Shown here in pieces: positions 1 through 50,126 of a stretch of DNA of 50,126 bases. Each line of letters starts with the position of its first letter. The first letter of the stretch is position 1. Location: assembly GCA_005888755.1 (NCBI GenBank), contig VBBQ01000031.1:1-50126 (forward strand). Direction: 5' to 3'. Origin of the DNA: Candidatus Bathyarchaeota archaeon. GTDB taxonomy: Archaea; Thermoproteota; Bathyarchaeia; 40CM-2-53-6. The notes beneath the pieces were generated by a model. That model had not been told where the DNA came from and searched no databases. It saw only the letters and a program-made list of their open reading frames with translations. A program made the translations under genes and the position numbers.

Positions 1-1
1 A

Positions 2-172
2 GTTTCGGACGCCATAATATGTACAGGAATCGGCTGGAGTTTAGCAGGTGGCTACGAGCCTATCTTGGACCTAAACGTTCCAGGGTATTTGAATGCCCGG
101 GTTTCTTTGGGTCCGCATGATCTTTCGCCCACAGTGGAGGTCAATCGGTCATACACAGGCGTAACGCCCTAA
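2..172 (+). CDS. C-terminal end of an unidentified protein cut by the window edge
   Basis: An open frame of 56 codons enters from the left edge and ends at TAA 170-172. The residues alternate like beta-strands, with glycine and proline turns (for example GIGWSLAGGYEPILDLNVPG), and have the composition of real protein, which is why I call it coding. There is no start because the gene begins outside the window. I do not recognise the family. A chance open frame of this length is possible, so confidence is modest. Confidence 0.4.
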   Translation, partial: VSDAIICTGIGWSLAGGYEPILDLNVPGYLNARVSLGPHDLSPTVEVNRSYTGVTP

Positions 173-266
173 GCGTCGGATTGACGCCGCCGCCGGGACC
201 GTGGGCTACTACTCGACCTGCTATGCTACCAAAGAAGCGTACGAGACGAATAGCCGATTTAAACAT

Positions 267-770
267 TTACCCTCGATGAGAACCAAAAAAATCCTCTTCC
301 AACCCAGAGAGTTCCGGAGATTTTGCAGCCGCATACTTCTCCAATGGGTCTTGGTTGAGTGAGAGAAAAGTTTCTCCCCACTTGAACAATGACAAGATTG
401 CACTGGCAGGCTGTTGGAACCCTGTTAGTATGAGCGCGGCAGCAAGAGCCTCAGCGGTGCTGAGTCTGCCAGCTATTCCATAGTTCGTCGGATTCCCTGC
501 CAGGAGAATGGGGAGTCTCCTACTAATGCCCGGAATGTTTCGGTTAAAAATATCTTCCGACAGGTTCCAGGAGCAGTCGAGTGCAACGAGGCCGTCTCGT
601 TGGACTAATTCGCGATCTTCATGCGAGAGTGTTCGACTACTTGTCGGGTTCAAAACTACTGAAGAGGGAGGGATTCGCTTGAGGCTCGGGAGACTTCGTA
701 CTAGCCGAAATTTTCTAAGTCTCGCCGATGTGCATTTCTTGGGATCGTCTTGTCGGAATTCGTACACCAT
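267..770 (-). CDS. tsr3: Tsr3-type rRNA aminocarboxypropyltransferase
   Basis: Tsr3 transfers the aminocarboxypropyl group of S-adenosylmethionine onto a modified small-subunit rRNA uridine. The sequence shows the family signatures in order: YEFRQDDPKKCTSARL at the N-terminus, LNPTSSRTLSHED, ALDCSWN, LPILLAGNPTNYG, LSTAEALAAAL and FKWGETFLSLN. From the ATG at 770 the protein is 167 residues, close to archaeal homologues and starting just before the conserved first strand. The frame stays open to 923, giving about 51 extra residues that do not look like the family, so I prefer the shorter start; ATG at 866 is another option. It is a housekeeping gene on the same strand as the KaiC-like genes, but separated from them by 350 bases. 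Confidence 0.88.
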   Translation of the reverse strand: MVYEFRQDDPKKCTSARLRKFRLVRSLPSLKRIPPSSVVLNPTSSRTLSHEDRELVQRDGLVALDCSWNLSEDIFNRNIPGISRRLPILLAGNPTNYGIAGRLSTAEALAAALILTGFQQPASAILSLFKWGETFLSLNQDPLEKYAAAKSPELSGLEEDFFGSHRG

Positions 771-986
771 GAGCTTTGGAACGGAAAGCTCGACAGTTAT
801 TCGATCAATGCCTGGTAGGATGAGGTCTCCCTGCAAGATATCATCGCTTTGCTGATGTCCTACCATTTGGTAGTGTGATAGTTGGACTTTTCTTTCTTGA
901 CGAAAAGCTTTCTGAGAGAACATAGGGAACGCGACGTCAACACTTTCCCGAAGGCCGCTAGGAGTTGGACTCTGTTCTCAAGAATT

Positions 987-1073
987 CCTGGTGCAATTTG
1001 GTTGTCTACAGACCACCCTTCGTAAACCTATCTTGACTTTTCAAGATGATAATCGGCTAGAATTTGCACCAGG
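987..1073. repeat. Nested inverted repeats between KaiC-like gene 1 and tsr3
   Basis: An outer pair of perfect 10-base arms (CCTGGTGCAA at 987-996, TTGCACCAGG at 1064-1073) encloses a perfect 7-bp hairpin (ATCTTGA at 1030-1036, TCAAGAT at 1041-1047, loop of 4). It lies downstream of the KaiC-like gene ending at 1118 and upstream of tsr3. It could be a transcript-end structure, a processing site or a small structured RNA; the sequence alone does not decide. Confidence 0.45.
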
Positions 1074-1117
1074 TCTCACGATCCAACGGTTCTCGGGTTG
1101 AATGGACGGAATCGAGG

Positions 1118-1864
1118 TCAGATCGGAGGGGCTGTGCTGATGACTATTCCTTGCGGCGTCATTTCGTAGTAGTATCCTCTGGACGGAATCTGTGTTTTTC
1201 CCAACTTCACCAGTCTTAGCGTTCCACCTCTGCTGATGCCCTCGGGAGTTTTTCTTCTCTCGAGCTCAAGGACAACATCGGCGAAGTTCACCATCGCGTT
1301 CTCGATTGATTCATCTAGTACTTTCGTGTGGAGAGTTGCGACTCCTATGGCTTTGGCGAAACGGGTTGCGTACTTTAGGACTTGGCCGAACTGGAAGACT
1401 CTTTTCGCTTCGACCATGAGAAAGAACGGTGTCAGAGAGTCCATTATGACGAACTGTTTCTTTCCTAAGTGTTTGAGTGTGAAGCTTCTGCCTTGGGCGA
1501 CGAGGTCGGAGAACTTGAAGGTGCTGTCGACGATTCTCTCTGGCTCCTCAACAGGGTAGGCTTCTGCCAAGCGTTCGACGCCGAGAGCGAAGATATCGAT
1601 GAAGGCGAGTCGTCCTTCTTCCTCGTACTTTGGAACGTTGATGCCGTAAGATGCGACTCCCTCTCTCACGTCCTCGGCAGACTCATCTATGGCATAGTAG
1701 AGGACTCGGAAGTCTTTTTCGAGCATATTGACCGCGAGCTGTCTAACCAGCGAAGACTTGCCGCTGCCAACGGCGCCGATCAAGCCGACTGCTGAAGGTC
1801 TTGGGAGACCACCGGACAGGAGGTCATCTAAGACCTTGATGCCAGTAGGCTCCATCGTCGTCAC
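1118..1864 (-). CDS. KaiC/RAD55-like RecA-fold ATPase 1
   Basis: Single-domain archaeal KaiC/RAD55-like ATPase of 248 residues. The N-terminus has the typical TGIKVLDDLLSGGLPR lead-in, followed by the Walker A loop GAVGSGKSS near residue 30. A hydrophobic strand ending in aspartate (FVIMDS, about residue 138) is the likely Walker B. Such proteins are often signalling or regulatory ATPases; the substrate cannot be told here. GTG at 1864 follows a GGAGG by ten bases, while ATG at 1855 follows GGTGA by five, so either start is possible. It lies 125 bases downstream of a second KaiC-like gene on the same strand, with an A/T-rich box (CTTAAATC) in the gap that could be its own promoter. Confidence 0.85.
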   Translation of the reverse strand: MTTMEPTGIKVLDDLLSGGLPRPSAVGLIGAVGSGKSSLVRQLAVNMLEKDFRVLYYAIDESAEDVREGVASYGINVPKYEEEGRLAFIDIFALGVERLAEAYPVEEPERIVDSTFKFSDLVAQGRSFTLKHLGKKQFVIMDSLTPFFLMVEAKRVFQFGQVLKYATRFAKAIGVATLHTKVLDESIENAMVNFADVVLELERRKTPEGISRGGTLRLVKLGKTQIPSRGYYYEMTPQGIVISTAPPI

Positions 1865-1988
1865 CTTAGGTGAGCCCTCCTTTGTGCGTGATTTAAGCGG
1901 ATTGTACCTTTCATCTGTGATAAGGTTAACACTCGGTTCCTGCCGAACATGGAAGCAAGACCAAGCGTTGTCGTCATCTTGATTTGTG

Positions 1989-2693
1989 TCAATAGATCTT
2001 CACCGATCTATCCGGTCCTATGAGAAGCCGGAACCATTTGGTCTCATGGGCTCCCCTGTAACTGTACACTCGAACGAAACGGCGAAGCTCCCCATCCATC
2101 TCGTCCAGCTTCATATCAATCACTCCATCGAAGCTGGAACGGACTTCGTTGTAGAACGAGTTGCTGTGTATTCCCAGTTCTATCGCATACGCGCCTATGT
2201 TGCCGTGCTTTTTCATTCGCGCTAGGTGCGATTTCATGAAACGTATCGAAAGTTCTTCGGAATTGTAAGAGAGTAGAGTTGATAGTGAGTCAAAGACAAC
2301 AAAGGATCGATCGCCGGCTGTCTCGGCGGCACTTGACAATACGACGCTGACTGATGCGACATCGGACGCGTTGTCTATCTGGAATCGTTCCTGGGAGCGT
2401 TCTCCAAGAAGCCACGAGTACATGTCAACGTAGATTATTTGGTCAGCCCTTCCCGGAGCGAGTCCAATAGCTCGGACCTGTTCCTTGATCAGTGAAACAG
2501 GATTGTTTGTTATGACGTAGAGACATCTCAATCCAGCTTCGACTGCCTCTTTGACCAAGGTCTGGCAGATGGTGGTCTTTCCCGCGCCAGGCGGTGCCAA
2601 TAGCGCAAAGTTGAGCCCGGTTGTGATAGGAGTGATCACTAGGCCCTTGAGGAGGTCGAAGGATAGCTCTTTGTTGGCGAGAGCATTCTTCAG
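1989..2693 (-). CDS. KaiC/RAD55-like RecA-fold ATPase 2, probable CTG start
   Basis: RecA-fold ATPase with Walker A APPGAGKTT and a Walker B-like strand FVVFDS, then a SDSxS-like segment and a C-terminal beta region typical of KaiC-like single-domain proteins. The first GTG (2639) would begin right before the P-loop and remove the N-terminal helix. The frame continues upstream without ATG, GTG or TTG to a CTG at 2693-2691. That CTG is preceded by GGAGG eight bases away and forms a CTGA overlap with the stop of the UbiA gene, so I choose it (234 residues). The overlap implies translational coupling with the prenyltransferase. The CTG start is inference; the family is clear. Confidence 0.82.
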   Translation of the reverse strand: MKNALANKELSFDLLKGLVITPITTGLNFALLAPPGAGKTTICQTLVKEAVEAGLRCLYVITNNPVSLIKEQVRAIGLAPGRADQIIYVDMYSWLLGERSQERFQIDNASDVASVSVVLSSAAETAGDRSFVVFDSLSTLLSYNSEELSIRFMKSHLARMKKHGNIGAYAIELGIHSNSFYNEVRSSFDGVIDMKLDEMDGELRRFVRVYSYRGAHETKWFRLLIGPDRSVKIY

Positions 2694-3697
2694 GGCTTCT
2701 TCCTCCTCTGTTTCTCCCAGTCTCTGTACTCGACCCTAGAGTGAACACTGATTTTCGCAACTATCAGAGCCCAGAAGTAGGCCACAAGCACCATCACCAG
2801 CGATTGTAATGTGGGAGACGTCAGGACTAGTGTAAAGAGCAGGAAGGATATCGCGTAGAAAAACCCAAGCGTGTGAGCCTTCTCAAGCCCGGCGCTGTCC
2901 TTGGCTCTCAACATTTCAGAGAGAATGAAGATTAGTAACGGAACTAGCGCGAGGTCAGCGATGTAAATCGGCCCTAGAAATCCTAGGGCCACGAGCCCCA
3001 CGAGAAAGATGTATGGCGTGGAGAGGAGTGTGGCACTGAAGAGAACCGCCTTCCTCACGTTTTTGAAGATAGTGGCAGAGGTTCGGATACCTGCCTTCAT
3101 GTCTCCAAAATAATCTGGCAAATTCTTGACTGTCCCATAGGTGAACATGAACCATGTTAGGAGCCAGAGCATCGGGTTGAGAAAATCGAGAGATCCTCTA
3201 ATGCTGAGGCCCGCGAGAAAGGGAAGACCCAGTGCACCGGAGAAAGAGGCAAGACTAGCGAATGGTTTGGCTTTGAATCTCAGGGGAGGCAGCGAATAGA
3301 AGATGGAGTTTAGGATGCCAAAGCCCAGAACCAGTGTGAAAAGGGGTCCTAGGTAAATGGCTAGTGCAGCGGCACCAGAGTAGAGTACTACTAGAGAGGC
3401 GGTTATCTGTCTTGAGCCGATCTGGCCAAGCCAAAATAACCGTTGGGGTTGATTTGTTGCGTCTTCCTTCCTGTCAGCATACGCGTTTACAATATTGGTT
3501 GCAGCGGTCACCAGAGAAGCGACCGCTATGCCGATCCCTATCTGAGATAGTTGTCCTCCGCCACCTACCACATAACCTAGGATAAAGCTGAACGAGGGGA
3601 AGACCCATGTTCTCGGACCAGAAAGTCGAAACAGTATCGAAAACGTATGCGGAATAATTGGAACGCTTCCCAGAACCGGGAGAATTGGGCCTTGCAT
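2690..3697 (-). CDS. UbiA-superfamily membrane prenyltransferase
   Basis: Polytopic membrane protein with both aspartate motifs of the UbiA superfamily: NAYADRKED (NxxxDxxxD), and a second DYFGD (DxxxD) preceded by KNLP. These motifs bind the prenyl diphosphate through Mg2+. Members attach prenyl chains to quinone precursors, tetrapyrroles or lipid headgroups; which acceptor is used here is not visible. About eight to nine hydrophobic segments follow. I start at ATG 3697 (MQGPILPV), because the 16 residues before it (frame open to 3745) are charged and do not look like part of the protein. It overlaps the downstream KaiC-like gene by four bases, so the two are likely co-translated. Confidence 0.82.
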   Translation of the reverse strand: MQGPILPVLGSVPIIPHTFSILFRLSGPRTWVFPSFSFILGYVVGGGGQLSQIGIGIAVASLVTAATNIVNAYADRKEDATNQPQRLFWLGQIGSRQITASLVVLYSGAAALAIYLGPLFTLVLGFGILNSIFYSLPPLRFKAKPFASLASFSGALGLPFLAGLSIRGSLDFLNPMLWLLTWFMFTYGTVKNLPDYFGDMKAGIRTSATIFKNVRKAVLFSATLLSTPYIFLVGLVALGFLGPIYIADLALVPLLIFILSEMLRAKDSAGLEKAHTLGFFYAISFLLFTLVLTSPTLQSLVMVLVAYFWALIVAKISVHSRVEYRDWEKQRRKKP

Positions 3698-3966
3698 CGT
3701 GTCGTAATGTTTGTTTCGTGTTTTTCTGTGGGGCACGCTCTCCACCGAGCTAATGCGAACTTAGACTGGAAGTTTGAAGCCTGATCGCACATGGTCTTCT
3801 CTATGGTGCTAAGGAGGGTGTAACCAAGAATTCAGCAGACCAGTAACGCGTGGGTCACAAATTCATCTTGGATTGCAAGAGTTTCGGAAAGCACCACAGA
3901 GTTCTTGTGGTTGCTCTCCCAGAGGAGGCTAATCCTATAGGTTGGACACGAAGCCCTGCAAAACAA

Positions 3967-4611
3967 CTAAGCCGGTCGAGCAGAGTCCGTTTGCATTGAC
4001 GTTTCGTTAAGCCACAGGCCGTAGCCCCATCCTACTAAGCCAAGAGAGAAGAGTAGACCCGCAATACTGCCGATGATGAACAGGAAGAAGAAGCCGAGCG
4101 CTAGCGGTACAGCGAGGATGACCATCCAGAGGGACAAACGGGGAACGATGGCTGTACGCGGAACGATAGCTGAACGTAGCGTGGCAATTGCAAGGAGGAA
4201 GAATCCGAGGCCGTAGATAACTGTGATAAGCCCTACCGTCAATAACAAGGGACTGTATAGGTAACCCCCGGCGTCAAGCAGCGAGGGTGCTTGGGCCGCG
4301 ATCAAGGGGCCGATGACGGTACCGACGACCAATAATTCGCCGGGCCTGTTGGCTCCCCCAATGAAGGCTAGGAGGAAGCCGGCCAACCCTAAGTGGCCCA
4401 GCAGGCCGGAGTATTGGCTGTAGAATCCTGTCAATCCCAGTAGAATTAGCACCCAGGAAACCGCTCCGATGAAGTGTACTGGCGCCCAGACGTTGGTTAG
4501 AATGTATGGGGGTGTCTCTCCTAACGGGTGAGTCAGGTAGTGGATGGCGAGAAGAAGGCCGCCCAGCATGAGAGTTGGTCCGGTCCAATGTGCGAGGCTC
4601 TGACTGCCCAT
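3967..4611 (-). CDS. Multi-pass membrane protein of unknown function
   Basis: About 214 residues, mostly hydrophobic, with seven or so predicted membrane segments, beginning MGSQSLAHW and the segment LMLGGLLLAI. The layout resembles small bacterial and archaeal integral membrane proteins of the DUF4386 kind, but I cannot assign it firmly. A short in-frame tandem duplication, RSAIVPR followed by TAIVPR, sits in the loop before the last two helices and reflects a near-exact repeat in the DNA around 4145-4175. The start at ATG 4611 drops 22 polar residues. It faces away from KaiC-like gene 3, leaving a shared upstream region of about 330 bases. Confidence 0.65.
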   Translation of the reverse strand: MGSQSLAHWTGPTLMLGGLLLAIHYLTHPLGETPPYILTNVWAPVHFIGAVSWVLILLGLTGFYSQYSGLLGHLGLAGFLLAFIGGANRPGELLVVGTVIGPLIAAQAPSLLDAGGYLYSPLLLTVGLITVIYGLGFFLLAIATLRSAIVPRTAIVPRLSLWMVILAVPLALGFFFLFIIGSIAGLLFSLGLVGWGYGLWLNETSMQTDSARPA

Positions 4612-4886
4612 GTTCGGGTGAGAACCCGGAATCAAACATAAGCTTTCGGCAGCCCGCGTGCAATTTCTGCTTGTCACTGGAGGGAGTCGCTGGAGGGGAT
4701 AACTTGATCGATAAGGATCAATCTCATCTGGCGGAAACTCTTGTTCCAGCGGCGTGGCTACAAGATGTCACCACTCCCACGGAGCGACTTTGGATTGGGG
4801 GCCTCCGCTGAAGGTGTAACCTTCGCGGCGATGGCCCGGTAACAATAGGGTTCAAGACAGGTTCTAGGGGTGTTGAATCCGAAGCG

Positions 4887-4893
4887 ATTTATA
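4887..4893 (+). promoter_or_regulatory. Probable TATA box for KaiC-like gene 3
   Basis: ATTTATA preceded by the purine-rich CCGAAGCG (BRE-like), 53 bases before the start codon. Transcription would begin near 4918. A short hairpin (TTGATC/GATCAA) lies further up near 4704-4721. Confidence 0.45.
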
Positions 4894-4945
4894 CCATGTT
4901 GGAAGTATCTGCTTCAAAGTTCGAATGTGAGAGTGAACAATAGCA

Positions 4946-5701
4946 ATGCCAATGGTTGACAGAACTCCTACCGGAATTCCGGGCCTTGACGAGATCTTGA
5001 CGGGTGGCTTTCCACGAGGACGAGTCATCCTACTGGTCGGCGGGCCAGGGACCGGCAAGACGATCCTGACTTCGCAGTTCTTGATGAACGGGATCAAGAT
5101 GTACGGTGAGAACGGCGCGTTTGTAAGCTTGGACGAGACAAAGGCGCACTTCTACCGTGAGATGAATCTGTTCGGCTGGAAGTTTGAAGATCTTGAGAAG
5201 GGAAAGAAGTTTGCATTCATCAACGCGTCGCCATTGCGTCATATGCCGGGCGAGGTCAGGATTGGCCGGACTTCGATCGGCCGGAAGGATTTCTCGATCT
5301 TGAGCCTCATCGAAGGGATTAAGACTCATACGGAACTGATTAATGCGAAGAGGATTGTAGTTGATCCTGTTACCTCGCTGATCTTCCAGTATCCGGAGAT
5401 GACCGAGCGGAGGACCGCGATTCTAGATCTTGTCGACGCACTTGTGAAGACGGGCGCGACTTGTCTGATGACAACGGAGTTGCGGGCTATGGGACCGACA
5501 GTCGAGCGAGCGGTACAGCTTGAAGAGTACTTGGCACACGGGGTCATGATCCTGTCGAACGCGAAGGTTGGTAAGACATACAACCGGGTCATGCAGGTCG
5601 AGAAGATGAGAGAGACAGCGATCGACATGCAACCTCGTCCATACAAGATCTCGACTAACGGAATTGAAGTGTTCCCGAAGGAAACAATATTCGTAGACTA
5701 G
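4946..5701 (+). CDS. KaiC/GvpD-like RecA-fold ATPase 3
   Basis: A 251-residue KaiC-like ATPase. It opens with RTPTGIPGLDEILTGGFPRG, then Walker A GGPGTGKT near residue 33, a glutamate-bearing FVSLDETKA segment, and a Walker B-like strand RIVVDP near residue 132. It ends with a beta-rich KaiC-type C-terminus (YKISTNGIEVFP). ATG 4946 (MPMVDRTP) is chosen, with ATG 4952 as alternative. It is read opposite to the other two KaiC-like genes but lies within 4.6 kb of them, so the locus holds three paralogues. Targets are unknown; archaeal members often bind phosphorylation or transcription partners. Confidence 0.88.
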   Translation: MPMVDRTPTGIPGLDEILTGGFPRGRVILLVGGPGTGKTILTSQFLMNGIKMYGENGAFVSLDETKAHFYREMNLFGWKFEDLEKGKKFAFINASPLRHMPGEVRIGRTSIGRKDFSILSLIEGIKTHTELINAKRIVVDPVTSLIFQYPEMTERRTAILDLVDALVKTGATCLMTTELRAMGPTVERAVQLEEYLAHGVMILSNAKVGKTYNRVMQVEKMRETAIDMQPRPYKISTNGIEVFPKETIFVD

Positions 5702-6876
5702 ACAAACCAGTCGAGTCTGCAGAAGCGCCCTCGAACAGGAAGACGCGCGTCTACTGCACTCATGCGGCGCGAGACTCGTCGCCAAGACCCCCTGTTCTTT
5801 CCAAAGCAGTTGCTGTCTAGCATTGATAATGGGCGAGACAGGCTGATCAAAGCCCAATCTGGGCTTGGGTCGATCGGAAATTATCCGCGTTTACAGCGTG
5901 GAAAATCCCCGTTCTAGACATGCCTGTTCAGATCTTGAATCAGGGCCGAAAATGGGCGAATCTTTCTGCGGGGAGCCTGTTTTCCATGTTTGAGTCGGCT
6001 ATTCGGCGCTCAGCGTGCCCACAGTGCTTTTTTTTCTGGGCTAATGAACTGTACCACCTATCTCAAGACCAGTTGGGGAATATTCAGTGGTCGACGGAAA
6101 GGAAAATCGCGATCAAAGCCAGTGACTGGCCCTTCGAGACCGTGCAAGTGGAGATTGTGTTAGCCTGGAAGAGAGGAGTCAAAACAGACAATACCCAATT
6201 TGGAACCCGGCAAATTCTCAACCGGTTTCATTCACGGGACTCCAGGTAAGAACTATCAGCACACTGAGAATGTTTGACGGGGTCTCTTACAAAAAGCAAC
6301 AGAGGCGCACGGAGAGCGGTGACCAGCTGAGCCGCAACAAGTTCCCAAGAACAAGAAAAAACTGTATCATTAGAAATATCATCCCCAGGTCAGCCCTAAG
6401 GCAAGGAAGATGATGTACAATACCGTAATATCCAAGGGAAGAAAATTCTGCCACAGAACTCAAGGTCGGAACTGGAATGGTCCGCTCCAGAAAAACGATT
6501 GGAAAGAATTGGTTTCCGAAAAAAGAGGAGAATTCTTAAGCAAAGACCGTTGTGAATATTGAGCCGGGTGAACAAGCCGACGAACGCTAAGAAGAAAAAG
6601 TCGAAGAAGAAAGGCGGCATGTAGGAATAAAACCGAAAAATCCTCACCCCAAGCCTTTCTTCTTTTTTTCTCCTTATCATGCAATGACCGGAGTAGCAGG
6701 CGAGGAAGGTTTGTCTTCGCCCGCCATCAGTGTCTTACAGGATTCTGAGCAGTACGGGGACGATAAGATTCGGTTCCAGGCAACCGCTCTTTTCTCGTCA
6801 TAACAAGACTGAGATTAGGCGAAGTCAGCAAACGAAAGTAGCCGTCTTGACAAAATAGACTCTGGCGTGGGAATCT
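5702..6876. other. Gene-poor stretch of about 1.2 kb
   Basis: No convincing protein gene found. A plus-strand frame at 5920-6249 (109 codons) shows one CPQC pair but no recognisable fold. Opposed frames at 6396-6684 are low-complexity phenylalanine/lysine translations. A 7-bp perfect hairpin (AAGCCCA/TGGGCTT, 5850-5866) could end the upstream transcript. A 21-codon lysine-rich frame from TTG 6559 to 6624 is too short to trust. I looked for conserved motifs of RNase P RNA and SRP RNA and saw none. Confidence 0.5.
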
Positions 6877-7044
6877 CTATCTTTGTATTTCAGTAAGACA
6901 GCTGGGACAAACACAGTCAGAAGTCCTCTTGGAGAGTTCGCCTAGCTGTTCGCGCGACACCTTGATGGACCTACACCAACAGCCAAGTAGACCTTTGCAC
7001 TCGAAGTCTGTCCCGCAGAGCTCGCAGTTCTTTGTCTTTGACAA
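6877..7044 (-). CDS. Small cysteine-rich CWC-family protein
   Basis: A 55-residue protein. Its cysteine pattern is CELCGTDFEC, then GCWC, then CVCPSCL, which is the order of the cysteine-rich CWC family (C-x2-C-G-x-x-F-x-C ... CWC ... C-x-C-P-x-CL). It is likely a small metal-binding, probably zinc, protein of unknown role. The only available start is TTG at 7044, since the frame is closed by TGA five codons earlier; the upstream GGGA is a weak ribosome site. The stop is TAG at 6879-6877. It stands alone in a gene-poor stretch. Confidence 0.72.
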   Translation of the reverse strand: MSKTKNCELCGTDFECKGLLGCWCRSIKVSREQLGELSKRTSDCVCPSCLTEIQR

Positions 7045-7341
7045 TGGTCCCGCTTGTCATGGGTTGGTTGATACATAAGAAAGCAACGCATGGAATCACT
7101 GCTCGGAAGACTTGCTTTTGGGTTACATTGGTGGGAAGGTGACAGTTTCTTGGAGAGGTGGGCTTGTATTCGAGAACAGGGCTGTTTCCGAGCGATTTCC
7201 CTAGGGCACTCGTTAAGCATCGGCAAAGTTTCGACCAATTCTACTTTTTGTGAGAGAGAAAAAAGGGTAGGCTCATAAGGGAGGTCAGCGCATAGCGAGC
7301 GTTTGCGTACAACGTACTACCGATGTCTCGGAGGTGAACGA

Positions 7342-7671
7342 ATGTCAGAAGAACCAAAGAAGGCAGAGAGGGCTCCTACCCAAATGCGCAGAACTGATAT
7401 CCCAGCGGACACCATACTGATCGGCAAGAAACCGATCATGGCTTATGCTACGGCGGTCATGATGCACTATAACACGGGCGCCAAGAAGCTGACCCTAAAG
7501 GCTCGTGGACGAGCCATCAGCACTGCCGTCGACGTGGCCGAAGTGGTGAACAACCGCTTCTTCCAAGGCGGCCTAGCCAAGAATGTACACTTGGGCACGG
7601 AGATCGTCGGTGAAGGCCAGGATGCACGGAACGTTTCCACCATAGAGATCATCCTAGAGCGAACAAAGTAG
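7342..7671 (+). CDS. albA: Alba family chromatin/RNA-binding protein
   Basis: Alba dimers coat archaeal DNA and also bind RNA. The protein has 109 residues: a polar N-terminal tail, then TILIGKKPIMAYATAVMMH, the start of the fold with its conserved lysine pair, LKARGRAISTAVDVAEVVNN, and the C-terminal strands ending IEIILERTK. The central motif (KARG.AIS.AVD) is diagnostic. ATG 7342 has a good ribosome site, GGAGGTGA, six bases before it, so the upstream in-frame start at 7303 is rejected. It is probably monocistronic. A CCCCCGGGGG palindrome about 100 bases downstream may mark the transcript end. Confidence 0.95.
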   Translation: MSEEPKKAERAPTQMRRTDIPADTILIGKKPIMAYATAVMMHYNTGAKKLTLKARGRAISTAVDVAEVVNNRFFQGGLAKNVHLGTEIVGEGQDARNVSTIEIILERTK

Positions 7672-7767
7672 CAAATGGAAATCGCATCCTAACAGGTGTG
7701 AAACTCCCACTTTTTCGAAGCACTTTTTGCTTCCTATCACGAAGGGCAGGGCACGGGAAAATCGACT

Positions 7768-7779
7768 ACCCCCGGGGGT
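7768..7779. terminator. GC palindrome followed by an A/T-rich run
   Basis: ACCCCC directly joined to GGGGGT, followed within 20 bases by a T-rich run (TTATTTTTTG). It lies between alba and tRNA-Leu. It could terminate the alba transcript, but archaeal termination usually needs only the T-run, so the call is weak. Confidence 0.3.
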
Positions 7780-7848
7780 CGAGAAAAATATGCTTATTTT
7801 TTGCGCGTGTCCTCCTTTTGTAACTAAGCTACGCAACGCAACTCAAGC

Positions 7849-7856
7849 CTTTATCA
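7849..7856 (+). promoter_or_regulatory. TATA-like box of tRNA-Leu
   Basis: CTTTATCA sits 27-34 bases before the first base of the tRNA, the usual archaeal TATA distance. Confidence 0.45.
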
Positions 7857-7882
7857 AAGAAGATTCTTTCTGTCGCTCGCAC

Positions 7883-7970
7883 GCGGGGGTTGCCAAGACA
7901 GGTCAAAGGCGCAGGGCTCAGGACCCTGTCCCGTAGGGGTTCGTGGGTTCAAATCCCACCCCCCGCACCA
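7883..7970 (+). tRNA. tRNA-Leu (anticodon CAG), CCA encoded
   Basis: The acceptor stem GCGGGGG pairs with CCCCCGC (7960-7966). The D stem is GCC/GGC. The anticodon stem CAGGG/CCCTG encloses the loop CTCAGGA, giving anticodon CAG for leucine. A long variable arm (CCC-GTA-GGG core) is as expected for a class II tRNA. The T arm GTGGG-TTCAAAT-CCCAC is perfect. Discriminator A7967 is followed by an encoded CCA. No intron. A diverged copy of its 3' end lies at 8755-8782. Confidence 0.95.
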
Positions 7971-8204
7971 TTGTACTGGTACACATACCTCCCGCATGGA
8001 GATCACAAAGGCTCTCGAACAAGCGTAAAAAATCCTGCCCGGAATAGCTGGGCCCCGGTCGTATGGGGCGGATCTCCAAACTGTGCTTGGGGTGCAAACT
8101 TCTCGACCGGCTGGTAAACCTGCAATACACATCCATAATCTGAACAGCAAACTAAAATCGCCGAACGCCCACTAGATTGAACCAAATGGGAGAAGTGTGA
8201 AAAG

Positions 8205-8444
8205 TTGCGCTGGGGAGACCTTACCGCGACAACTCGGGCATTGCTAGTTATTTCGGTGCTGTACTACGTCGCGATACTGTTGCTCTCTACAACGCAAGAG
8301 TGCTATCCGACCCCTTCATTCGCTTCGGGCGGATGTGGGCCCCTAGTATCTGAATGGTGGTATCTTCCGGGGCTGGCAATCGTTCTCGCCGGCCTCTACG
8401 GGATTGCAAAGGTCCTGCGCGAAATTCACCCGAAGCCTGCATAG
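8205..8444 (+). CDS. Small two-TM membrane protein, unknown function
   Basis: 79 residues starting at TTG 8205, with two hydrophobic segments (ALLVISVLYYVAILLL and YLPGLAIVLAGLYGIA) joined by a loop with two cysteines and tryptophans, and a short basic tail. I do not recognise a family. It lies between the intact tRNA-Leu and the degenerate copy of the tRNA 3' end, so it may be cargo of a decayed integrated element. The TTG start has no strong ribosome site. Confidence 0.45.
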   Translation: MRWGDLTATTRALLVISVLYYVAILLLSTTQECYPTPSFASGGCGPLVSEWWYLPGLAIVLAGLYGIAKVLREIHPKPA

Positions 8445-8898
8445 CCAAAGCGGTCGCGGTGCCTCGCTAAGCCACGTTCACACCGTTTTGCTTCTATCGA
8501 TGGTTTTCCTAAGGGAGCTCTTGTAATGCTTGTAATCCTCGATGAGGTCATCAGAGGGTCAACGCAACAGAAAGCGTTCTTATCGTTCAGTATCCACCCT
8601 GAAAACATACTTGTCGTCTTTTTTGACCGTTTTCCTTTCTGGAAACGGTCCAAATGTTCACGTGCGGGACCAAGTCCCACTGGACCCCGCCACGGCTAGG
8701 AGTAGGCTTTCCACTCTAGCCGAATGAAATTTGCGTTCATATGTACTAGTAAACTGGGGGTTCAAATCCCATCCCCCGCACCAATCAGGCTCAGTCACGA
8801 TACCAAGATTCTTACATTTCGTTAATTGGCGGATGACCAGTCGCAAAGATAGCGTCTACCATGCGACATGGTCAACAACTCTATTATCAAGAGGCACT
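8445..8898. other. Non-coding stretch with three hairpins and a tRNA 3'-end remnant
   Basis: No gene seen. It holds a bulged 10-bp hairpin (GACCGTTTTCC/GGAAACGGTC, 8625-8650) next to a T-run, a short stem around 8663-8680 (GTG.GGG/CCCAC), and a 9-bp stem with a bulge (GGCTAGGAGT/ACTCTAGCC, 8695-8722). The tRNA-like sequence at 8755-8782 follows. No D arm or anticodon arm can be built, so I do not call a second tRNA. Confidence 0.5.
8755..8782 (+). repeat. Degenerate copy of the tRNA-Leu 3' end (possible attachment-site scar)
   Basis: Matches the last 26 bases of tRNA-Leu (7945-7970) at 25 positions, including the T loop, the CCCCCGC acceptor strand and ACCA. The single mismatch within that block, plus changes just before it, break the T stem, and no 5' part exists. 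A direct repeat of a tRNA 3' end about 0.8 kb downstream of the intact gene is the layout left by tyrosine-recombinase integration, but no integrase is visible here. Confidence 0.5.
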
Positions 8899-9138
8899 AT
8901 GTATCTAGGAATGAGTTCTTTCGATGACGCGGTTGAGTCTTACGAGAAGCAGCTGAGAGAGTGGCTATCCAAATGTCCTGCCTGCGTGCTATCTCCCCAA
9001 GTAATGCTGCATGCGCGGAGAGGAACCGCTATGATCCAAGTTGGGCAGAGCTTCGAGTTTGACGAGAGGCTCCATGCACGCGATAATCCGCCGAATCACA
9101 TTTGGGAAGATCAAGAATCCAATCATCTTCTGGCTTAA
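8899..9138 (+). CDS. Hypothetical protein
   Basis: 79 residues from ATG 8899 (MYLGMSSFDDAVESYEKQL), with a helical, charged N-terminal half and one CPAC pair. I do not recognise it. The frame overlaps the next candidate (9074-9316) by 65 bases in another frame. The overlap is long for two real genes, so one frameshifted gene is an alternative explanation. ATG 8911 is an alternative start. Confidence 0.35.
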   Translation: MYLGMSSFDDAVESYEKQLREWLSKCPACVLSPQVMLHARRGTAMIQVGQSFEFDERLHARDNPPNHIWEDQESNHLLA

Positions 9139-9316
9139 TTCGTCGTTCCCTTCAGACTCAATCTACCAACTTCACAAGCAGCCAGTTGTACACCACGTTC
9201 TCCGCCTAGGAGCAGGCTATACGTTCACGAACGTCCTAGTTGGACTGAAGACCGCACTTAAGGCGGAGAAGATAAACGCAGACTCTCTAGAGTGGGATCC
9301 CAAGAAACTAAAGTAG
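9074..9316 (+). CDS. Hypothetical protein
   Basis: 80 residues from ATG 9074 (MHAIIRRITFGKIKNP) with a GAGAGG ribosome site four bases before. The protein is basic and alpha/beta-looking, with no family I recognise. It overlaps the preceding hypothetical gene in a different frame and may be the second half of one broken gene. Confidence 0.35.
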   Translation: MHAIIRRITFGKIKNPIIFWLNSSFPSDSIYQLHKQPVVHHVLRLGAGYTFTNVLVGLKTALKAEKINADSLEWDPKKLK

Positions 9317-9337
9317 ACATTGAGAGAACTTCGCTAC

Positions 9338-9739
9338 TCAATCTCGCTCAGGCGTCTTGACGTTAATGACCGGGTCTCCCCTTCCGACGAGAATGTTTAC
9401 AACAACAACCCTTTGTTCTTTGTCCGGATTCACATCGCGATGAACCAAGCGCGGAGGAATATGAAAGAAATCCCCCTTCCCAACATCAACCGCACTAGCA
9501 CCTTTCGCACCATATTCTAAGCGCATACGCCCCGACTCGAGGAACCCATAGAGATGCCTTTTTCCGTGATGACGCCAATCCGACACCGCTCCGCTAGCAA
9601 TTGTAGTCTTTGAAACAATGACATACCGATGGATTGACTCAAACGCTTTCTCACGAACTATTCCTAGAGTCGAATAACCTGCCTTCAGCTCTGAGTTACG
9701 AACGACCTCAATTTCTTCCATGAAGTCTGAGCCCATCAT
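9338..9739 (-). CDS. Single-domain cupin protein
   Basis: A small cupin of about 133 residues. Motif 1 region is WRHHGKRHLYGFLESGRMRL, with two histidines and a later glutamate; motif 2 region is GDFFHIPPRLVHRDVNP, with two more histidines. These would hold a metal ion. The product class ranges from isomerases to sensors, and nothing here picks one. ATG 9739 is chosen, with 9721 also possible; the frame extends to a TTG at 9763. It faces away from the trehalose gene and shares its upstream region. Confidence 0.75.
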   Translation of the reverse strand: MMGSDFMEEIEVVRNSELKAGYSTLGIVREKAFESIHRYVIVSKTTIASGAVSDWRHHGKRHLYGFLESGRMRLEYGAKGASAVDVGKGDFFHIPPRLVHRDVNPDKEQRVVVVNILVGRGDPVINVKTPERD

Positions 9740-9930
9740 TAGAGCTAAGACATTTGCTCGCAAAGACTCCGCCCAAAACCAGGAATCTTGGGCATCCTAG
9801 TGGATTGACCTTTTGAATCGGACAGAATTGACATGTTCGAACCTAAACTCGGCTGGTTTAAGGATGGGTTACTAACAATCTTAATGGATAGTTAGACAGG
9901 TCTAAGAAAAATCCGAAAGAACCAACGAGC

Positions 9931-12141
9931 ATGACTCTTCTAGTCGTATCTAACAGACTGCCCTTCACAGTTAGCAGGCGCGACGAGAGGCTCGTCTTCC
10001 ATGGGAGCCCAGGAGGACTTGTTTCGGGTCTAACCGCGTACCTAGACTGGGCGCGACAAAGCCCGTCCAGATCTGATTACTTGTGGATCGGCTGGCCCGG
10101 CATAGATATTGAAGAGAGTTTCGGGGAGCAGTTGAGATCAAAGGCTGCAAAACAAAAGGCATCCCCTGTCTTTCTCGACGCGGAGACCATGGAGAAGTTC
10201 TACCGTGGATTCTGCAACAGCACACTGTGGCCACTCTTCCACTATTTTCCCACATACGCCAAGTTCCGGGAAGAAGACTGGGTTCAGTATGTGAAGGTGA
10301 ACGAGGCCTTTCGAGATTCGGTCCTGAAGCAGTACCACCCTAACGATACGGTCTGGGTCCACGACTATCACCTCATGCTTCTTCCTAGATTGTTGAGAGA
10401 GAAACTTCCAGACGTGTCGCTCGGGTTTTTCCTCCATACACCCTTTCCTTCGTACGACATCTTCCGAACGCTCCCAACCAAGTGGCGCAAAGAAATACTC
10501 GAAGGGATTCTTGGGGCGGATTTGATAGGATTCCATACAATAGACTACACACAGCACTTTCTCAGATGCATACTCCGAATTCTCGGCCAAGAACATAGCT
10601 TCGGCCAGGTCCTTATTGGTGGAGAAAGGACGATAAAAGTTGACACCTTTCCAATGGGTGTTGATTATCGCGAGATTCGTGGTGCAGCTGCGAGCGACGA
10701 TATCCAGAAAGAGGGCCACGGGCTCCGCGAAAGACTTGGCAATCGAAAGATAATACTGTCCCAAGATAGGCTTGACTATACCAAAGGGATCAAGCATCGT
10801 CTAGAAGCTTACGCGATATTTCTGGAGCGGTACCCTCAATGGCAACGCAAGGTTGTCTTGGTGTTGTCAGTTGTGCCATCAAGACTAGGAGCAGAACATT
10901 ACGATCAGATGAAGGAGGAGATCGACAAGCTGGTGGGCAACATCAATGGAAGATACGGGACCATTGACTGGACCCCTATAGTTTACCGGTACAGGTTCTT
11001 GCCTTATAATCAACTTTTGAGTCTTTTTTTGATCAGCGATGTTGCGTTAGTAACTCCTCTAAGAGATGGAATGAACCTTGTTGCCAAAGAATACATTGCT
11101 TCGAAAATAGACCAGAAAGGAGTCCTAATTCTCAGCGAGATGGCGGGGGCCTCCAGAGAGCTGGGCGAAGCTCTCATCATAAACCCTAACGATACATCTG
11201 AGATTGTTGATGCGATAAAGACCGCGCTTGAAATGCCGGAATCGGAACAAGCGCGTCGCAATCAGGCAATGCAGACCAGACTGGAGCGCTACGATGTCAT
11301 CAAATGGGGGCAAGATTTCACCAAAAAACTGCACTCGATCAAACAAGAACAAAAGAAATTCAGTGCTAAGCTTCTCGATGCAGCAACCAGAGAGAAAATG
11401 ATCAGAGATTATGTTACCTCACAAAATAGAATATTGTTCTTGGACTATGACGGGACACTATCGCCATTCAAGGCGCGTCCCGAAACAGCAGTTCCCGAAA
11501 AGACCCTCATAACAGTCCTCAATACGCTCTCAGAAGATCCACGAAATAACCTAGTGATAATCAGCGGACGAAATCGAAGCCTATTGCAAGAGTGGTTCGG
11601 CACCCTCAATATAGGAATCGTCGCTGAGCACGGAGCCTGGATCAGACAAAAAGACAAAGACTGGTCTCCAACGATAAAGGCTGAGAGCAACTGGAAAGAG
11701 AAAGTCAGACCCACCCTCCAAGGCTATGAAGACCGCTTACCAGGATCTCTCTTGGAGGAAAAGGAGTTCTCACTTGTCTGGCATTTCCGAGCGGCAGACC
11801 CAGAACTCGCGTACGTCCGATCAAAAGAACTTGCCGATGAACTGTCTTACTTCACTGAAAACACTGAGATCCAAGTATTACAGGGTAGTAAATCAGTCGA
11901 GGTGAGAAACGTTGGAATAAACAAGGGAATGGCCGCGAAACTACTGCTGTCAGAGAGCACCTTCGACTTCGTGCTAGCGATGGGCGATGATTGGGCTGAC
12001 GAAGATCTTTTCGAAGCGATTCCGGATCAAGCATATTCAATCAAGGTAGGACTTGCCAAATCATATGCAAAGTTCAACCTGAGAAACCATAGGGAAGTTA
12101 TCCAACTTCTCACTGATCTTTACAAGACTGGCAAGTCCTAG
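9931..12141 (+). CDS. Bifunctional trehalose-6-phosphate synthase/phosphatase
   Basis: A 736-residue fusion. Residues 1-470 are a GT20 synthase: SNRLPF at the N-terminus, the GGLVSGL loop, WIGWPG, YHLMLLPRLLRE, HTPFPS, DRLDYTKGI and DGMNLVAKEYIA. It makes trehalose-6-phosphate from a nucleotide glucose and glucose-6-phosphate. From about residue 500 a HAD-type phosphatase follows, with nucleophile motif FLDYDGTLSP, SGR, and the acidic GDDWADEDLF, which removes the phosphate. Both halves keep their key residues, so one cytoplasmic polypeptide could complete trehalose synthesis. A TTTAAGG box about 70 bases upstream is a likely promoter. It converges with a GH15 gene only 26 bases away. Confidence 0.95.
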   Translation: MTLLVVSNRLPFTVSRRDERLVFHGSPGGLVSGLTAYLDWARQSPSRSDYLWIGWPGIDIEESFGEQLRSKAAKQKASPVFLDAETMEKFYRGFCNSTLWPLFHYFPTYAKFREEDWVQYVKVNEAFRDSVLKQYHPNDTVWVHDYHLMLLPRLLREKLPDVSLGFFLHTPFPSYDIFRTLPTKWRKEILEGILGADLIGFHTIDYTQHFLRCILRILGQEHSFGQVLIGGERTIKVDTFPMGVDYREIRGAAASDDIQKEGHGLRERLGNRKIILSQDRLDYTKGIKHRLEAYAIFLERYPQWQRKVVLVLSVVPSRLGAEHYDQMKEEIDKLVGNINGRYGTIDWTPIVYRYRFLPYNQLLSLFLISDVALVTPLRDGMNLVAKEYIASKIDQKGVLILSEMAGASRELGEALIINPNDTSEIVDAIKTALEMPESEQARRNQAMQTRLERYDVIKWGQDFTKKLHSIKQEQKKFSAKLLDAATREKMIRDYVTSQNRILFLDYDGTLSPFKARPETAVPEKTLITVLNTLSEDPRNNLVIISGRNRSLLQEWFGTLNIGIVAEHGAWIRQKDKDWSPTIKAESNWKEKVRPTLQGYEDRLPGSLLEEKEFSLVWHFRAADPELAYVRSKELADELSYFTENTEIQVLQGSKSVEVRNVGINKGMAAKLLLSESTFDFVLAMGDDWADEDLFEAIPDQAYSIKVGLAKSYAKFNLRNHREVIQLLTDLYKTGKS

Positions 12142-12166
12142 AACGCCTCCATATCCGGCGCGATCA

Positions 12167-14020
12167 CTAGCCACCGATTCGGTTAGATAGAGCGCGGGCA
12201 TAACGCATGAACCCGGTCTTTCGCCGTGCCTCTTCAAGACGAACAGATGCGGTAATCAAACCCATGTGAGTATAGGCTTGCGGAAAGTTCCCCAATGCCT
12301 CACCGGTTGCGGGATCAATTTCTTCCGAGTACAGCCCCAGATGATTACCCCGTTTCAATAACTGATTCAACAATCCCTCGGCCTCGCCCAACTTTCCCAG
12401 CCGTGTCAGGCAGTCCACCATCCAAAAGCTGCATACCGTGAAAGCTCCTTCCTTTCCCAGTTGCCCATCATCCGCGTTGTATCTGTAGACTAGATCGCCC
12501 TTGGAAAGCTCTTCTCGGATGTGCTGGATTGTCGAAGTCATTTTGGGATCCTTAGCTGGCAGGAACCCTACTAGTGGCATGAGGAGATTGGCGGCGTCGA
12601 GTTCGTCGCCGCCGAGAACCATTGTGAAAGCTTTCTTCTTGTTTGACCATCCATTGGAGAGAATCTCGCTCTTGATCTTCTTCTTAACGGGATCCCATCT
12701 GCGCCAGTCGTCGTCGTATCCCAGCTCTCTTGCTATCTTGATCGCACGGTCGAGAGCGACATAGCACCACACCTTCGCTTCCACAAACTGTCTAGCTTGA
12801 CGCATCTCCCAAATTCCACTATCAGCTCTCTCCCATTCCGCTGCGGCCTGGTCCGCTGAATATTTCACAAGATTTTCGTACACTTGCTTAGTGGTCCACC
12901 CCAAAGCCCGGTGAAGATAATACATGGAATCAGCGAGGATTCCATAAATGTCCAACTGAATCTGTCTATAGGCGGCGTTTCCTATTCGTACAGGGCTTGA
13001 ACGTCGATAGCCCTCAAGATGGTCCAGGGTAATCTCAGGGATCTCCCTCTCGCCGCCAATTCCCATCATTATCTGCAACTTCTCTTTCGAATGACGCCGA
13101 ACGTTGATCATCCATCTTGTGTAGTCCAAGGCTTCCCTTGTGGCACCAGCCTCGCTCAATGCCCAGACTGAGAGTGCATTGTCTCTGATCCAAGAATATC
13201 GATAGTCCCAATTCCTCAACGCTCCAATACTCTCAGGTAGCGAAGTCGTGACAGCCGCCACCATGGCCCCGGTCGGAGCATACTGGAGCATTTTCAAGAC
13301 GAGACAAGATCTTACGACGTGCGCGCGGTATGGTCCCTGATATTTTACGTGGCTAACCCATCGCTTCCAGAAGGATAGTGTCTTTGATAGCTTCCTGCTA
13401 GTCTCGTATTTCCCCGTGTGTGTTGGCGAGCTGTTTCCCCATTTGAGGACGAAGATAAGTCTCTGTCCTCTGGACAGCCGGAAATCGTTGACCAATTGGT
13501 CCTTGTCTGAGACAAGGAGCTTTAGGGAGGAAGCGAGACTAAGATGATGTCTTTGATTCCTTGCAATACATCCTTCCCTAGTCTCCATTATGATCGTCTT
13601 TCCCCGGGCATAATTGAAACGGGGTTGGAATGTGATTCTAAGCCCAGGATTACCATCTAGACAATCTACGACCCTGTGGATTTCCTGAAATCCCTTCAGC
13701 TCTCCCCTTTCCATGAAACAAGGCATGAAGTCGGTAAGCTTGATGCGTCCCTCTTGGGAATCGAAAGTAGTTGATAGAATGTTAGTTTCGCCCTCGTAGC
13801 TTTGCTTCGTCGTGAAATTCCCTGTAGGCGACAGACGGAATCTCCCCCCCTTTTTCGAGTCGAGCAGAGCGGCGAATACGCTTGGAGAGTCGAATCTTGG
13901 AGCACAATACCAGTCGATGGAACCGTCTAGTCCAACGAGCGCTGCCGAATGCATATCTCCGATTACTCCATAATCGCTGATGGGCTTGTATCCTCCTGCA
14001 GAATCCGGCCTATCAGACAA
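12167..14020 (-). CDS. GH15 family glycoside hydrolase (glucoamylase or trehalase type)
   Basis: 617 residues. The N-terminal beta domain starts PISDYGVIGDMHSAALVGLD and GSIDWYCAPRFDSPSVFAAL, the hallmark of prokaryotic GH15. The (alpha/alpha)6 barrel contains WDYRYSWIRDNALSVWALSE, the DSGIWE motif carrying the likely general acid, and YSEEIDPATGEALGNFPQAY carrying the likely general base. GH15 enzymes hydrolyse alpha-glucosides; mycobacterial and some archaeal members are trehalases. Its tail-to-tail placement with the trehalose-6-phosphate synthase/phosphatase makes trehalase a reasonable guess, not a demonstrated one. No signal peptide is visible, so it is probably cytoplasmic. Confidence 0.9.
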   Translation of the reverse strand: MSDRPDSAGGYKPISDYGVIGDMHSAALVGLDGSIDWYCAPRFDSPSVFAALLDSKKGGRFRLSPTGNFTTKQSYEGETNILSTTFDSQEGRIKLTDFMPCFMERGELKGFQEIHRVVDCLDGNPGLRITFQPRFNYARGKTIIMETREGCIARNQRHHLSLASSLKLLVSDKDQLVNDFRLSRGQRLIFVLKWGNSSPTHTGKYETSRKLSKTLSFWKRWVSHVKYQGPYRAHVVRSCLVLKMLQYAPTGAMVAAVTTSLPESIGALRNWDYRYSWIRDNALSVWALSEAGATREALDYTRWMINVRRHSKEKLQIMMGIGGEREIPEITLDHLEGYRRSSPVRIGNAAYRQIQLDIYGILADSMYYLHRALGWTTKQVYENLVKYSADQAAAEWERADSGIWEMRQARQFVEAKVWCYVALDRAIKIARELGYDDDWRRWDPVKKKIKSEILSNGWSNKKKAFTMVLGGDELDAANLLMPLVGFLPAKDPKMTSTIQHIREELSKGDLVYRYNADDGQLGKEGAFTVCSFWMVDCLTRLGKLGEAEGLLNQLLKRGNHLGLYSEEIDPATGEALGNFPQAYTHMGLITASVRLEEARRKTGFMRYARALSNRIGG

Positions 14021-14133
14021 GAATCCTAGCCCTACTCCGACACGTCATGGTTCCGGCATCAAGGCTGTCTCAAAAGCGCTTCGATACTTGCGCGCGTAGA
14101 ACTCTAGAGCTTAGGCGAAAGTTTTTTGATCGC

Positions 14134-14141
14134 TATTTAAG
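14134..14141 (+). promoter_or_regulatory. TATA box upstream of the AHSA1-like gene
   Basis: TATTTAAG. Transcription would start about 25 bases later, near 14163. That is downstream of the earliest possible start codon (14145) and argues for the TTG at 14196 as the true start. Confidence 0.5.
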
Positions 14142-14195
14142 AAATTGTACCGAGCTGGAAACGATTTGCAGCCCAAGAAGAAGTCGCAAGGAACC

Positions 14196-14606
14196 TTGCA
14201 GTTCAGATTCGGATCGATTGAACAAGTAGTACAACTCGATGCGAAGCCTCATGACGTTTTCGATGCTTTGCTAGACCCTGTCAAACACAGTGACTTCACA
14301 GGGTCCCCTGCAACCACTAGCAGAAGGACTGGCGCTAGATTCACTGCGTGGGACAGTTACATCTCAGGAAAGAACATCCGATTCGTCAAGGACAAGAAGA
14401 TCGTCCAAGAATGGAAGACAACCGAATGGCCAAAGGGCTATCCACCTTCGAAACTAGAATTCACCCTTACCGCAAAGAATGGTAGAACAGAGCTTAAGAT
14501 GGTTCATTCGAAGGTTCCCGCTGAACAGGTGGAAGACTATCGGAGAGGATGGTATGATTCCTACTGGAACCCTCTCAAGAAGTACCTTGGAAGGGCGAGA
14601 CCTTAG
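14196..14606 (+). CDS. AHSA1/SRPBCC domain protein
   Basis: A START/Bet v1-like fold of the Aha1-homology (AHSA1) group: VVQLDAKPHDVFDALLDPVK at the N-terminus, a GARFTAWDSYISGKN strand pair, a KIVQEWKTTEWP strand, and the C-terminal helix WYDSYWNPLKKYL. Bacterial and archaeal members bind small hydrophobic ligands or act as stress proteins; no substrate can be read. I use TTG 14196 (136 residues), because the TATA box at 14134 excludes the upstream TTG at 14145. A frameshifted OsmC gene follows on the same strand, so the two may once have formed a stress operon. Confidence 0.8.
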   Translation: MQFRFGSIEQVVQLDAKPHDVFDALLDPVKHSDFTGSPATTSRRTGARFTAWDSYISGKNIRFVKDKKIVQEWKTTEWPKGYPPSKLEFTLTAKNGRTELKMVHSKVPAEQVEDYRRGWYDSYWNPLKKYLGRARP

Positions 14607-14672
14607 CCGCTCTCACATGGCAATCGGGAAGATTAGGGAGAATAATGATCACGTTCACAAGGATGTAACGCG

Positions 14673-15198
14673 ATGATCTCCCCTGAGTTAAGGCAAAGAT
14701 TTGAAACGCTGCGGCAAAACATTGTTACTTCAGGCACTTCAGACACGTTCGAGATAAACAAGGCCGAAGTTAAACTCATCAAAGACCAACATTCAGAGGC
14801 AAGAGTCCGAGGCTTCAACGTAATTCAAGACGGGCCAGAGAGGTATCGGAGGAACCGGCAAGGGCCCAACTCCAACCGACTATTTCATCGCGTCGATCGG
14901 CTTCTGCGAGAACGCGATATTCGTCCGGAAAGCTAGTCTTGCGGGATTGTCCGTCGATTCGCTGGAGACGACCGTGACAGGGTCCTGGGACAGAAGAGGA
15001 CTCTTCGAGATCGACAACGTCGCGCCATACTTCATTGGCATAACCGTTGAGACGAAGGTATCAACAAGGGATCCTGTTGAGCGTGTGGTTCAGGTGGCGA
15101 AGGAGACGCATCGAAGATGCCCGGTGCACGCTACGCTGGCACGCGCTACTGATCTTACTTTCAAACTGGTCGTGAACGGTCAGAGCGTCCAGATCTGA
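14673..15198 (+). pseudogene. OsmC/Ohr family peroxide-defence protein, broken by one frameshift
   Basis: The frame from ATG 14673 encodes the N-terminal half up to RGFNVIQDGPE and stops being OsmC-like near 14840. A second frame then supplies GIGGTGKGPTPTDYFIASIG through to the C-terminus at 15198. Joined, they give a full OsmC protein of about 174 residues with both catalytic cysteines (IGFCENA and HRRCPVH). OsmC proteins reduce organic hydroperoxides. A change of one base around CAGAGAGGTATC restores the frame. Because everything else is intact, it is either a very recent mutation or a sequence error. If the assembly is right, the product is lost. Confidence 0.8.
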
Positions 15199-15220
15199 GC
15201 TCGTAGGCAGTATGTCCGCC

Positions 15221-17629
15221 CTAGGCGATCTGAGGCAATGACTTTGTTATCTCGTTGGCCAGTCGATCGTGTATCTTCAGCCTCTCGAGTGTCGCGTCAG
15301 CTCCAGCTAGCTTGTGTTCGCCGAAGAGCTTCTCGATTTCTCCGACGCGACCCACGCCTATGATCGAGATATACTGACGCATGTAGGCTGAGAGCGTTGC
15401 TGTCCCCTCGTACATCTTGTCAAGCTTCTCAATATTGTCCCTGAACCACTCCCAAGTCACAGCGTGCGCATCCGGGTTAGATGTCGCGAATTGGAGTAGC
15501 CCTCGTCCAATATCCTGTCGTTTTACGTTGCCTGCCATTGCGAAGGCCTGAACCTTTCGGACAAGGTCAGGCTGCTTGAAACTGGCGAGTCCCTCTAAGT
15601 ATCTGAGCCGATCCTCGTCAGTGGTGCTCTTCTTGTAGTTGTCCAGAAGCCCGTCGTAGTCGTTCGAGGATCTTGCATGACCTACGATCACAGCTCGCTT
15701 CATGTCAGGCTCCACATTGGCCAAGTCCTTGAATTTTGCTCCGACCTCTCGTGCATAGGAATCATCCATCATGACAAGTCGCAAAGCAACAATTCCTTTT
15801 AGCAGCGAGCTGTTCTCGTCTCGCTTTCTTTCAAGGATTTTCAGCTGATACCTATGATATCTTCGCGCGAGATCGACGGTCTTTGCCGGCACAATCAGAA
15901 ATAGAGTTGTTAGCCGCTCCGAGGTTTCAAACGTAGGCAGATATTCTTCGTCACCGAAGAATCGCTCGAGAAGCTTCTGATACTCTTTCCAACTCATTCT
16001 GCCTGAGTTGAGGAAGGCCCAAGCATCGTTCGCGAGCCCGTACCGATCTAGCCCCGACAGTTTACTGGACCAGACGAGCTCCTGTAACTCGCGGCCGCGA
16101 TAGTCTGTCCGGTAGAACCCCGTCCTATCTTCGTTCAACTTCAATGACTTTGGACTGGTAAGCTTGACTTCGGCCCTCTCTTTGTCTAGGAGGAGCTGTT
16201 GAGTCTTGCCGTCGACTGTTATCGTCACTGGAATAGGCCAGGTCTGCATCTCCCGCACTCCGGAGAACATGAATCTCTCCTGTTCCAAGAGTAGCTTGCC
16301 CTGAGAGAGCGATGCTTTGACAACCGGGTATCCTACCTTCTTGATCCATTCGTCCATGACGCGGCTGACGTCTAGACCGGACGCTTGCTGAAGATGGTTC
16401 CATAGATCGCGACCGGTGGCGTTGGAGTAACGAAACTGTTGCAGGTACTTGCTGACACCCTTCTGGAACTTGTCTGGACCTACGTATGCTTCAATCATTC
16501 TAAGGATACTAGCACCCTTGCCATAGCTGATCTCATCGAAGAGTTCCTCGATCTCTTCCGGAGAGCGGACCTTTGCCTCGATCGGATGTGTGCTGTTCAA
16601 CCCATCTCGGGCCATCGCTCCGCCAGTGCTGTTCTTGACGAAGTCCTGCCAGATCTTCCATTGCGGAAAGGCCCAGTCAACTACCTTGTAAGCCATGAAC
16701 GTGGCGAAGCTTTCGTTGAGCCAGAGGTCGTCCCACCACTTCATCGTCACCAAGTCGCCAAACCACATGTGAGCAATCTCGTGCGCGATTACCTCGGCGA
16801 TGCTCTTCTTTGTCGAAGTGCTTGTATCCTTGTCAGCATGCAGCAAGATCTCTCGGAAAGTTATCGCTCCCCAGTTCTCCATTGCCCCATAAGCGAACTC
16901 GGGGACAGCGATCATGTGGAGCTTAGGCAAATCGTACGGAATGCCGAAGTATTTTTCGTAGAATTCTAAGGATTTCTGTGCCGCCTCGAAGGCGAGACCG
17001 GTCTTGATCTTGCCGTCGGGCCTTACGACGGAGGCGGCGTACAACTCTGTCTTGTTGTGGCGGCTCGTGTCCTCCTCGAACTTGCCGATTCCAAGATAAA
17101 GAAGATAGGTCGACATTTTAGGGGTTTTCTGGAAGCTGATAATCTTCTTGTTCCCCTCTTTCTTCTCGGACTCGAGGGGCATGTTGGAGATTACGGAGAG
17201 ATCGCTTCTGGTCCGTACTGTGAGTTTGAAGTCTGCCTTGTAAGCCGGATGGTCCACGCATGGCAGGAGTCTGCGGGCGTGTGCGGCTTCGAAGTGTGTT
17301 GATAGAACATAGTTCTCGCCGTATGGAGCCTTGTAGAACCCCGTAAGACTCTCTGAAACCTTCCCTGAGTACTCAACCTCTAATAGACCTGAGATTCGGC
17401 CAGTCTGAATATCCACAACGTTTCCATGCTGCTTGAACGACACGTTTCGATTGTTTGCTTTGGCACTTGTAACTTTGAGGTCTACGGCGTCCAGCTTGAC
17501 GTCTGCAGCCGAATCTATGTTGATCCCCACTCTGCCCGAGAATTTCAGAGATTCAAAGTCAACGTCAAGAAACAGATCGTATTCTTTGACCTGTTGGACA
17601 TCAATGGGAGCTTGAGCAGTCACTTGCAT
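15221..17629 (-). CDS. M1 family zinc aminopeptidase
   Basis: 802 residues of the tricorn-interacting-factor F2/F3 type. The exopeptidase motif GAMENWGAITF is near residue 247. The zinc site HEIAHMWFGD (HExxH, about 282-286) is followed 18 residues later by the third ligand in LWLNESFATF. The N-terminal beta domain and a long C-terminal helical domain complete the family layout. It removes N-terminal residues from peptides in the cytosol, downstream of the proteasome. The first ATG (MQVTAQAP) leaves a normal N-terminus. It diverges from the dienelactone hydrolase. Confidence 0.95.
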   Translation of the reverse strand: MQVTAQAPIDVQQVKEYDLFLDVDFESLKFSGRVGINIDSAADVKLDAVDLKVTSAKANNRNVSFKQHGNVVDIQTGRISGLLEVEYSGKVSESLTGFYKAPYGENYVLSTHFEAAHARRLLPCVDHPAYKADFKLTVRTRSDLSVISNMPLESEKKEGNKKIISFQKTPKMSTYLLYLGIGKFEEDTSRHNKTELYAASVVRPDGKIKTGLAFEAAQKSLEFYEKYFGIPYDLPKLHMIAVPEFAYGAMENWGAITFREILLHADKDTSTSTKKSIAEVIAHEIAHMWFGDLVTMKWWDDLWLNESFATFMAYKVVDWAFPQWKIWQDFVKNSTGGAMARDGLNSTHPIEAKVRSPEEIEELFDEISYGKGASILRMIEAYVGPDKFQKGVSKYLQQFRYSNATGRDLWNHLQQASGLDVSRVMDEWIKKVGYPVVKASLSQGKLLLEQERFMFSGVREMQTWPIPVTITVDGKTQQLLLDKERAEVKLTSPKSLKLNEDRTGFYRTDYRGRELQELVWSSKLSGLDRYGLANDAWAFLNSGRMSWKEYQKLLERFFGDEEYLPTFETSERLTTLFLIVPAKTVDLARRYHRYQLKILERKRDENSSLLKGIVALRLVMMDDSYAREVGAKFKDLANVEPDMKRAVIVGHARSSNDYDGLLDNYKKSTTDEDRLRYLEGLASFKQPDLVRKVQAFAMAGNVKRQDIGRGLLQFATSNPDAHAVTWEWFRDNIEKLDKMYEGTATLSAYMRQYISIIGVGRVGEIEKLFGEHKLAGADATLERLKIHDRLANEITKSLPQIA

Positions 17630-17756
17630 GACAATCTATCCGAGGAATTTACGGTCGGGTACTTAAGGGCCATTGAAGAACATCAAGATCAGACGCCTTT
17701 CAAAGGAAAAGCTAAACAAACCTGCCCTTCACCGTCCACAAGCGAGCATCGAGAGT

Positions 17757-18527
17757 ATGCACAAGTATCGGACAGACATGTACGAAGGAATGATAGCAGA
17801 AACTGTAGTGGTCCGTGGACACGGTGGTACGAATATCAACGCGTATTTCGCCCGGCCATTGGGCCCCGGACCCTTCCCGGGAGTTGTGTTGATCCATCAT
17901 GCACCTGGATGGGATGAATGGTATCGTGAGACGACTCGCAAGTTCGCCCACCACGGCTACCTTGCAGTCAGCCCCAACATCTACTACCCGTTCGGCCAGG
18001 GTGCACCAGAGGACGTTGCTGCGAAAGTACGGGCAGCTGGAGGAGTGCCCGATGATGATGTTGTTGGGGACATCGCTGAGAGTCTAAGTTACCTGAAATC
18101 TCTCCCGCAGAGCAACGGCAAGGCGGGACTATTCGGCACCTGCTCAGGCGGAAGACAGGTGTTCCTTGTCGCTTGCAGAACAAAGGGCTTCGATGCCGCC
18201 GTCGACTGCTGGGGCGGAAGAGTAGTCATGTCGAAGCAAGAACTGACTGCCAAGTATCCCGTCGCACCAATAGACTATACGAAGGACTTGTCGTGTCCAC
18301 TGCTTGGACTCTTTGGTGAAGAGGATCAGTTTCCGACTCCGCAGCAAGTTGAGCAACATGAGCAGGAGTTGAAGAAGTACGGGAAGACCTACGAGTTTCA
18401 CATGTACCCGAAAGCCGGACATGGTTTCTTCTACTACGACAGGGCAGCGTATCGACAAGAGCAAGCCGTAGATGGCTGGAACAAGTTGTTCGCATTCTTC
18501 GAAAAATATCTCGGAACTACCGACTAA
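17757..18527 (+). CDS. Dienelactone hydrolase family alpha/beta-hydrolase
   Basis: An alpha/beta-hydrolase of 256 residues from ATG 17757 (MHKYRTDMYEGMIAE). The nucleophile elbow is FGTCSGGRQ, with cysteine as in classic dienelactone hydrolases, the acid is in GEEDQFP, and the histidine is in KAGHGFFYYD. The N-terminal VVLIHHAPGWDEW loop carries the oxyanion region. Members hydrolyse lactones or esters; the true substrate is unknown. An in-frame start at 17673 would add a basic, unfamily-like leader and overlaps the promoter of the divergent aminopeptidase gene. DUF6295 follows 44 bases later on the same strand. Confidence 0.87.
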   Translation: MHKYRTDMYEGMIAETVVVRGHGGTNINAYFARPLGPGPFPGVVLIHHAPGWDEWYRETTRKFAHHGYLAVSPNIYYPFGQGAPEDVAAKVRAAGGVPDDDVVGDIAESLSYLKSLPQSNGKAGLFGTCSGGRQVFLVACRTKGFDAAVDCWGGRVVMSKQELTAKYPVAPIDYTKDLSCPLLGLFGEEDQFPTPQQVEQHEQELKKYGKTYEFHMYPKAGHGFFYYDRAAYRQEQAVDGWNKLFAFFEKYLGTTD

Positions 18528-18571
18528 CCTTGTCAAGACACTTCCTCTCGCTATGGTGAGGACGAGAATTC

Positions 18572-18856
18572 ATGTGTACAGGGATCGTTGAGAACGCAAA
18601 AGTCTCGGGCAGCGGCAAAGGTCCAGACGGCTGGTACCCTCTAGATCAAGCCAGCGTTTCCTATGACCATCCCGATCACGCTCAGTCCGGACGCGCCATA
18701 ATCATCGACTTCCTCAATGAAGCCGTTGGACCGAAAGCTAGAATCGCGGTCGAACTAACACCAGAATCTGCAAGAAACCTAGTGCATGCCATCCTAGCAT
18801 CCCTCTCCAGGGGAGAGGGCGAAGGAGTACGGGCAAAGGACGAGCCACCGCAATGA
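18572..18856 (+). CDS. DUF6295-like small protein
   Basis: 94 residues starting MCTGIVENAKVSGSGKGPDG, a distinctive N-terminus that I associate from memory with the DUF6295 family. A GWYPLDQASVSYDHP stretch and a C-terminal amphipathic helix (LTPESARNLVHAILASL) follow. The function is unknown. There is no signal peptide or membrane segment. It follows the dienelactone hydrolase and may share its transcript. Confidence 0.65.
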   Translation: MCTGIVENAKVSGSGKGPDGWYPLDQASVSYDHPDHAQSGRAIIIDFLNEAVGPKARIAVELTPESARNLVHAILASLSRGEGEGVRAKDEPPQ

Positions 18857-18896
18857 GCGTTTTTCACGAGACGTTTTTCTAGAAAACCCCTCATCC

Positions 18897-19397
18897 TCAT
18901 GGCTTTCCCACTAGACGCTCTTCGGCGGTGTAGTTGATGAAGGGTCCGCTCATCAGTGTACTGTTGCCGATTATCGCAATGTTTCCCTCTTGTGTTCTGA
19001 TCAAGGTCGACCTCAGACCCACCCTGACAACTATGCCCTTTATCCCACTGTAGGAAATGACGTCGTTCAATCGAAGGGTCTTGTCCGAGAAGAGCAGGAC
19101 CCCTGCAATAATATTTGACAGTGTTGTCTGAAGAGCCAAGGAAATTGTCAGCCCTGCCAACCCTGTGACAGTCAGAGCTTGAAATTCGGAAGCGATCCCC
19201 GTAACTACCAGAACAGCGGCGACAGCGACAACAATCCATGCGATCCTAACTCCATCTCGGATGTTTCTGACGAGCTGTTTGGAGGCTCCTGCTCTTTTGG
19301 CGATCGCAGTGAGCCCTCGACGAAATAACTCGCCGACAATTGCCCAGAGGACGGTGACACTCCCGATTTGTATTAACAGCGTAAAGATATCAGACAG
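18897..19397 (-). CDS. Small MscS-type mechanosensitive channel, unusual start
   Basis: The C-terminal half is classic MscS: the pore helix region GLTISLALQTTLSNIIAGVL, then the beta domain (LRLNDVISYSGIKGIVVRVG, STLIRTQEGNIAIIGNSTLM). Two further hydrophobic segments precede it (IFTLLIQIGSVTVLWAIVG and IAWIVVAVAAVLVV). The first TTG (19160) would delete all of this. The frame continues upstream with no ATG, GTG or TTG to a CTG at 19397, which has AGGA seven bases before it, and closes at TGA 19403. So either it starts at CTG (166 residues) or a one-base error hides the ATG at 19404. It would release pressure on hypo-osmotic shock. Confidence 0.75.
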   Translation of the reverse strand: MSDIFTLLIQIGSVTVLWAIVGELFRRGLTAIAKRAGASKQLVRNIRDGVRIAWIVVAVAAVLVVTGIASEFQALTVTGLAGLTISLALQTTLSNIIAGVLLFSDKTLRLNDVISYSGIKGIVVRVGLRSTLIRTQEGNIAIIGNSTLMSGPFINYTAEERLVGKP

Positions 19398-19448
19398 TTC
19401 TCATTCCTTCCGATACTCGCGTCTTAGTACGGTTCGAAAGCTTTGCCC

Positions 19449-20651
19449 CTAGGCCTCCTGGGGCGGTTTCAGCTTGTGAAAGATCCTGTAGAGCGCCAGG
19501 TCATAGCCAACCTTCATCGCACCCGCGATAACAAATGGAGATCCCAGCCATAGTGTGGCGATTGCGTAACCAGCAATTGAGGGACTAAAAGTCTGAGCGA
19601 TGCTGCGGGAAACATTGGTGAACCCAGCAGCTGGGGTGCGATCATTCTCCGGCACCACACTCATCAGATATGATTGACGAGTAGGCACATCCATCTGAGA
19701 GAGGGATTGCCGAGAGAGAAGCAGACCAACAGCAATTGGAGCGGAAGAGACAAAGGGAATGATCGTCAATAAGAGATTCGAAGGGATATGTGTGTAGACC
19801 ATGGTCTTGATCAAGCCTATCTGGCGAGCGATCCGTTCAGCAAACAGGAACGAGATTGCTGTTACCATCTGCGTACCGGCGAACAGCAATCCGAGCGAGC
19901 TGAGCTGCAGAGAATATTTCTCGTAGAAATAGTACGAGAGTATGCTTATGCCGATGAAGCCTCCACCAAACGAATCTAACGCGAACAAGGCTGAGAGTCT
20001 CCTTACAACTGGCTTCGAGGCCTCGGACAAGACGGTGATATTCTGGGATGCGGTCTTTTCCTTCTCGACCTTTTTTGAGAGCTTCGAGTAGAGATATGCT
20101 CCCAGTAATCCTGAGGCGAGATATGCCAGGAAGAGGGGGCGATATCCTGCTATACCGGGTCCGATGTATTGGGGTAGGCCGACCAGAAGGGCTCCCGCTG
20201 ATGATGAGACGTATCCTACGAGATTGTAGACGCTAAACCCTAAGGTTCTCCGCCTGCTGTTCGATGCTCCCGGGAGAATCGCCTGTTCTAAGGTTAGAAA
20301 TGGGCCAACCTCTCCGGCTCCGACAGTCATGTTGCCGAGGATACCGGCAGTTATTGGAGCCCACAATGAATCAGAGGAGAATAGAAGAACGCTAGCCAGT
20401 GCGTCAGTAAGAGCGAAGAAGATCAATGTCCGCTTACGGCCCAGACGATCAGCGAATACGCTCGCGACGAGAGTGTAGATCGCGCTCGAAGCGACGGTCA
20501 AGGCCAAGACCACGCCTATGAGAAAGGCGTCGAGACCTAGTTGGCTCAAGTAAACTGAAAACAGGACCCCTAGGAAACCGTAGGGTACGGTGCGCACCGC
20601 TTTCTCGATCAGGATAATTTTTCCGTCTTTGGCCATCCAGTCGAAAGGCAT
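19449..20651 (-). CDS. Major facilitator superfamily transporter
   Basis: 400 residues with about 12 hydrophobic segments in two halves. The loop between helices 2 and 3 carries the MFS motif A form FADRLGRKRTL. The central loop holds a short lysine-rich stretch (KLSKKVEKEK). The substrate cannot be read. It is followed upstream by a PadR regulator on the same strand with a 46-base gap, so it may be a drug or metal-oxyanion exporter under PadR control together with the divergent ChrB-like gene. That link is inference. Confidence 0.85.
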   Translation of the reverse strand: MPFDWMAKDGKIILIEKAVRTVPYGFLGVLFSVYLSQLGLDAFLIGVVLALTVASSAIYTLVASVFADRLGRKRTLIFFALTDALASVLLFSSDSLWAPITAGILGNMTVGAGEVGPFLTLEQAILPGASNSRRRTLGFSVYNLVGYVSSSAGALLVGLPQYIGPGIAGYRPLFLAYLASGLLGAYLYSKLSKKVEKEKTASQNITVLSEASKPVVRRLSALFALDSFGGGFIGISILSYYFYEKYSLQLSSLGLLFAGTQMVTAISFLFAERIARQIGLIKTMVYTHIPSNLLLTIIPFVSSAPIAVGLLLSRQSLSQMDVPTRQSYLMSVVPENDRTPAAGFTNVSRSIAQTFSPSIAGYAIATLWLGSPFVIAGAMKVGYDLALYRIFHKLKPPQEA

Positions 20652-20697
20652 GCCGCGCTACCTTGCCTGTTATTCCAAGTCCCAGAACCGATTCGTC

Positions 20698-21273
20698 TTA
20701 TGATCGAGCGGATGTTTGTTTCTGGGTGGTCAGCCATTCAAGTTCCATGTGAATCTCGAATTTCTGGTTCTCCTTGGCGTAGAGAAACTTCAACCTGATT
20801 GGTTCAGTTGGAGAAATCCGCACAGGTGTTTCGGACTCGGGAAACAGCTTCTTGACATCGATTGATCTGCCGCGAAGGGATTCAGAAAGCCTTGTGAAAA
20901 ATTCTGAGAGCTGATTTTTTCGGAGCTCGGTTTTGTGGCGGAATATCGACTGGTGTGTTTCCCTGTAGGTTTCGAGTATCTCGGTCATTCTCGTCCAATA
21001 GGCCATAGTGCTTGCGAGTTCACTACGGCCTGCATCTGTAAGCGCATAGTGTTTCCGGTCGGGCGCCTCTCCTCGAAACTCAACTCGGCTTGTAAGCATG
21101 TGATTCTTCTCCAGCTTCTCCAGGGCGGGATAGATGGTTCCAGCTTTCGGTTTCCAGTAGCCTGAGAACCTCTTCTCAAGTTCTCGAATGATCTCATAAC
21201 CATACATCGGTTTCTCCGAAAGCAACAGGAGCAGCCAGAGCGACACTGCGCCAATCTTCATTCCATGGGGCAT
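20698..21273 (-). CDS. PadR family transcriptional regulator
   Basis: An N-terminal PadR winged helix: LLLLLSEKPMYGYEIIRELE, the recognition region KAGTIYPALEKLEKNHM, and the wing with RKHYALTDAGRSEL. A coiled-coil dimerisation part and an extra C-terminal strand region follow. ATG 21273 (MPHGMKIG) or 21261 is the start. A longer frame to 21357 would place the operator palindrome (21333-21360) inside the coding sequence and is rejected. PadR proteins repress their own gene and neighbours until a ligand binds. It probably controls the MFS gene downstream and the divergent ChrB-like gene. Confidence 0.88.
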   Translation of the reverse strand: MPHGMKIGAVSLWLLLLLSEKPMYGYEIIRELEKRFSGYWKPKAGTIYPALEKLEKNHMLTSRVEFRGEAPDRKHYALTDAGRSELASTMAYWTRMTEILETYRETHQSIFRHKTELRKNQLSEFFTRLSESLRGRSIDVKKLFPESETPVRISPTEPIRLKFLYAKENQKFEIHMELEWLTTQKQTSARS

Positions 21274-21332
21274 GAGCCTAGACAAGCATCGATCCTTCCG
21301 CTGCAGCAATGAGTGAGTTAGCCTTATATGCG

Positions 21333-21360
21333 TAGATGTTCTATCTATGTAGAACATCTA
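21333..21360. promoter_or_regulatory. Perfect palindromic operator between padR and the ChrB-like gene
   Basis: TAGATGTTCTA (21333-21343) and TAGAACATCTA (21350-21360) form perfect 11-base arms around a 6-base spacer. An adjacent TTATATG box (21324-21330) can serve as TATA element for the plus-strand gene, and its complement CATATAAGG for padR. Bound repressor would cover the plus-strand transcription start, predicted near 21352. Confidence 0.7.
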
Positions 21361-21375
21361 TAGGTGCAAAATGAG

Positions 21376-21855
21376 ATGAGATGGGTAACCCGAGAAAAAG
21401 CAAAGGTGGATAGGATAGCATGTCCCTGGCTGATCAAGAAGTTCGTGGATAAAAACCCCGAATTCCTCTTTGTCCCTCCCGAAAACATACCACAGGTGGT
21501 CAAGGAAACAGGTGCGATACCGTATGACGCCAAGGGAATAGAGTTGACGCACTACAAAGAAGACGGCAAGGAATACGTCAGCTTCGATGCTATCATCAAG
21601 AAGTACAAACTCAAGGATCCTGCGCTCTTGGAGCTGGCGAAGATAGTTAGAGGGGCAGACGCGAAAATTTCCGATGCCCCACCTGAATCAGCGGGTCTCG
21701 AAGCCATAGCACACGGCTTCCGAAACCTTGCGAAGGACGACTTTGACAACATGAGACTTCAGTTCCCTACGTATGATGCGCTCTACAAGTACTGTCAGCT
21801 CCAGGTCGAAGGAACGCAGAAACTCGAGTACAACGTTTCACAGCCCAGTCGGTAG
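21376..21855 (+). CDS. ChrB-domain protein (chromate-resistance type)
   Basis: 159 residues matching the conserved ChrB domain: WVTREKAKVDRIACPWLIKK at the N-terminus, EFLFVPP, a predicted helix with ADAKISDAPPESAGLEAIAH, and YDALYKYCQ at the end. ChrB proteins regulate or support chromate efflux, but this domain alone occurs in many genomes and may do something else. ATG 21376 is chosen over GTG 21364. It starts 15 bases after the palindromic operator and is therefore probably PadR-controlled. The following beta-propeller gene is coupled or overlapping. Confidence 0.75.
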   Translation: MRWVTREKAKVDRIACPWLIKKFVDKNPEFLFVPPENIPQVVKETGAIPYDAKGIELTHYKEDGKEYVSFDAIIKKYKLKDPALLELAKIVRGADAKISDAPPESAGLEAIAHGFRNLAKDDFDNMRLQFPTYDALYKYCQLQVEGTQKLEYNVSQPSR

Positions 21856-21962
21856 GGTCTCGCATCACCCTTCGACATCGCGGATACATCGAACTCCCTC
21901 CAAATCAAGGAAAAGGGGGATTCGATCACGCGGCGGTCCATCTCAAATCCTCCACCCTCTAC

Positions 21963-22787
21963 GTGGCTCACACATCGAACGATAGTGTAGACGTGATCGA
22001 CTGCCGCCAAGACAAATACCTGAGATCGATTCCCAACCTAAGAGGTGTAGCAGGGGTTCTAGTTTCTCATGAGAAGAATCTGGTGTTCACGTCTAATCGT
22101 GGAGAGAATACGGTCGGCGTCTTTAACCACGGAGAAGACCACGATTTGCAGAAGATCAAGGTTGGCGGGAGGCCCAATGGACTTGCCTTCAACCATTCAA
22201 ACAACATGCTCCTAGCTGCCAACGTTCCCAAGCCGAACAGCAGAGATGCGGTCACAGTCTCCATAGTTGACATGGCAAAGAGGACAATGACAGCGGATGT
22301 TGCAGTTCCCGGGCGGACAAGATGGGCTGTCTTCGATCCTGATACAAAACAGTTCTACGTGAACATAGCCGACCCCAGCGAAATTGCCATGCTCGACTCG
22401 GAAGATCCTGACGGACTAGTGGAGTCCTATCATATTCCATCTGCAGGTCCACACGGGCTGGACCTCGACCGGCTAGGGAGGCGCCTGTTCTGCGCCTGCG
22501 ACGAAGGCCACCTCTACGAGATCGACCTTGAATCGAAAGGGATCTCAAAACCCTCCAAGCTCGCGGGACCCCCTGATGTCATATTCTACAACCCGGAACT
22601 CGACCACTTGTACGTGACAATCGGCGACCCGGCTGTCGTACAAGTCTTCGACACGAAAACCATGAGAGAGATTCAAACGGTCATGACTGAACCCGGAACC
22701 CACACAATCGCGTTCAACCAGCTCACTGGCAAATTGTACGCGTTCATGACGGAGACCCATCGCGCATCGGTATATGAGGAAGCGTAG
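21963..22787 (+). CDS. YncE-like beta-propeller protein, start uncertain
   Basis: A seven-bladed, lactonase/YncE-type propeller. Repeats such as VDVIDCRQDKYLRSIPNL, FTSNRGENTVGVFNH and LYVTIGDPAVVQVFDTKTM recur every 40 or so residues. GTG 21963 is the first normal start, but coding-like sequence in the same frame extends back to about 21885 (ELPPNQGKGGFDHAAVHL), which matches the usual first strand of this family. No ATG, GTG or TTG lies in that stretch, so the true start is unusual or an indel separates it. Propellers of this kind may be structural or bind ligands. No signal peptide is visible. Confidence 0.75.
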   Translation: MAHTSNDSVDVIDCRQDKYLRSIPNLRGVAGVLVSHEKNLVFTSNRGENTVGVFNHGEDHDLQKIKVGGRPNGLAFNHSNNMLLAANVPKPNSRDAVTVSIVDMAKRTMTADVAVPGRTRWAVFDPDTKQFYVNIADPSEIAMLDSEDPDGLVESYHIPSAGPHGLDLDRLGRRLFCACDEGHLYEIDLESKGISKPSKLAGPPDVIFYNPELDHLYVTIGDPAVVQVFDTKTMREIQTVMTEPGTHTIAFNQLTGKLYAFMTETHRASVYEEA

Positions 22788-22885
22788 CGTAAAACGGGAC
22801 TCGTCGCTTAGTCTCGGCATATTTCCCAACTTGAGCGTCCCAAGTCACCAGCGACCTCGTTGCGGTGAGATCCCCGGTCGATTGT

Positions 22886-25048
22886 CTAGGCTAGCGCTTT
22901 GTCTCCAAGTTCTCGGAGCGAAGCGGCCGCGGACCCTGCAGACAGTCGATGCCGGGCATCCTTATCCAACATTTTCTTGAGAACAGGGACCGCCGGCGCG
23001 AGCTTGGCAACCCTCTCGAAATCAGGGTTGAACGAATTCCAAGCAAACTTCAGATCGCTTGCTATTCTGCCGGACCCGGGATTGGCAGTGGTCGCGTTCA
23101 TCAATTCAATAAGCTTCTTGGAATTCACAGGAGTTTTTGTCAGCATATTGTAGATGGTTGCTCCTAGCGCGTAAATGTCCATGGAGGCTGTAGCGCCTTC
23201 TCCCAAGACTTGTTCGCCTGGAGCGTATTCCGAGGTGAACTGGCCGACTTTCCCCCCGATCCTGACGACTGACCCGAGATCAGCTAGCTTTGGCACAAGG
23301 GTTCCAGACTTCATCTCGTCCCTCATCTCCTGTCCAGTAGCCGGTGGTCGCAGGTTGAATAGAATGTTCTGCGGTTTGACGTCGAGATGGACGAAGCCCG
23401 CGTTGTGAATCGTCTCTAGTCCAGTCGCAATCATGGAGGCGATCAGCATGACAATACCTCCCCATTTCTCGGAATAGTACAAGGAGTCATATGCTGGATC
23501 CTCCAGAAGTCCCTTGGCGGCGCCGCCCTTCATCAATTCCATTACGATTGCGGGGGGACTGCGCAGATACAGCTGTGTATCGCCTTTCACGATTTCCTGA
23601 ATGTTGAGCCGGTCAACTAGGATTCCTCTGAGCTGCACTACGTATTTTGACTGCGCCGACAACTCCAGTAGCCGTGTGGCTTCGGACATGGTCTCCTCGA
23701 GAGCCGCGGCCCCTGTTCCGGTTTTGAGGATTGGAATCTTGATTGCCATTTCAGTCCCCGCCTGACCAAAGCTAGCCCGGAAGACATACCCTGTGAGCCC
23801 TGTGGCCAAGTGCTCGGTTATCTTGTAACTATGGACCTCCTGGCCCACCCAGACTCTCGGGTCCCAATTGTCCAACTTCGGAATACTTCCCTTCACAAAC
23901 GGTACCGGGGGGCGAGGAGGCGGAACGGGCGACGGCATTGCCGAAGGCTGAGGCGATGGACGAATCTGTGATGGCGGCTGGGATACTTGGTGCGGGGGAC
24001 TTGGAGTTTGCACGTCGAAGGAGAAGGATTCGTTCGCCGTCTGGTGTTCTTTGCTCGTGGCACTAACGTGCACAGCGTAATTGCCCGAGCCACCTGGCCG
24101 ATAATACGCGCTGTACTCTCCCGTCGAGACCTGTGAAACCCTCAAAGATTCAGTCTTACCCCCAGGCCGAGTTATTGTCGCTACGACCTTGGCCATTTTT
24201 CTTGCCTGCCCGCCAAATTGAGTAGCGATCTTGATTGTCAGTTCTTTACCCTGTCGAACCATCGGTGCTCCTGTTATGGTAATTGATGGGCCAAGGCTCG
24301 GTCCCAACGAGATTCTCTGGACCAGGTTGCTGGAGCCAGCCCCGACCAACGCCAGCGCGGGCAAGAATCCAAGGGACGAGACGAACGGATAGAGCTGTCT
24401 AAGGTCTCCAGTGGCAACGAACCCTAGGACGGCAAGCAGGTTGAAGCTGAAGAACAAAGTGGGCATCATTGACATCGAGAGATTCTTGGTCCGCCATAGT
24501 TTGTCCAGGAAGTGGAAGAGAATCATCTGAGCAATGTTCGCAGGTACACCCAGCGCGATGAAGAACACGATTGTAAGCGAGTCTACCGACAAGGCTGAAC
24601 CCGCTTCCAGAGCGGACCCCAAGCCCAGCCCGACGGCCAAAGCGATGGACGCTACAACATTTGCCTTGATCATCTTGTAGGGTGTAGCCCGAGAAAAGAG
24701 AAGACCCGCCAAAAGGACTCCGATAGACGGGGGAAGAGCGATGAGGAGCAAGGACAAATCCCCAAACGACAAAGGCGAAAAGCCCTGCCCGGACACAGAG
24801 TGTCCGATAACATAGAGAGAAGCAAGAAACGAAACTGCGAATCCGACGCCGACCTTTGAAAGGCCGCTCCGGAGGTCGAGAGAGGTTAGAACGCCGAGGC
24901 TGACTAGTCCGATAATGTAAGCTGAGGAATCACCTTGTATTCCCAGACCGAAGAGGAACGCTATCGGCACAGCGAGGACTACTGTGAGGATCGGTCCGAG
25001 AGAATCCCGCATGAAGGGAAGGCCGCGGGCTTTCTTCAACTGCGGCAA
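22886..25048 (-). CDS. Eight-TM membrane-anchored Ser/Thr protein kinase
   Basis: 720 residues. About eight hydrophobic helices fill residues 1-245, so both ends should be cytosolic. An Ig-like beta domain (about 250-350) and a proline-rich linker (355-395) precede a Hanks-type kinase domain (about 415-715). The kinase shows a glycine loop (GLTGYVFR), the lysine in MAIKIP, catalytic HLDVKPQN, DLG in place of DFG (LADLGS), and DIYALGATIYNML. The APE motif is replaced by APG, an odd change. ATG 25012 (MRDSLGP) is an alternative start. It faces an operon with FHA, phosphatase and vWA genes, and probably phosphorylates proteins of that set. Confidence 0.88.
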   Translation of the reverse strand: MPQLKKARGLPFMRDSLGPILTVVLAVPIAFLFGLGIQGDSSAYIIGLVSLGVLTSLDLRSGLSKVGVGFAVSFLASLYVIGHSVSGQGFSPLSFGDLSLLLIALPPSIGVLLAGLLFSRATPYKMIKANVVASIALAVGLGLGSALEAGSALSVDSLTIVFFIALGVPANIAQMILFHFLDKLWRTKNLSMSMMPTLFFSFNLLAVLGFVATGDLRQLYPFVSSLGFLPALALVGAGSSNLVQRISLGPSLGPSITITGAPMVRQGKELTIKIATQFGGQARKMAKVVATITRPGGKTESLRVSQVSTGEYSAYYRPGGSGNYAVHVSATSKEHQTANESFSFDVQTPSPPHQVSQPPSQIRPSPQPSAMPSPVPPPRPPVPFVKGSIPKLDNWDPRVWVGQEVHSYKITEHLATGLTGYVFRASFGQAGTEMAIKIPILKTGTGAAALEETMSEATRLLELSAQSKYVVQLRGILVDRLNIQEIVKGDTQLYLRSPPAIVMELMKGGAAKGLLEDPAYDSLYYSEKWGGIVMLIASMIATGLETIHNAGFVHLDVKPQNILFNLRPPATGQEMRDEMKSGTLVPKLADLGSVVRIGGKVGQFTSEYAPGEQVLGEGATASMDIYALGATIYNMLTKTPVNSKKLIELMNATTANPGSGRIASDLKFAWNSFNPDFERVAKLAPAVPVLKKMLDKDARHRLSAGSAAASLRELGDKALA

Positions 25049-25185
25049 ATACGAGCAAGCGCCTTCCTATTGAGGAGACTTGCAATACTCGAATTCCTAG
25101 TAATCAAGGGTGTGACCGACACTGGGGGGTTTTCGTTCCAACGCAATTACATGCTCGCAAACCGGTAGGACAGAAGAGTGCATTC

Positions 25186-25920
25186 ATGAAGCGTCTATCT
25201 ATCAAGCATAAGGCAAAGCAGAAAGATCCTGACCTGGACGCGGACTCTGCAGAGACTCTAATCTGGACGTGTTCAGCGTGCGGAGCTGACAATCCTGATT
25301 CAAAACAGACTTGCGTGTCTTGCGGGGGAGACAGAGCTGGAGACTCAGCGACGCCGAAACCAATAGAACCAGCAGTGGAACCAACAATAGAGCCAGCAGA
25401 AGAGCCGGAACCTCTCGAGGCGCCAGAGCCTGAGAAAACAGATGCGGAGGAAACACCGCCTGAACCGACAATTTTCTCCTTCGACACTGATAGCGCAAAA
25501 TTGGAGCCGCCATCACCTGAACCTGAAACTGCACCCTTCCTGCCAACCCCTACCCCATACAGCCAGGCACCCCCTAGTCCGACGGTTGGACATGGACGAT
25601 TCTACATGGTCTTCGTGAACACTCCTGCACAGTCTCTCATCAAATCAAAGGTGCCGATCGAGTTCGACGACTTCCCCGTTGTTAGTATCGGACGAAGCCC
25701 AGAGAACGTGGTCGTCATCCCGGACCAAGAAGTCTCAAGAAAACATGCAGAACTCACAATGAGCGGAACCAGGCTGATGCTGAAGGATCTGAACAGCAAG
25801 AACGGTACATTTCTCTACAATGGAAAGGAATTCCAGCAGGTTCACGATAGTGTCGAGGTTAAACCGAACAGTATAGTAAAGTTCGGTACTGGCACTATCG
25901 TGAGGCTCACTGGTGAATGA
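25186..25920 (+). CDS. Zinc-finger and FHA domain protein
   Basis: 244 residues. A RanBP2-type zinc finger near residues 25-50 (WTCSACGADNPDSKQTCVSC) is followed by a glutamate/proline-rich linker and a C-terminal FHA domain (about 150-244) with the phosphothreonine-binding signatures SIGRSPENV, VSRKHAEL and LNSKNGTF. FHA domains bind phosphothreonine, so it is the likely reader of the divergent kinase. The stop TGA overlaps the phosphatase start (ATGA). Nested inverted repeats occupy its 3' end. Confidence 0.9.
   Translation: MKRLSIKHKAKQKDPDLDADSAETLIWTCSACGADNPDSKQTCVSCGGDRAGDSATPKPIEPAVEPTIEPAEEPEPLEAPEPEKTDAEETPPEPTIFSFDTDSAKLEPPSPEPETAPFLPTPTPYSQAPPSPTVGHGRFYMVFVNTPAQSLIKSKVPIEFDDFPVVSIGRSPENVVVIPDQEVSRKHAELTMSGTRLMLKDLNSKNGTFLYNGKEFQQVHDSVEVKPNSIVKFGTGTIVRLTGE
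25842..25903 (+). repeat. Nested inverted repeats just upstream of the phosphatase start
   Basis: Outer perfect 11-base arms (TCACGATAGTG 25842-25852, CACTATCGTGA 25893-25903) enclose inner perfect 7-base arms (ACCGAAC 25863-25869, GTTCGGT 25881-25887). The structure ends 14 bases before the phosphatase ATG, inside the FHA coding sequence. It could control translation or processing between the two coupled genes. Confidence 0.45.
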
Positions 25921-26702
25921 TTGAAGCCCTAGAAACCCCCAGACTCATACGCGAGGCAAAAGAAAAGATGGAAGGACCACTCCTCGACTCGAGGCGGGAA
26001 AAGAAAGTAGTCTTCGTCGGAGACACTCATACGGCAGTCGACCTTACACAAACTATCTTCGACAAGTATTACGCGGATAGCGACCTAATCGTCTTCCTTG
26101 GTGACTATGTGGACAGAGGAGAGACAGGCGTGGAGAATCTAGGCCTAATAGCTTCAAAGCTTCTCGAAGATCCTACCAAGATCATAATGTTGAGGGGAAA
26201 CCACGAGAGCCCCTTGACAAACTCCTACTACGGCTTTTTTGCGGAGGTTACGGAGAAGCTAGGAGAGACTGCTTATGATCAGTTCAAAGAATTCTTTCAA
26301 GCCATGCCGTACGCCGTCGTCGTCAACAGCTACCTCTGCCTCCACGGTGGTTTAGCGACTACTCTGGACAGCGTGTCCCAGATTGCCGACCTGCCTTTTC
26401 CTGACATGAACCCTGACGATCCAACGGCGTTTCAGCTTCTATGGAACGACCCTAGAGACATGATCGAGGGTTTCATCCCAAGCGTAAGGGGAGACGGAGC
26501 CTTCTACTATGGCAGCGACGTAACAGAGAAATTCTTGACGAACAACTCCCTCAAGGGCATTATTCGTGGCCATGAGGTCGTCGATGGGTTTAGAGAAGAC
26601 CTCGGAGGAAAAGTAATGACAATTTTCACCAGCAAGTACCATGGCGGCGCCGCCGGCGTACTGGTTCTGAAAGATGACAAAATGGAGAAGGTCACACTAT
26701 GA
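25917..26702 (+). CDS. PPP-family metallophosphatase (Ser/Thr phosphatase type)
   Basis: 261 residues with every core PPP signature: FVGDTHTAVD (GDxH), VFLGDYVDRGE, MLRGNHES, CLHGG and RGHEVVDG. These residues hold the two catalytic metals and the phosphate, so the enzyme should be active; the target is inferred to be the kinase's substrates. GDTHT replaces the usual GDIHG. It overlaps the FHA gene in front and the vWA gene behind by the ATGA overlap, giving tight translational coupling. Archaeal PPP phosphatases of this eukaryote-like type exist but are uncommon. Confidence 0.92.
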   Translation: MIEALETPRLIREAKEKMEGPLLDSRREKKVVFVGDTHTAVDLTQTIFDKYYADSDLIVFLGDYVDRGETGVENLGLIASKLLEDPTKIIMLRGNHESPLTNSYYGFFAEVTEKLGETAYDQFKEFFQAMPYAVVVNSYLCLHGGLATTLDSVSQIADLPFPDMNPDDPTAFQLLWNDPRDMIEGFIPSVRGDGAFYYGSDVTEKFLTNNSLKGIIRGHEVVDGFREDLGGKVMTIFTSKYHGGAAGVLVLKDDKMEKVTL

Positions 26703-27838
26703 CACTGTCAGCTAGAACCGAGCTGAGCCACACTTACTCGTACGATTCGAAAATAGACGCGATTTTTAAGCTCACTCTGGTCGCAGAGAGGCGTACGGAA
26801 GCGAAAGGCTTCCACCACATAATCGTCCTCGACACTAGCAAATCGATGGACGGCCAGAAAATCGAGCTTGCAAAGAACGGCGCGCAGGAATATGTGAAGA
26901 GTATTCCTTCCGGAAACATGGTCTCTGTAGTCCTGTTTTCTAGCACCGTCCAAGCGTATCCTGAAACCAAGCTTTCAGAGGTTCTTCCCAAGATCAGAGC
27001 GTCAGGTTTGACAGCTCTCTACGCAGCGCTCCAGTCCGCATTTGAAATAGCGCAGAAGAGCCGCCTACCCGGATGGATCGTTCTTCTCACCGACGGTGAA
27101 CCCACAGATGTCACCAAGCCCGAACAGTATTCGAAGCTGAAAATGCCTACAGGGTTTCAGATGATCGAGTTTGGCATCGGCGCAGATTATAACCAGTCGA
27201 TCTTGAAGGCTCTCGCCGACGCATCTGGTGGTATGCTCCATAACATCACGGACGCCCAGAAACTCAAGCTCCCCAGCCTAATGCAGGAGAGCGCGGTAAA
27301 CGAGGTTGGCGCCAGAAACATAAGTGTAGACTTTGGAACCCCTGAGGTCAAGATCCTCAACTACAAGGGACCCCCAGTCTCGATCAACGCTGTGGAAACG
27401 GTTGCAAAGATCTGGGGCCGTGTTCCAATACCGGCAGGATTCAACGGTAGACTGCTCAACATTCAAGTCACTTACTCTGACACGATCGATGACAAGAAAA
27501 AGACTATCAGCGCCCCTGTAGAGGTTCGAGTCGCTAGGAACGAGGAACAGTTCTCGGAAGGAGTCAACAACAACCTAGTCTCGGAATTCGCATACTACCA
27601 AGGGCTGGAAGAATACTACCAGCACCTTGCTGCGGGACAGCTGAAAGAAGCAACCAAAACCATGAGCCAATTGTCAGCGAACGCAGAACAGACACGACGC
27701 ACCGATCTCATCGAGGCGACAAAACGACTATCTGACCAGCATGAAGCGACACTCCGGATAGGGGGAAATACCGAGAGCACAAACAGACTGCTGAAAGAAG
27801 CAGCGAGCGAAACCACAAAGAGAACTAGAGGAAAGTAA
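26699..27838 (+). CDS. vWA domain protein with intact MIDAS
   Basis: 379 residues. A von Willebrand A domain covers about 40-210 with a complete metal site: DTSKS (DxSxS, residues 45-49), the threonine in SGLTALY and LTDGEPTD. Like TerY and CoxE-type proteins it probably mediates metal-dependent protein contacts. The C-terminal third contains a beta domain and a helical, charged region with QTRRTDLIEATKR. There is no signal or membrane segment, so it is cytosolic. The ATG overlaps the phosphatase stop by four bases, and the three genes form one operon ending here, tail to tail with the ABC permease. Confidence 0.9.
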   Translation: MTLSARTELSHTYSYDSKIDAIFKLTLVAERRTEAKGFHHIIVLDTSKSMDGQKIELAKNGAQEYVKSIPSGNMVSVVLFSSTVQAYPETKLSEVLPKIRASGLTALYAALQSAFEIAQKSRLPGWIVLLTDGEPTDVTKPEQYSKLKMPTGFQMIEFGIGADYNQSILKALADASGGMLHNITDAQKLKLPSLMQESAVNEVGARNISVDFGTPEVKILNYKGPPVSINAVETVAKIWGRVPIPAGFNGRLLNIQVTYSDTIDDKKKTISAPVEVRVARNEEQFSEGVNNNLVSEFAYYQGLEEYYQHLAAGQLKEATKTMSQLSANAEQTRRTDLIEATKRLSDQHEATLRIGGNTESTNRLLKEAASETTKRTRGK

Positions 27839-27846
27839 TTCCGAGA

Positions 27847-30800
27847 CTACTCGGTGTATCTGAGGGCTTCCGCTGGTGGGATCTTGGATGCTTTGCGCGC
27901 CGAGCCGAGCACCGACAACATTGCCAGCGCATATGATGCGACAGAGATTTCGATAATCTGGGTCCAAGGAATCACGAAGGAGAGGCCCGAGTTGGGCTGA
28001 GCTGTAAACGCGTAGGCTAAGTCTACCCCCAGCGAAACTCCGATCATGATTCCCAAAAGAGCTATGTAGCTACTCTCGACGAGGAAAGCTAACAAGACCA
28101 TTCTCTTTCGGAAACCTAGGGCGCGAAGAATACCAATCTCATTCCTCCGTTCAACAACCGAGCGTATCGAGATAATTCCGACGCCTGCTACTCCGACGAC
28201 CAGGCCCAAAGCAAGGTAACCCTCAAACAATCCGAAGAATGATAGGAAAATCCTCTGTCCTTGTTCGATAGTCACTTCGATAACGATCGTCTGCATGCCC
28301 AGCTGAATGAAGTCCTTCTTCAACAGGTTCGCAACATTAACAGGGTCCAGACCTTTTGCTACGTTTACAAGCCCCAAAGTACCGGAGTCGACGTTGAACG
28401 AGTCTTTCAGAAGTCCCCTTACTCCGATTATTCCGTCAAATAGTCCACGCAAAACCCCGAGAACCCTCACCGACTTTAACACCAGGTTCCCAGCAGGTCT
28501 TGCCGCGAGGACGAGATCATCTCCAGGGTTTGGATGTCCGTTTCCTGCGAATGATACTGACCATACGACGTAGGACGCGTTGCTTCTGACAGCATTCCAG
28601 ACCTCAGTAGCCGATCCGAAGCCAGTAGCCAGGCCTAGCATCTTGAACGAGTTCGTTGTGAAGAAGTTATCAGCGGCTTGCGCGCTCGGGTCAGCACCCA
28701 CTAGCTGAGTCAACGGAAAGTCCTGAGACGTGGATGAATCATGCGCCTCCTGCAGCAGAATCGTGGTAAACGGGATAACCGCTGAAACCTTGTTGCTCAA
28801 TGTTGCATCCGCCATTACTGAAGAGGTCAGGTTCGCTATCGGAGCGGTGTTAGTAGCGATATCATATCCACCGGACTGATCTTTGGCACTTTGGCTGATA
28901 GATGCATTCAGCTCGGCTTGAATACCGGCGACGGCCGACACTGTGAACAGTACAAGGGCGAACATTGCAACAGTCGCCGCCGTCCGGAAGCGTTTGTTTT
29001 CAGGATAGGACAGCGCGATCTTGAAAATGGCAGTCAGAGTTCGCCTCTTGCGAAGGAGGAAGCGCAGCAACTTCAATGGAACATCAGTGTTGTACATTAC
29101 AACTAGCACCGAGGCGACGACCATGATTATCCCCCCCACTATGAACACCTCCGGGCCGAAACTATAGTTAGAGACCAGCGGATTGTCAAATGATAGGCTC
29201 GGAACCGCCCACTGAACAAGGAGCGCGAAACCTGACAGGGTGAACGCGTATCGGTTGCGCAGGAACCTTGACAGGATGAGTCCTGCACCGAAAATAATGA
29301 GGCTTGGTCCCACGAGCGCTTCCATGGTGGACTTGGCCGCGAACGAGGCCTGGAAAACAACGACTCCAGCGAGAGCCATTGCAAAGCCGGCTACCAGCAG
29401 AAGAGTGTAAGTTCTCTTTCCCCGTGGCGGTTCGGGAATGTTTCGAATTGCCCTGATAATGTTCAGCTTACTTATCCGCCAAGAAGTGACAAGAATCGTA
29501 ACATAGGTAATCAACACTCCCGCAGTGAACGCGACGAACAGCGATTCCGGGGAGATAGTGAAGCTACTGAGAACCAGAGACTCGTTCAGAGAAGGAATGA
29601 ATGCTGAGAAAATGTTTCCGATAGCATATAGAATGGCGTAAGCTACACCAATCCCTACCAATACTCCGACGATGGAAGCACCAGCAGAGTAGAGGCTTCC
29701 CTCGAACAGGAATAATCTAGTCAGCTGACCCCTCCGCATTCCAATGGCCCGAGCCATTCCCATCTCCGATTTCCGCTCCTCGGCCAACATGATGAAAATG
29801 TTGAGAATCAGAACGATGCCAGCCAGGATTGCGAATGAGCTAAGGATGAGAAAGAACTGGGAAAGGGACTTCGCCCCATCGGTGGCACTGTCAACTGAGA
29901 GCTTCTTCTCGGTAAATGCGCACGGAATCGCAGGAGGAGTCACGACCGTCGAAAGGTCTGTCTTGCATCCTATCGACGTCGAGTTGATCGTCGATTGGGT
30001 GGTCGAGTATAGGGCATCTAGGGTTCGATTTGCGGCTAGAGCTACAATTTGGCTATATTGAATGGCGCCCCTGAGCCCTCCAATGTTTGTAATCGCGATG
30101 TAATTGGCCGAGTTAAGGTGTCCGGTAAACTGTTGAGCTGAGTTCAACGTGACAAACAAGTCGTCTCCCTGGGTGAATGAGCCCCTCTCGTCGGAGACAG
30201 CTATTCCTACGACCGTGAAATTGAGATGTTGAGCTGTGAAGCGCTGGGCAGAGTAGACGGTGACCGTGTCTCCTATGGTGGCGTTCAGGTCGCGGGCTGC
30301 CTTGTCGTTTAGCACACCCTCGGTGTCCTTGAAAGTGGATGGAATTACTGATCCGGATGCGGAATGAAAGTCTCCTAGAGCACGGGACGCGTTGGAGAAG
30401 CTTCCGATGAGCGCTGATCCAGCCTGAACTATTCCCTTGTTGGAATCGTAGATGCTGACTGTCTCGATTATTTCCGGAGTAACTCCCACCACGTCCGCTC
30501 CAGCGGATGGACTATTGGAGAGACCGGTTGAAAGCGACTGGTAAACGTTGTATCCGAAGTATTGATAGGCGGATCCTTGAAACCCGAACGTGGTGCTGTT
30601 TCTCGCATAGACAACTTCGTCGGCGTGGCCGTAGCCGAAATAGGCACCGCGGGTGAAAAGCTCTGTAAGCGTGTCTCCCGTGACAAGGGAGCCTGAGATC
30701 ATCGCCGTTCCAATCATCAATCCAGCAATGACCAGCGCCATGTTGGTCTTACGGCGGGTAAAATTGCGTAGCGCCATTCTGAAAGTAAGCCGATCGCGAA

Positions 30801-31032
30801 GCATCATCCCTAGCGAAATTAACAGCAGCACAGCCACGATGTAGACTTCAAAGCCAAAGGCCGAGCTGCCAACAATGCTACTAAGACCGCCGAACCAAAG
30901 GAGCAAAGCAGCCACGCCCATGACCAGTGAAGAGAAGGAGAGCACTTTCCTTGAGTAGCGTCCCGCCCTACTGGTGGGCTTTGCCCGGGAAAACAGATAG
31001 GACAAATAGCTGACGCCAAGACCCAAGAACAA
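27847..31032 (-). CDS. Large FtsX/MacB-type ABC transporter permease
   Basis: At least 1061 residues, with FtsX domains: the segment LRNFTRRKTNMALVIAGLMI, a long extracellular MacB-like periplasmic region, then paired FtsX cores (for example EMGMARAIGMRRGQLTRLF and EIGILRALGFRKRMVLLAF). The second set repeats, as in fused two-repeat permeases. It works with the ATPase downstream of its 5' end. TTG 31032 is the first normal start, but the same frame is open and strongly hydrophobic back to the ATPase stop (31222), with no ATG/GTG/TTG between. The true N-terminus therefore probably lies upstream and the start is unresolved. Confidence 0.9.
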   Translation of the reverse strand: MFLGLGVSYLSYLFSRAKPTSRAGRYSRKVLSFSSLVMGVAALLLWFGGLSSIVGSSAFGFEVYIVAVLLLISLGMMLRDRLTFRMALRNFTRRKTNMALVIAGLMIGTAMISGSLVTGDTLTELFTRGAYFGYGHADEVVYARNSTTFGFQGSAYQYFGYNVYQSLSTGLSNSPSAGADVVGVTPEIIETVSIYDSNKGIVQAGSALIGSFSNASRALGDFHSASGSVIPSTFKDTEGVLNDKAARDLNATIGDTVTVYSAQRFTAQHLNFTVVGIAVSDERGSFTQGDDLFVTLNSAQQFTGHLNSANYIAITNIGGLRGAIQYSQIVALAANRTLDALYSTTQSTINSTSIGCKTDLSTVVTPPAIPCAFTEKKLSVDSATDGAKSLSQFFLILSSFAILAGIVLILNIFIMLAEERKSEMGMARAIGMRRGQLTRLFLFEGSLYSAGASIVGVLVGIGVAYAILYAIGNIFSAFIPSLNESLVLSSFTISPESLFVAFTAGVLITYVTILVTSWRISKLNIIRAIRNIPEPPRGKRTYTLLLVAGFAMALAGVVVFQASFAAKSTMEALVGPSLIIFGAGLILSRFLRNRYAFTLSGFALLVQWAVPSLSFDNPLVSNYSFGPEVFIVGGIIMVVASVLVVMYNTDVPLKLLRFLLRKRRTLTAIFKIALSYPENKRFRTAATVAMFALVLFTVSAVAGIQAELNASISQSAKDQSGGYDIATNTAPIANLTSSVMADATLSNKVSAVIPFTTILLQEAHDSSTSQDFPLTQLVGADPSAQAADNFFTTNSFKMLGLATGFGSATEVWNAVRSNASYVVWSVSFAGNGHPNPGDDLVLAARPAGNLVLKSVRVLGVLRGLFDGIIGVRGLLKDSFNVDSGTLGLVNVAKGLDPVNVANLLKKDFIQLGMQTIVIEVTIEQGQRIFLSFFGLFEGYLALGLVVGVAGVGIISIRSVVERRNEIGILRALGFRKRMVLLAFLVESSYIALLGIMIGVSLGVDLAYAFTAQPNSGLSFVIPWTQIIEISVASYALAMLSVLGSARKASKIPPAEALRYTE

Positions 31033-31221
31033 AAGTCCCGTGGCCTGTGCTAGGAGCCAGGTTTGATTTTCAGAGACAAATTGGCGCAGGAAGAAGTCGT
31101 TTTGGTAATTGAGATAGAGAGCGTAAAGCTCCCCGAGGGCAATTATCGATAGGAATAGAATTAGACCAAGAAGGAGTGGCCTTCCTTGAGATCTAGATTC
31201 TGCCGTTGGCCAACCGCCTCG

Positions 31222-31911
31222 TCAAGACTTTGTTCCGGCCGCTGTTTCCTTCTCTATCTGCCCATTCCTCATTGAAACAATTCTGTCAGTCTCCTGGGCA
31301 ATATGCGAATCATGAGTAACTATAACGAAGGTCAGCCCATAGTCGCGGTTCAAACTTCTCAACAATTTGACAATCTCCGCAGAATTCTCAGAGTCCAAAT
31401 TCCCCGTCGGCTCGTCCCCCCACACTATCGCAGGCTTGTTCACCAGGGCACGCGCAATGGTGACGCGTTGCTGTTGCCCACCGCTGAGCTCCATAGGCTT
31501 GTGAAGTCGCCACTCCTCCAGCCCAACCATCTTCAGAGCACTCAAGGCTTCTTTGCGAGCTTCGGCCTCTGATACACCCGCCAGGAGTAAGGGAAGCTCG
31601 ACGTTTTCTTGCGCGCTCAGTACAGGAAGAAGGTTGTAGGCTTGAAAGATGAAGCCCATCCTTCGAGCCCTAAACCCGGACTTTTGATCATCAGACATGG
31701 TCGCGAGGTCAACGCCCTCGATAGCCACCTTGCCCTTGGTAATGTCGTCAAGCCCGGAAAGACAGTTGAGCAGGGTAGTCTTGCCACAGCCCGAAGGGCC
31801 CATCACGGCCACCATCTCGCCTTTTCGGACCTTGAGGTCGAGACCTCTGAGAGCCTCAACCTTCAACGTACCTGTTTCGTAAATCTTCCAGACGGCTTGG
31901 GCCTCAACCAT
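31222..31911 (-). CDS. ABC transporter ATPase (LolD/MacB type)
   Basis: ATPase with Walker [11 protein letters not shown]-loop region [20 protein letters not shown], signature LSGGQQQRV, Walker [14 protein letters not shown] and the switch histidine in [10 protein letters not shown]. These are the MacB/LolD subfamily forms that pair with FtsX permeases. ATG 31911 ([12 protein letters not shown]) is used; the frame is open to TTG 31935. The stop TGA is followed directly in the same frame by the permease, so both belong to one transcript exporting lipids, peptides or toxins from the membrane; the cargo is unknown. Confidence 0.93.
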
Positions 31912-32005
31912 CGATGGACTGTCGCGAAGAGCCAATCATTCCAACTCGTTCTTACTTTCGTCCGCCGGATTTTGAGTTGGGCTTTAAGGACATTGCGACA
32001 GAAGG

Positions 32006-32614
32006 TTAATCGTGAGAGCCCCCTCTGAAATGGATATCAATATGGCTTGGACGGATAAAGAAGGGAATGAGGAGCAGGTAGAGAACGAGACTTATTCGAG
32101 TGTCCAGAAAAGAGAAGCCGACCCCAAGCATAGAGACTATCGGCCCAACAATAATTCGCCTCTTGGCGAGACTTACGATGTGGGGGTCAAGATCCTTTTC
32201 GACGAGACGATACTGGCTCGTCGCGTACCACCATACGGCGTAGAGCGCCAGCCCTGTCGCAGCCAGGTTTGCACCATAAACCCGGACCGCTGTAGGTGAA
32301 AAAGGATAAAGTCCAAGCAACGATGTGGAGAATGGTACAAAGCCGATGGTCAGGAGGAAAAGAATGTTGATCCACAAGAATACTCTGTCGCTCCGTTTGA
32401 TATAGTGAAACTGGTTGTGGTGGCCGATCCAGTACACGCCTAGTACGATGAAGCTGAACGCGTAAGCCACATAATTCGGCCAATGCCCCCTAATTTGACT
32501 CGCAAGATCCGGCTCAGAAAGATTTGCGGCTGGAACTGTTAGGCCCAAGACCAGAACCGTCATCACCGTGGCAAATATCCCGTCCGTTAGGGCCTCAATG
32601 CGAGTTTTACTCAA
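32006..32614 (-). CDS. TMEM175-like (DUF1211) potassium channel subunit
   Basis: A single TMEM175 repeat of six membrane helices. The signature opens the protein: TRIEALTDGIFATVMTVLVL, followed by the FSFIVLGVYWIGHHNQFHYI segment with the HH pair typical of helix 2-3. Prokaryotic members form tetrameric potassium channels. I start at TTG 32614 (202 residues); the open frame runs to 32704, but its extra residues precede the normal N-terminus. It diverges from the peroxiredoxin gene. Confidence 0.82.
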   Translation of the reverse strand: MSKTRIEALTDGIFATVMTVLVLGLTVPAANLSEPDLASQIRGHWPNYVAYAFSFIVLGVYWIGHHNQFHYIKRSDRVFLWINILFLLTIGFVPFSTSLLGLYPFSPTAVRVYGANLAATGLALYAVWWYATSQYRLVEKDLDPHIVSLAKRRIIVGPIVSMLGVGFSFLDTRISLVLYLLLIPFFIRPSHIDIHFRGGSHD

Positions 32615-32754
32615 TCCCGCCTGCAGAATTCCCGAAAGCGCCAATTTCTTTAAGGCCAATTGGTACGCAAAGGCGCTTAGCTCTTTCCAAGAGCCAATTA
32701 TCAACGCAAGCCTCTTCTTCTGCAGTCACCATTCCCTCTTGGGAGGTAGAGAAA

Positions 32755-33207
32755 CTGCTCGCTGTAGGCGACTCGGCTCCCAATTTCCGCTTGCCAACCA
32801 GCAGTGGCAGTTATGTTGCACTACAGGACTTTCTTGGAAAGAAGAACGTAGTCGTATACTTCTATCCGAAAGACTTCACCCGCGGCTGCACAGCAGAGGC
32901 TTGCAGCTTCCGGGACTCATACGAAGTGTTCAATGATCTAGGGGCAGAAGTTATTGGAATAAGCTCCGACAGCCAAGACTCTCATCGAGATTTCGCTCAA
33001 CAGCACCACTTGCCATTCATATTGCTCAGCGACGCTGACGGTTCAGTAAGGAAAGCCTACGAAGTTAAGAAGTCACTCGGTCTTTTTGCCGGCCGAGTGA
33101 GTTTTGTAATAGACAAGAAAGGAATTATCAGACTTATCTTCTCATCCCAAACCCGAGCCACCGCGCATGTTGGGGAGGCCTTAAACGTCCTGAAATCCTT
33201 GAGTTAG
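32755..33207 (+). CDS. bcp: Bcp-type peroxiredoxin, probable CTG start
   Basis: A thioredoxin-fold peroxidase that reduces peroxides. It opens LLAVGDSAPNFRLPTSSG and carries the peroxidatic cysteine in YPKDFTRGCTAEACSFRDSY, with a possible resolving cysteine five residues on, then GISSDSQDSHRDFA. Normal Bcp proteins start right before VGDSAPNF. In this frame there is no ATG, GTG or TTG there, but a CTG at 32755 lies seven bases after a perfect GGAGGT. It gives 150 residues, the family length. The upstream open frame to 32524 runs antisense to TMEM175 and is not coding. Confidence 0.88.
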   Translation: MLAVGDSAPNFRLPTSSGSYVALQDFLGKKNVVVYFYPKDFTRGCTAEACSFRDSYEVFNDLGAEVIGISSDSQDSHRDFAQQHHLPFILLSDADGSVRKAYEVKKSLGLFAGRVSFVIDKKGIIRLIFSSQTRATAHVGEALNVLKSLS

Positions 33208-33233
33208 CTTATCTCTCATTCCGAGGCCCTCGA

Positions 33234-33587
33234 ATGCATACTCCGCGTCCTAGTGAAAATTCCAACGAATTTTTCAGGTCAATCTTGCCGGACGACCCTC
33301 GAATCACGATCCGGCCAATGTTTGGAAACATATCGGCGTTTGTTAACGGAAACATGTTCACAGGGCTATTTGGAGACGACCTATTCGTGCGCGTGTCCGA
33401 GGAGAGTCGAAAGGAACTCCTCGAAAAGAAGGGAGCTTCATTGCTGGAACCGATGAAAGGAAAGCCCATGAAAGAATACGTCGTAATACCGAAAGCTTGG
33501 CGGAACCAACCCGAGACGGTGCAATTGTGGGTCAGCCGGTCCCTGGACTGGACAAGCCGGTTGCCTCCCAAGAAAACCAAAAAATAG
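33234..33587 (+). CDS. TfoX N-terminal domain protein
   Basis: 117 residues with the TfoX-N fold: RPMFGNISAFVNGNMFTGLF, LFVRVSEESRKELLEKKGAS, and MKEYVVIPKAWR. In gammaproteobacteria TfoX regulates competence, but stand-alone archaeal members have no known role. There is no DNA-binding TfoX-C helix set here. It follows the peroxiredoxin by 26 bases on the same strand and is probably co-transcribed. Confidence 0.82.
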   Translation: MHTPRPSENSNEFFRSILPDDPRITIRPMFGNISAFVNGNMFTGLFGDDLFVRVSEESRKELLEKKGASLLEPMKGKPMKEYVVIPKAWRNQPETVQLWVSRSLDWTSRLPPKKTKK

Positions 33588-33634
33588 CCCATCCCCACGT
33601 AGTTGAATGAATACTGATTCTAGGGGGAAGAAGG

Positions 33635-33790
33635 TTGGCTAAATCGAAAGAGGGTCCCAGTCACATCCGTTGCGCAGACTGCGACTGTTCACCAGACGAA
33701 TGCCAAACCATTGAAATGCCCGCCGCCTGCCCAAACTGCCGGCTTGAAGTCTGCTGTTGTTGGCTACCTCATCATCAATCCGAGAGATAA
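33635..33790 (+). CDS. Small cysteine-rich protein, likely zinc-binding
   Basis: 51 residues from TTG 33635, with an 8-nt spaced GGGG before it. Eleven or so cysteines and histidines cluster: CADCDCSPDEC, ACPNC and EVCCCW, ending LPHHQSER. The pattern suggests a zinc or metal site; I cannot name a family. It is on the same strand just after the TfoX gene and may belong to the same transcript. Confidence 0.6.
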   Translation: MAKSKEGPSHIRCADCDCSPDECQTIEMPAACPNCRLEVCCCWLPHHQSER

Positions 33791-33814
33791 TGTCATATTT
33801 CCGTTAGAGAAACA

Positions 33815-34378
33815 TCAAGGCACTATCTGAGCGGTAGCATGCGGTGTTAAGTGTCCGTTCATGGCGAGGATCTCATTGCTATTGAAAGACAGTGTCAATC
33901 TCAGATTCACGGTAGTGCCTGGAGAACTCTGGAACCCTCCCCCTGTGATCGAGACCTTGAGAGAATCACTGGGTATTGAATAGGTCACGTTTCCAAGGTT
34001 GGAAAAAGTAACCACCGCAGCGGATACTGGAAAACGGAGCTGATCGTAAGTTCCCGTGGAGAGTCTCGTACTTCCCAAAGTCTTCGCGGTGGTCAAGACC
34101 GAAATCAGATCCACCGTTTTCTGGGATCCAATCATAGTGTACCAGCCGTTATTGCTAGAGTTTCCAAAGCCTCCCTGATGGATTTCTATCGCAGCGAACG
34201 TGAGGTAGATGTGGAGAATGCTGGGGTCATATTGTCGACCATTAGCCGGTTGCACTTGAGGCGGATCCGTGATACTCAGAACAACTGTTCCCTGAACATA
34301 CCTAGTGTAGAAGAAGTACCCTGATACTGCACCGATGATGAGTATCACGAGAATGACGGCGGCAGTACCCTTGGCCAT
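33815..34378 (-). CDS. DUF4382 protein with N-terminal membrane anchor
   Basis: 187 residues. A membrane helix at the N-terminus (AAVILVILIIGAVSGYFFY) anchors an extracellular beta domain with the DUF4382 features VVLSITDPP, IHLTFAAIEIHQGGF-type strand (here IYLTFAAIEIHQ), GWYTM, VDLISVL and a TYDQLRFPV core. The family is common in archaea and bacteria; its role is unknown. I start at ATG 34378 (MAKGTAAV). It faces the small zinc protein tail to tail. Confidence 0.8.
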   Translation of the reverse strand: MAKGTAAVILVILIIGAVSGYFFYTRYVQGTVVLSITDPPQVQPANGRQYDPSILHIYLTFAAIEIHQGGFGNSSNNGWYTMIGSQKTVDLISVLTTAKTLGSTRLSTGTYDQLRFPVSAAVVTFSNLGNVTYSIPSDSLKVSITGGGFQSSPGTTVNLRLTLSFNSNEILAMNGHLTPHATAQIVP

Positions 34379-34720
34379 CGCTTTTTCCAGATCGAGCCGG
34401 CACTCGTTCCCACTAGGACAGTGCACTTGTCAGCCCTTATCCCTAGCATAACCAGAAATTACTCAATGGGGTTACAGTTCAAGGCTAAGAGTCGAATCCA
34501 ACCAGAAAGCCCTTGGACGTTATCTGTAGCTAGCTTTTGGTGGGACCCCAACCGCGCCGTCGATGGTTACCATGGGCAACCGTCTTCCGCCGTGATGGAA
34601 GGCGCTAGCATCACTACTCGGGCAACGTGTCTCACGATTCTCCCTATCAGCCACAGCTCAACACGAGCGGAGGCCACGTTTAAGAGACGCAACCAGGACC
34701 CCTCTCACCACTGAAACATT
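34379..34720. other. Intergenic stretch between DUF4382 and VOC genes
   Basis: No convincing gene. A 97-codon plus frame at 34421-34714 lacks any recognisable pattern. A TTTAAGAG box near 34680 is a plausible TATA element for the VOC gene starting at 34721. Confidence 0.4.
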
Positions 34721-35122
34721 ATGGAAGCATCAACAGTCACAACCCGACCCCAACCAAAGCTACACACTCTAGTCCATTTCGAGATACCTGCAACTGACCC
34801 CGCCAACGTAAGCAAGTTCTACGAGCAGCTTTTCAACTGGAAATTCTCCAAGTGGGGAGAACAGGAATACTGGCTCATTGCGCACAAAGACGCCCCGGCA
34901 AACGAATCCATTGGCGGACTCTTCAAACGCAACGCAGCAAACGAGCAATTCCTCAACTATTTCTCCGTCAACTCCATCGATGATTCCGCCGCCAAAGCCA
35001 CAAGCCTAGGTGCCCAAGTGGTCACTGCAAAACAAGAAATCCCAACAGTAGGATACTTTGCAGTACTGAAGGACCCTGACGGAAACACTTTCGCCCTATT
35101 CCAATCCACAGGCGGAATGTAG
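34721..35122 (+). CDS. VOC-superfamily (glyoxalase-like) protein
   Basis: 133 residues: the first half VHFEIPATDPANVSKFYEQL and FNWKFSKWG, and the second half GYFAVLKDPDGNTFALFQS, are the two beta-alpha-beta-beta-beta motifs of the VOC fold. Metal-ligand candidates are the histidine in LVHFEIP and the glutamate/glutamine late in the protein. The substrate is unknown, and many members bind small organics or confer resistance. A TATA-like TTTAAG lies about 40 bases upstream. Confidence 0.85.
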   Translation: MEASTVTTRPQPKLHTLVHFEIPATDPANVSKFYEQLFNWKFSKWGEQEYWLIAHKDAPANESIGGLFKRNAANEQFLNYFSVNSIDDSAAKATSLGAQVVTAKQEIPTVGYFAVLKDPDGNTFALFQSTGGM

Positions 35123-35310
35123 CACACAAGACCTATTCCACTCCAACCCCTCTTTTCTTTAGGCTCGAGCAGAAGACAGCCCAAATTACCAATTCTTCAG
35201 AAACATGGCCGATAGCAACGAAAAGCATCCAATTCAAACACACCCCAACATTTTTCACACCCCAACAACCAGTATCCGCGGAGGGTGCAAAGGCGCAATC
35301 GGCTGAGGTA

Positions 35311-35820
35311 GTGCAGATTCAGGACACAAATAGAGTCCGCATACTGGAATTCATCAGGGCGAACCCCGGCACCCATCTGAGAAAGATCAAACGAGAACTC
35401 AACCTGGCCATGGGTGTCATCCAGTACCACCTGTACAAGCTGGAACGAGAACGCAGCATACTATCGGTTCGCCACGGCCTCTACAAACGCTTCTATGCGG
35501 ACAAGGGCCTCGGAGTGCAAGACCGGGAGATTCTGAACATTCTATCTCAGGAGACTGAGAGAGACATTGTACTCTACCTCATCAAGAACCCACTGGCAAG
35601 CCAGAAGGAGCTCTCTGAATTCGCCCGAATCTCTGCAAGTTCAACCAACTGGCATATGGGAAGACTATCCAGAGCTGGATTCGTACAACCTAGAAGAGAG
35701 GGGGGGTTCGTGTTCTATACCGTTACCGGGGACCGAGCCAGAATCCTAGCACTCCTGAAAAGGCACCACCCAAGAATATGGGAGAGATGGGCTGAAAGGT
35801 TGGCCGACCTACTCGCGTAA
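35311..35820 (+). CDS. Double winged-helix transcription regulator
   Basis: 169 residues with two winged-helix domains: NRVRILEFIRANPGTHLRKI with VIQYHLYKLERE, and ERDIVLYLIKNPLASQKELS with SSTNWHMGRLSRAG. This tandem wHTH form is frequent in archaea. GTG 35311 is the only usable start: the sequence before it is open but has no ATG and differs in composition. It is followed by a small three-TM protein (35861), a pairing seen in other archaeal genomes as I remember it, suggesting a regulator with a membrane partner. Confidence 0.82.
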   Translation: MQIQDTNRVRILEFIRANPGTHLRKIKRELNLAMGVIQYHLYKLERERSILSVRHGLYKRFYADKGLGVQDREILNILSQETERDIVLYLIKNPLASQKELSEFARISASSTNWHMGRLSRAGFVQPRREGGFVFYTVTGDRARILALLKRHHPRIWERWAERLADLLA

Positions 35821-35860
35821 TGTCGCTCATAGAAATCGGGATAAATGAAAAAGCGAGAAA

Positions 35861-36157
35861 ATGTCAGGCACTCCAACCGATCCAACTGACCTACTGGAAA
35901 TAGGCAGGGGGATCTTCGCACTCATCCTCTTCTCGTTATCCCTGTACGCCTGGTCAAGAAGAAGACAACCAGCCCTGATCATGGTCGCAGCAGCATTCCT
36001 GCTCTTTTTCATGAAAACATTGCTAGACTATGTTCTACCTTCAACAACTGAAGGTATCGTTAGGGTCGGAATCGACTTCGCCGCCCTAGCCTTATTCTTC
36101 GTTGCGATAGTTGTCAGACCGAGAAAGGACCTCGGCAAAGGATCCCCTCTGAGCTAA
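35861..36157 (+). CDS. Small three-TM membrane protein
   Basis: 98 residues: three hydrophobic segments (GRGIFALILFSLSLYAW, LIMVAAAFLLFF and VRVGIDFAALALFFVAIVV) and a basic C-terminus. No family name can be given with confidence. It lies 40 bases after the double-wHTH gene and may act with it. Confidence 0.7.
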   Translation: MSGTPTDPTDLLEIGRGIFALILFSLSLYAWSRRRQPALIMVAAAFLLFFMKTLLDYVLPSTTEGIVRVGIDFAALALFFVAIVVRPRKDLGKGSPLS

Positions 36158-36280
36158 TTCTATCGATTCACGCGAGACGCTAGAGCCTCCCGGACTAACC
36201 ACCGGACGTAGACAACTGTACCATGACGCCTAATATGTCCCGCGAATTGATGTGTGACTCGCAACCGAGGGGAAATGCGA

Positions 36281-36484
36281 ATGCCCTCAGTCGGACCCTT
36301 CGAACTAACCGAGGTGGAGCTCATCGGTCTTGAATTCTTAAGACAAGACGATGAGAGACAGCTGAGGAAGACGACTCTACGGGCAACATGGTCCGGACGA
36401 GAACTCAGAGTCAGAGCCCGAGGACCTGCAACAATAGTCACCGACATCAAGAGCGAGATCGCCTCCAGGGCCCTGCCATACTAG
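36281..36484 (+). CDS. Hypothetical small protein
   Basis: 67 residues from ATG 36281, placed eight bases after GAGGGG, which decides this start over ATG 36275 and GTG 36254. The sequence MPSVGPFELTEVELIGLEFL is alpha/beta-like, but no family is recognised. It lies between the three-TM gene and the convergent SDR gene. Confidence 0.5.
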   Translation: MPSVGPFELTEVELIGLEFLRQDDERQLRKTTLRATWSGRELRVRARGPATIVTDIKSEIASRALPY

Positions 36485-36587
36485 AGCAGTCGCAACATCG
36501 AACCTAGAAAATACTAGTATCAATAAGGTTCTTACCAATCACCGCTCCTCCGGGAGCGCGTTCGCATGAGCGTTCATGAGTAGAGAA

Positions 36588-37448
36588 TCAGATAGACACT
36601 TTCGTCAGTTGCTCGCTTATTTGCCACAACCGTTTCGCTGACTCATCATCATAGGATTCTTGAGAGGACTTCACCTCGTGCGTCTTGGTGAAGTACTTCC
36701 CAGTCACGCCTTCCAAGTCAGGAGAGGTGGCGACGTAGAGAATCCTTTTGGCGGCGGTTTTGGGACTTATGAAAAACGGACGCATCAGCCTGAATCCGAA
36801 GGTGACAAGGCCATTGTTGTTGGCGAAGTTAGTTCTAACTACTCCCGGATGTGCGCTGTTCACGGTAACTCCCGTGCCATCGAGCCTCTTCGCTAGCTGG
36901 TGGGTGAAGAGTATCATTGCTAGTTTCGATTGGCCATACGCGTGCCAGCCTGAAAACTTTTTCTGGCCTTGGAGATCCTCGAAGTCAATCTTCGCGCCGT
37001 TATGAGCGTCCGATGAGACGTTGACTATTCGGGAAGGGGCACTTGCCTCGAGGAGGTCAAGTAGGAGGCTCGTCAAAAGAAAGGGTCCGAGATGGTTAGT
37101 GGCAAAGGTCGATTCGAGGCCATCCACCGTTGTGTTGCGCCTTGTTAGATAGACTCCGGCGTTGTTCACGAGGAGGTGCAGCCTTTCATGTCTCGCCTTG
37201 AAGTCACTCGCTAACGTGCGGATAGAGTCTTGAGATGACATGTCAGCGAGCATCAGCTCAGTGCTCCGGTTTCCGCTCTTGGCGATAATGTCAGCTAGAG
37301 CCGCCTCACCCTTCTCCTTGCCCCGGGAGACGATTACAACAGTCGCTCCCATTTTTGCGAGCCCGAGAGCAGTAGCTTTACCGATCCCGGAATTCCCGCC
37401 AGTAATGATACAGGTTTTACCTGTCATATCAACCATGGTATCTAGCAA
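36588..37448 (-). CDS. Short-chain dehydrogenase/reductase
   Basis: 286 residues. The NAD(P) motif is TGGNSGIGKATA, then LLVNNAGVY and VNVSSDAH, with the catalytic YGQSK (YxxxK). The SDR C-terminus with NSAHPGVVRTNF is the retinol-dehydrogenase/WWOX-like type. It oxidises or reduces an alcohol or ketone substrate unknown from sequence. ATG 37448 or 37436 is the start. Confidence 0.88.
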   Translation of the reverse strand: MLDTMVDMTGKTCIITGGNSGIGKATALGLAKMGATVVIVSRGKEKGEAALADIIAKSGNRSTELMLADMSSQDSIRTLASDFKARHERLHLLVNNAGVYLTRRNTTVDGLESTFATNHLGPFLLTSLLLDLLEASAPSRIVNVSSDAHNGAKIDFEDLQGQKKFSGWHAYGQSKLAMILFTHQLAKRLDGTGVTVNSAHPGVVRTNFANNNGLVTFGFRLMRPFFISPKTAAKRILYVATSPDLEGVTGKYFTKTHEVKSSQESYDDESAKRLWQISEQLTKVSI

Positions 37449-37570
37449 GTTCTACTGTATAGACATTGATCCGCAGGTCACTGATAAGGTCCTGAGCACT
37501 CCAACTGTGCAGATGATTTGACGCTTAGTTACGATGTCAGTTGAGAATCAATTGCTGATGCATCAACGAG

Positions 37571-38695
37571 TTATTTTTGGATCGCATCCGGGTTAGCTGT
37601 CTGCTCGAGCTTGAGGAGAGCAAGTTTTCTCTCGATACCCCAGCGGTATCCGCGAAGACTACTGTCTTTGCCAATCACTCTATGACACGGAATCACGAGT
37701 GCAACCGGGTTGGTTGCGCAAGCTCTTGCCACAGCTCGTGACGCTTCGGGCTCGCCTAGCTGCTTTGCGATCTTACTATAGGTGGTTGTCTTGCCGAATG
37801 GAATGGATTGGATGATCTTCCAGACCCTCGACTGGAACACAGTTGCCTTTACGTCGAGAGGAAGGTTGACGGCGAGAGGGTCCCCATCAAAGTAGTTCGC
37901 GAACGCCCGAGTCCACTCTTTCATCTCCTCGTCACTCCGGTGCAAGATTGCGGAGGGATAATCCTCCGCAAGAGAGTTCTCAACAAACGCATCCGAGTCC
38001 CCAATACAGACACCGCATACGCCTCTTTCTGTCGCAGCAACCAAGAGCCGACCTAGGGGGGAGTCGATAATGCTGTATCGAATCTGCAAGCCTTCACCGC
38101 CTCGGCGGAATTCTCCTGGATTTACCCCCAATCCACCGGGAACATTCTCATATACACGACTTCGGGAAGAGAAGCCTGCATTGTACAATGAGCTGTTCAC
38201 CGTTTCCCCATTTCTTAGAAACCGCTTCATCCTAGCGAGGCGGCGAGCTTTGACATACTCACGAGGCGAGATCCCGAGAACCTTCTTGAAAGTCCGCTGG
38301 AAATGATAGGGGCTAAGGCCAGCCTGACGACTGAGGATTGCAAGGCTAAGTTTTCCTCGGAGATTGGCCTCGATGTATCTGCAAACTTGATCTAACAGCT
38401 TGGCTCTTGAAGACGGTTCAGTTTCCCGGGGCTGACAACGGTGACATGGCCGGAAACCGGACTGTTCGGCTTCAATCGATCCAGGGAAGAATGCGACCTG
38501 TTGTTTGCCCGGACGCCTCGCTGGACAGGATGGTCTACAGTAGATCCTGGTCGAGCGAACGGCGAAGACGAAATCTCCGTCGAAGCGGTCATCTCTAGAT
38601 AGAACAATTTTCCATTTCTCATCATCGCTCAGAACGTTATCATGGCGCTCCAGCGTCCCATGTAATTGAGCGTGATTCTGTCCGGTGGTCAACAT
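37571..38695 (-). CDS. ada: Ada-type methylated-DNA-repair and regulator protein
   Basis: 374 residues in three parts. A zinc-binding Ada domain (STRIYCRPSCPARRPGKQQV and GFRPCHRCQP) repairs phosphotriesters and holds four cysteines. A central AraC-type HTH (ISPREYVKARRLARMKRFLR) controls transcription. The C-terminal O6-methylguanine methyltransferase has active-site PCHRVIGKD. The full Ada architecture is bacterial, so an archaeal copy suggests transfer. All key cysteines are present, so it should repair O6-alkylguanine and regulate its own response. Confidence 0.92.
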   Translation of the reverse strand: MLTTGQNHAQLHGTLERHDNVLSDDEKWKIVLSRDDRFDGDFVFAVRSTRIYCRPSCPARRPGKQQVAFFPGSIEAEQSGFRPCHRCQPRETEPSSRAKLLDQVCRYIEANLRGKLSLAILSRQAGLSPYHFQRTFKKVLGISPREYVKARRLARMKRFLRNGETVNSSLYNAGFSSRSRVYENVPGGLGVNPGEFRRGGEGLQIRYSIIDSPLGRLLVAATERGVCGVCIGDSDAFVENSLAEDYPSAILHRSDEEMKEWTRAFANYFDGDPLAVNLPLDVKATVFQSRVWKIIQSIPFGKTTTYSKIAKQLGEPEASRAVARACATNPVALVIPCHRVIGKDSSLRGYRWGIERKLALLKLEQTANPDAIQK

Positions 38696-38807
38696 GAGTA
38701 ACTGTTGGTCCTCACAAAATAAGTAGTTTGACTCCGAATCTTGCTTTCAATGTCTGAAGGATCGGGCAGATATACGTGAAGGAGCACCCTTGTTTTCAGA
38801 AGAACCC

Positions 38808-38885
38808 ATGACTCGTCCGGATTGGCAGAAGAAAAAGAAGAAGATGGCGGGCAGAGAAGGCCCGAAAAAAGGAAAGAACCGTTAG
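38808..38885 (+). CDS. Possible 25-residue lysine-rich peptide
   Basis: ATG 38808 opens a 25-codon frame (MTRPDWQKKKKKMAGREG and a basic tail). It has no strong ribosome site and no known family. The following GGAGC-GCTCC and CTCTC-GAGAG stems (about 38889-38925) may end transcripts in both directions. The evidence for a real gene is weak. Confidence 0.25.
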   Translation: MTRPDWQKKKKKMAGREGPKKGKNR

Positions 38886-38954
38886 AGGAGCGAGGCTCCG
38901 ACCCTCTCTTTTGGAGAGCGGGAAAGCCATTCGGTTATTTTGAGGGGACGCTTA

Positions 38955-40613
38955 CTACATTCCGCCCATCATGCCAGGAGGCATTCCGCCGCCCATACCC
39001 GGGGGCATTCCTCCAGGACCACCTGGGCTTGGCGTGCTTCCACCCTTTGACGCGAACACATCGTCGACCCTAAGGATCATCGTCACAGCCTCAACCGCTG
39101 ACTTGATTACCTGTGTCTTTACTCGCAATGGTTCAACCACGTCCATCTTCAGCATGTCGCTTGCCTTTCCGGTCTTGGTGTTGACCCCGAACCAAATGTT
39201 CAGCGCGCTGTTATGTTTCGATTTGAGGTCAACGAGTATGTCTATCGGATTAATTCCCGCGTTCTGAGCAATCGCTACCGGTATGGATTCCAAGGCTTCT
39301 GCAAATGCAGTAACGGCGAGTTGTTCCCTGCCTCCGACTTTTATCGCGTACTCTCGGAGTCGCTTGGAAAGCTCAATTTCTGGGGCGCCTCCACCAGCGA
39401 CTATCTTCCCGTCTTCTACCGCATTTCTAACAACGGATAGTGCATCGTGGAGGGATCTTTCCGCCTCGTCAACGACATGCTCTGAGCCGCCTCTAATCAT
39501 GATGGTTACTGCCTTAGGATTCTTCGCCTCACGGACATAGACGAGCTTGTCATCACCAATTCTGACCTCTTCAACCAGCTTAGCATAGCCAAGGGCCTCT
39601 TTGGAGAGATCCCTAGTAGTTCCAACCACACTACCGCCTGTCGCCTTCGCTAGTTTCTCCATGTCGCTGCTGCTGACATTCTTGACAGTGAGGATTCCCT
39701 TCTTGGAGAGAAGAGATAGAACCTCGTCGTCAATGCTCTTCTCACTGAATAGGACATTTGCGCCAGTCTTGGCCACTTGATCGGCCATGTCTCGGAGGAG
39801 TTTTTCTTCTTCCTGTATGAACTGGTACATTTCTTCCGGCTTGTTGATGTTGATCTTGGCATCTGTCTCCGTCTTCTCGATCTCCAGTTTCGCATTCAAC
39901 AATGCTATCTTGGCGCCAGTCATGCTCTTAGGCATCTGGGAGTGAGATACTTCCTTGTCGATAATTATCCCGTTTACCAGCTCGCTTTCCTCTAGGCTTT
40001 TTCCGTGCTTCTTCATCACCTTGACAAGATCTATGTCCGCCTTCATCTTACCATTACTCTTCTCAGCTACCTGCATGACCGCTTCAACAGCAAGCTCGGC
40101 GAAACGATTCTGAGAACCGAAGATACCTTTTGTGTTGAGGGAGGTCATGGCGACCTGCTTGAGCCGCACCTCGTCGTCAGGCTTGATTGCGATAGCGATT
40201 TTCTCTAGAATTTCTTGCGCTTTTCCTGCGGCATTCCTGTAGCCGTCAATGATCGCGTTGGGATGAACATCCTTGTCAAGAAGAGTCTCCGCTCCCGCGA
40301 GCAATTCGCCAGCTAGGACTACTGCGGTTGTTGTTCCATCGCCTACTTCACTGTCCTGGGTTTTCGATATCTCGACAATCATCTTAGCAGCAGGGTTCTG
40401 GACATCCATTTCCTTCATGATAGTAGCCCCGTCGTTGGTGATCACAATGTCCCCCATGCCTGCGACAAGCATCTTGTCCATCCCTCGGGGTCCCATGGTC
40501 GACCGGACAATCTCGGCGACTATTTTGGCGGCCATTATGTTGCTTCTCTGGGCGTCGCGTCCCCTAGATCGGGAGGTGCCTTCTCTCAGAATTAGGACAG
40601 GTGTTTCCGACAT
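38955..40613 (-). CDS. thsA: Thermosome subunit (group II chaperonin)
   Basis: 552 residues of the archaeal chaperonin that folds proteins in a closed two-ring chamber. Signatures include [12 protein letters not shown] near residue 40, [19 protein letters not shown], the ATPase-loop [15 protein letters not shown] near residue 90 and [17 protein letters not shown]. The C-terminus is a GGM-rich tail ([17 protein letters not shown]). ATG 40613 fits the family start. Only one subunit gene is in the window, so the partner subunit, if any, lies elsewhere. Confidence 0.97.
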
Positions 40614-40643
40614 TTCTAATCAGATTCTGAATACTCGGTCAGC

Positions 40644-40865
40644 GTGCTTCCTAAGATAAACATATGCAGGTCAATCCTTCAGAGTAATGAAGCTGAGGTT
40701 CCAGTCCTTGAGAGGAGACTGCTGGAATCCGGCCTTTCGAGAGCCATTGGGACCCTGCTGTGCCTCATGGTGAAGGAACTGGATAATGAGATTGGAGGTT
40801 ATGGGCAGAGTGTGTCTCAAAAGTATCAAATCGAGCATAGGCCAGCGAAGCTTATGACCGCCTAG
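40644..40865 (+). CDS. Hypothetical protein
   Basis: 73 residues from GTG 40644. The C-terminal part looks protein-like, with [19 protein letters not shown] as a possible helix and [20 protein letters not shown] as an unusual conserved-looking stretch. I do not recognise a family. It diverges from the thermosome gene and precedes a methyltransferase on the same strand by 23 bases. Confidence 0.4.
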
Positions 40866-40888
40866 TTCAGAGTCTTACCTACTTTGTC

Positions 40889-41641
40889 GTGTCCAAAATG
40901 AGACTGGAAGCAAATGAGGACAAGATCACAGCCAGGAGCCCCGAAGATCTTGAAACGGCAAGGACGAGGTATTATGATCGGTTAGCGACGCATTTTATGG
41001 AACATATTGGTCGGAGAAGGTCTCGAGTGATTCTCGAGGCGGGATGCGGGAAAGGCCAGCTCACAATACCATTAATCAGTAAGCTTCCGAGAAACGTAAG
41101 GATGATTGCCATAGACTCGTCAGCAGGACCTTATGCGGGCTGGTTGAAAGAACTCGCTAAGAAGCTACGGACTGACGGATTTGAGAAACAGGTTCTCCTG
41201 ATCAGATCAGACGCGAGAAGGATTAGGGGCGTCGAAGACGAGAGCGTTGACGTTGTAGTTTCGAACGAATTGTTATGCGACCTCCCATACGACTCGGAGC
41301 TTGAAGAAGCTCTGGGAGAGTTTTACCGGATCCTCCGTCCTGGAGGCTTCATGATCCATGGAGAGTGGTCGTCTTCCCCCGCAGTTGAGCCCCAAGCGTT
41401 CCTTGTCGAACACTGGCCGTCTTGGACCCCGGACCAGCTCTTTGCAATAATGAGAAACAGCGGTTTTCATGACTTTCAAGTATCCTACTTCGGGACAACA
41501 ATCCACTTTGGATATGAGAACGCGATTGAAGAGCTTCGAGGCTGGGGCGCCAACGAAACATTTCTCAAGCGATATGACAAGCTGTTGAAGCGAGACGGGA
41601 TTGAGCTCCCATTCGAGCATATAGTTCAATGCCAAAAATAG
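40889..41641 (+). CDS. Class I SAM-dependent methyltransferase
   Basis: 250 residues with the Rossmann methyltransferase fold. Motif I is VILEAGCGKGQLTIPL, the acidic loop is RMIAIDSSAGP, motif III-like is DVVVSNELLCDLPY, and the post-motif is ILRPGGFMIHG. The substrate is not visible. GTG 40889 gives MSKMRLE; ATG 40898 is an alternative. It is probably co-transcribed with the hypothetical gene upstream. Confidence 0.82.
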   Translation: MSKMRLEANEDKITARSPEDLETARTRYYDRLATHFMEHIGRRRSRVILEAGCGKGQLTIPLISKLPRNVRMIAIDSSAGPYAGWLKELAKKLRTDGFEKQVLLIRSDARRIRGVEDESVDVVVSNELLCDLPYDSELEEALGEFYRILRPGGFMIHGEWSSSPAVEPQAFLVEHWPSWTPDQLFAIMRNSGFHDFQVSYFGTTIHFGYENAIEELRGWGANETFLKRYDKLLKRDGIELPFEHIVQCQK

Positions 41642-41703
41642 AACCTGCATCTTCGAAACCCTAGGCTCCGCTCAGGAAAGCCTCCCACGAAAAACGGTTA
41701 AAA

Positions 41704-42486
41704 TTGGCACGAACGATCGCATCGCTGATAGTTGACGCTTACAAGGATGCCGTGCTAGCTGTTTGCATTTACGGGTCGACTGCCAAGAAACTAGACAGTC
41801 CCTACTCCGACCTCGAAATATTCTGCGCAGTCGCGGACAGTCTAGAGATCAAGAACAAGCGCTATGTCTACGATGGCTTACTAGTCGAGATAGATTATCT
41901 CCAAGAATCAAACTTCCTCAAAGAAGCCGGACGAGTGGGCTGGGACTGGCCAATCGGGGCAGACCAGTACCGGAACCGGATTGTACTGTTCGAACGTGAC
42001 AACTGGCTGACAAAGTGGAGGAGGCCGTCGCGGAAGACGATAGGGCAGATCTCACCGAAGAATTGTGGGCCACGATGGTTGTGACTGAGTCTCTCGCTGC
42101 TGTGCGCAAAGCCTACATAAGAGGACGAACGGCGAGACCTTAGAACCCGAGCGTTCTACATGGCCTGGGACACGGCGAGAGTCGTATTCCTCTGTAACAG
42201 AAAGTACGTGCTTTCGACGAGCTGGTTCTGGAAGCAACTATTCGAGTGTCAAGGACAGCCTAGAGATCTTCGAAATCTTATTGATGTTGTCGCCGGCTTC
42301 ATGGGGTCGACTCAGACAGAACTCGTCAACGCAACCGAGGAACTGTGGCTGGAAACGATGAAAATGGTTCGGGCCCACGCGGTTTCGATTGAGTCAATGG
42401 ATATTGTGCGACTAGCCCTTCGAAACTGCTCGACCGAGCCAGCAGACTCAACGTCCGTAATGATCGAGAAGAACACGGCAGGATAA
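41704..42486 (+). pseudogene. Kanamycin-nucleotidyltransferase-like gene, broken by two frameshifts
   Basis: The N-terminal part shows the KNTase nucleotidyl-transfer core: CIYGSTAKKLDSPYSDLEIF, then LVEIDYLQES. The middle and C-terminal parts follow the KNTase helical C-domain (VEEAVAEDDRADLTEELW, and RTRAFYMAWDTARVVFLC). Three frames are needed: the first ends at 42084, the second carries about 42010-42142, and the third runs to 42486. Inserting a base near 42007 and one change near 42126 joins them. The GS-x-D-x-E aspartates are intact. Aminoglycoside modification is unproven: archaeal nucleotidyltransferases of this shape may have other substrates. Confidence 0.72.
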
Positions 42487-42883
42487 TTTAAGACCAATAA
42501 TGAAGGCGGATTCAGAAAAAAACGTGGGTATTGAAGCCGATAGAGGAAGAAGCCCCACTTCTACTTCTTGCTCTTCTTCTTTGGCTTACTAGGCGTTTGA
42601 ATTCACCTGTTAGGTCTTATATCATTGTTTGCAATATAAAACTATTGTATTCTGGGTTCATTAGTCGAAACAGTTCATATTTCGAGCTAAAATCATCGTA
42701 AATAGTCTCTTTCTGTACTATTTCACACCACGAATGCAAAGGCATCCGTTTCTTGGCAAATATCGTACTTTGAGGAAGCTCAATGACCGAACCGCCGAGA
42801 AACGCCAAGTGGAAGGAACAACGCGCCCTCTAGCCGTGTGCCAAGCGACCATACAAGGAAACGATGACCGGTCGGCGCTTAAA
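42487..42883. other. Non-coding, A/T-rich stretch
   Basis: No clear gene. From 42610 to about 42790 the sequence is noticeably more A/T-rich than the flanks. A minus-strand frame of 63 codons (42617-42808) shows no recognisable pattern. A lysine-rich translation of 13 codons ends near 42555 on the minus strand but has no proper start. Confidence 0.4.
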
Positions 42884-42899
42884 CCCAAGATTACTTGGG
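42884..42899 (-). terminator. Hairpin after the small zinc protein gene
   Basis: CCCAAG and CTTGGG form a perfect 6-bp stem with a 4-base loop, five bases after the stop of the minus-strand gene 42904-43083, followed on that strand by TTTAAG. Confidence 0.45.
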
Positions 42900-42903
42900 G
42901 CCG

Positions 42904-43083
42904 CTAATCTCTCTCAATAGTCCCTGCAATGGCAGCCTCTTCAAGAACTGATCCACAAAGAATGCATCGTTTTCCCTTTTCCATCTCGGCCATCAGCTCC
43001 TCGCGGGAAATGCCCAGTGTGGATTCAAGTTCGACGATATCCTTCGGGAACGCTTGAGACTCCTCACACTCGTTGCAGATCAA
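42904..43083 (-). CDS. Small zinc-ribbon-like protein
   Basis: 59 residues from TTG 43083 (the only start before a TGA four codons upstream). Two CxxC pairs bracket a helical middle: ICNECEES near the start and CILCGSVLEEAA near the end. The middle ESTLGISREELMAEMEKGKR is amphipathic. It resembles a zinc ribbon with a long insertion; no family name fits with certainty. It stands alone, upstream of MarR on the same strand, with a hairpin just after its stop. Confidence 0.6.
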   Translation of the reverse strand: MICNECEESQAFPKDIVELESTLGISREELMAEMEKGKRCILCGSVLEEAAIAGTIERD

Positions 43084-43238
43084 ACCGCCACGTCATCCAT
43101 CAATCTAGGATCGAATGAAGGCCTAGTTATACTCCTCTCCCAAGAAACTGTACACGAACATGCTTTCCGTGCTCTCCGAAAAACAGAATTGCACGACAAT
43201 TACTAACCGAGAGTGAAAGGATCAATCGACAGCACGAA

Positions 43239-43688
43239 TTAAGAATGTTCTGCAACCAGGACTCTTGATAGAATTCTAGAAGCCTTTCCCAAGCACCTAA
43301 TCTCGTCGGCATCAAGTTGAGAAAGTAACTTGATCAGTCGTTTCTCACGTCGGCTTCGTCCTTCGTGAATGATTTTCGTCCCCTTCTCTGTCGAGGAGAT
43401 TATTACTGAGCGCCTGTCGTTACTATTTGCTTCCCTTCGTACAAGTCCCTCTCCTACGAGGGCTTCGACTACGCGGCTCATAGTTGGCGGCCTAACCTGC
43501 TCTGCCTCGGCCAGCTCGTTCAACGAATGTGGACCACCGAAGACGACCACTGACAGGGCGGAGGCCTGTGCTGGTCCGATTCCCATGGCTGAATCTTCGA
43601 TTCTGACATCACGCAGAAGATGGATCGCGTTACTGTGAAGGTTCCTCCCCACATCTTCGAGCCTGAGCTCGCCGAGTTTTCTTGTCAA
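43239..43688 (-). CDS. MarR family transcriptional regulator
   Basis: 149 residues: the dimerisation helix, then LNELAEAEQVRPPTMSRVVE as HTH, and the wing VRREANSNDRRSVIISSTEK with the conserved DRR. Such repressors bind palindromes and release on ligand or oxidant. The palindrome 43730-43756 lies 42 bases upstream of its start and at the start of the divergent ankyrin gene, fitting control of both. Confidence 0.9.
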   Translation of the reverse strand: MTRKLGELRLEDVGRNLHSNAIHLLRDVRIEDSAMGIGPAQASALSVVVFGGPHSLNELAEAEQVRPPTMSRVVEALVGEGLVRREANSNDRRSVIISSTEKGTKIIHEGRSRREKRLIKLLSQLDADEIRCLGKASRILSRVLVAEHS

Positions 43689-43729
43689 ATGAACACCCTA
43701 CTCGTAAGCATTCACCAACGTGAATATAT

Positions 43730-43756
43730 TAGCATAGCTAATGATTAGCTATGCTA
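43730..43756. promoter_or_regulatory. Perfect palindromic operator between marR and the ankyrin gene
   Basis: TAGCATAGCTAA (43730-43741), a 3-base spacer, and TTAGCTATGCTA (43745-43756) are exact inverted repeats of 12 bases. The adjacent AATATATT (43723-43730) is itself palindromic and can be the TATA element of both divergent genes. The plus-strand transcription start would fall inside the operator, so a bound MarR would block it. Confidence 0.7.
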
Positions 43757-43759
43757 GGT

Positions 43760-44421
43760 ATGCAAACCAATGAGTTTCTCGAATCCATCCAGAAAGGCAA
43801 TCTATCCAGAATCAATCAGCTACTAGAGACAAACCCTGACCTCGCAAACAGCAATGCGGAGAATGGTGTCTCAGTCCTGCTGCTTGCACTGTACCATGGA
43901 CGTAAGGACATCGCGCTGGTGATCGCCGCTAAGAAGCCTGTACTCGACATTTTTGAAGCGTCGGTTCTGGGAAAGCTTGAGCAGGTCAGAAATTTGATAG
44001 GCCGGGATCCCTCGCGGTCAACTCTTATTCCCCTGACGGATTTACACCGGTTGCTCTAGCTACCTACTTGGGCCAGAAGGACGTTACAGTGTATCTCCTT
44101 GAGAAGGGTGCAAAGGTTAACGCGATAACAAGGAACGCGACGGGTTTTACGCCTTTGACGGGGGCAATAGCTAACAATCACGTGGAGGTTTCGAAGGTGC
44201 TTGTGAAGCGAGGCGCCGATGTCAACCATAGGTACGAAGGTGGCGTGTCACCTCTCATGGAGGCATCCCTGAATGGAAACCTCGAGCTCGTGAGATTTCT
44301 CCTTGAAAATGGAGCCGACTCCACCACCAAGACAGGAGATGGGAAGACCCCGATGAGTTTTGCCAAAGAGAAGAATCATGTCGAGGTTGTCGAGGCGCTG
44401 AAAAGATACGGCGGCCTCTAG
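43760..44421 (+). pseudogene. Ankyrin-repeat protein, broken by one frameshift
   Basis: The first frame (from ATG 43760, MQTNEFLESIQKGNLSRINQ) carries one or two repeats and ends at 44059. The second continues with DGFTPVALATYLGQKDVTVY, then GFTPLTGAIANNHVEVSKVL, SPLMEASLNGNLELVRFLLE and KTPMSFAKEKNHVEVVEALK, reaching 44421. A single-base change around 44015-44025 joins them into about 220 residues of four to five ankyrin repeats. The upstream in-frame ATG 43751 lies inside the operator and is not used. Ankyrin proteins bind other proteins; the partner is unknown. It is likely MarR-controlled. Confidence 0.8.
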
Positions 44422-44544
44422 GGAGGGTCTGTGGAGCGCCAATCGTGAGCGCATTTTTCGTGCCCTGAAGGCTTTTCCGAAGGTCTATAACCTAGTAGAG
44501 AGACTGAGAAGATATCGCGGATTATAGGAGGTGTACTAGGCCGA

Positions 44545-44691
44545 ATGAGTCGTGGTTCGTACGGTGGTCCCAGAACAATGCACAAAGTCGTCTGTTCTGA
44601 CTGTGGTAAGGAGACTGAAGTTCCTTTCCAGCCAACAGAAGGTAGACCAGTTTACTGCAGGGACTGTTACCAAAAGCATCGCAGGTACTAG
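44545..44691 (+). CDS. CxxC-x17-CxxC zinc-ribbon protein
   Basis: 48 residues: MSRGSYGGPR then VVCSDCGKETEVPFQP and RPVYCRDCYQKHR. The two pairs CSDC and CRDC are separated by exactly 17 residues, the signature of this archaeal zinc-ribbon family. The family occurs in many archaea with no assigned function. ATG 44545 has GGAGGTG about twelve bases before it and a TCTATAAC box near 44483 as likely promoter. Confidence 0.78.
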   Translation: MSRGSYGGPRTMHKVVCSDCGKETEVPFQPTEGRPVYCRDCYQKHRRY

Positions 44692-44700
44692 GAGCCCCGT

Positions 44701-44734
44701 AAGGGCGGCCTAGGTACCCTTCCCTTGTTTTTTT
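44701..44734 (+). terminator. Stem plus T-run after the zinc-ribbon gene
   Basis: AAGGG (44701-44705) pairs with CCCTT (44717-44721) and is followed by TTGTTTTTTT at 44725-44734, the T-rich end that archaeal RNA polymerase uses. It lies ten bases after the zinc-ribbon stop. Confidence 0.55.
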
Positions 44735-44744
44735 CCTTAATCAA

Positions 44745-44933
44745 TTATGGACGACGTGAGGACTTCGACGATTTCTTGGTCCGGTAGTGAGTTGAATTTT
44801 TCTCCGACATTTCGCTATTTTTGGAAGGAGGCGACTGCTGGGCGTCTGCCGTGGACTTCTTCCTAGCCGCGTAAAGTCGAAAAAGACGATTTAGCCGAGT
44901 TGACATCTTCCTCCATCTATTCCAATTGGCCAT
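44745..44933 (-). CDS. Possible small basic protein
   Basis: 62 codons from ATG 44933 (MANWNRWRKMSTRLNRLFRL), rich in arginine, lysine and serine with an acid-poor tail. There is no recognised family, and the low-complexity tail could be a chance reading. It lies between the zinc-ribbon and Amt genes on the opposite strand. Confidence 0.3.
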   Translation of the reverse strand: MANWNRWRKMSTRLNRLFRLYAARKKSTADAQQSPPSKNSEMSEKNSTHYRTKKSSKSSRRP

Positions 44934-45089
44934 TGTAAGTTGGCTGTTACTTGCCCTGAGCCTGCTTTGACTACAGGGCTAGTCCGTGAGCTTGACAGGC
45001 ATCGTCTCGCGTCGATGGAGGAAGCTCATCACTTATGCGCCCATCTTAAATCTCGAACCGGTACGGTTTGCGGGCGGGATGACACGATA

Positions 45090-46373
45090 ATGGCTCCTCC
45101 CCTCGACGTTGTGCTTGCGAACAATCTCTGGGTCATCATTTGTGGACTTCTCGTTTTCATAATGACCATCTCGGTCGGGTTCCTCGAGGTGGGGGAGCTG
45201 GGCGCAGATATGGAAATCAGCCTCTTGAAGACGATGCTGATCACGGGCTCCGCCATTCTCTTCATGGCCTTTATTGGCTTCAACACCGCCTTCGCCCCAA
45301 CAATCAATGGAATAATCGGAGACCCGAGCTACAACGGATTCTTCCTCGGAGGTTTCTCCTCCGATGCAAACCAATTGCTCACCGGCGCTTGGTGGTCTAC
45401 CGCCGGACAGGGTTTGACAACCGGGACCTACTTCCTCTTTGAGACAGCCTTCGCCTCCGTAACCTTAGCCCTAGTAGGAGTCGTTGTCTTGCGTAAGATG
45501 AAGCTGCAGGCCTTCATCGCGTACTCGATGGTCTACTTCATTCTAATCTGGAATCTGCCAGCGGCTTGGATCTGGAATCCTCAAGGCTGGCTGGCTCGAA
45601 TGGGCATGGCTGATTTCGCGGGAGGACTAGTGGTCCACGGAGCAGCCGGGGCCGCGGGGCTTGGAATTGTACTCCAGATCTGGAGAGAGGAGCAGAAGAG
45701 AGGACGAATCGAGAGCGTTCAGGTACCGTACAAGCTGAATAGCGGATGGCTGACATTGTCGATTCTACTTCTATGGATTGGATGGTTCGGCTTCAACCCC
45801 GGCAGCGTTCTTGCCTTCAACAACTCGGCAACGACCGTTGTCCTTACAACCTTTCTTGCTGCAGCCTCCTCTTTTCTCTCGATCATGTACTTCCGTTATC
45901 GGATGATCAAGAAGATACCGGATCTGATCTATGCTACCAACGGAGTTCTCATGGGGCTCATCATCATAACCCCCCTCGCAGGCTTCGTTAGCCCGGCCAG
46001 CGCGGTGATTCTCGGACTTATCGGCGGACCACTCTTCCTTGCAGGAGAGAAATGGTTCTCAAGATTCAAATGGTTCTCTGACCCTGTCGGCCTGTTCCCA
46101 GGACACTTACTCGGCGGGCTCTTTGGAGTCCTGATGATCGCCCTCTTTTCCCAGAGGACTTTCGCGATTGCCTCAGGAAACCCTGTTGCGTCGGGAAATT
46201 CTCCAATTCCTGACGGGCTATTATTCGGCGGGGGATCGGCTGCCCTACAACAGCTTGGGATTGAGAGCTTAGGAATAGCCGCGGTCATGGCTACCGTTTT
46301 CATCCTATCCTACCTGACTGTTCGAGTCATTAGTACGGCAATGCACGGAATCCTCAACCGGGAAGAACTATAG
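45090..46373 (+). CDS. amt: Ammonium transporter (Amt/MEP/Rh family)
   Basis: About 427 residues and eleven membrane segments. Family landmarks are GFFLGGFSSDA, GTYFLFETAFASVTLALV, the conserved DFAGGLVVHGAAGAAGLGI and LLWIGWFGFNPGSVLAFN, then SDPVGLFPGHLLGGLFGVLM. The two pore histidines are in VVHGAAG and PGHLLGG. ATG 45090 (MAPPLDVV) gives the normal N-terminus; a frame open to 44940 adds 50 unfamily-like residues and is rejected. A CTTAAATC box near 45047 is a probable TATA element. It moves ammonium or ammonia across the membrane. Confidence 0.93.
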   Translation: MAPPLDVVLANNLWVIICGLLVFIMTISVGFLEVGELGADMEISLLKTMLITGSAILFMAFIGFNTAFAPTINGIIGDPSYNGFFLGGFSSDANQLLTGAWWSTAGQGLTTGTYFLFETAFASVTLALVGVVVLRKMKLQAFIAYSMVYFILIWNLPAAWIWNPQGWLARMGMADFAGGLVVHGAAGAAGLGIVLQIWREEQKRGRIESVQVPYKLNSGWLTLSILLLWIGWFGFNPGSVLAFNNSATTVVLTTFLAAASSFLSIMYFRYRMIKKIPDLIYATNGVLMGLIIITPLAGFVSPASAVILGLIGGPLFLAGEKWFSRFKWFSDPVGLFPGHLLGGLFGVLMIALFSQRTFAIASGNPVASGNSPIPDGLLFGGGSAALQQLGIESLGIAAVMATVFILSYLTVRVISTAMHGILNREEL

Positions 46374-46458
46374 CCATCCAATATTCAAGATATTAATCGC
46401 GCTTCCCTCAAGATTGCCTACCCGTCCCTAACTTCTCTTGGCGAGAATCTCTCTCTTC

Positions 46459-46497
46459 CGTAACTATTTTTTCCCGTAACCTTTCTTTTCTCGTAAC
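46459..46497 (+). repeat. Three short direct repeats in a T-rich stretch
   Basis: CGTAAC recurs at 46459, 46475 and 46492 (spacing 16 and 17), each followed by a pyrimidine run. It lies in the 239-base gap between the convergent amt and methyltransferase genes. The T-runs probably act as a plus-strand terminator; the repeats could be incidental. Confidence 0.35.
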
Positions 46498-46612
46498 TAC
46501 TCCTTTTCGCTATCTAATGTGTGACCCCCCTGGGAGTGGTCGAATTTCGCGCACTCCGCCCTTCACGAACGCATCTTAAACTCGAACCTTCATCCAGCAA
46601 CACTTCCGAGTC

Positions 46613-47341
46613 TTACTGGAGGATGTCCTTCCAAACTGAGAATCTATCCGCCTCGAAGACAACCAGTCCTCCGAGGAGGAAACTCTTCAATGCGCAGGGG
46701 CCGAACGATTGTTCGATGAGGTTCGAGAGTAGCTTGTTGGTCTGCAGCTTCTTCCACGTAGGAATGATCATCTTAAACGGATTGCCAACTGTCCTTCCGC
46801 GAATCGAGAAGCGAGCCAGAACGGGCATGACATGTGAAATGTAGAACCCGATCAAGGCCCTTGAAAGTCCGCTGTCGGGCTTGCCGATATCAACAACAGC
46901 AAGACCACCGCCATGCCTCGTGACCCGCGCGAACTCATCCAAACTACTCGCAAGGCTCACCACATCCCTTAACGAGAAACACGTGATCACAGCTCCCAGA
47001 GACCCCGGTCGGAAGGGGAGGTTCTCCGCAACTCCCACAATCGGACAGAACCGGCGTCCAAGACGAGACCTTGCAAATCTGAGCAGATACATCGAAGGGT
47101 CCAAGCCCACAATATTCTCGAAGCCATCCACCAGTAACATCCGGCTGGAGACCCCTGGACCAACACCGGAATCCAAGACCCATTCTTTCTGATGGGATCG
47201 AAGAAAAGCGACGGCTCGCCGCCTTAGAGGGCCAGCGAGCCCTAAGGATATCCACTCGCTAGTAGATTCGTAAATCGGCAAGGCATCCTCGATAGCACGG
47301 ACAACGCCACTCCACTCAACTCTACTATTGTCCGGGAACAT
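46613..47341 (-). CDS. UbiE-like SAM-dependent methyltransferase
   Basis: 242 residues. Motif I-like VLDSGVGPGVSSRMLL, then IVGLDPSMYLLRFAR, AENLPFRPGSLGAVITCFSL and RHGGGLAVVDIGKPDSG follow the UbiE/menaquinone methyltransferase order. The FSLRDV piece is the UbiE signature region. The true substrate is unknown. It diverges from the HExxH gene across a short shared region with a CTTATATAG box at 47371-47380. Confidence 0.82.
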   Translation of the reverse strand: MFPDNSRVEWSGVVRAIEDALPIYESTSEWISLGLAGPLRRRAVAFLRSHQKEWVLDSGVGPGVSSRMLLVDGFENIVGLDPSMYLLRFARSRLGRRFCPIVGVAENLPFRPGSLGAVITCFSLRDVVSLASSLDEFARVTRHGGGLAVVDIGKPDSGLSRALIGFYISHVMPVLARFSIRGRTVGNPFKMIIPTWKKLQTNKLLSNLIEQSFGPCALKSFLLGGLVVFEADRFSVWKDILQ

Positions 47342-47439
47342 GTCCTCTGATTGAGTGATGCAAAATCCAGTCCTTATATAGCGCTAAGCCCAAAACCAAT
47401 CTAGAGCACGCGATCAACGTGCTTGGGAAGAATTCTCGA

Positions 47440-47958
47440 ATGGAAACATCTCCGAACAACATGGATGTGTCAGACAGTCTCGACCGCAGCTTCAACTTTT
47501 CGGAAGTCTTTCAGCTCGTCAAAAGATCAGTGAAAACGAGTATCGGTCGGCGACGCACTGGACTGATGCTTGGACTCGCGGACCTGCCTGACTATATTGG
47601 AGCGTTTCATCAAATGGGGTCCAACTTCATCGTCATGAATAGAAGCCTGCTAGACCAAATAACCCACCTCGCCAAAGATAGACGGTATATCAACGCCTAC
47701 GTCTTCTACACCCTACTTCACGAATACCTCCACACCCTTGGCTACGCAGATGAGGGAGACGTCCGGCGGCTAACGCGCCAGATCTGCGCTAGAATACTGG
47801 GACCGGATCACCCAGCCACAAGGCTAGCGGTTGACGGTCCCGCGGTGATGTTCCCGGAGATAACCTTCCAGCATCATGGGGAGTCAAGGTCGAGGAGATT
47901 GCCGAAATTCGAGATCGTTAGAGAATTCGAAAAGGAATACAAGAGCTACGTGGCTTAG
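47440..47958 (+). CDS. HExxH metalloprotein, probable metallopeptidase
   Basis: 172 residues from ATG 47440. The zinc site is LLHEYLHTLGYADEGD (HExxH), with a likely third ligand further along. It belongs to a group of small archaeal and bacterial HExxH proteins not tied to a named family. There is no signal peptide, so it is probably cytosolic. GTG 47419 is an alternative start. It overlaps the next minus-strand gene by four bases at its end. Confidence 0.7.
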   Translation: METSPNNMDVSDSLDRSFNFSEVFQLVKRSVKTSIGRRRTGLMLGLADLPDYIGAFHQMGSNFIVMNRSLLDQITHLAKDRRYINAYVFYTLLHEYLHTLGYADEGDVRRLTRQICARILGPDHPATRLAVDGPAVMFPEITFQHHGESRSRRLPKFEIVREFEKEYKSYVA

Positions 47959-48251
47959 ATTTCTCCGGAATCTCTCTCGAGCGTCGTCTTCTCTCCCAGG
48001 AATTTCAAGAATCCTTCGAGCTTCCAGTACGCCACGAGAAACTCGAGCCCGCGATGCGTTATCGAATACGACGTATCCTCACCGGTTAGGATTCTGACCA
48101 ATCCGAAAGAAGAAAGGTCTGTAAGGAATCTCTTGATCCTGTCAACTGGAAGCCCGACGGCATAAGAGACCCTTGTAATCTTCGTCGGACCTCTTCGTTT
48201 GAGGGCCTCTAGTATCTCAGAGTAGATGTCCACACGGGACCGTTTCGCCAA
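47955..48251 (-). CDS. Winged-helix regulator
   Basis: 98 residues: DIYSEILEALKRRGPTKITR, VSYAVGLPVDRIKRFLTDLS and TSYSITHRGLEFLVAYWK, the archaeal single wHTH arrangement (helix, recognition helix, wing) with a C-terminal helix for dimerisation. Its targets are unknown. It lies between the metalloprotein and the bactofilin-like gene on the same strand as the latter, 12 bases downstream of it, so it may share that transcript. Confidence 0.8.
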   Translation of the reverse strand: MAKRSRVDIYSEILEALKRRGPTKITRVSYAVGLPVDRIKRFLTDLSSFGLVRILTGEDTSYSITHRGLEFLVAYWKLEGFLKFLGEKTTLERDSGEI

Positions 48252-48263
48252 CGCCCAGCCAAC

Positions 48264-49493
48264 TCAGAGAGGAGGCTTTGGCAAATCGTCCGTCTTTATA
48301 GGAGGTTTCGCAAATTCAACGTCAGGCTCTGCCTCAATCCTATCGCTGTACTTTACCTCGCCACTTATTCGACAGCGAGACTCGAGTCGTACGTCCTTGG
48401 CGTAGATGTTTCCGGCTCTAGCCCTCTCGCCCATCTCCAAGGTGTCAGCGTAGACATCTTCGACTCGCGCGTTGTCTCCAATCTTCACGCGGCCTCCAAC
48501 CAAGACACCAATTGCTTCTGATCGATGGCCAAGCTCTATCGTCTTAGCCTTCGTCCCTTTTGTCGTGCGCAAACGTCCGCCTACTTCGACCTCGTCCTCG
48601 GCCTCAATCAGATCAGCTTCTATCATACCCCCAACTTCTAGAGATGCAAGTTTCAGGCTTCCTCCGATTCTGGCTTTTCCTCCGATCTCCAAGTCCCGTT
48701 TCAGATGGAGGTTGCCGGAGACTTCGAGCATGCCTCCAATATCGACTTCCTCTCCCTCTCCGTTTCCGCTAATTTCAACTGTCCCTCCGACATCTATGGA
48801 CTCGAAGGTGAGGTTTCCTTTGCTCTCGAATCTTCCTCCGACATCGATGGTTCTACCCTCTCCACCTTCGTCTAAGGTAACCGTTCCTCCGACGTCGATC
48901 TTGTCGAATTTCAACGGCTTCGAGGAAGTGAAGGATCCTCCAACATCTATTGTCCGGGAGATTTCGCCTCCGCCAACTTGAGCGCTTCCACCAGCATCTA
49001 GTCTCACGCACTTGATCTGGCCGTTGACCTCGACTCGTCCTCCAACATCGATCTCTTCCACACTAGCTTCCCCTTCGACCCTAAACGACCCTCCAACATC
49101 GACTTTGGTCGCAGTGATTGAGCCCCCAACATCCAGCGTTCCGCCTACGTCGAAATCGTGAGCTGTTGCCGACTTGCCAACGAACAATCTAGCATCAACT
49201 TCCACCGAGCTAGCGTGTAGGGATCCATCAATCCGCAGCTCGCCGTGTTCCACATCGATCTCGCCTGTTGACTTTAAGTCCCCTGATATCTCGACCCTTC
49301 CATGATCAACATTCAGTCTTGAACAGGAGAGGCTACCTTCGAACTCGGCATCTCCCTGACAGATTACCTCGCCTGAGACTTCTATGGGCGATTCTCCTTC
49401 TGCCTGCACCCTAGCTCTCTCCAGAAGGTGAAGCTGGCCATCAACCCTTGCCAGTTTCACGGTGGCATTTCCGGGTACTGTGACATCGCCCAT
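48264..49493 (-). CDS. Bactofilin-like repeat protein
   Basis: About 409 residues. A long row of short beta repeats with DVGG or EVGG landmarks every 19-24 residues (for example SIDVGGTVEISGNGEGEEVD, KIDVGGTVTLDEGGEGRTID) forms a right-handed beta-helix of the polymer-forming (bactofilin) type, far longer than a typical bactofilin. The C-terminal tail is proline-rich. The GGAGGT site lies seven bases before ATG 49493, which fixes the start over GTG 49502. Proteins of this fold build filaments or scaffolds at the membrane; a cytoskeletal role here is inference. Confidence 0.82.
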   Translation of the reverse strand: MGDVTVPGNATVKLARVDGQLHLLERARVQAEGESPIEVSGEVICQGDAEFEGSLSCSRLNVDHGRVEISGDLKSTGEIDVEHGELRIDGSLHASSVEVDARLFVGKSATAHDFDVGGTLDVGGSITATKVDVGGSFRVEGEASVEEIDVGGRVEVNGQIKCVRLDAGGSAQVGGGEISRTIDVGGSFTSSKPLKFDKIDVGGTVTLDEGGEGRTIDVGGRFESKGNLTFESIDVGGTVEISGNGEGEEVDIGGMLEVSGNLHLKRDLEIGGKARIGGSLKLASLEVGGMIEADLIEAEDEVEVGGRLRTTKGTKAKTIELGHRSEAIGVLVGGRVKIGDNARVEDVYADTLEMGERARAGNIYAKDVRLESRCRISGEVKYSDRIEAEPDVEFAKPPIKTDDLPKPPL

Positions 49494-49801
49494 ACCGCTC
49501 ACCTCCTAACGGAGAGCTAGCCTCAACGGGTTCCTGTTCATCCAGGTGACAGTCGTCTCGACCTTCTCGGGGTTTTGACGCGTATAACATTTCATGAATT
49601 TTTCGCCTCAAGAAGAGAACAATGCGGTCCGCGCTTATAATGCCCGTTCACGTCTCGTAGTCACATCAAGTGATTATCGGAAAATTCTCCCTGTATGGAT
49701 CAGAAAACATGAAACCGTTCTGCGTGATGCTTCGGCATTCTGGGTAGCGAATCAGCAAGACTTAATCCGCTGTTTTTTCGTAGTTTGAGGAAGAAAGCAA
49801 A

Positions 49802-50110
49802 ATGAGTGCTGTCGACATTGCGTTGTGGGGATTAATCGCAGCAATCGTCGGAGGTCTCGTAGTCTGGTTCATATTCTACGCGTTTTCGGGCCAGAAAGAA
49901 CCGCCCTCTAATCTGACAAAGGAGACTCTCAAGAGGTTAGTTGGATCGACTGGTCATGCAACTTCTGACATCACAGAATCCACCGGTACGGTGTTGGTGA
50001 ACAGCGAAGAGTTCTCTGCAAAGACGTCGAAGGGAATTATACAAAAAGGGATTCGTGTGAAAGTCACGGAAGCTGATGGGCTAACGCTATTGGTCGAGAA
50101 AGTAGACTAG
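49802..50110 (+). CDS. NfeD-type short membrane protein
   Basis: 102 residues: one N-terminal membrane helix (IALWGLIAAIVGGLVVWFIF), a linker, then the OB-fold of NfeD-C with GSTGHATSDITESTGTVLVN, EFSAKTSKGIIQKGIRVKVT and LTLLVEK. Full NfeD has a protease partner; the short form usually couples to a stomatin (slipin). No such gene is visible in the window. A GAGGAAG sits before ATG 49802. Confidence 0.8.
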   Translation: MSAVDIALWGLIAAIVGGLVVWFIFYAFSGQKEPPSNLTKETLKRLVGSTGHATSDITESTGTVLVNSEEFSAKTSKGIIQKGIRVKVTEADGLTLLVEKVD

Positions 50111-50126
50111 GTTCCTAGCCGCAACC

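Follow-up and report, generated by a model that had tools for sequence, protein, structure and literature searches.

Introduction

Near-cognate initiation is well known in eukaryotes and CTG starts occur rarely in bacteria, the usual near-cognates being CTG, ACG and ATA. The family of Bathyarchaeota considered here appears to use the same three codons, but it differs in that they stand as the family-conserved, sole start of essential genes, and in that TCG and GCG, which seem to be used as well, lie two positions away from AUG. A review of archaeal translation places initiation at AUG, GUG and UUG (PMC7531240). The same machinery is presumed to operate in our case, likewise on mRNA led by a Shine-Dalgarno (SD) site, and the difference lies in the apparent use of CTG, ACG and probably TCG/GCG; neither 'CUG' nor 'non-AUG' occurs in the main text of that review. 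In a literature search confined to open-licence papers we found no report of CTG or ACG starts as a trait of an archaeal lineage.

Four-base overlaps of the ATGA, GTGA or TTGA type, with termination-reinitiation, have been described in archaea and bacteria (PMC6728339). The locus analysed here shares with these the four-base stop-start overlap, the SD motif within the end of the upstream gene and the co-directed gene pair; it differs in that the first base is C, and the strings CTG, GTGA and TTGA are absent from the main text of that paper. A third system concerns fidelity: in Saccharolobus, according to passages in PMC8211752 (citing Hasenohrl) and PMC6237735, aIF1 discriminates against non-canonical starts. 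The Bathyarchaeota family likewise retains a regular aIF1 with a zinc knuckle, but most of its genomes add one or two divergent SUI1 paralogues, the role of which is unknown.

The UbiA/KaiC junction

The window, by which we mean the whole stretch of 50,126 nucleotides that was analysed, carries on its minus strand a UbiA-family prenyltransferase gene (2690..3745) followed by a gene for a KaiC-like P-loop ATPase (1989..2693; 234 aa when read from CTG). The first protein matches PF01040 with 89.2 bits against a cut-off of 34.2, and the second matches the Pfam KaiC family (PF06745) with 54.8 bits against a gathering cut-off of 26.6; none of the named KaiC/ArlH equivalogs of NCBIfam reaches its cut-off, the best standing at 46.2 against 307.25 bits. 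The minus-strand sequence at the junction is gaGGAGGaagaagccCTGaag. Here the UbiA-type gene ends AAG AAG CCC TGA and the KaiC-like frame crosses the same bases as GAA GCC CTG AAG AAT, so that the stop TGA (2692-2690) and the CTG (2693-2691) share bases as CTGA, preceded by GGAGG (2706-2702) at a spacing of 8 nt (2701-2694). An in-frame stop, placed 42 nt upstream by script and identified by hand as TAG 2738-2736, closes off the KaiC frame on that side. The sole ATG, GTG or TTG ahead of the P-loop is GTG 2639-2637, the likely choice of a standard gene finder, from which the open reading frame would be 216 aa long. There is also a further in-frame CTG at 2720, which the original prediction did not mention. 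That prediction had placed the CTG across the UbiA stop, the GGAGG eight bases before it and GTG 2639 as the only canonical codon ahead of the P-loop, and all three details are borne out by the minus-strand sequence and the list of open reading frames. Its comparison of the overlap to ATGA couplings also fits what is found in orthologues, among which an NTGA overlap with the UbiA stop (4 nt; N = T, G or C) occurs in 14 of 15; the remaining one, in G020, has ATG 3 nt behind the stop.

These orthologues came from a search of 101 genomes, which recovered 15 loci that include the KaiC start region, that of the window's own genome (G000) among them; locus L015 was omitted, as it ends before the region. 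The relatives named from the 15 loci are mostly metagenome-assembled Candidatus Bathyarchaeota from soil, a habitat inferred from sample depths given in titles; a search of viral contigs returned no relative. A start-type codon occupies the homologous position in 15/15 orthologues: TTG in seven (G014, G005, G001, G002, G008, G012 and G003), GTG in four (G006, G010, G017 and G016), CTG in three (G000, G013 and G018) and ATG in one (G020). The closest relative of G000 has TTG in place of the CTG. G008 and G003 have an in-frame TAG immediately ahead of the start codon, which rules out initiation farther upstream in these two genomes. The first residues of the protein, xNALANKELSFDLLKGL, are conserved, mean column identity in an alignment of 12 orthologues is 86%, and distant homologues can be aligned from about residue 10.

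We consider it highly likely, on this comparative evidence, that the KaiC-like gene starts at CTG 2693 through coupling to UbiA, within a lineage-wide relaxation of start codon choice. Ribosomes that finish UbiA would be held by GGAGG and would restart on CTGA with initiator Met-tRNA, yielding a KaiC-like protein of 234 aa with N-terminal Met. Termination-reinitiation fits the 4-nt overlap, which is present; dependence on upstream translation is inferred. Beyond this gene, CTG, ACG, probably TCG/GCG and sometimes ATA would serve the family as starts beside ATG, GTG and TTG, even in essential genes, mostly where an SD site or a closely preceding stop positions the ribosome. The KaiC result gains value precisely because it forms part of such a family-wide habit, in which essential genes are included.

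Start codons across the family

Four conserved genes illustrate the habit. For the ribosomal protein uL11, of which every genome with an intact match has a single copy, the start was seen in 18 family genomes and is CTG in 15, GTG in two (G018 and G012) and TTG in one (G019). A start at the first canonical codon would cost the G000 protein its initial 19 residues. Three codons ahead of the CTG, four of the genomes that carry it have an in-frame TAG and four others a second, non-conserved CTG. At 12 loci outside the family the uL11 start is ATG (5), TTG (3), GTG (2) or CTG (1, in G030), with one lacking a clear start. The gene for PheT, a tRNA synthetase subunit, has ACG at its start in 14 of 16 family genomes, the others having ATG (G003) and CTG (G019), and translation from the ACG aligns residue 2 with position 2 of TIGR00471; among 14 genomes outside the family we found ATG in ten, TTG in one, CTG in two (G029 and G024) and ACG in one (G026). 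The trait is thus not exclusive to the family. The ribosomal protein gene eL31 has CTG in G000 against ATG in the ten closest genomes.

The fourth case is GatE. GatD and GatE, both above their NCBIfam cut-offs, share one frame and are separated by a stop only, which in 17 of 18 family genomes (the exception being G020) directly precedes the first codon of GatE; that codon is TCG in 14 genomes, GCG in two, TTG in one and CTG in one. Judged by this column, GatE appears to start at TCG in 14 and at GCG in two of the 18 genomes. Outside the family the column holds ATG or TTG in nine of 12 genomes. The G000 copy has GGAGG 8 nt before the TCG, within the end of GatD. In several genomes GatE contains no ATG, GTG or TTG for 80-100 codons (L053:2788-886; loci L228-L245). 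We rejected TAG as a sense codon at this site: both TAG and TAA occur between the two genes, TAA in 4/18 genomes.

Pairwise comparison adds swaps between canonical and non-canonical codons at single positions. ACG stands against ATG in a ScpB-like gene (G017 against three genomes), an eL20-like gene (G005 against two) and a hydroxyacyl-CoA-dehydrogenase-like gene (G005 and G017 against two), and in one further gene ACG, TTG and ATG stand opposite each other. CTG is matched by TTG in ScpA, AroA, TraB-like and MscS-like genes, and by ATG/GTG in one gene of G014. The MscS-like gene is a second CTG-start gene of the window (mechanosensitive-channel-like, minus strand, 18897..19397, CTG 19397-19395), with 62.3 bits to MS_channel_2nd and TTG in G005. 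ATA stands opposite ATG once, in G017, where GAGGT precedes it by 8 nt, and TTA stands opposite TTG in a thiolase-like gene. Other pairings, of GTA/GTC/GTT with GTG and of CTT/TTA with TTG, lie mostly within genes and are taken as ordinary synonymous sites. GlyA shows GGT against ATG, with an extra ATG in G017, and the starts of GlyA, a Hef-like gene, TatC and g231 are uncertain. The names ScpB, eL20, TraB, TatC, CdvB, CdvC, TrpE, OsmC, thiolase and hydroxyacyl-CoA dehydrogenase come from reading the sequences and not from family searches; CdvB has no Pfam match.

Nearly all of the non-canonical starts, including the GatE series TCG/GCG/CTG/TTG, fit the pattern N-Y-G, with one or two C replacing U. 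In chloroplasts, ACG starts undergo C-to-U editing, and editing of the mRNA here could make the codons canonical (CUG to UUG, ACG to AUG, UCG to UUG and GCG to GUG). The pattern is equally what T-to-C change, a common mutation, would leave without any editing, and the ATA/ATG and TTA/TTG pairs just described would not be mended by C-to-U conversion; we regard editing as improbable.

Upstream coding constraint

The 18 codons between CTG 2693 and GTG 2639 decide between two start sites, since a ribosome starting at the GTG would leave them as untranslated leader. This GTG is a normal start codon with AAGGG 4 nt ahead of it, and G018, which is also a CTG carrier and belongs to a different genus, has a GTG of its own one codon before the site. 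Against it, the codon is private to G000: the seven closest orthologues have GTC and the other seven have ATC, ATT or ATA, leaving GTG in 0/14, and even G014, whose protein is 99.6% identical to that of G000, lacks it. Furthermore, G013 starts with CTG and has no ATG, GTG or TTG within the 30 codons examined, and comparison of orthologues shows that the 18 codons are kept as protein, changes being mostly synonymous; their hexamer score is +13.5. We hold a start at GTG 2639 to be very unlikely. With the column of start-type codons, the private GTG, the blocked upstream region and the conserved N-terminal segment all pointing one way, CTG 2693 emerges as the best start, and as a prediction from comparative data it is well supported. 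The original prediction of a CTG start thus holds up on the 15/15 start-type codons and on coding constraint, in the absence of N-terminal peptides, and the GTG that it named as rival fails.

In order to establish how widespread such upstream constraint is, we called 340 genes by hexamer usage in the window and 15 further G000 stretches (348,511 bases together), using syntenic stretches of G014, G005, G017 and G016 as partners and flagging any gene in which synonymous constraint begins at least five codons before the first ATG, GTG or TTG. Against its relatives G000 had 16 flagged genes among 225 testable, and the corresponding figures were 16/185 with G005 and 11/128 with G017 as reference, such that 7-9% of testable genes are flagged in family genome samples. 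Tests with a single relative gave 13/173 (G000 with G005), 15/169 (G005 with G000), 8/102 (G005 with G017) and 9/103 (G017 with G005). Controls from three genera of three other families in the order gave 1/74 (G028), 1/51 (G029) and 0/49 (G022), pooled as 2/174, against which 13/173, 15/169 and 9/103 differ with Fisher p = 0.003, 0.0009 and 0.003 respectively; the hit in G029 is itself CTG against TTG. The first control pair was too small alone (0/28) and was hence enlarged, and the reverse control directions (G031 1/70, G024 0/48 and G033 0/47) were left unpooled. GC pressure was rejected as a cause, as the control G028 has a GC content of 0.567 against 0.519, yet only 1/74 of its genes is flagged.

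Among the 16 flagged genes of G000, TrpE-like g53, g86, g225 and CdvC g45 remain undecided, and OsmC-like g279, which looks frameshifted, was not counted. Set against G014 and G005, this frame (window 14824-15195, plus strand) apparently lacks an N-terminal part that a frameshift has removed. In the TrpE-like gene (L054:14565-15980, plus strand), compared with G005 and G017, coding constraint sets in at the upstream stop itself, with no obvious start codon and no near-cognate common to G000, G005 and G017. The KaiC-like gene is itself missing from the 340, probably since the overlap of its stop-to-stop frame with UbiA exceeds 30 nt; close overlaps are for this reason probably under-counted.

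Ribosome positioning

If ribosomes arrived from the upstream gene by frameshifting or by reading through its stop, the downstream frame would need no start codon at all, a possibility that the UbiA/KaiC overlap and the shared frame of GatD and GatE might suggest. Such continuity is hard to reconcile with the TAG directly before the KaiC start in G008 and G003, with the ATG 3 nt past the UbiA stop in G020 or with the ATG of eL31 in the ten closest relatives; between GatD and GatE the stop may be TAG or TAA, and conservation as N-Y-G is confined to the codon after it, the two further on being variable. This explanation is barely credible. Sequencing or assembly errors, or decaying genes, might be invoked since all of the genomes are drafts and the named relatives are metagenome-assembled, but the same CTG in uL11 of 15 genomes and the same ACG in PheT of 14, in universal genes with intact frames, leave this with almost nothing in its favour.

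Initiation at the non-canonical codons themselves is further supported by SD motifs. A strict SD 5-mer lies 4-10 nt before 1.7% of non-start codons in G000 (236/13,800), and before six of 14 listed non-canonical G000 starts at 8-9 nt (p = 7e-8), against 6/280 at neighbouring codons of the same 14 genes; the other eight starts have no strict SD. The 14 were chosen by comparison and not by SD. KaiC is not an independent draw, its SD having been known beforehand (5/13 without it), and the test was not fully blind, as SD notes were visible when uL11 and eL31 were picked. A genome-internal test near gene starts gave 18/324 for ATG and 8/304 for CTG against the same background; it had little power because few genes carry a strict SD, and for this reason we turned to comparison with relatives. 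A whole-genome search of the G000 assembly for the 16S anti-SD found no archaeal 16S rRNA gene.

The initiation machinery

What the comparison shows is the codons themselves and how far they are conserved, the synonymous constraint, the SD enrichment and the exchange with canonical starts. Cellular initiation at these codons, Met as the first residue and a cause within the initiation machinery are inferences, for which there are no proteomic or ribosome data. The simplest mechanism would be pairing of the initiator tRNA with a near-cognate codon while SD and coupling hold the ribosome. A bolder proposal, which we put forward tentatively and which may well prove wrong, is that to ribosomes of the family N-Y-G codons (ATG, GTG, TTG, CTG, ACG, TCG and GCG) are ordinary starts in essential genes, with ATA accepted on rare occasions and TCG opening GatE in most species, and that aIF1 is displaced or modulated by the additional SUI1 paralogues, which would make start-codon choice less stringent.

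Matches to SUI1 number three in 14 of 21 family genomes, two in four, one in two and none in one, and among 40 other genomes exactly one in 33 and none in seven. The family copies comprise one regular aIF1 with the rest divergent; in G000 one regular gene and two divergent paralogues are found at C37:71057-71275, C32:20997-21206 and C3:1163-1372 (L173, L174 and L175). The extra paralogues are a candidate cause of relaxed starts, as a lead without proof that rests on correlation only. Of the genomes outside the family with single CTG or ACG starts, G029, G026 and G030 have one SUI1 match each and G024 has none.

Should the inferred initiation be confirmed, the start codons currently accepted for archaea would form too narrow a set, and gene finders limited to ATG, GTG and TTG would be truncating several percent of the genes of these archaea at the N-terminus, among them essential ones. 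TCG would be a surprising conserved start codon for any cellular organism, and the family would offer a natural system for testing fidelity control of the aIF1 type.

A tRNA search of G000 recovered only 17 loci, many with introns, and the initiator tRNA was not among them. ARAGORN finds few of the many intron-carrying tRNA genes of this genome (L258-L273), and its two 'tRNA-Pyl' calls probably mislabel an intron-containing tRNA-Arg.
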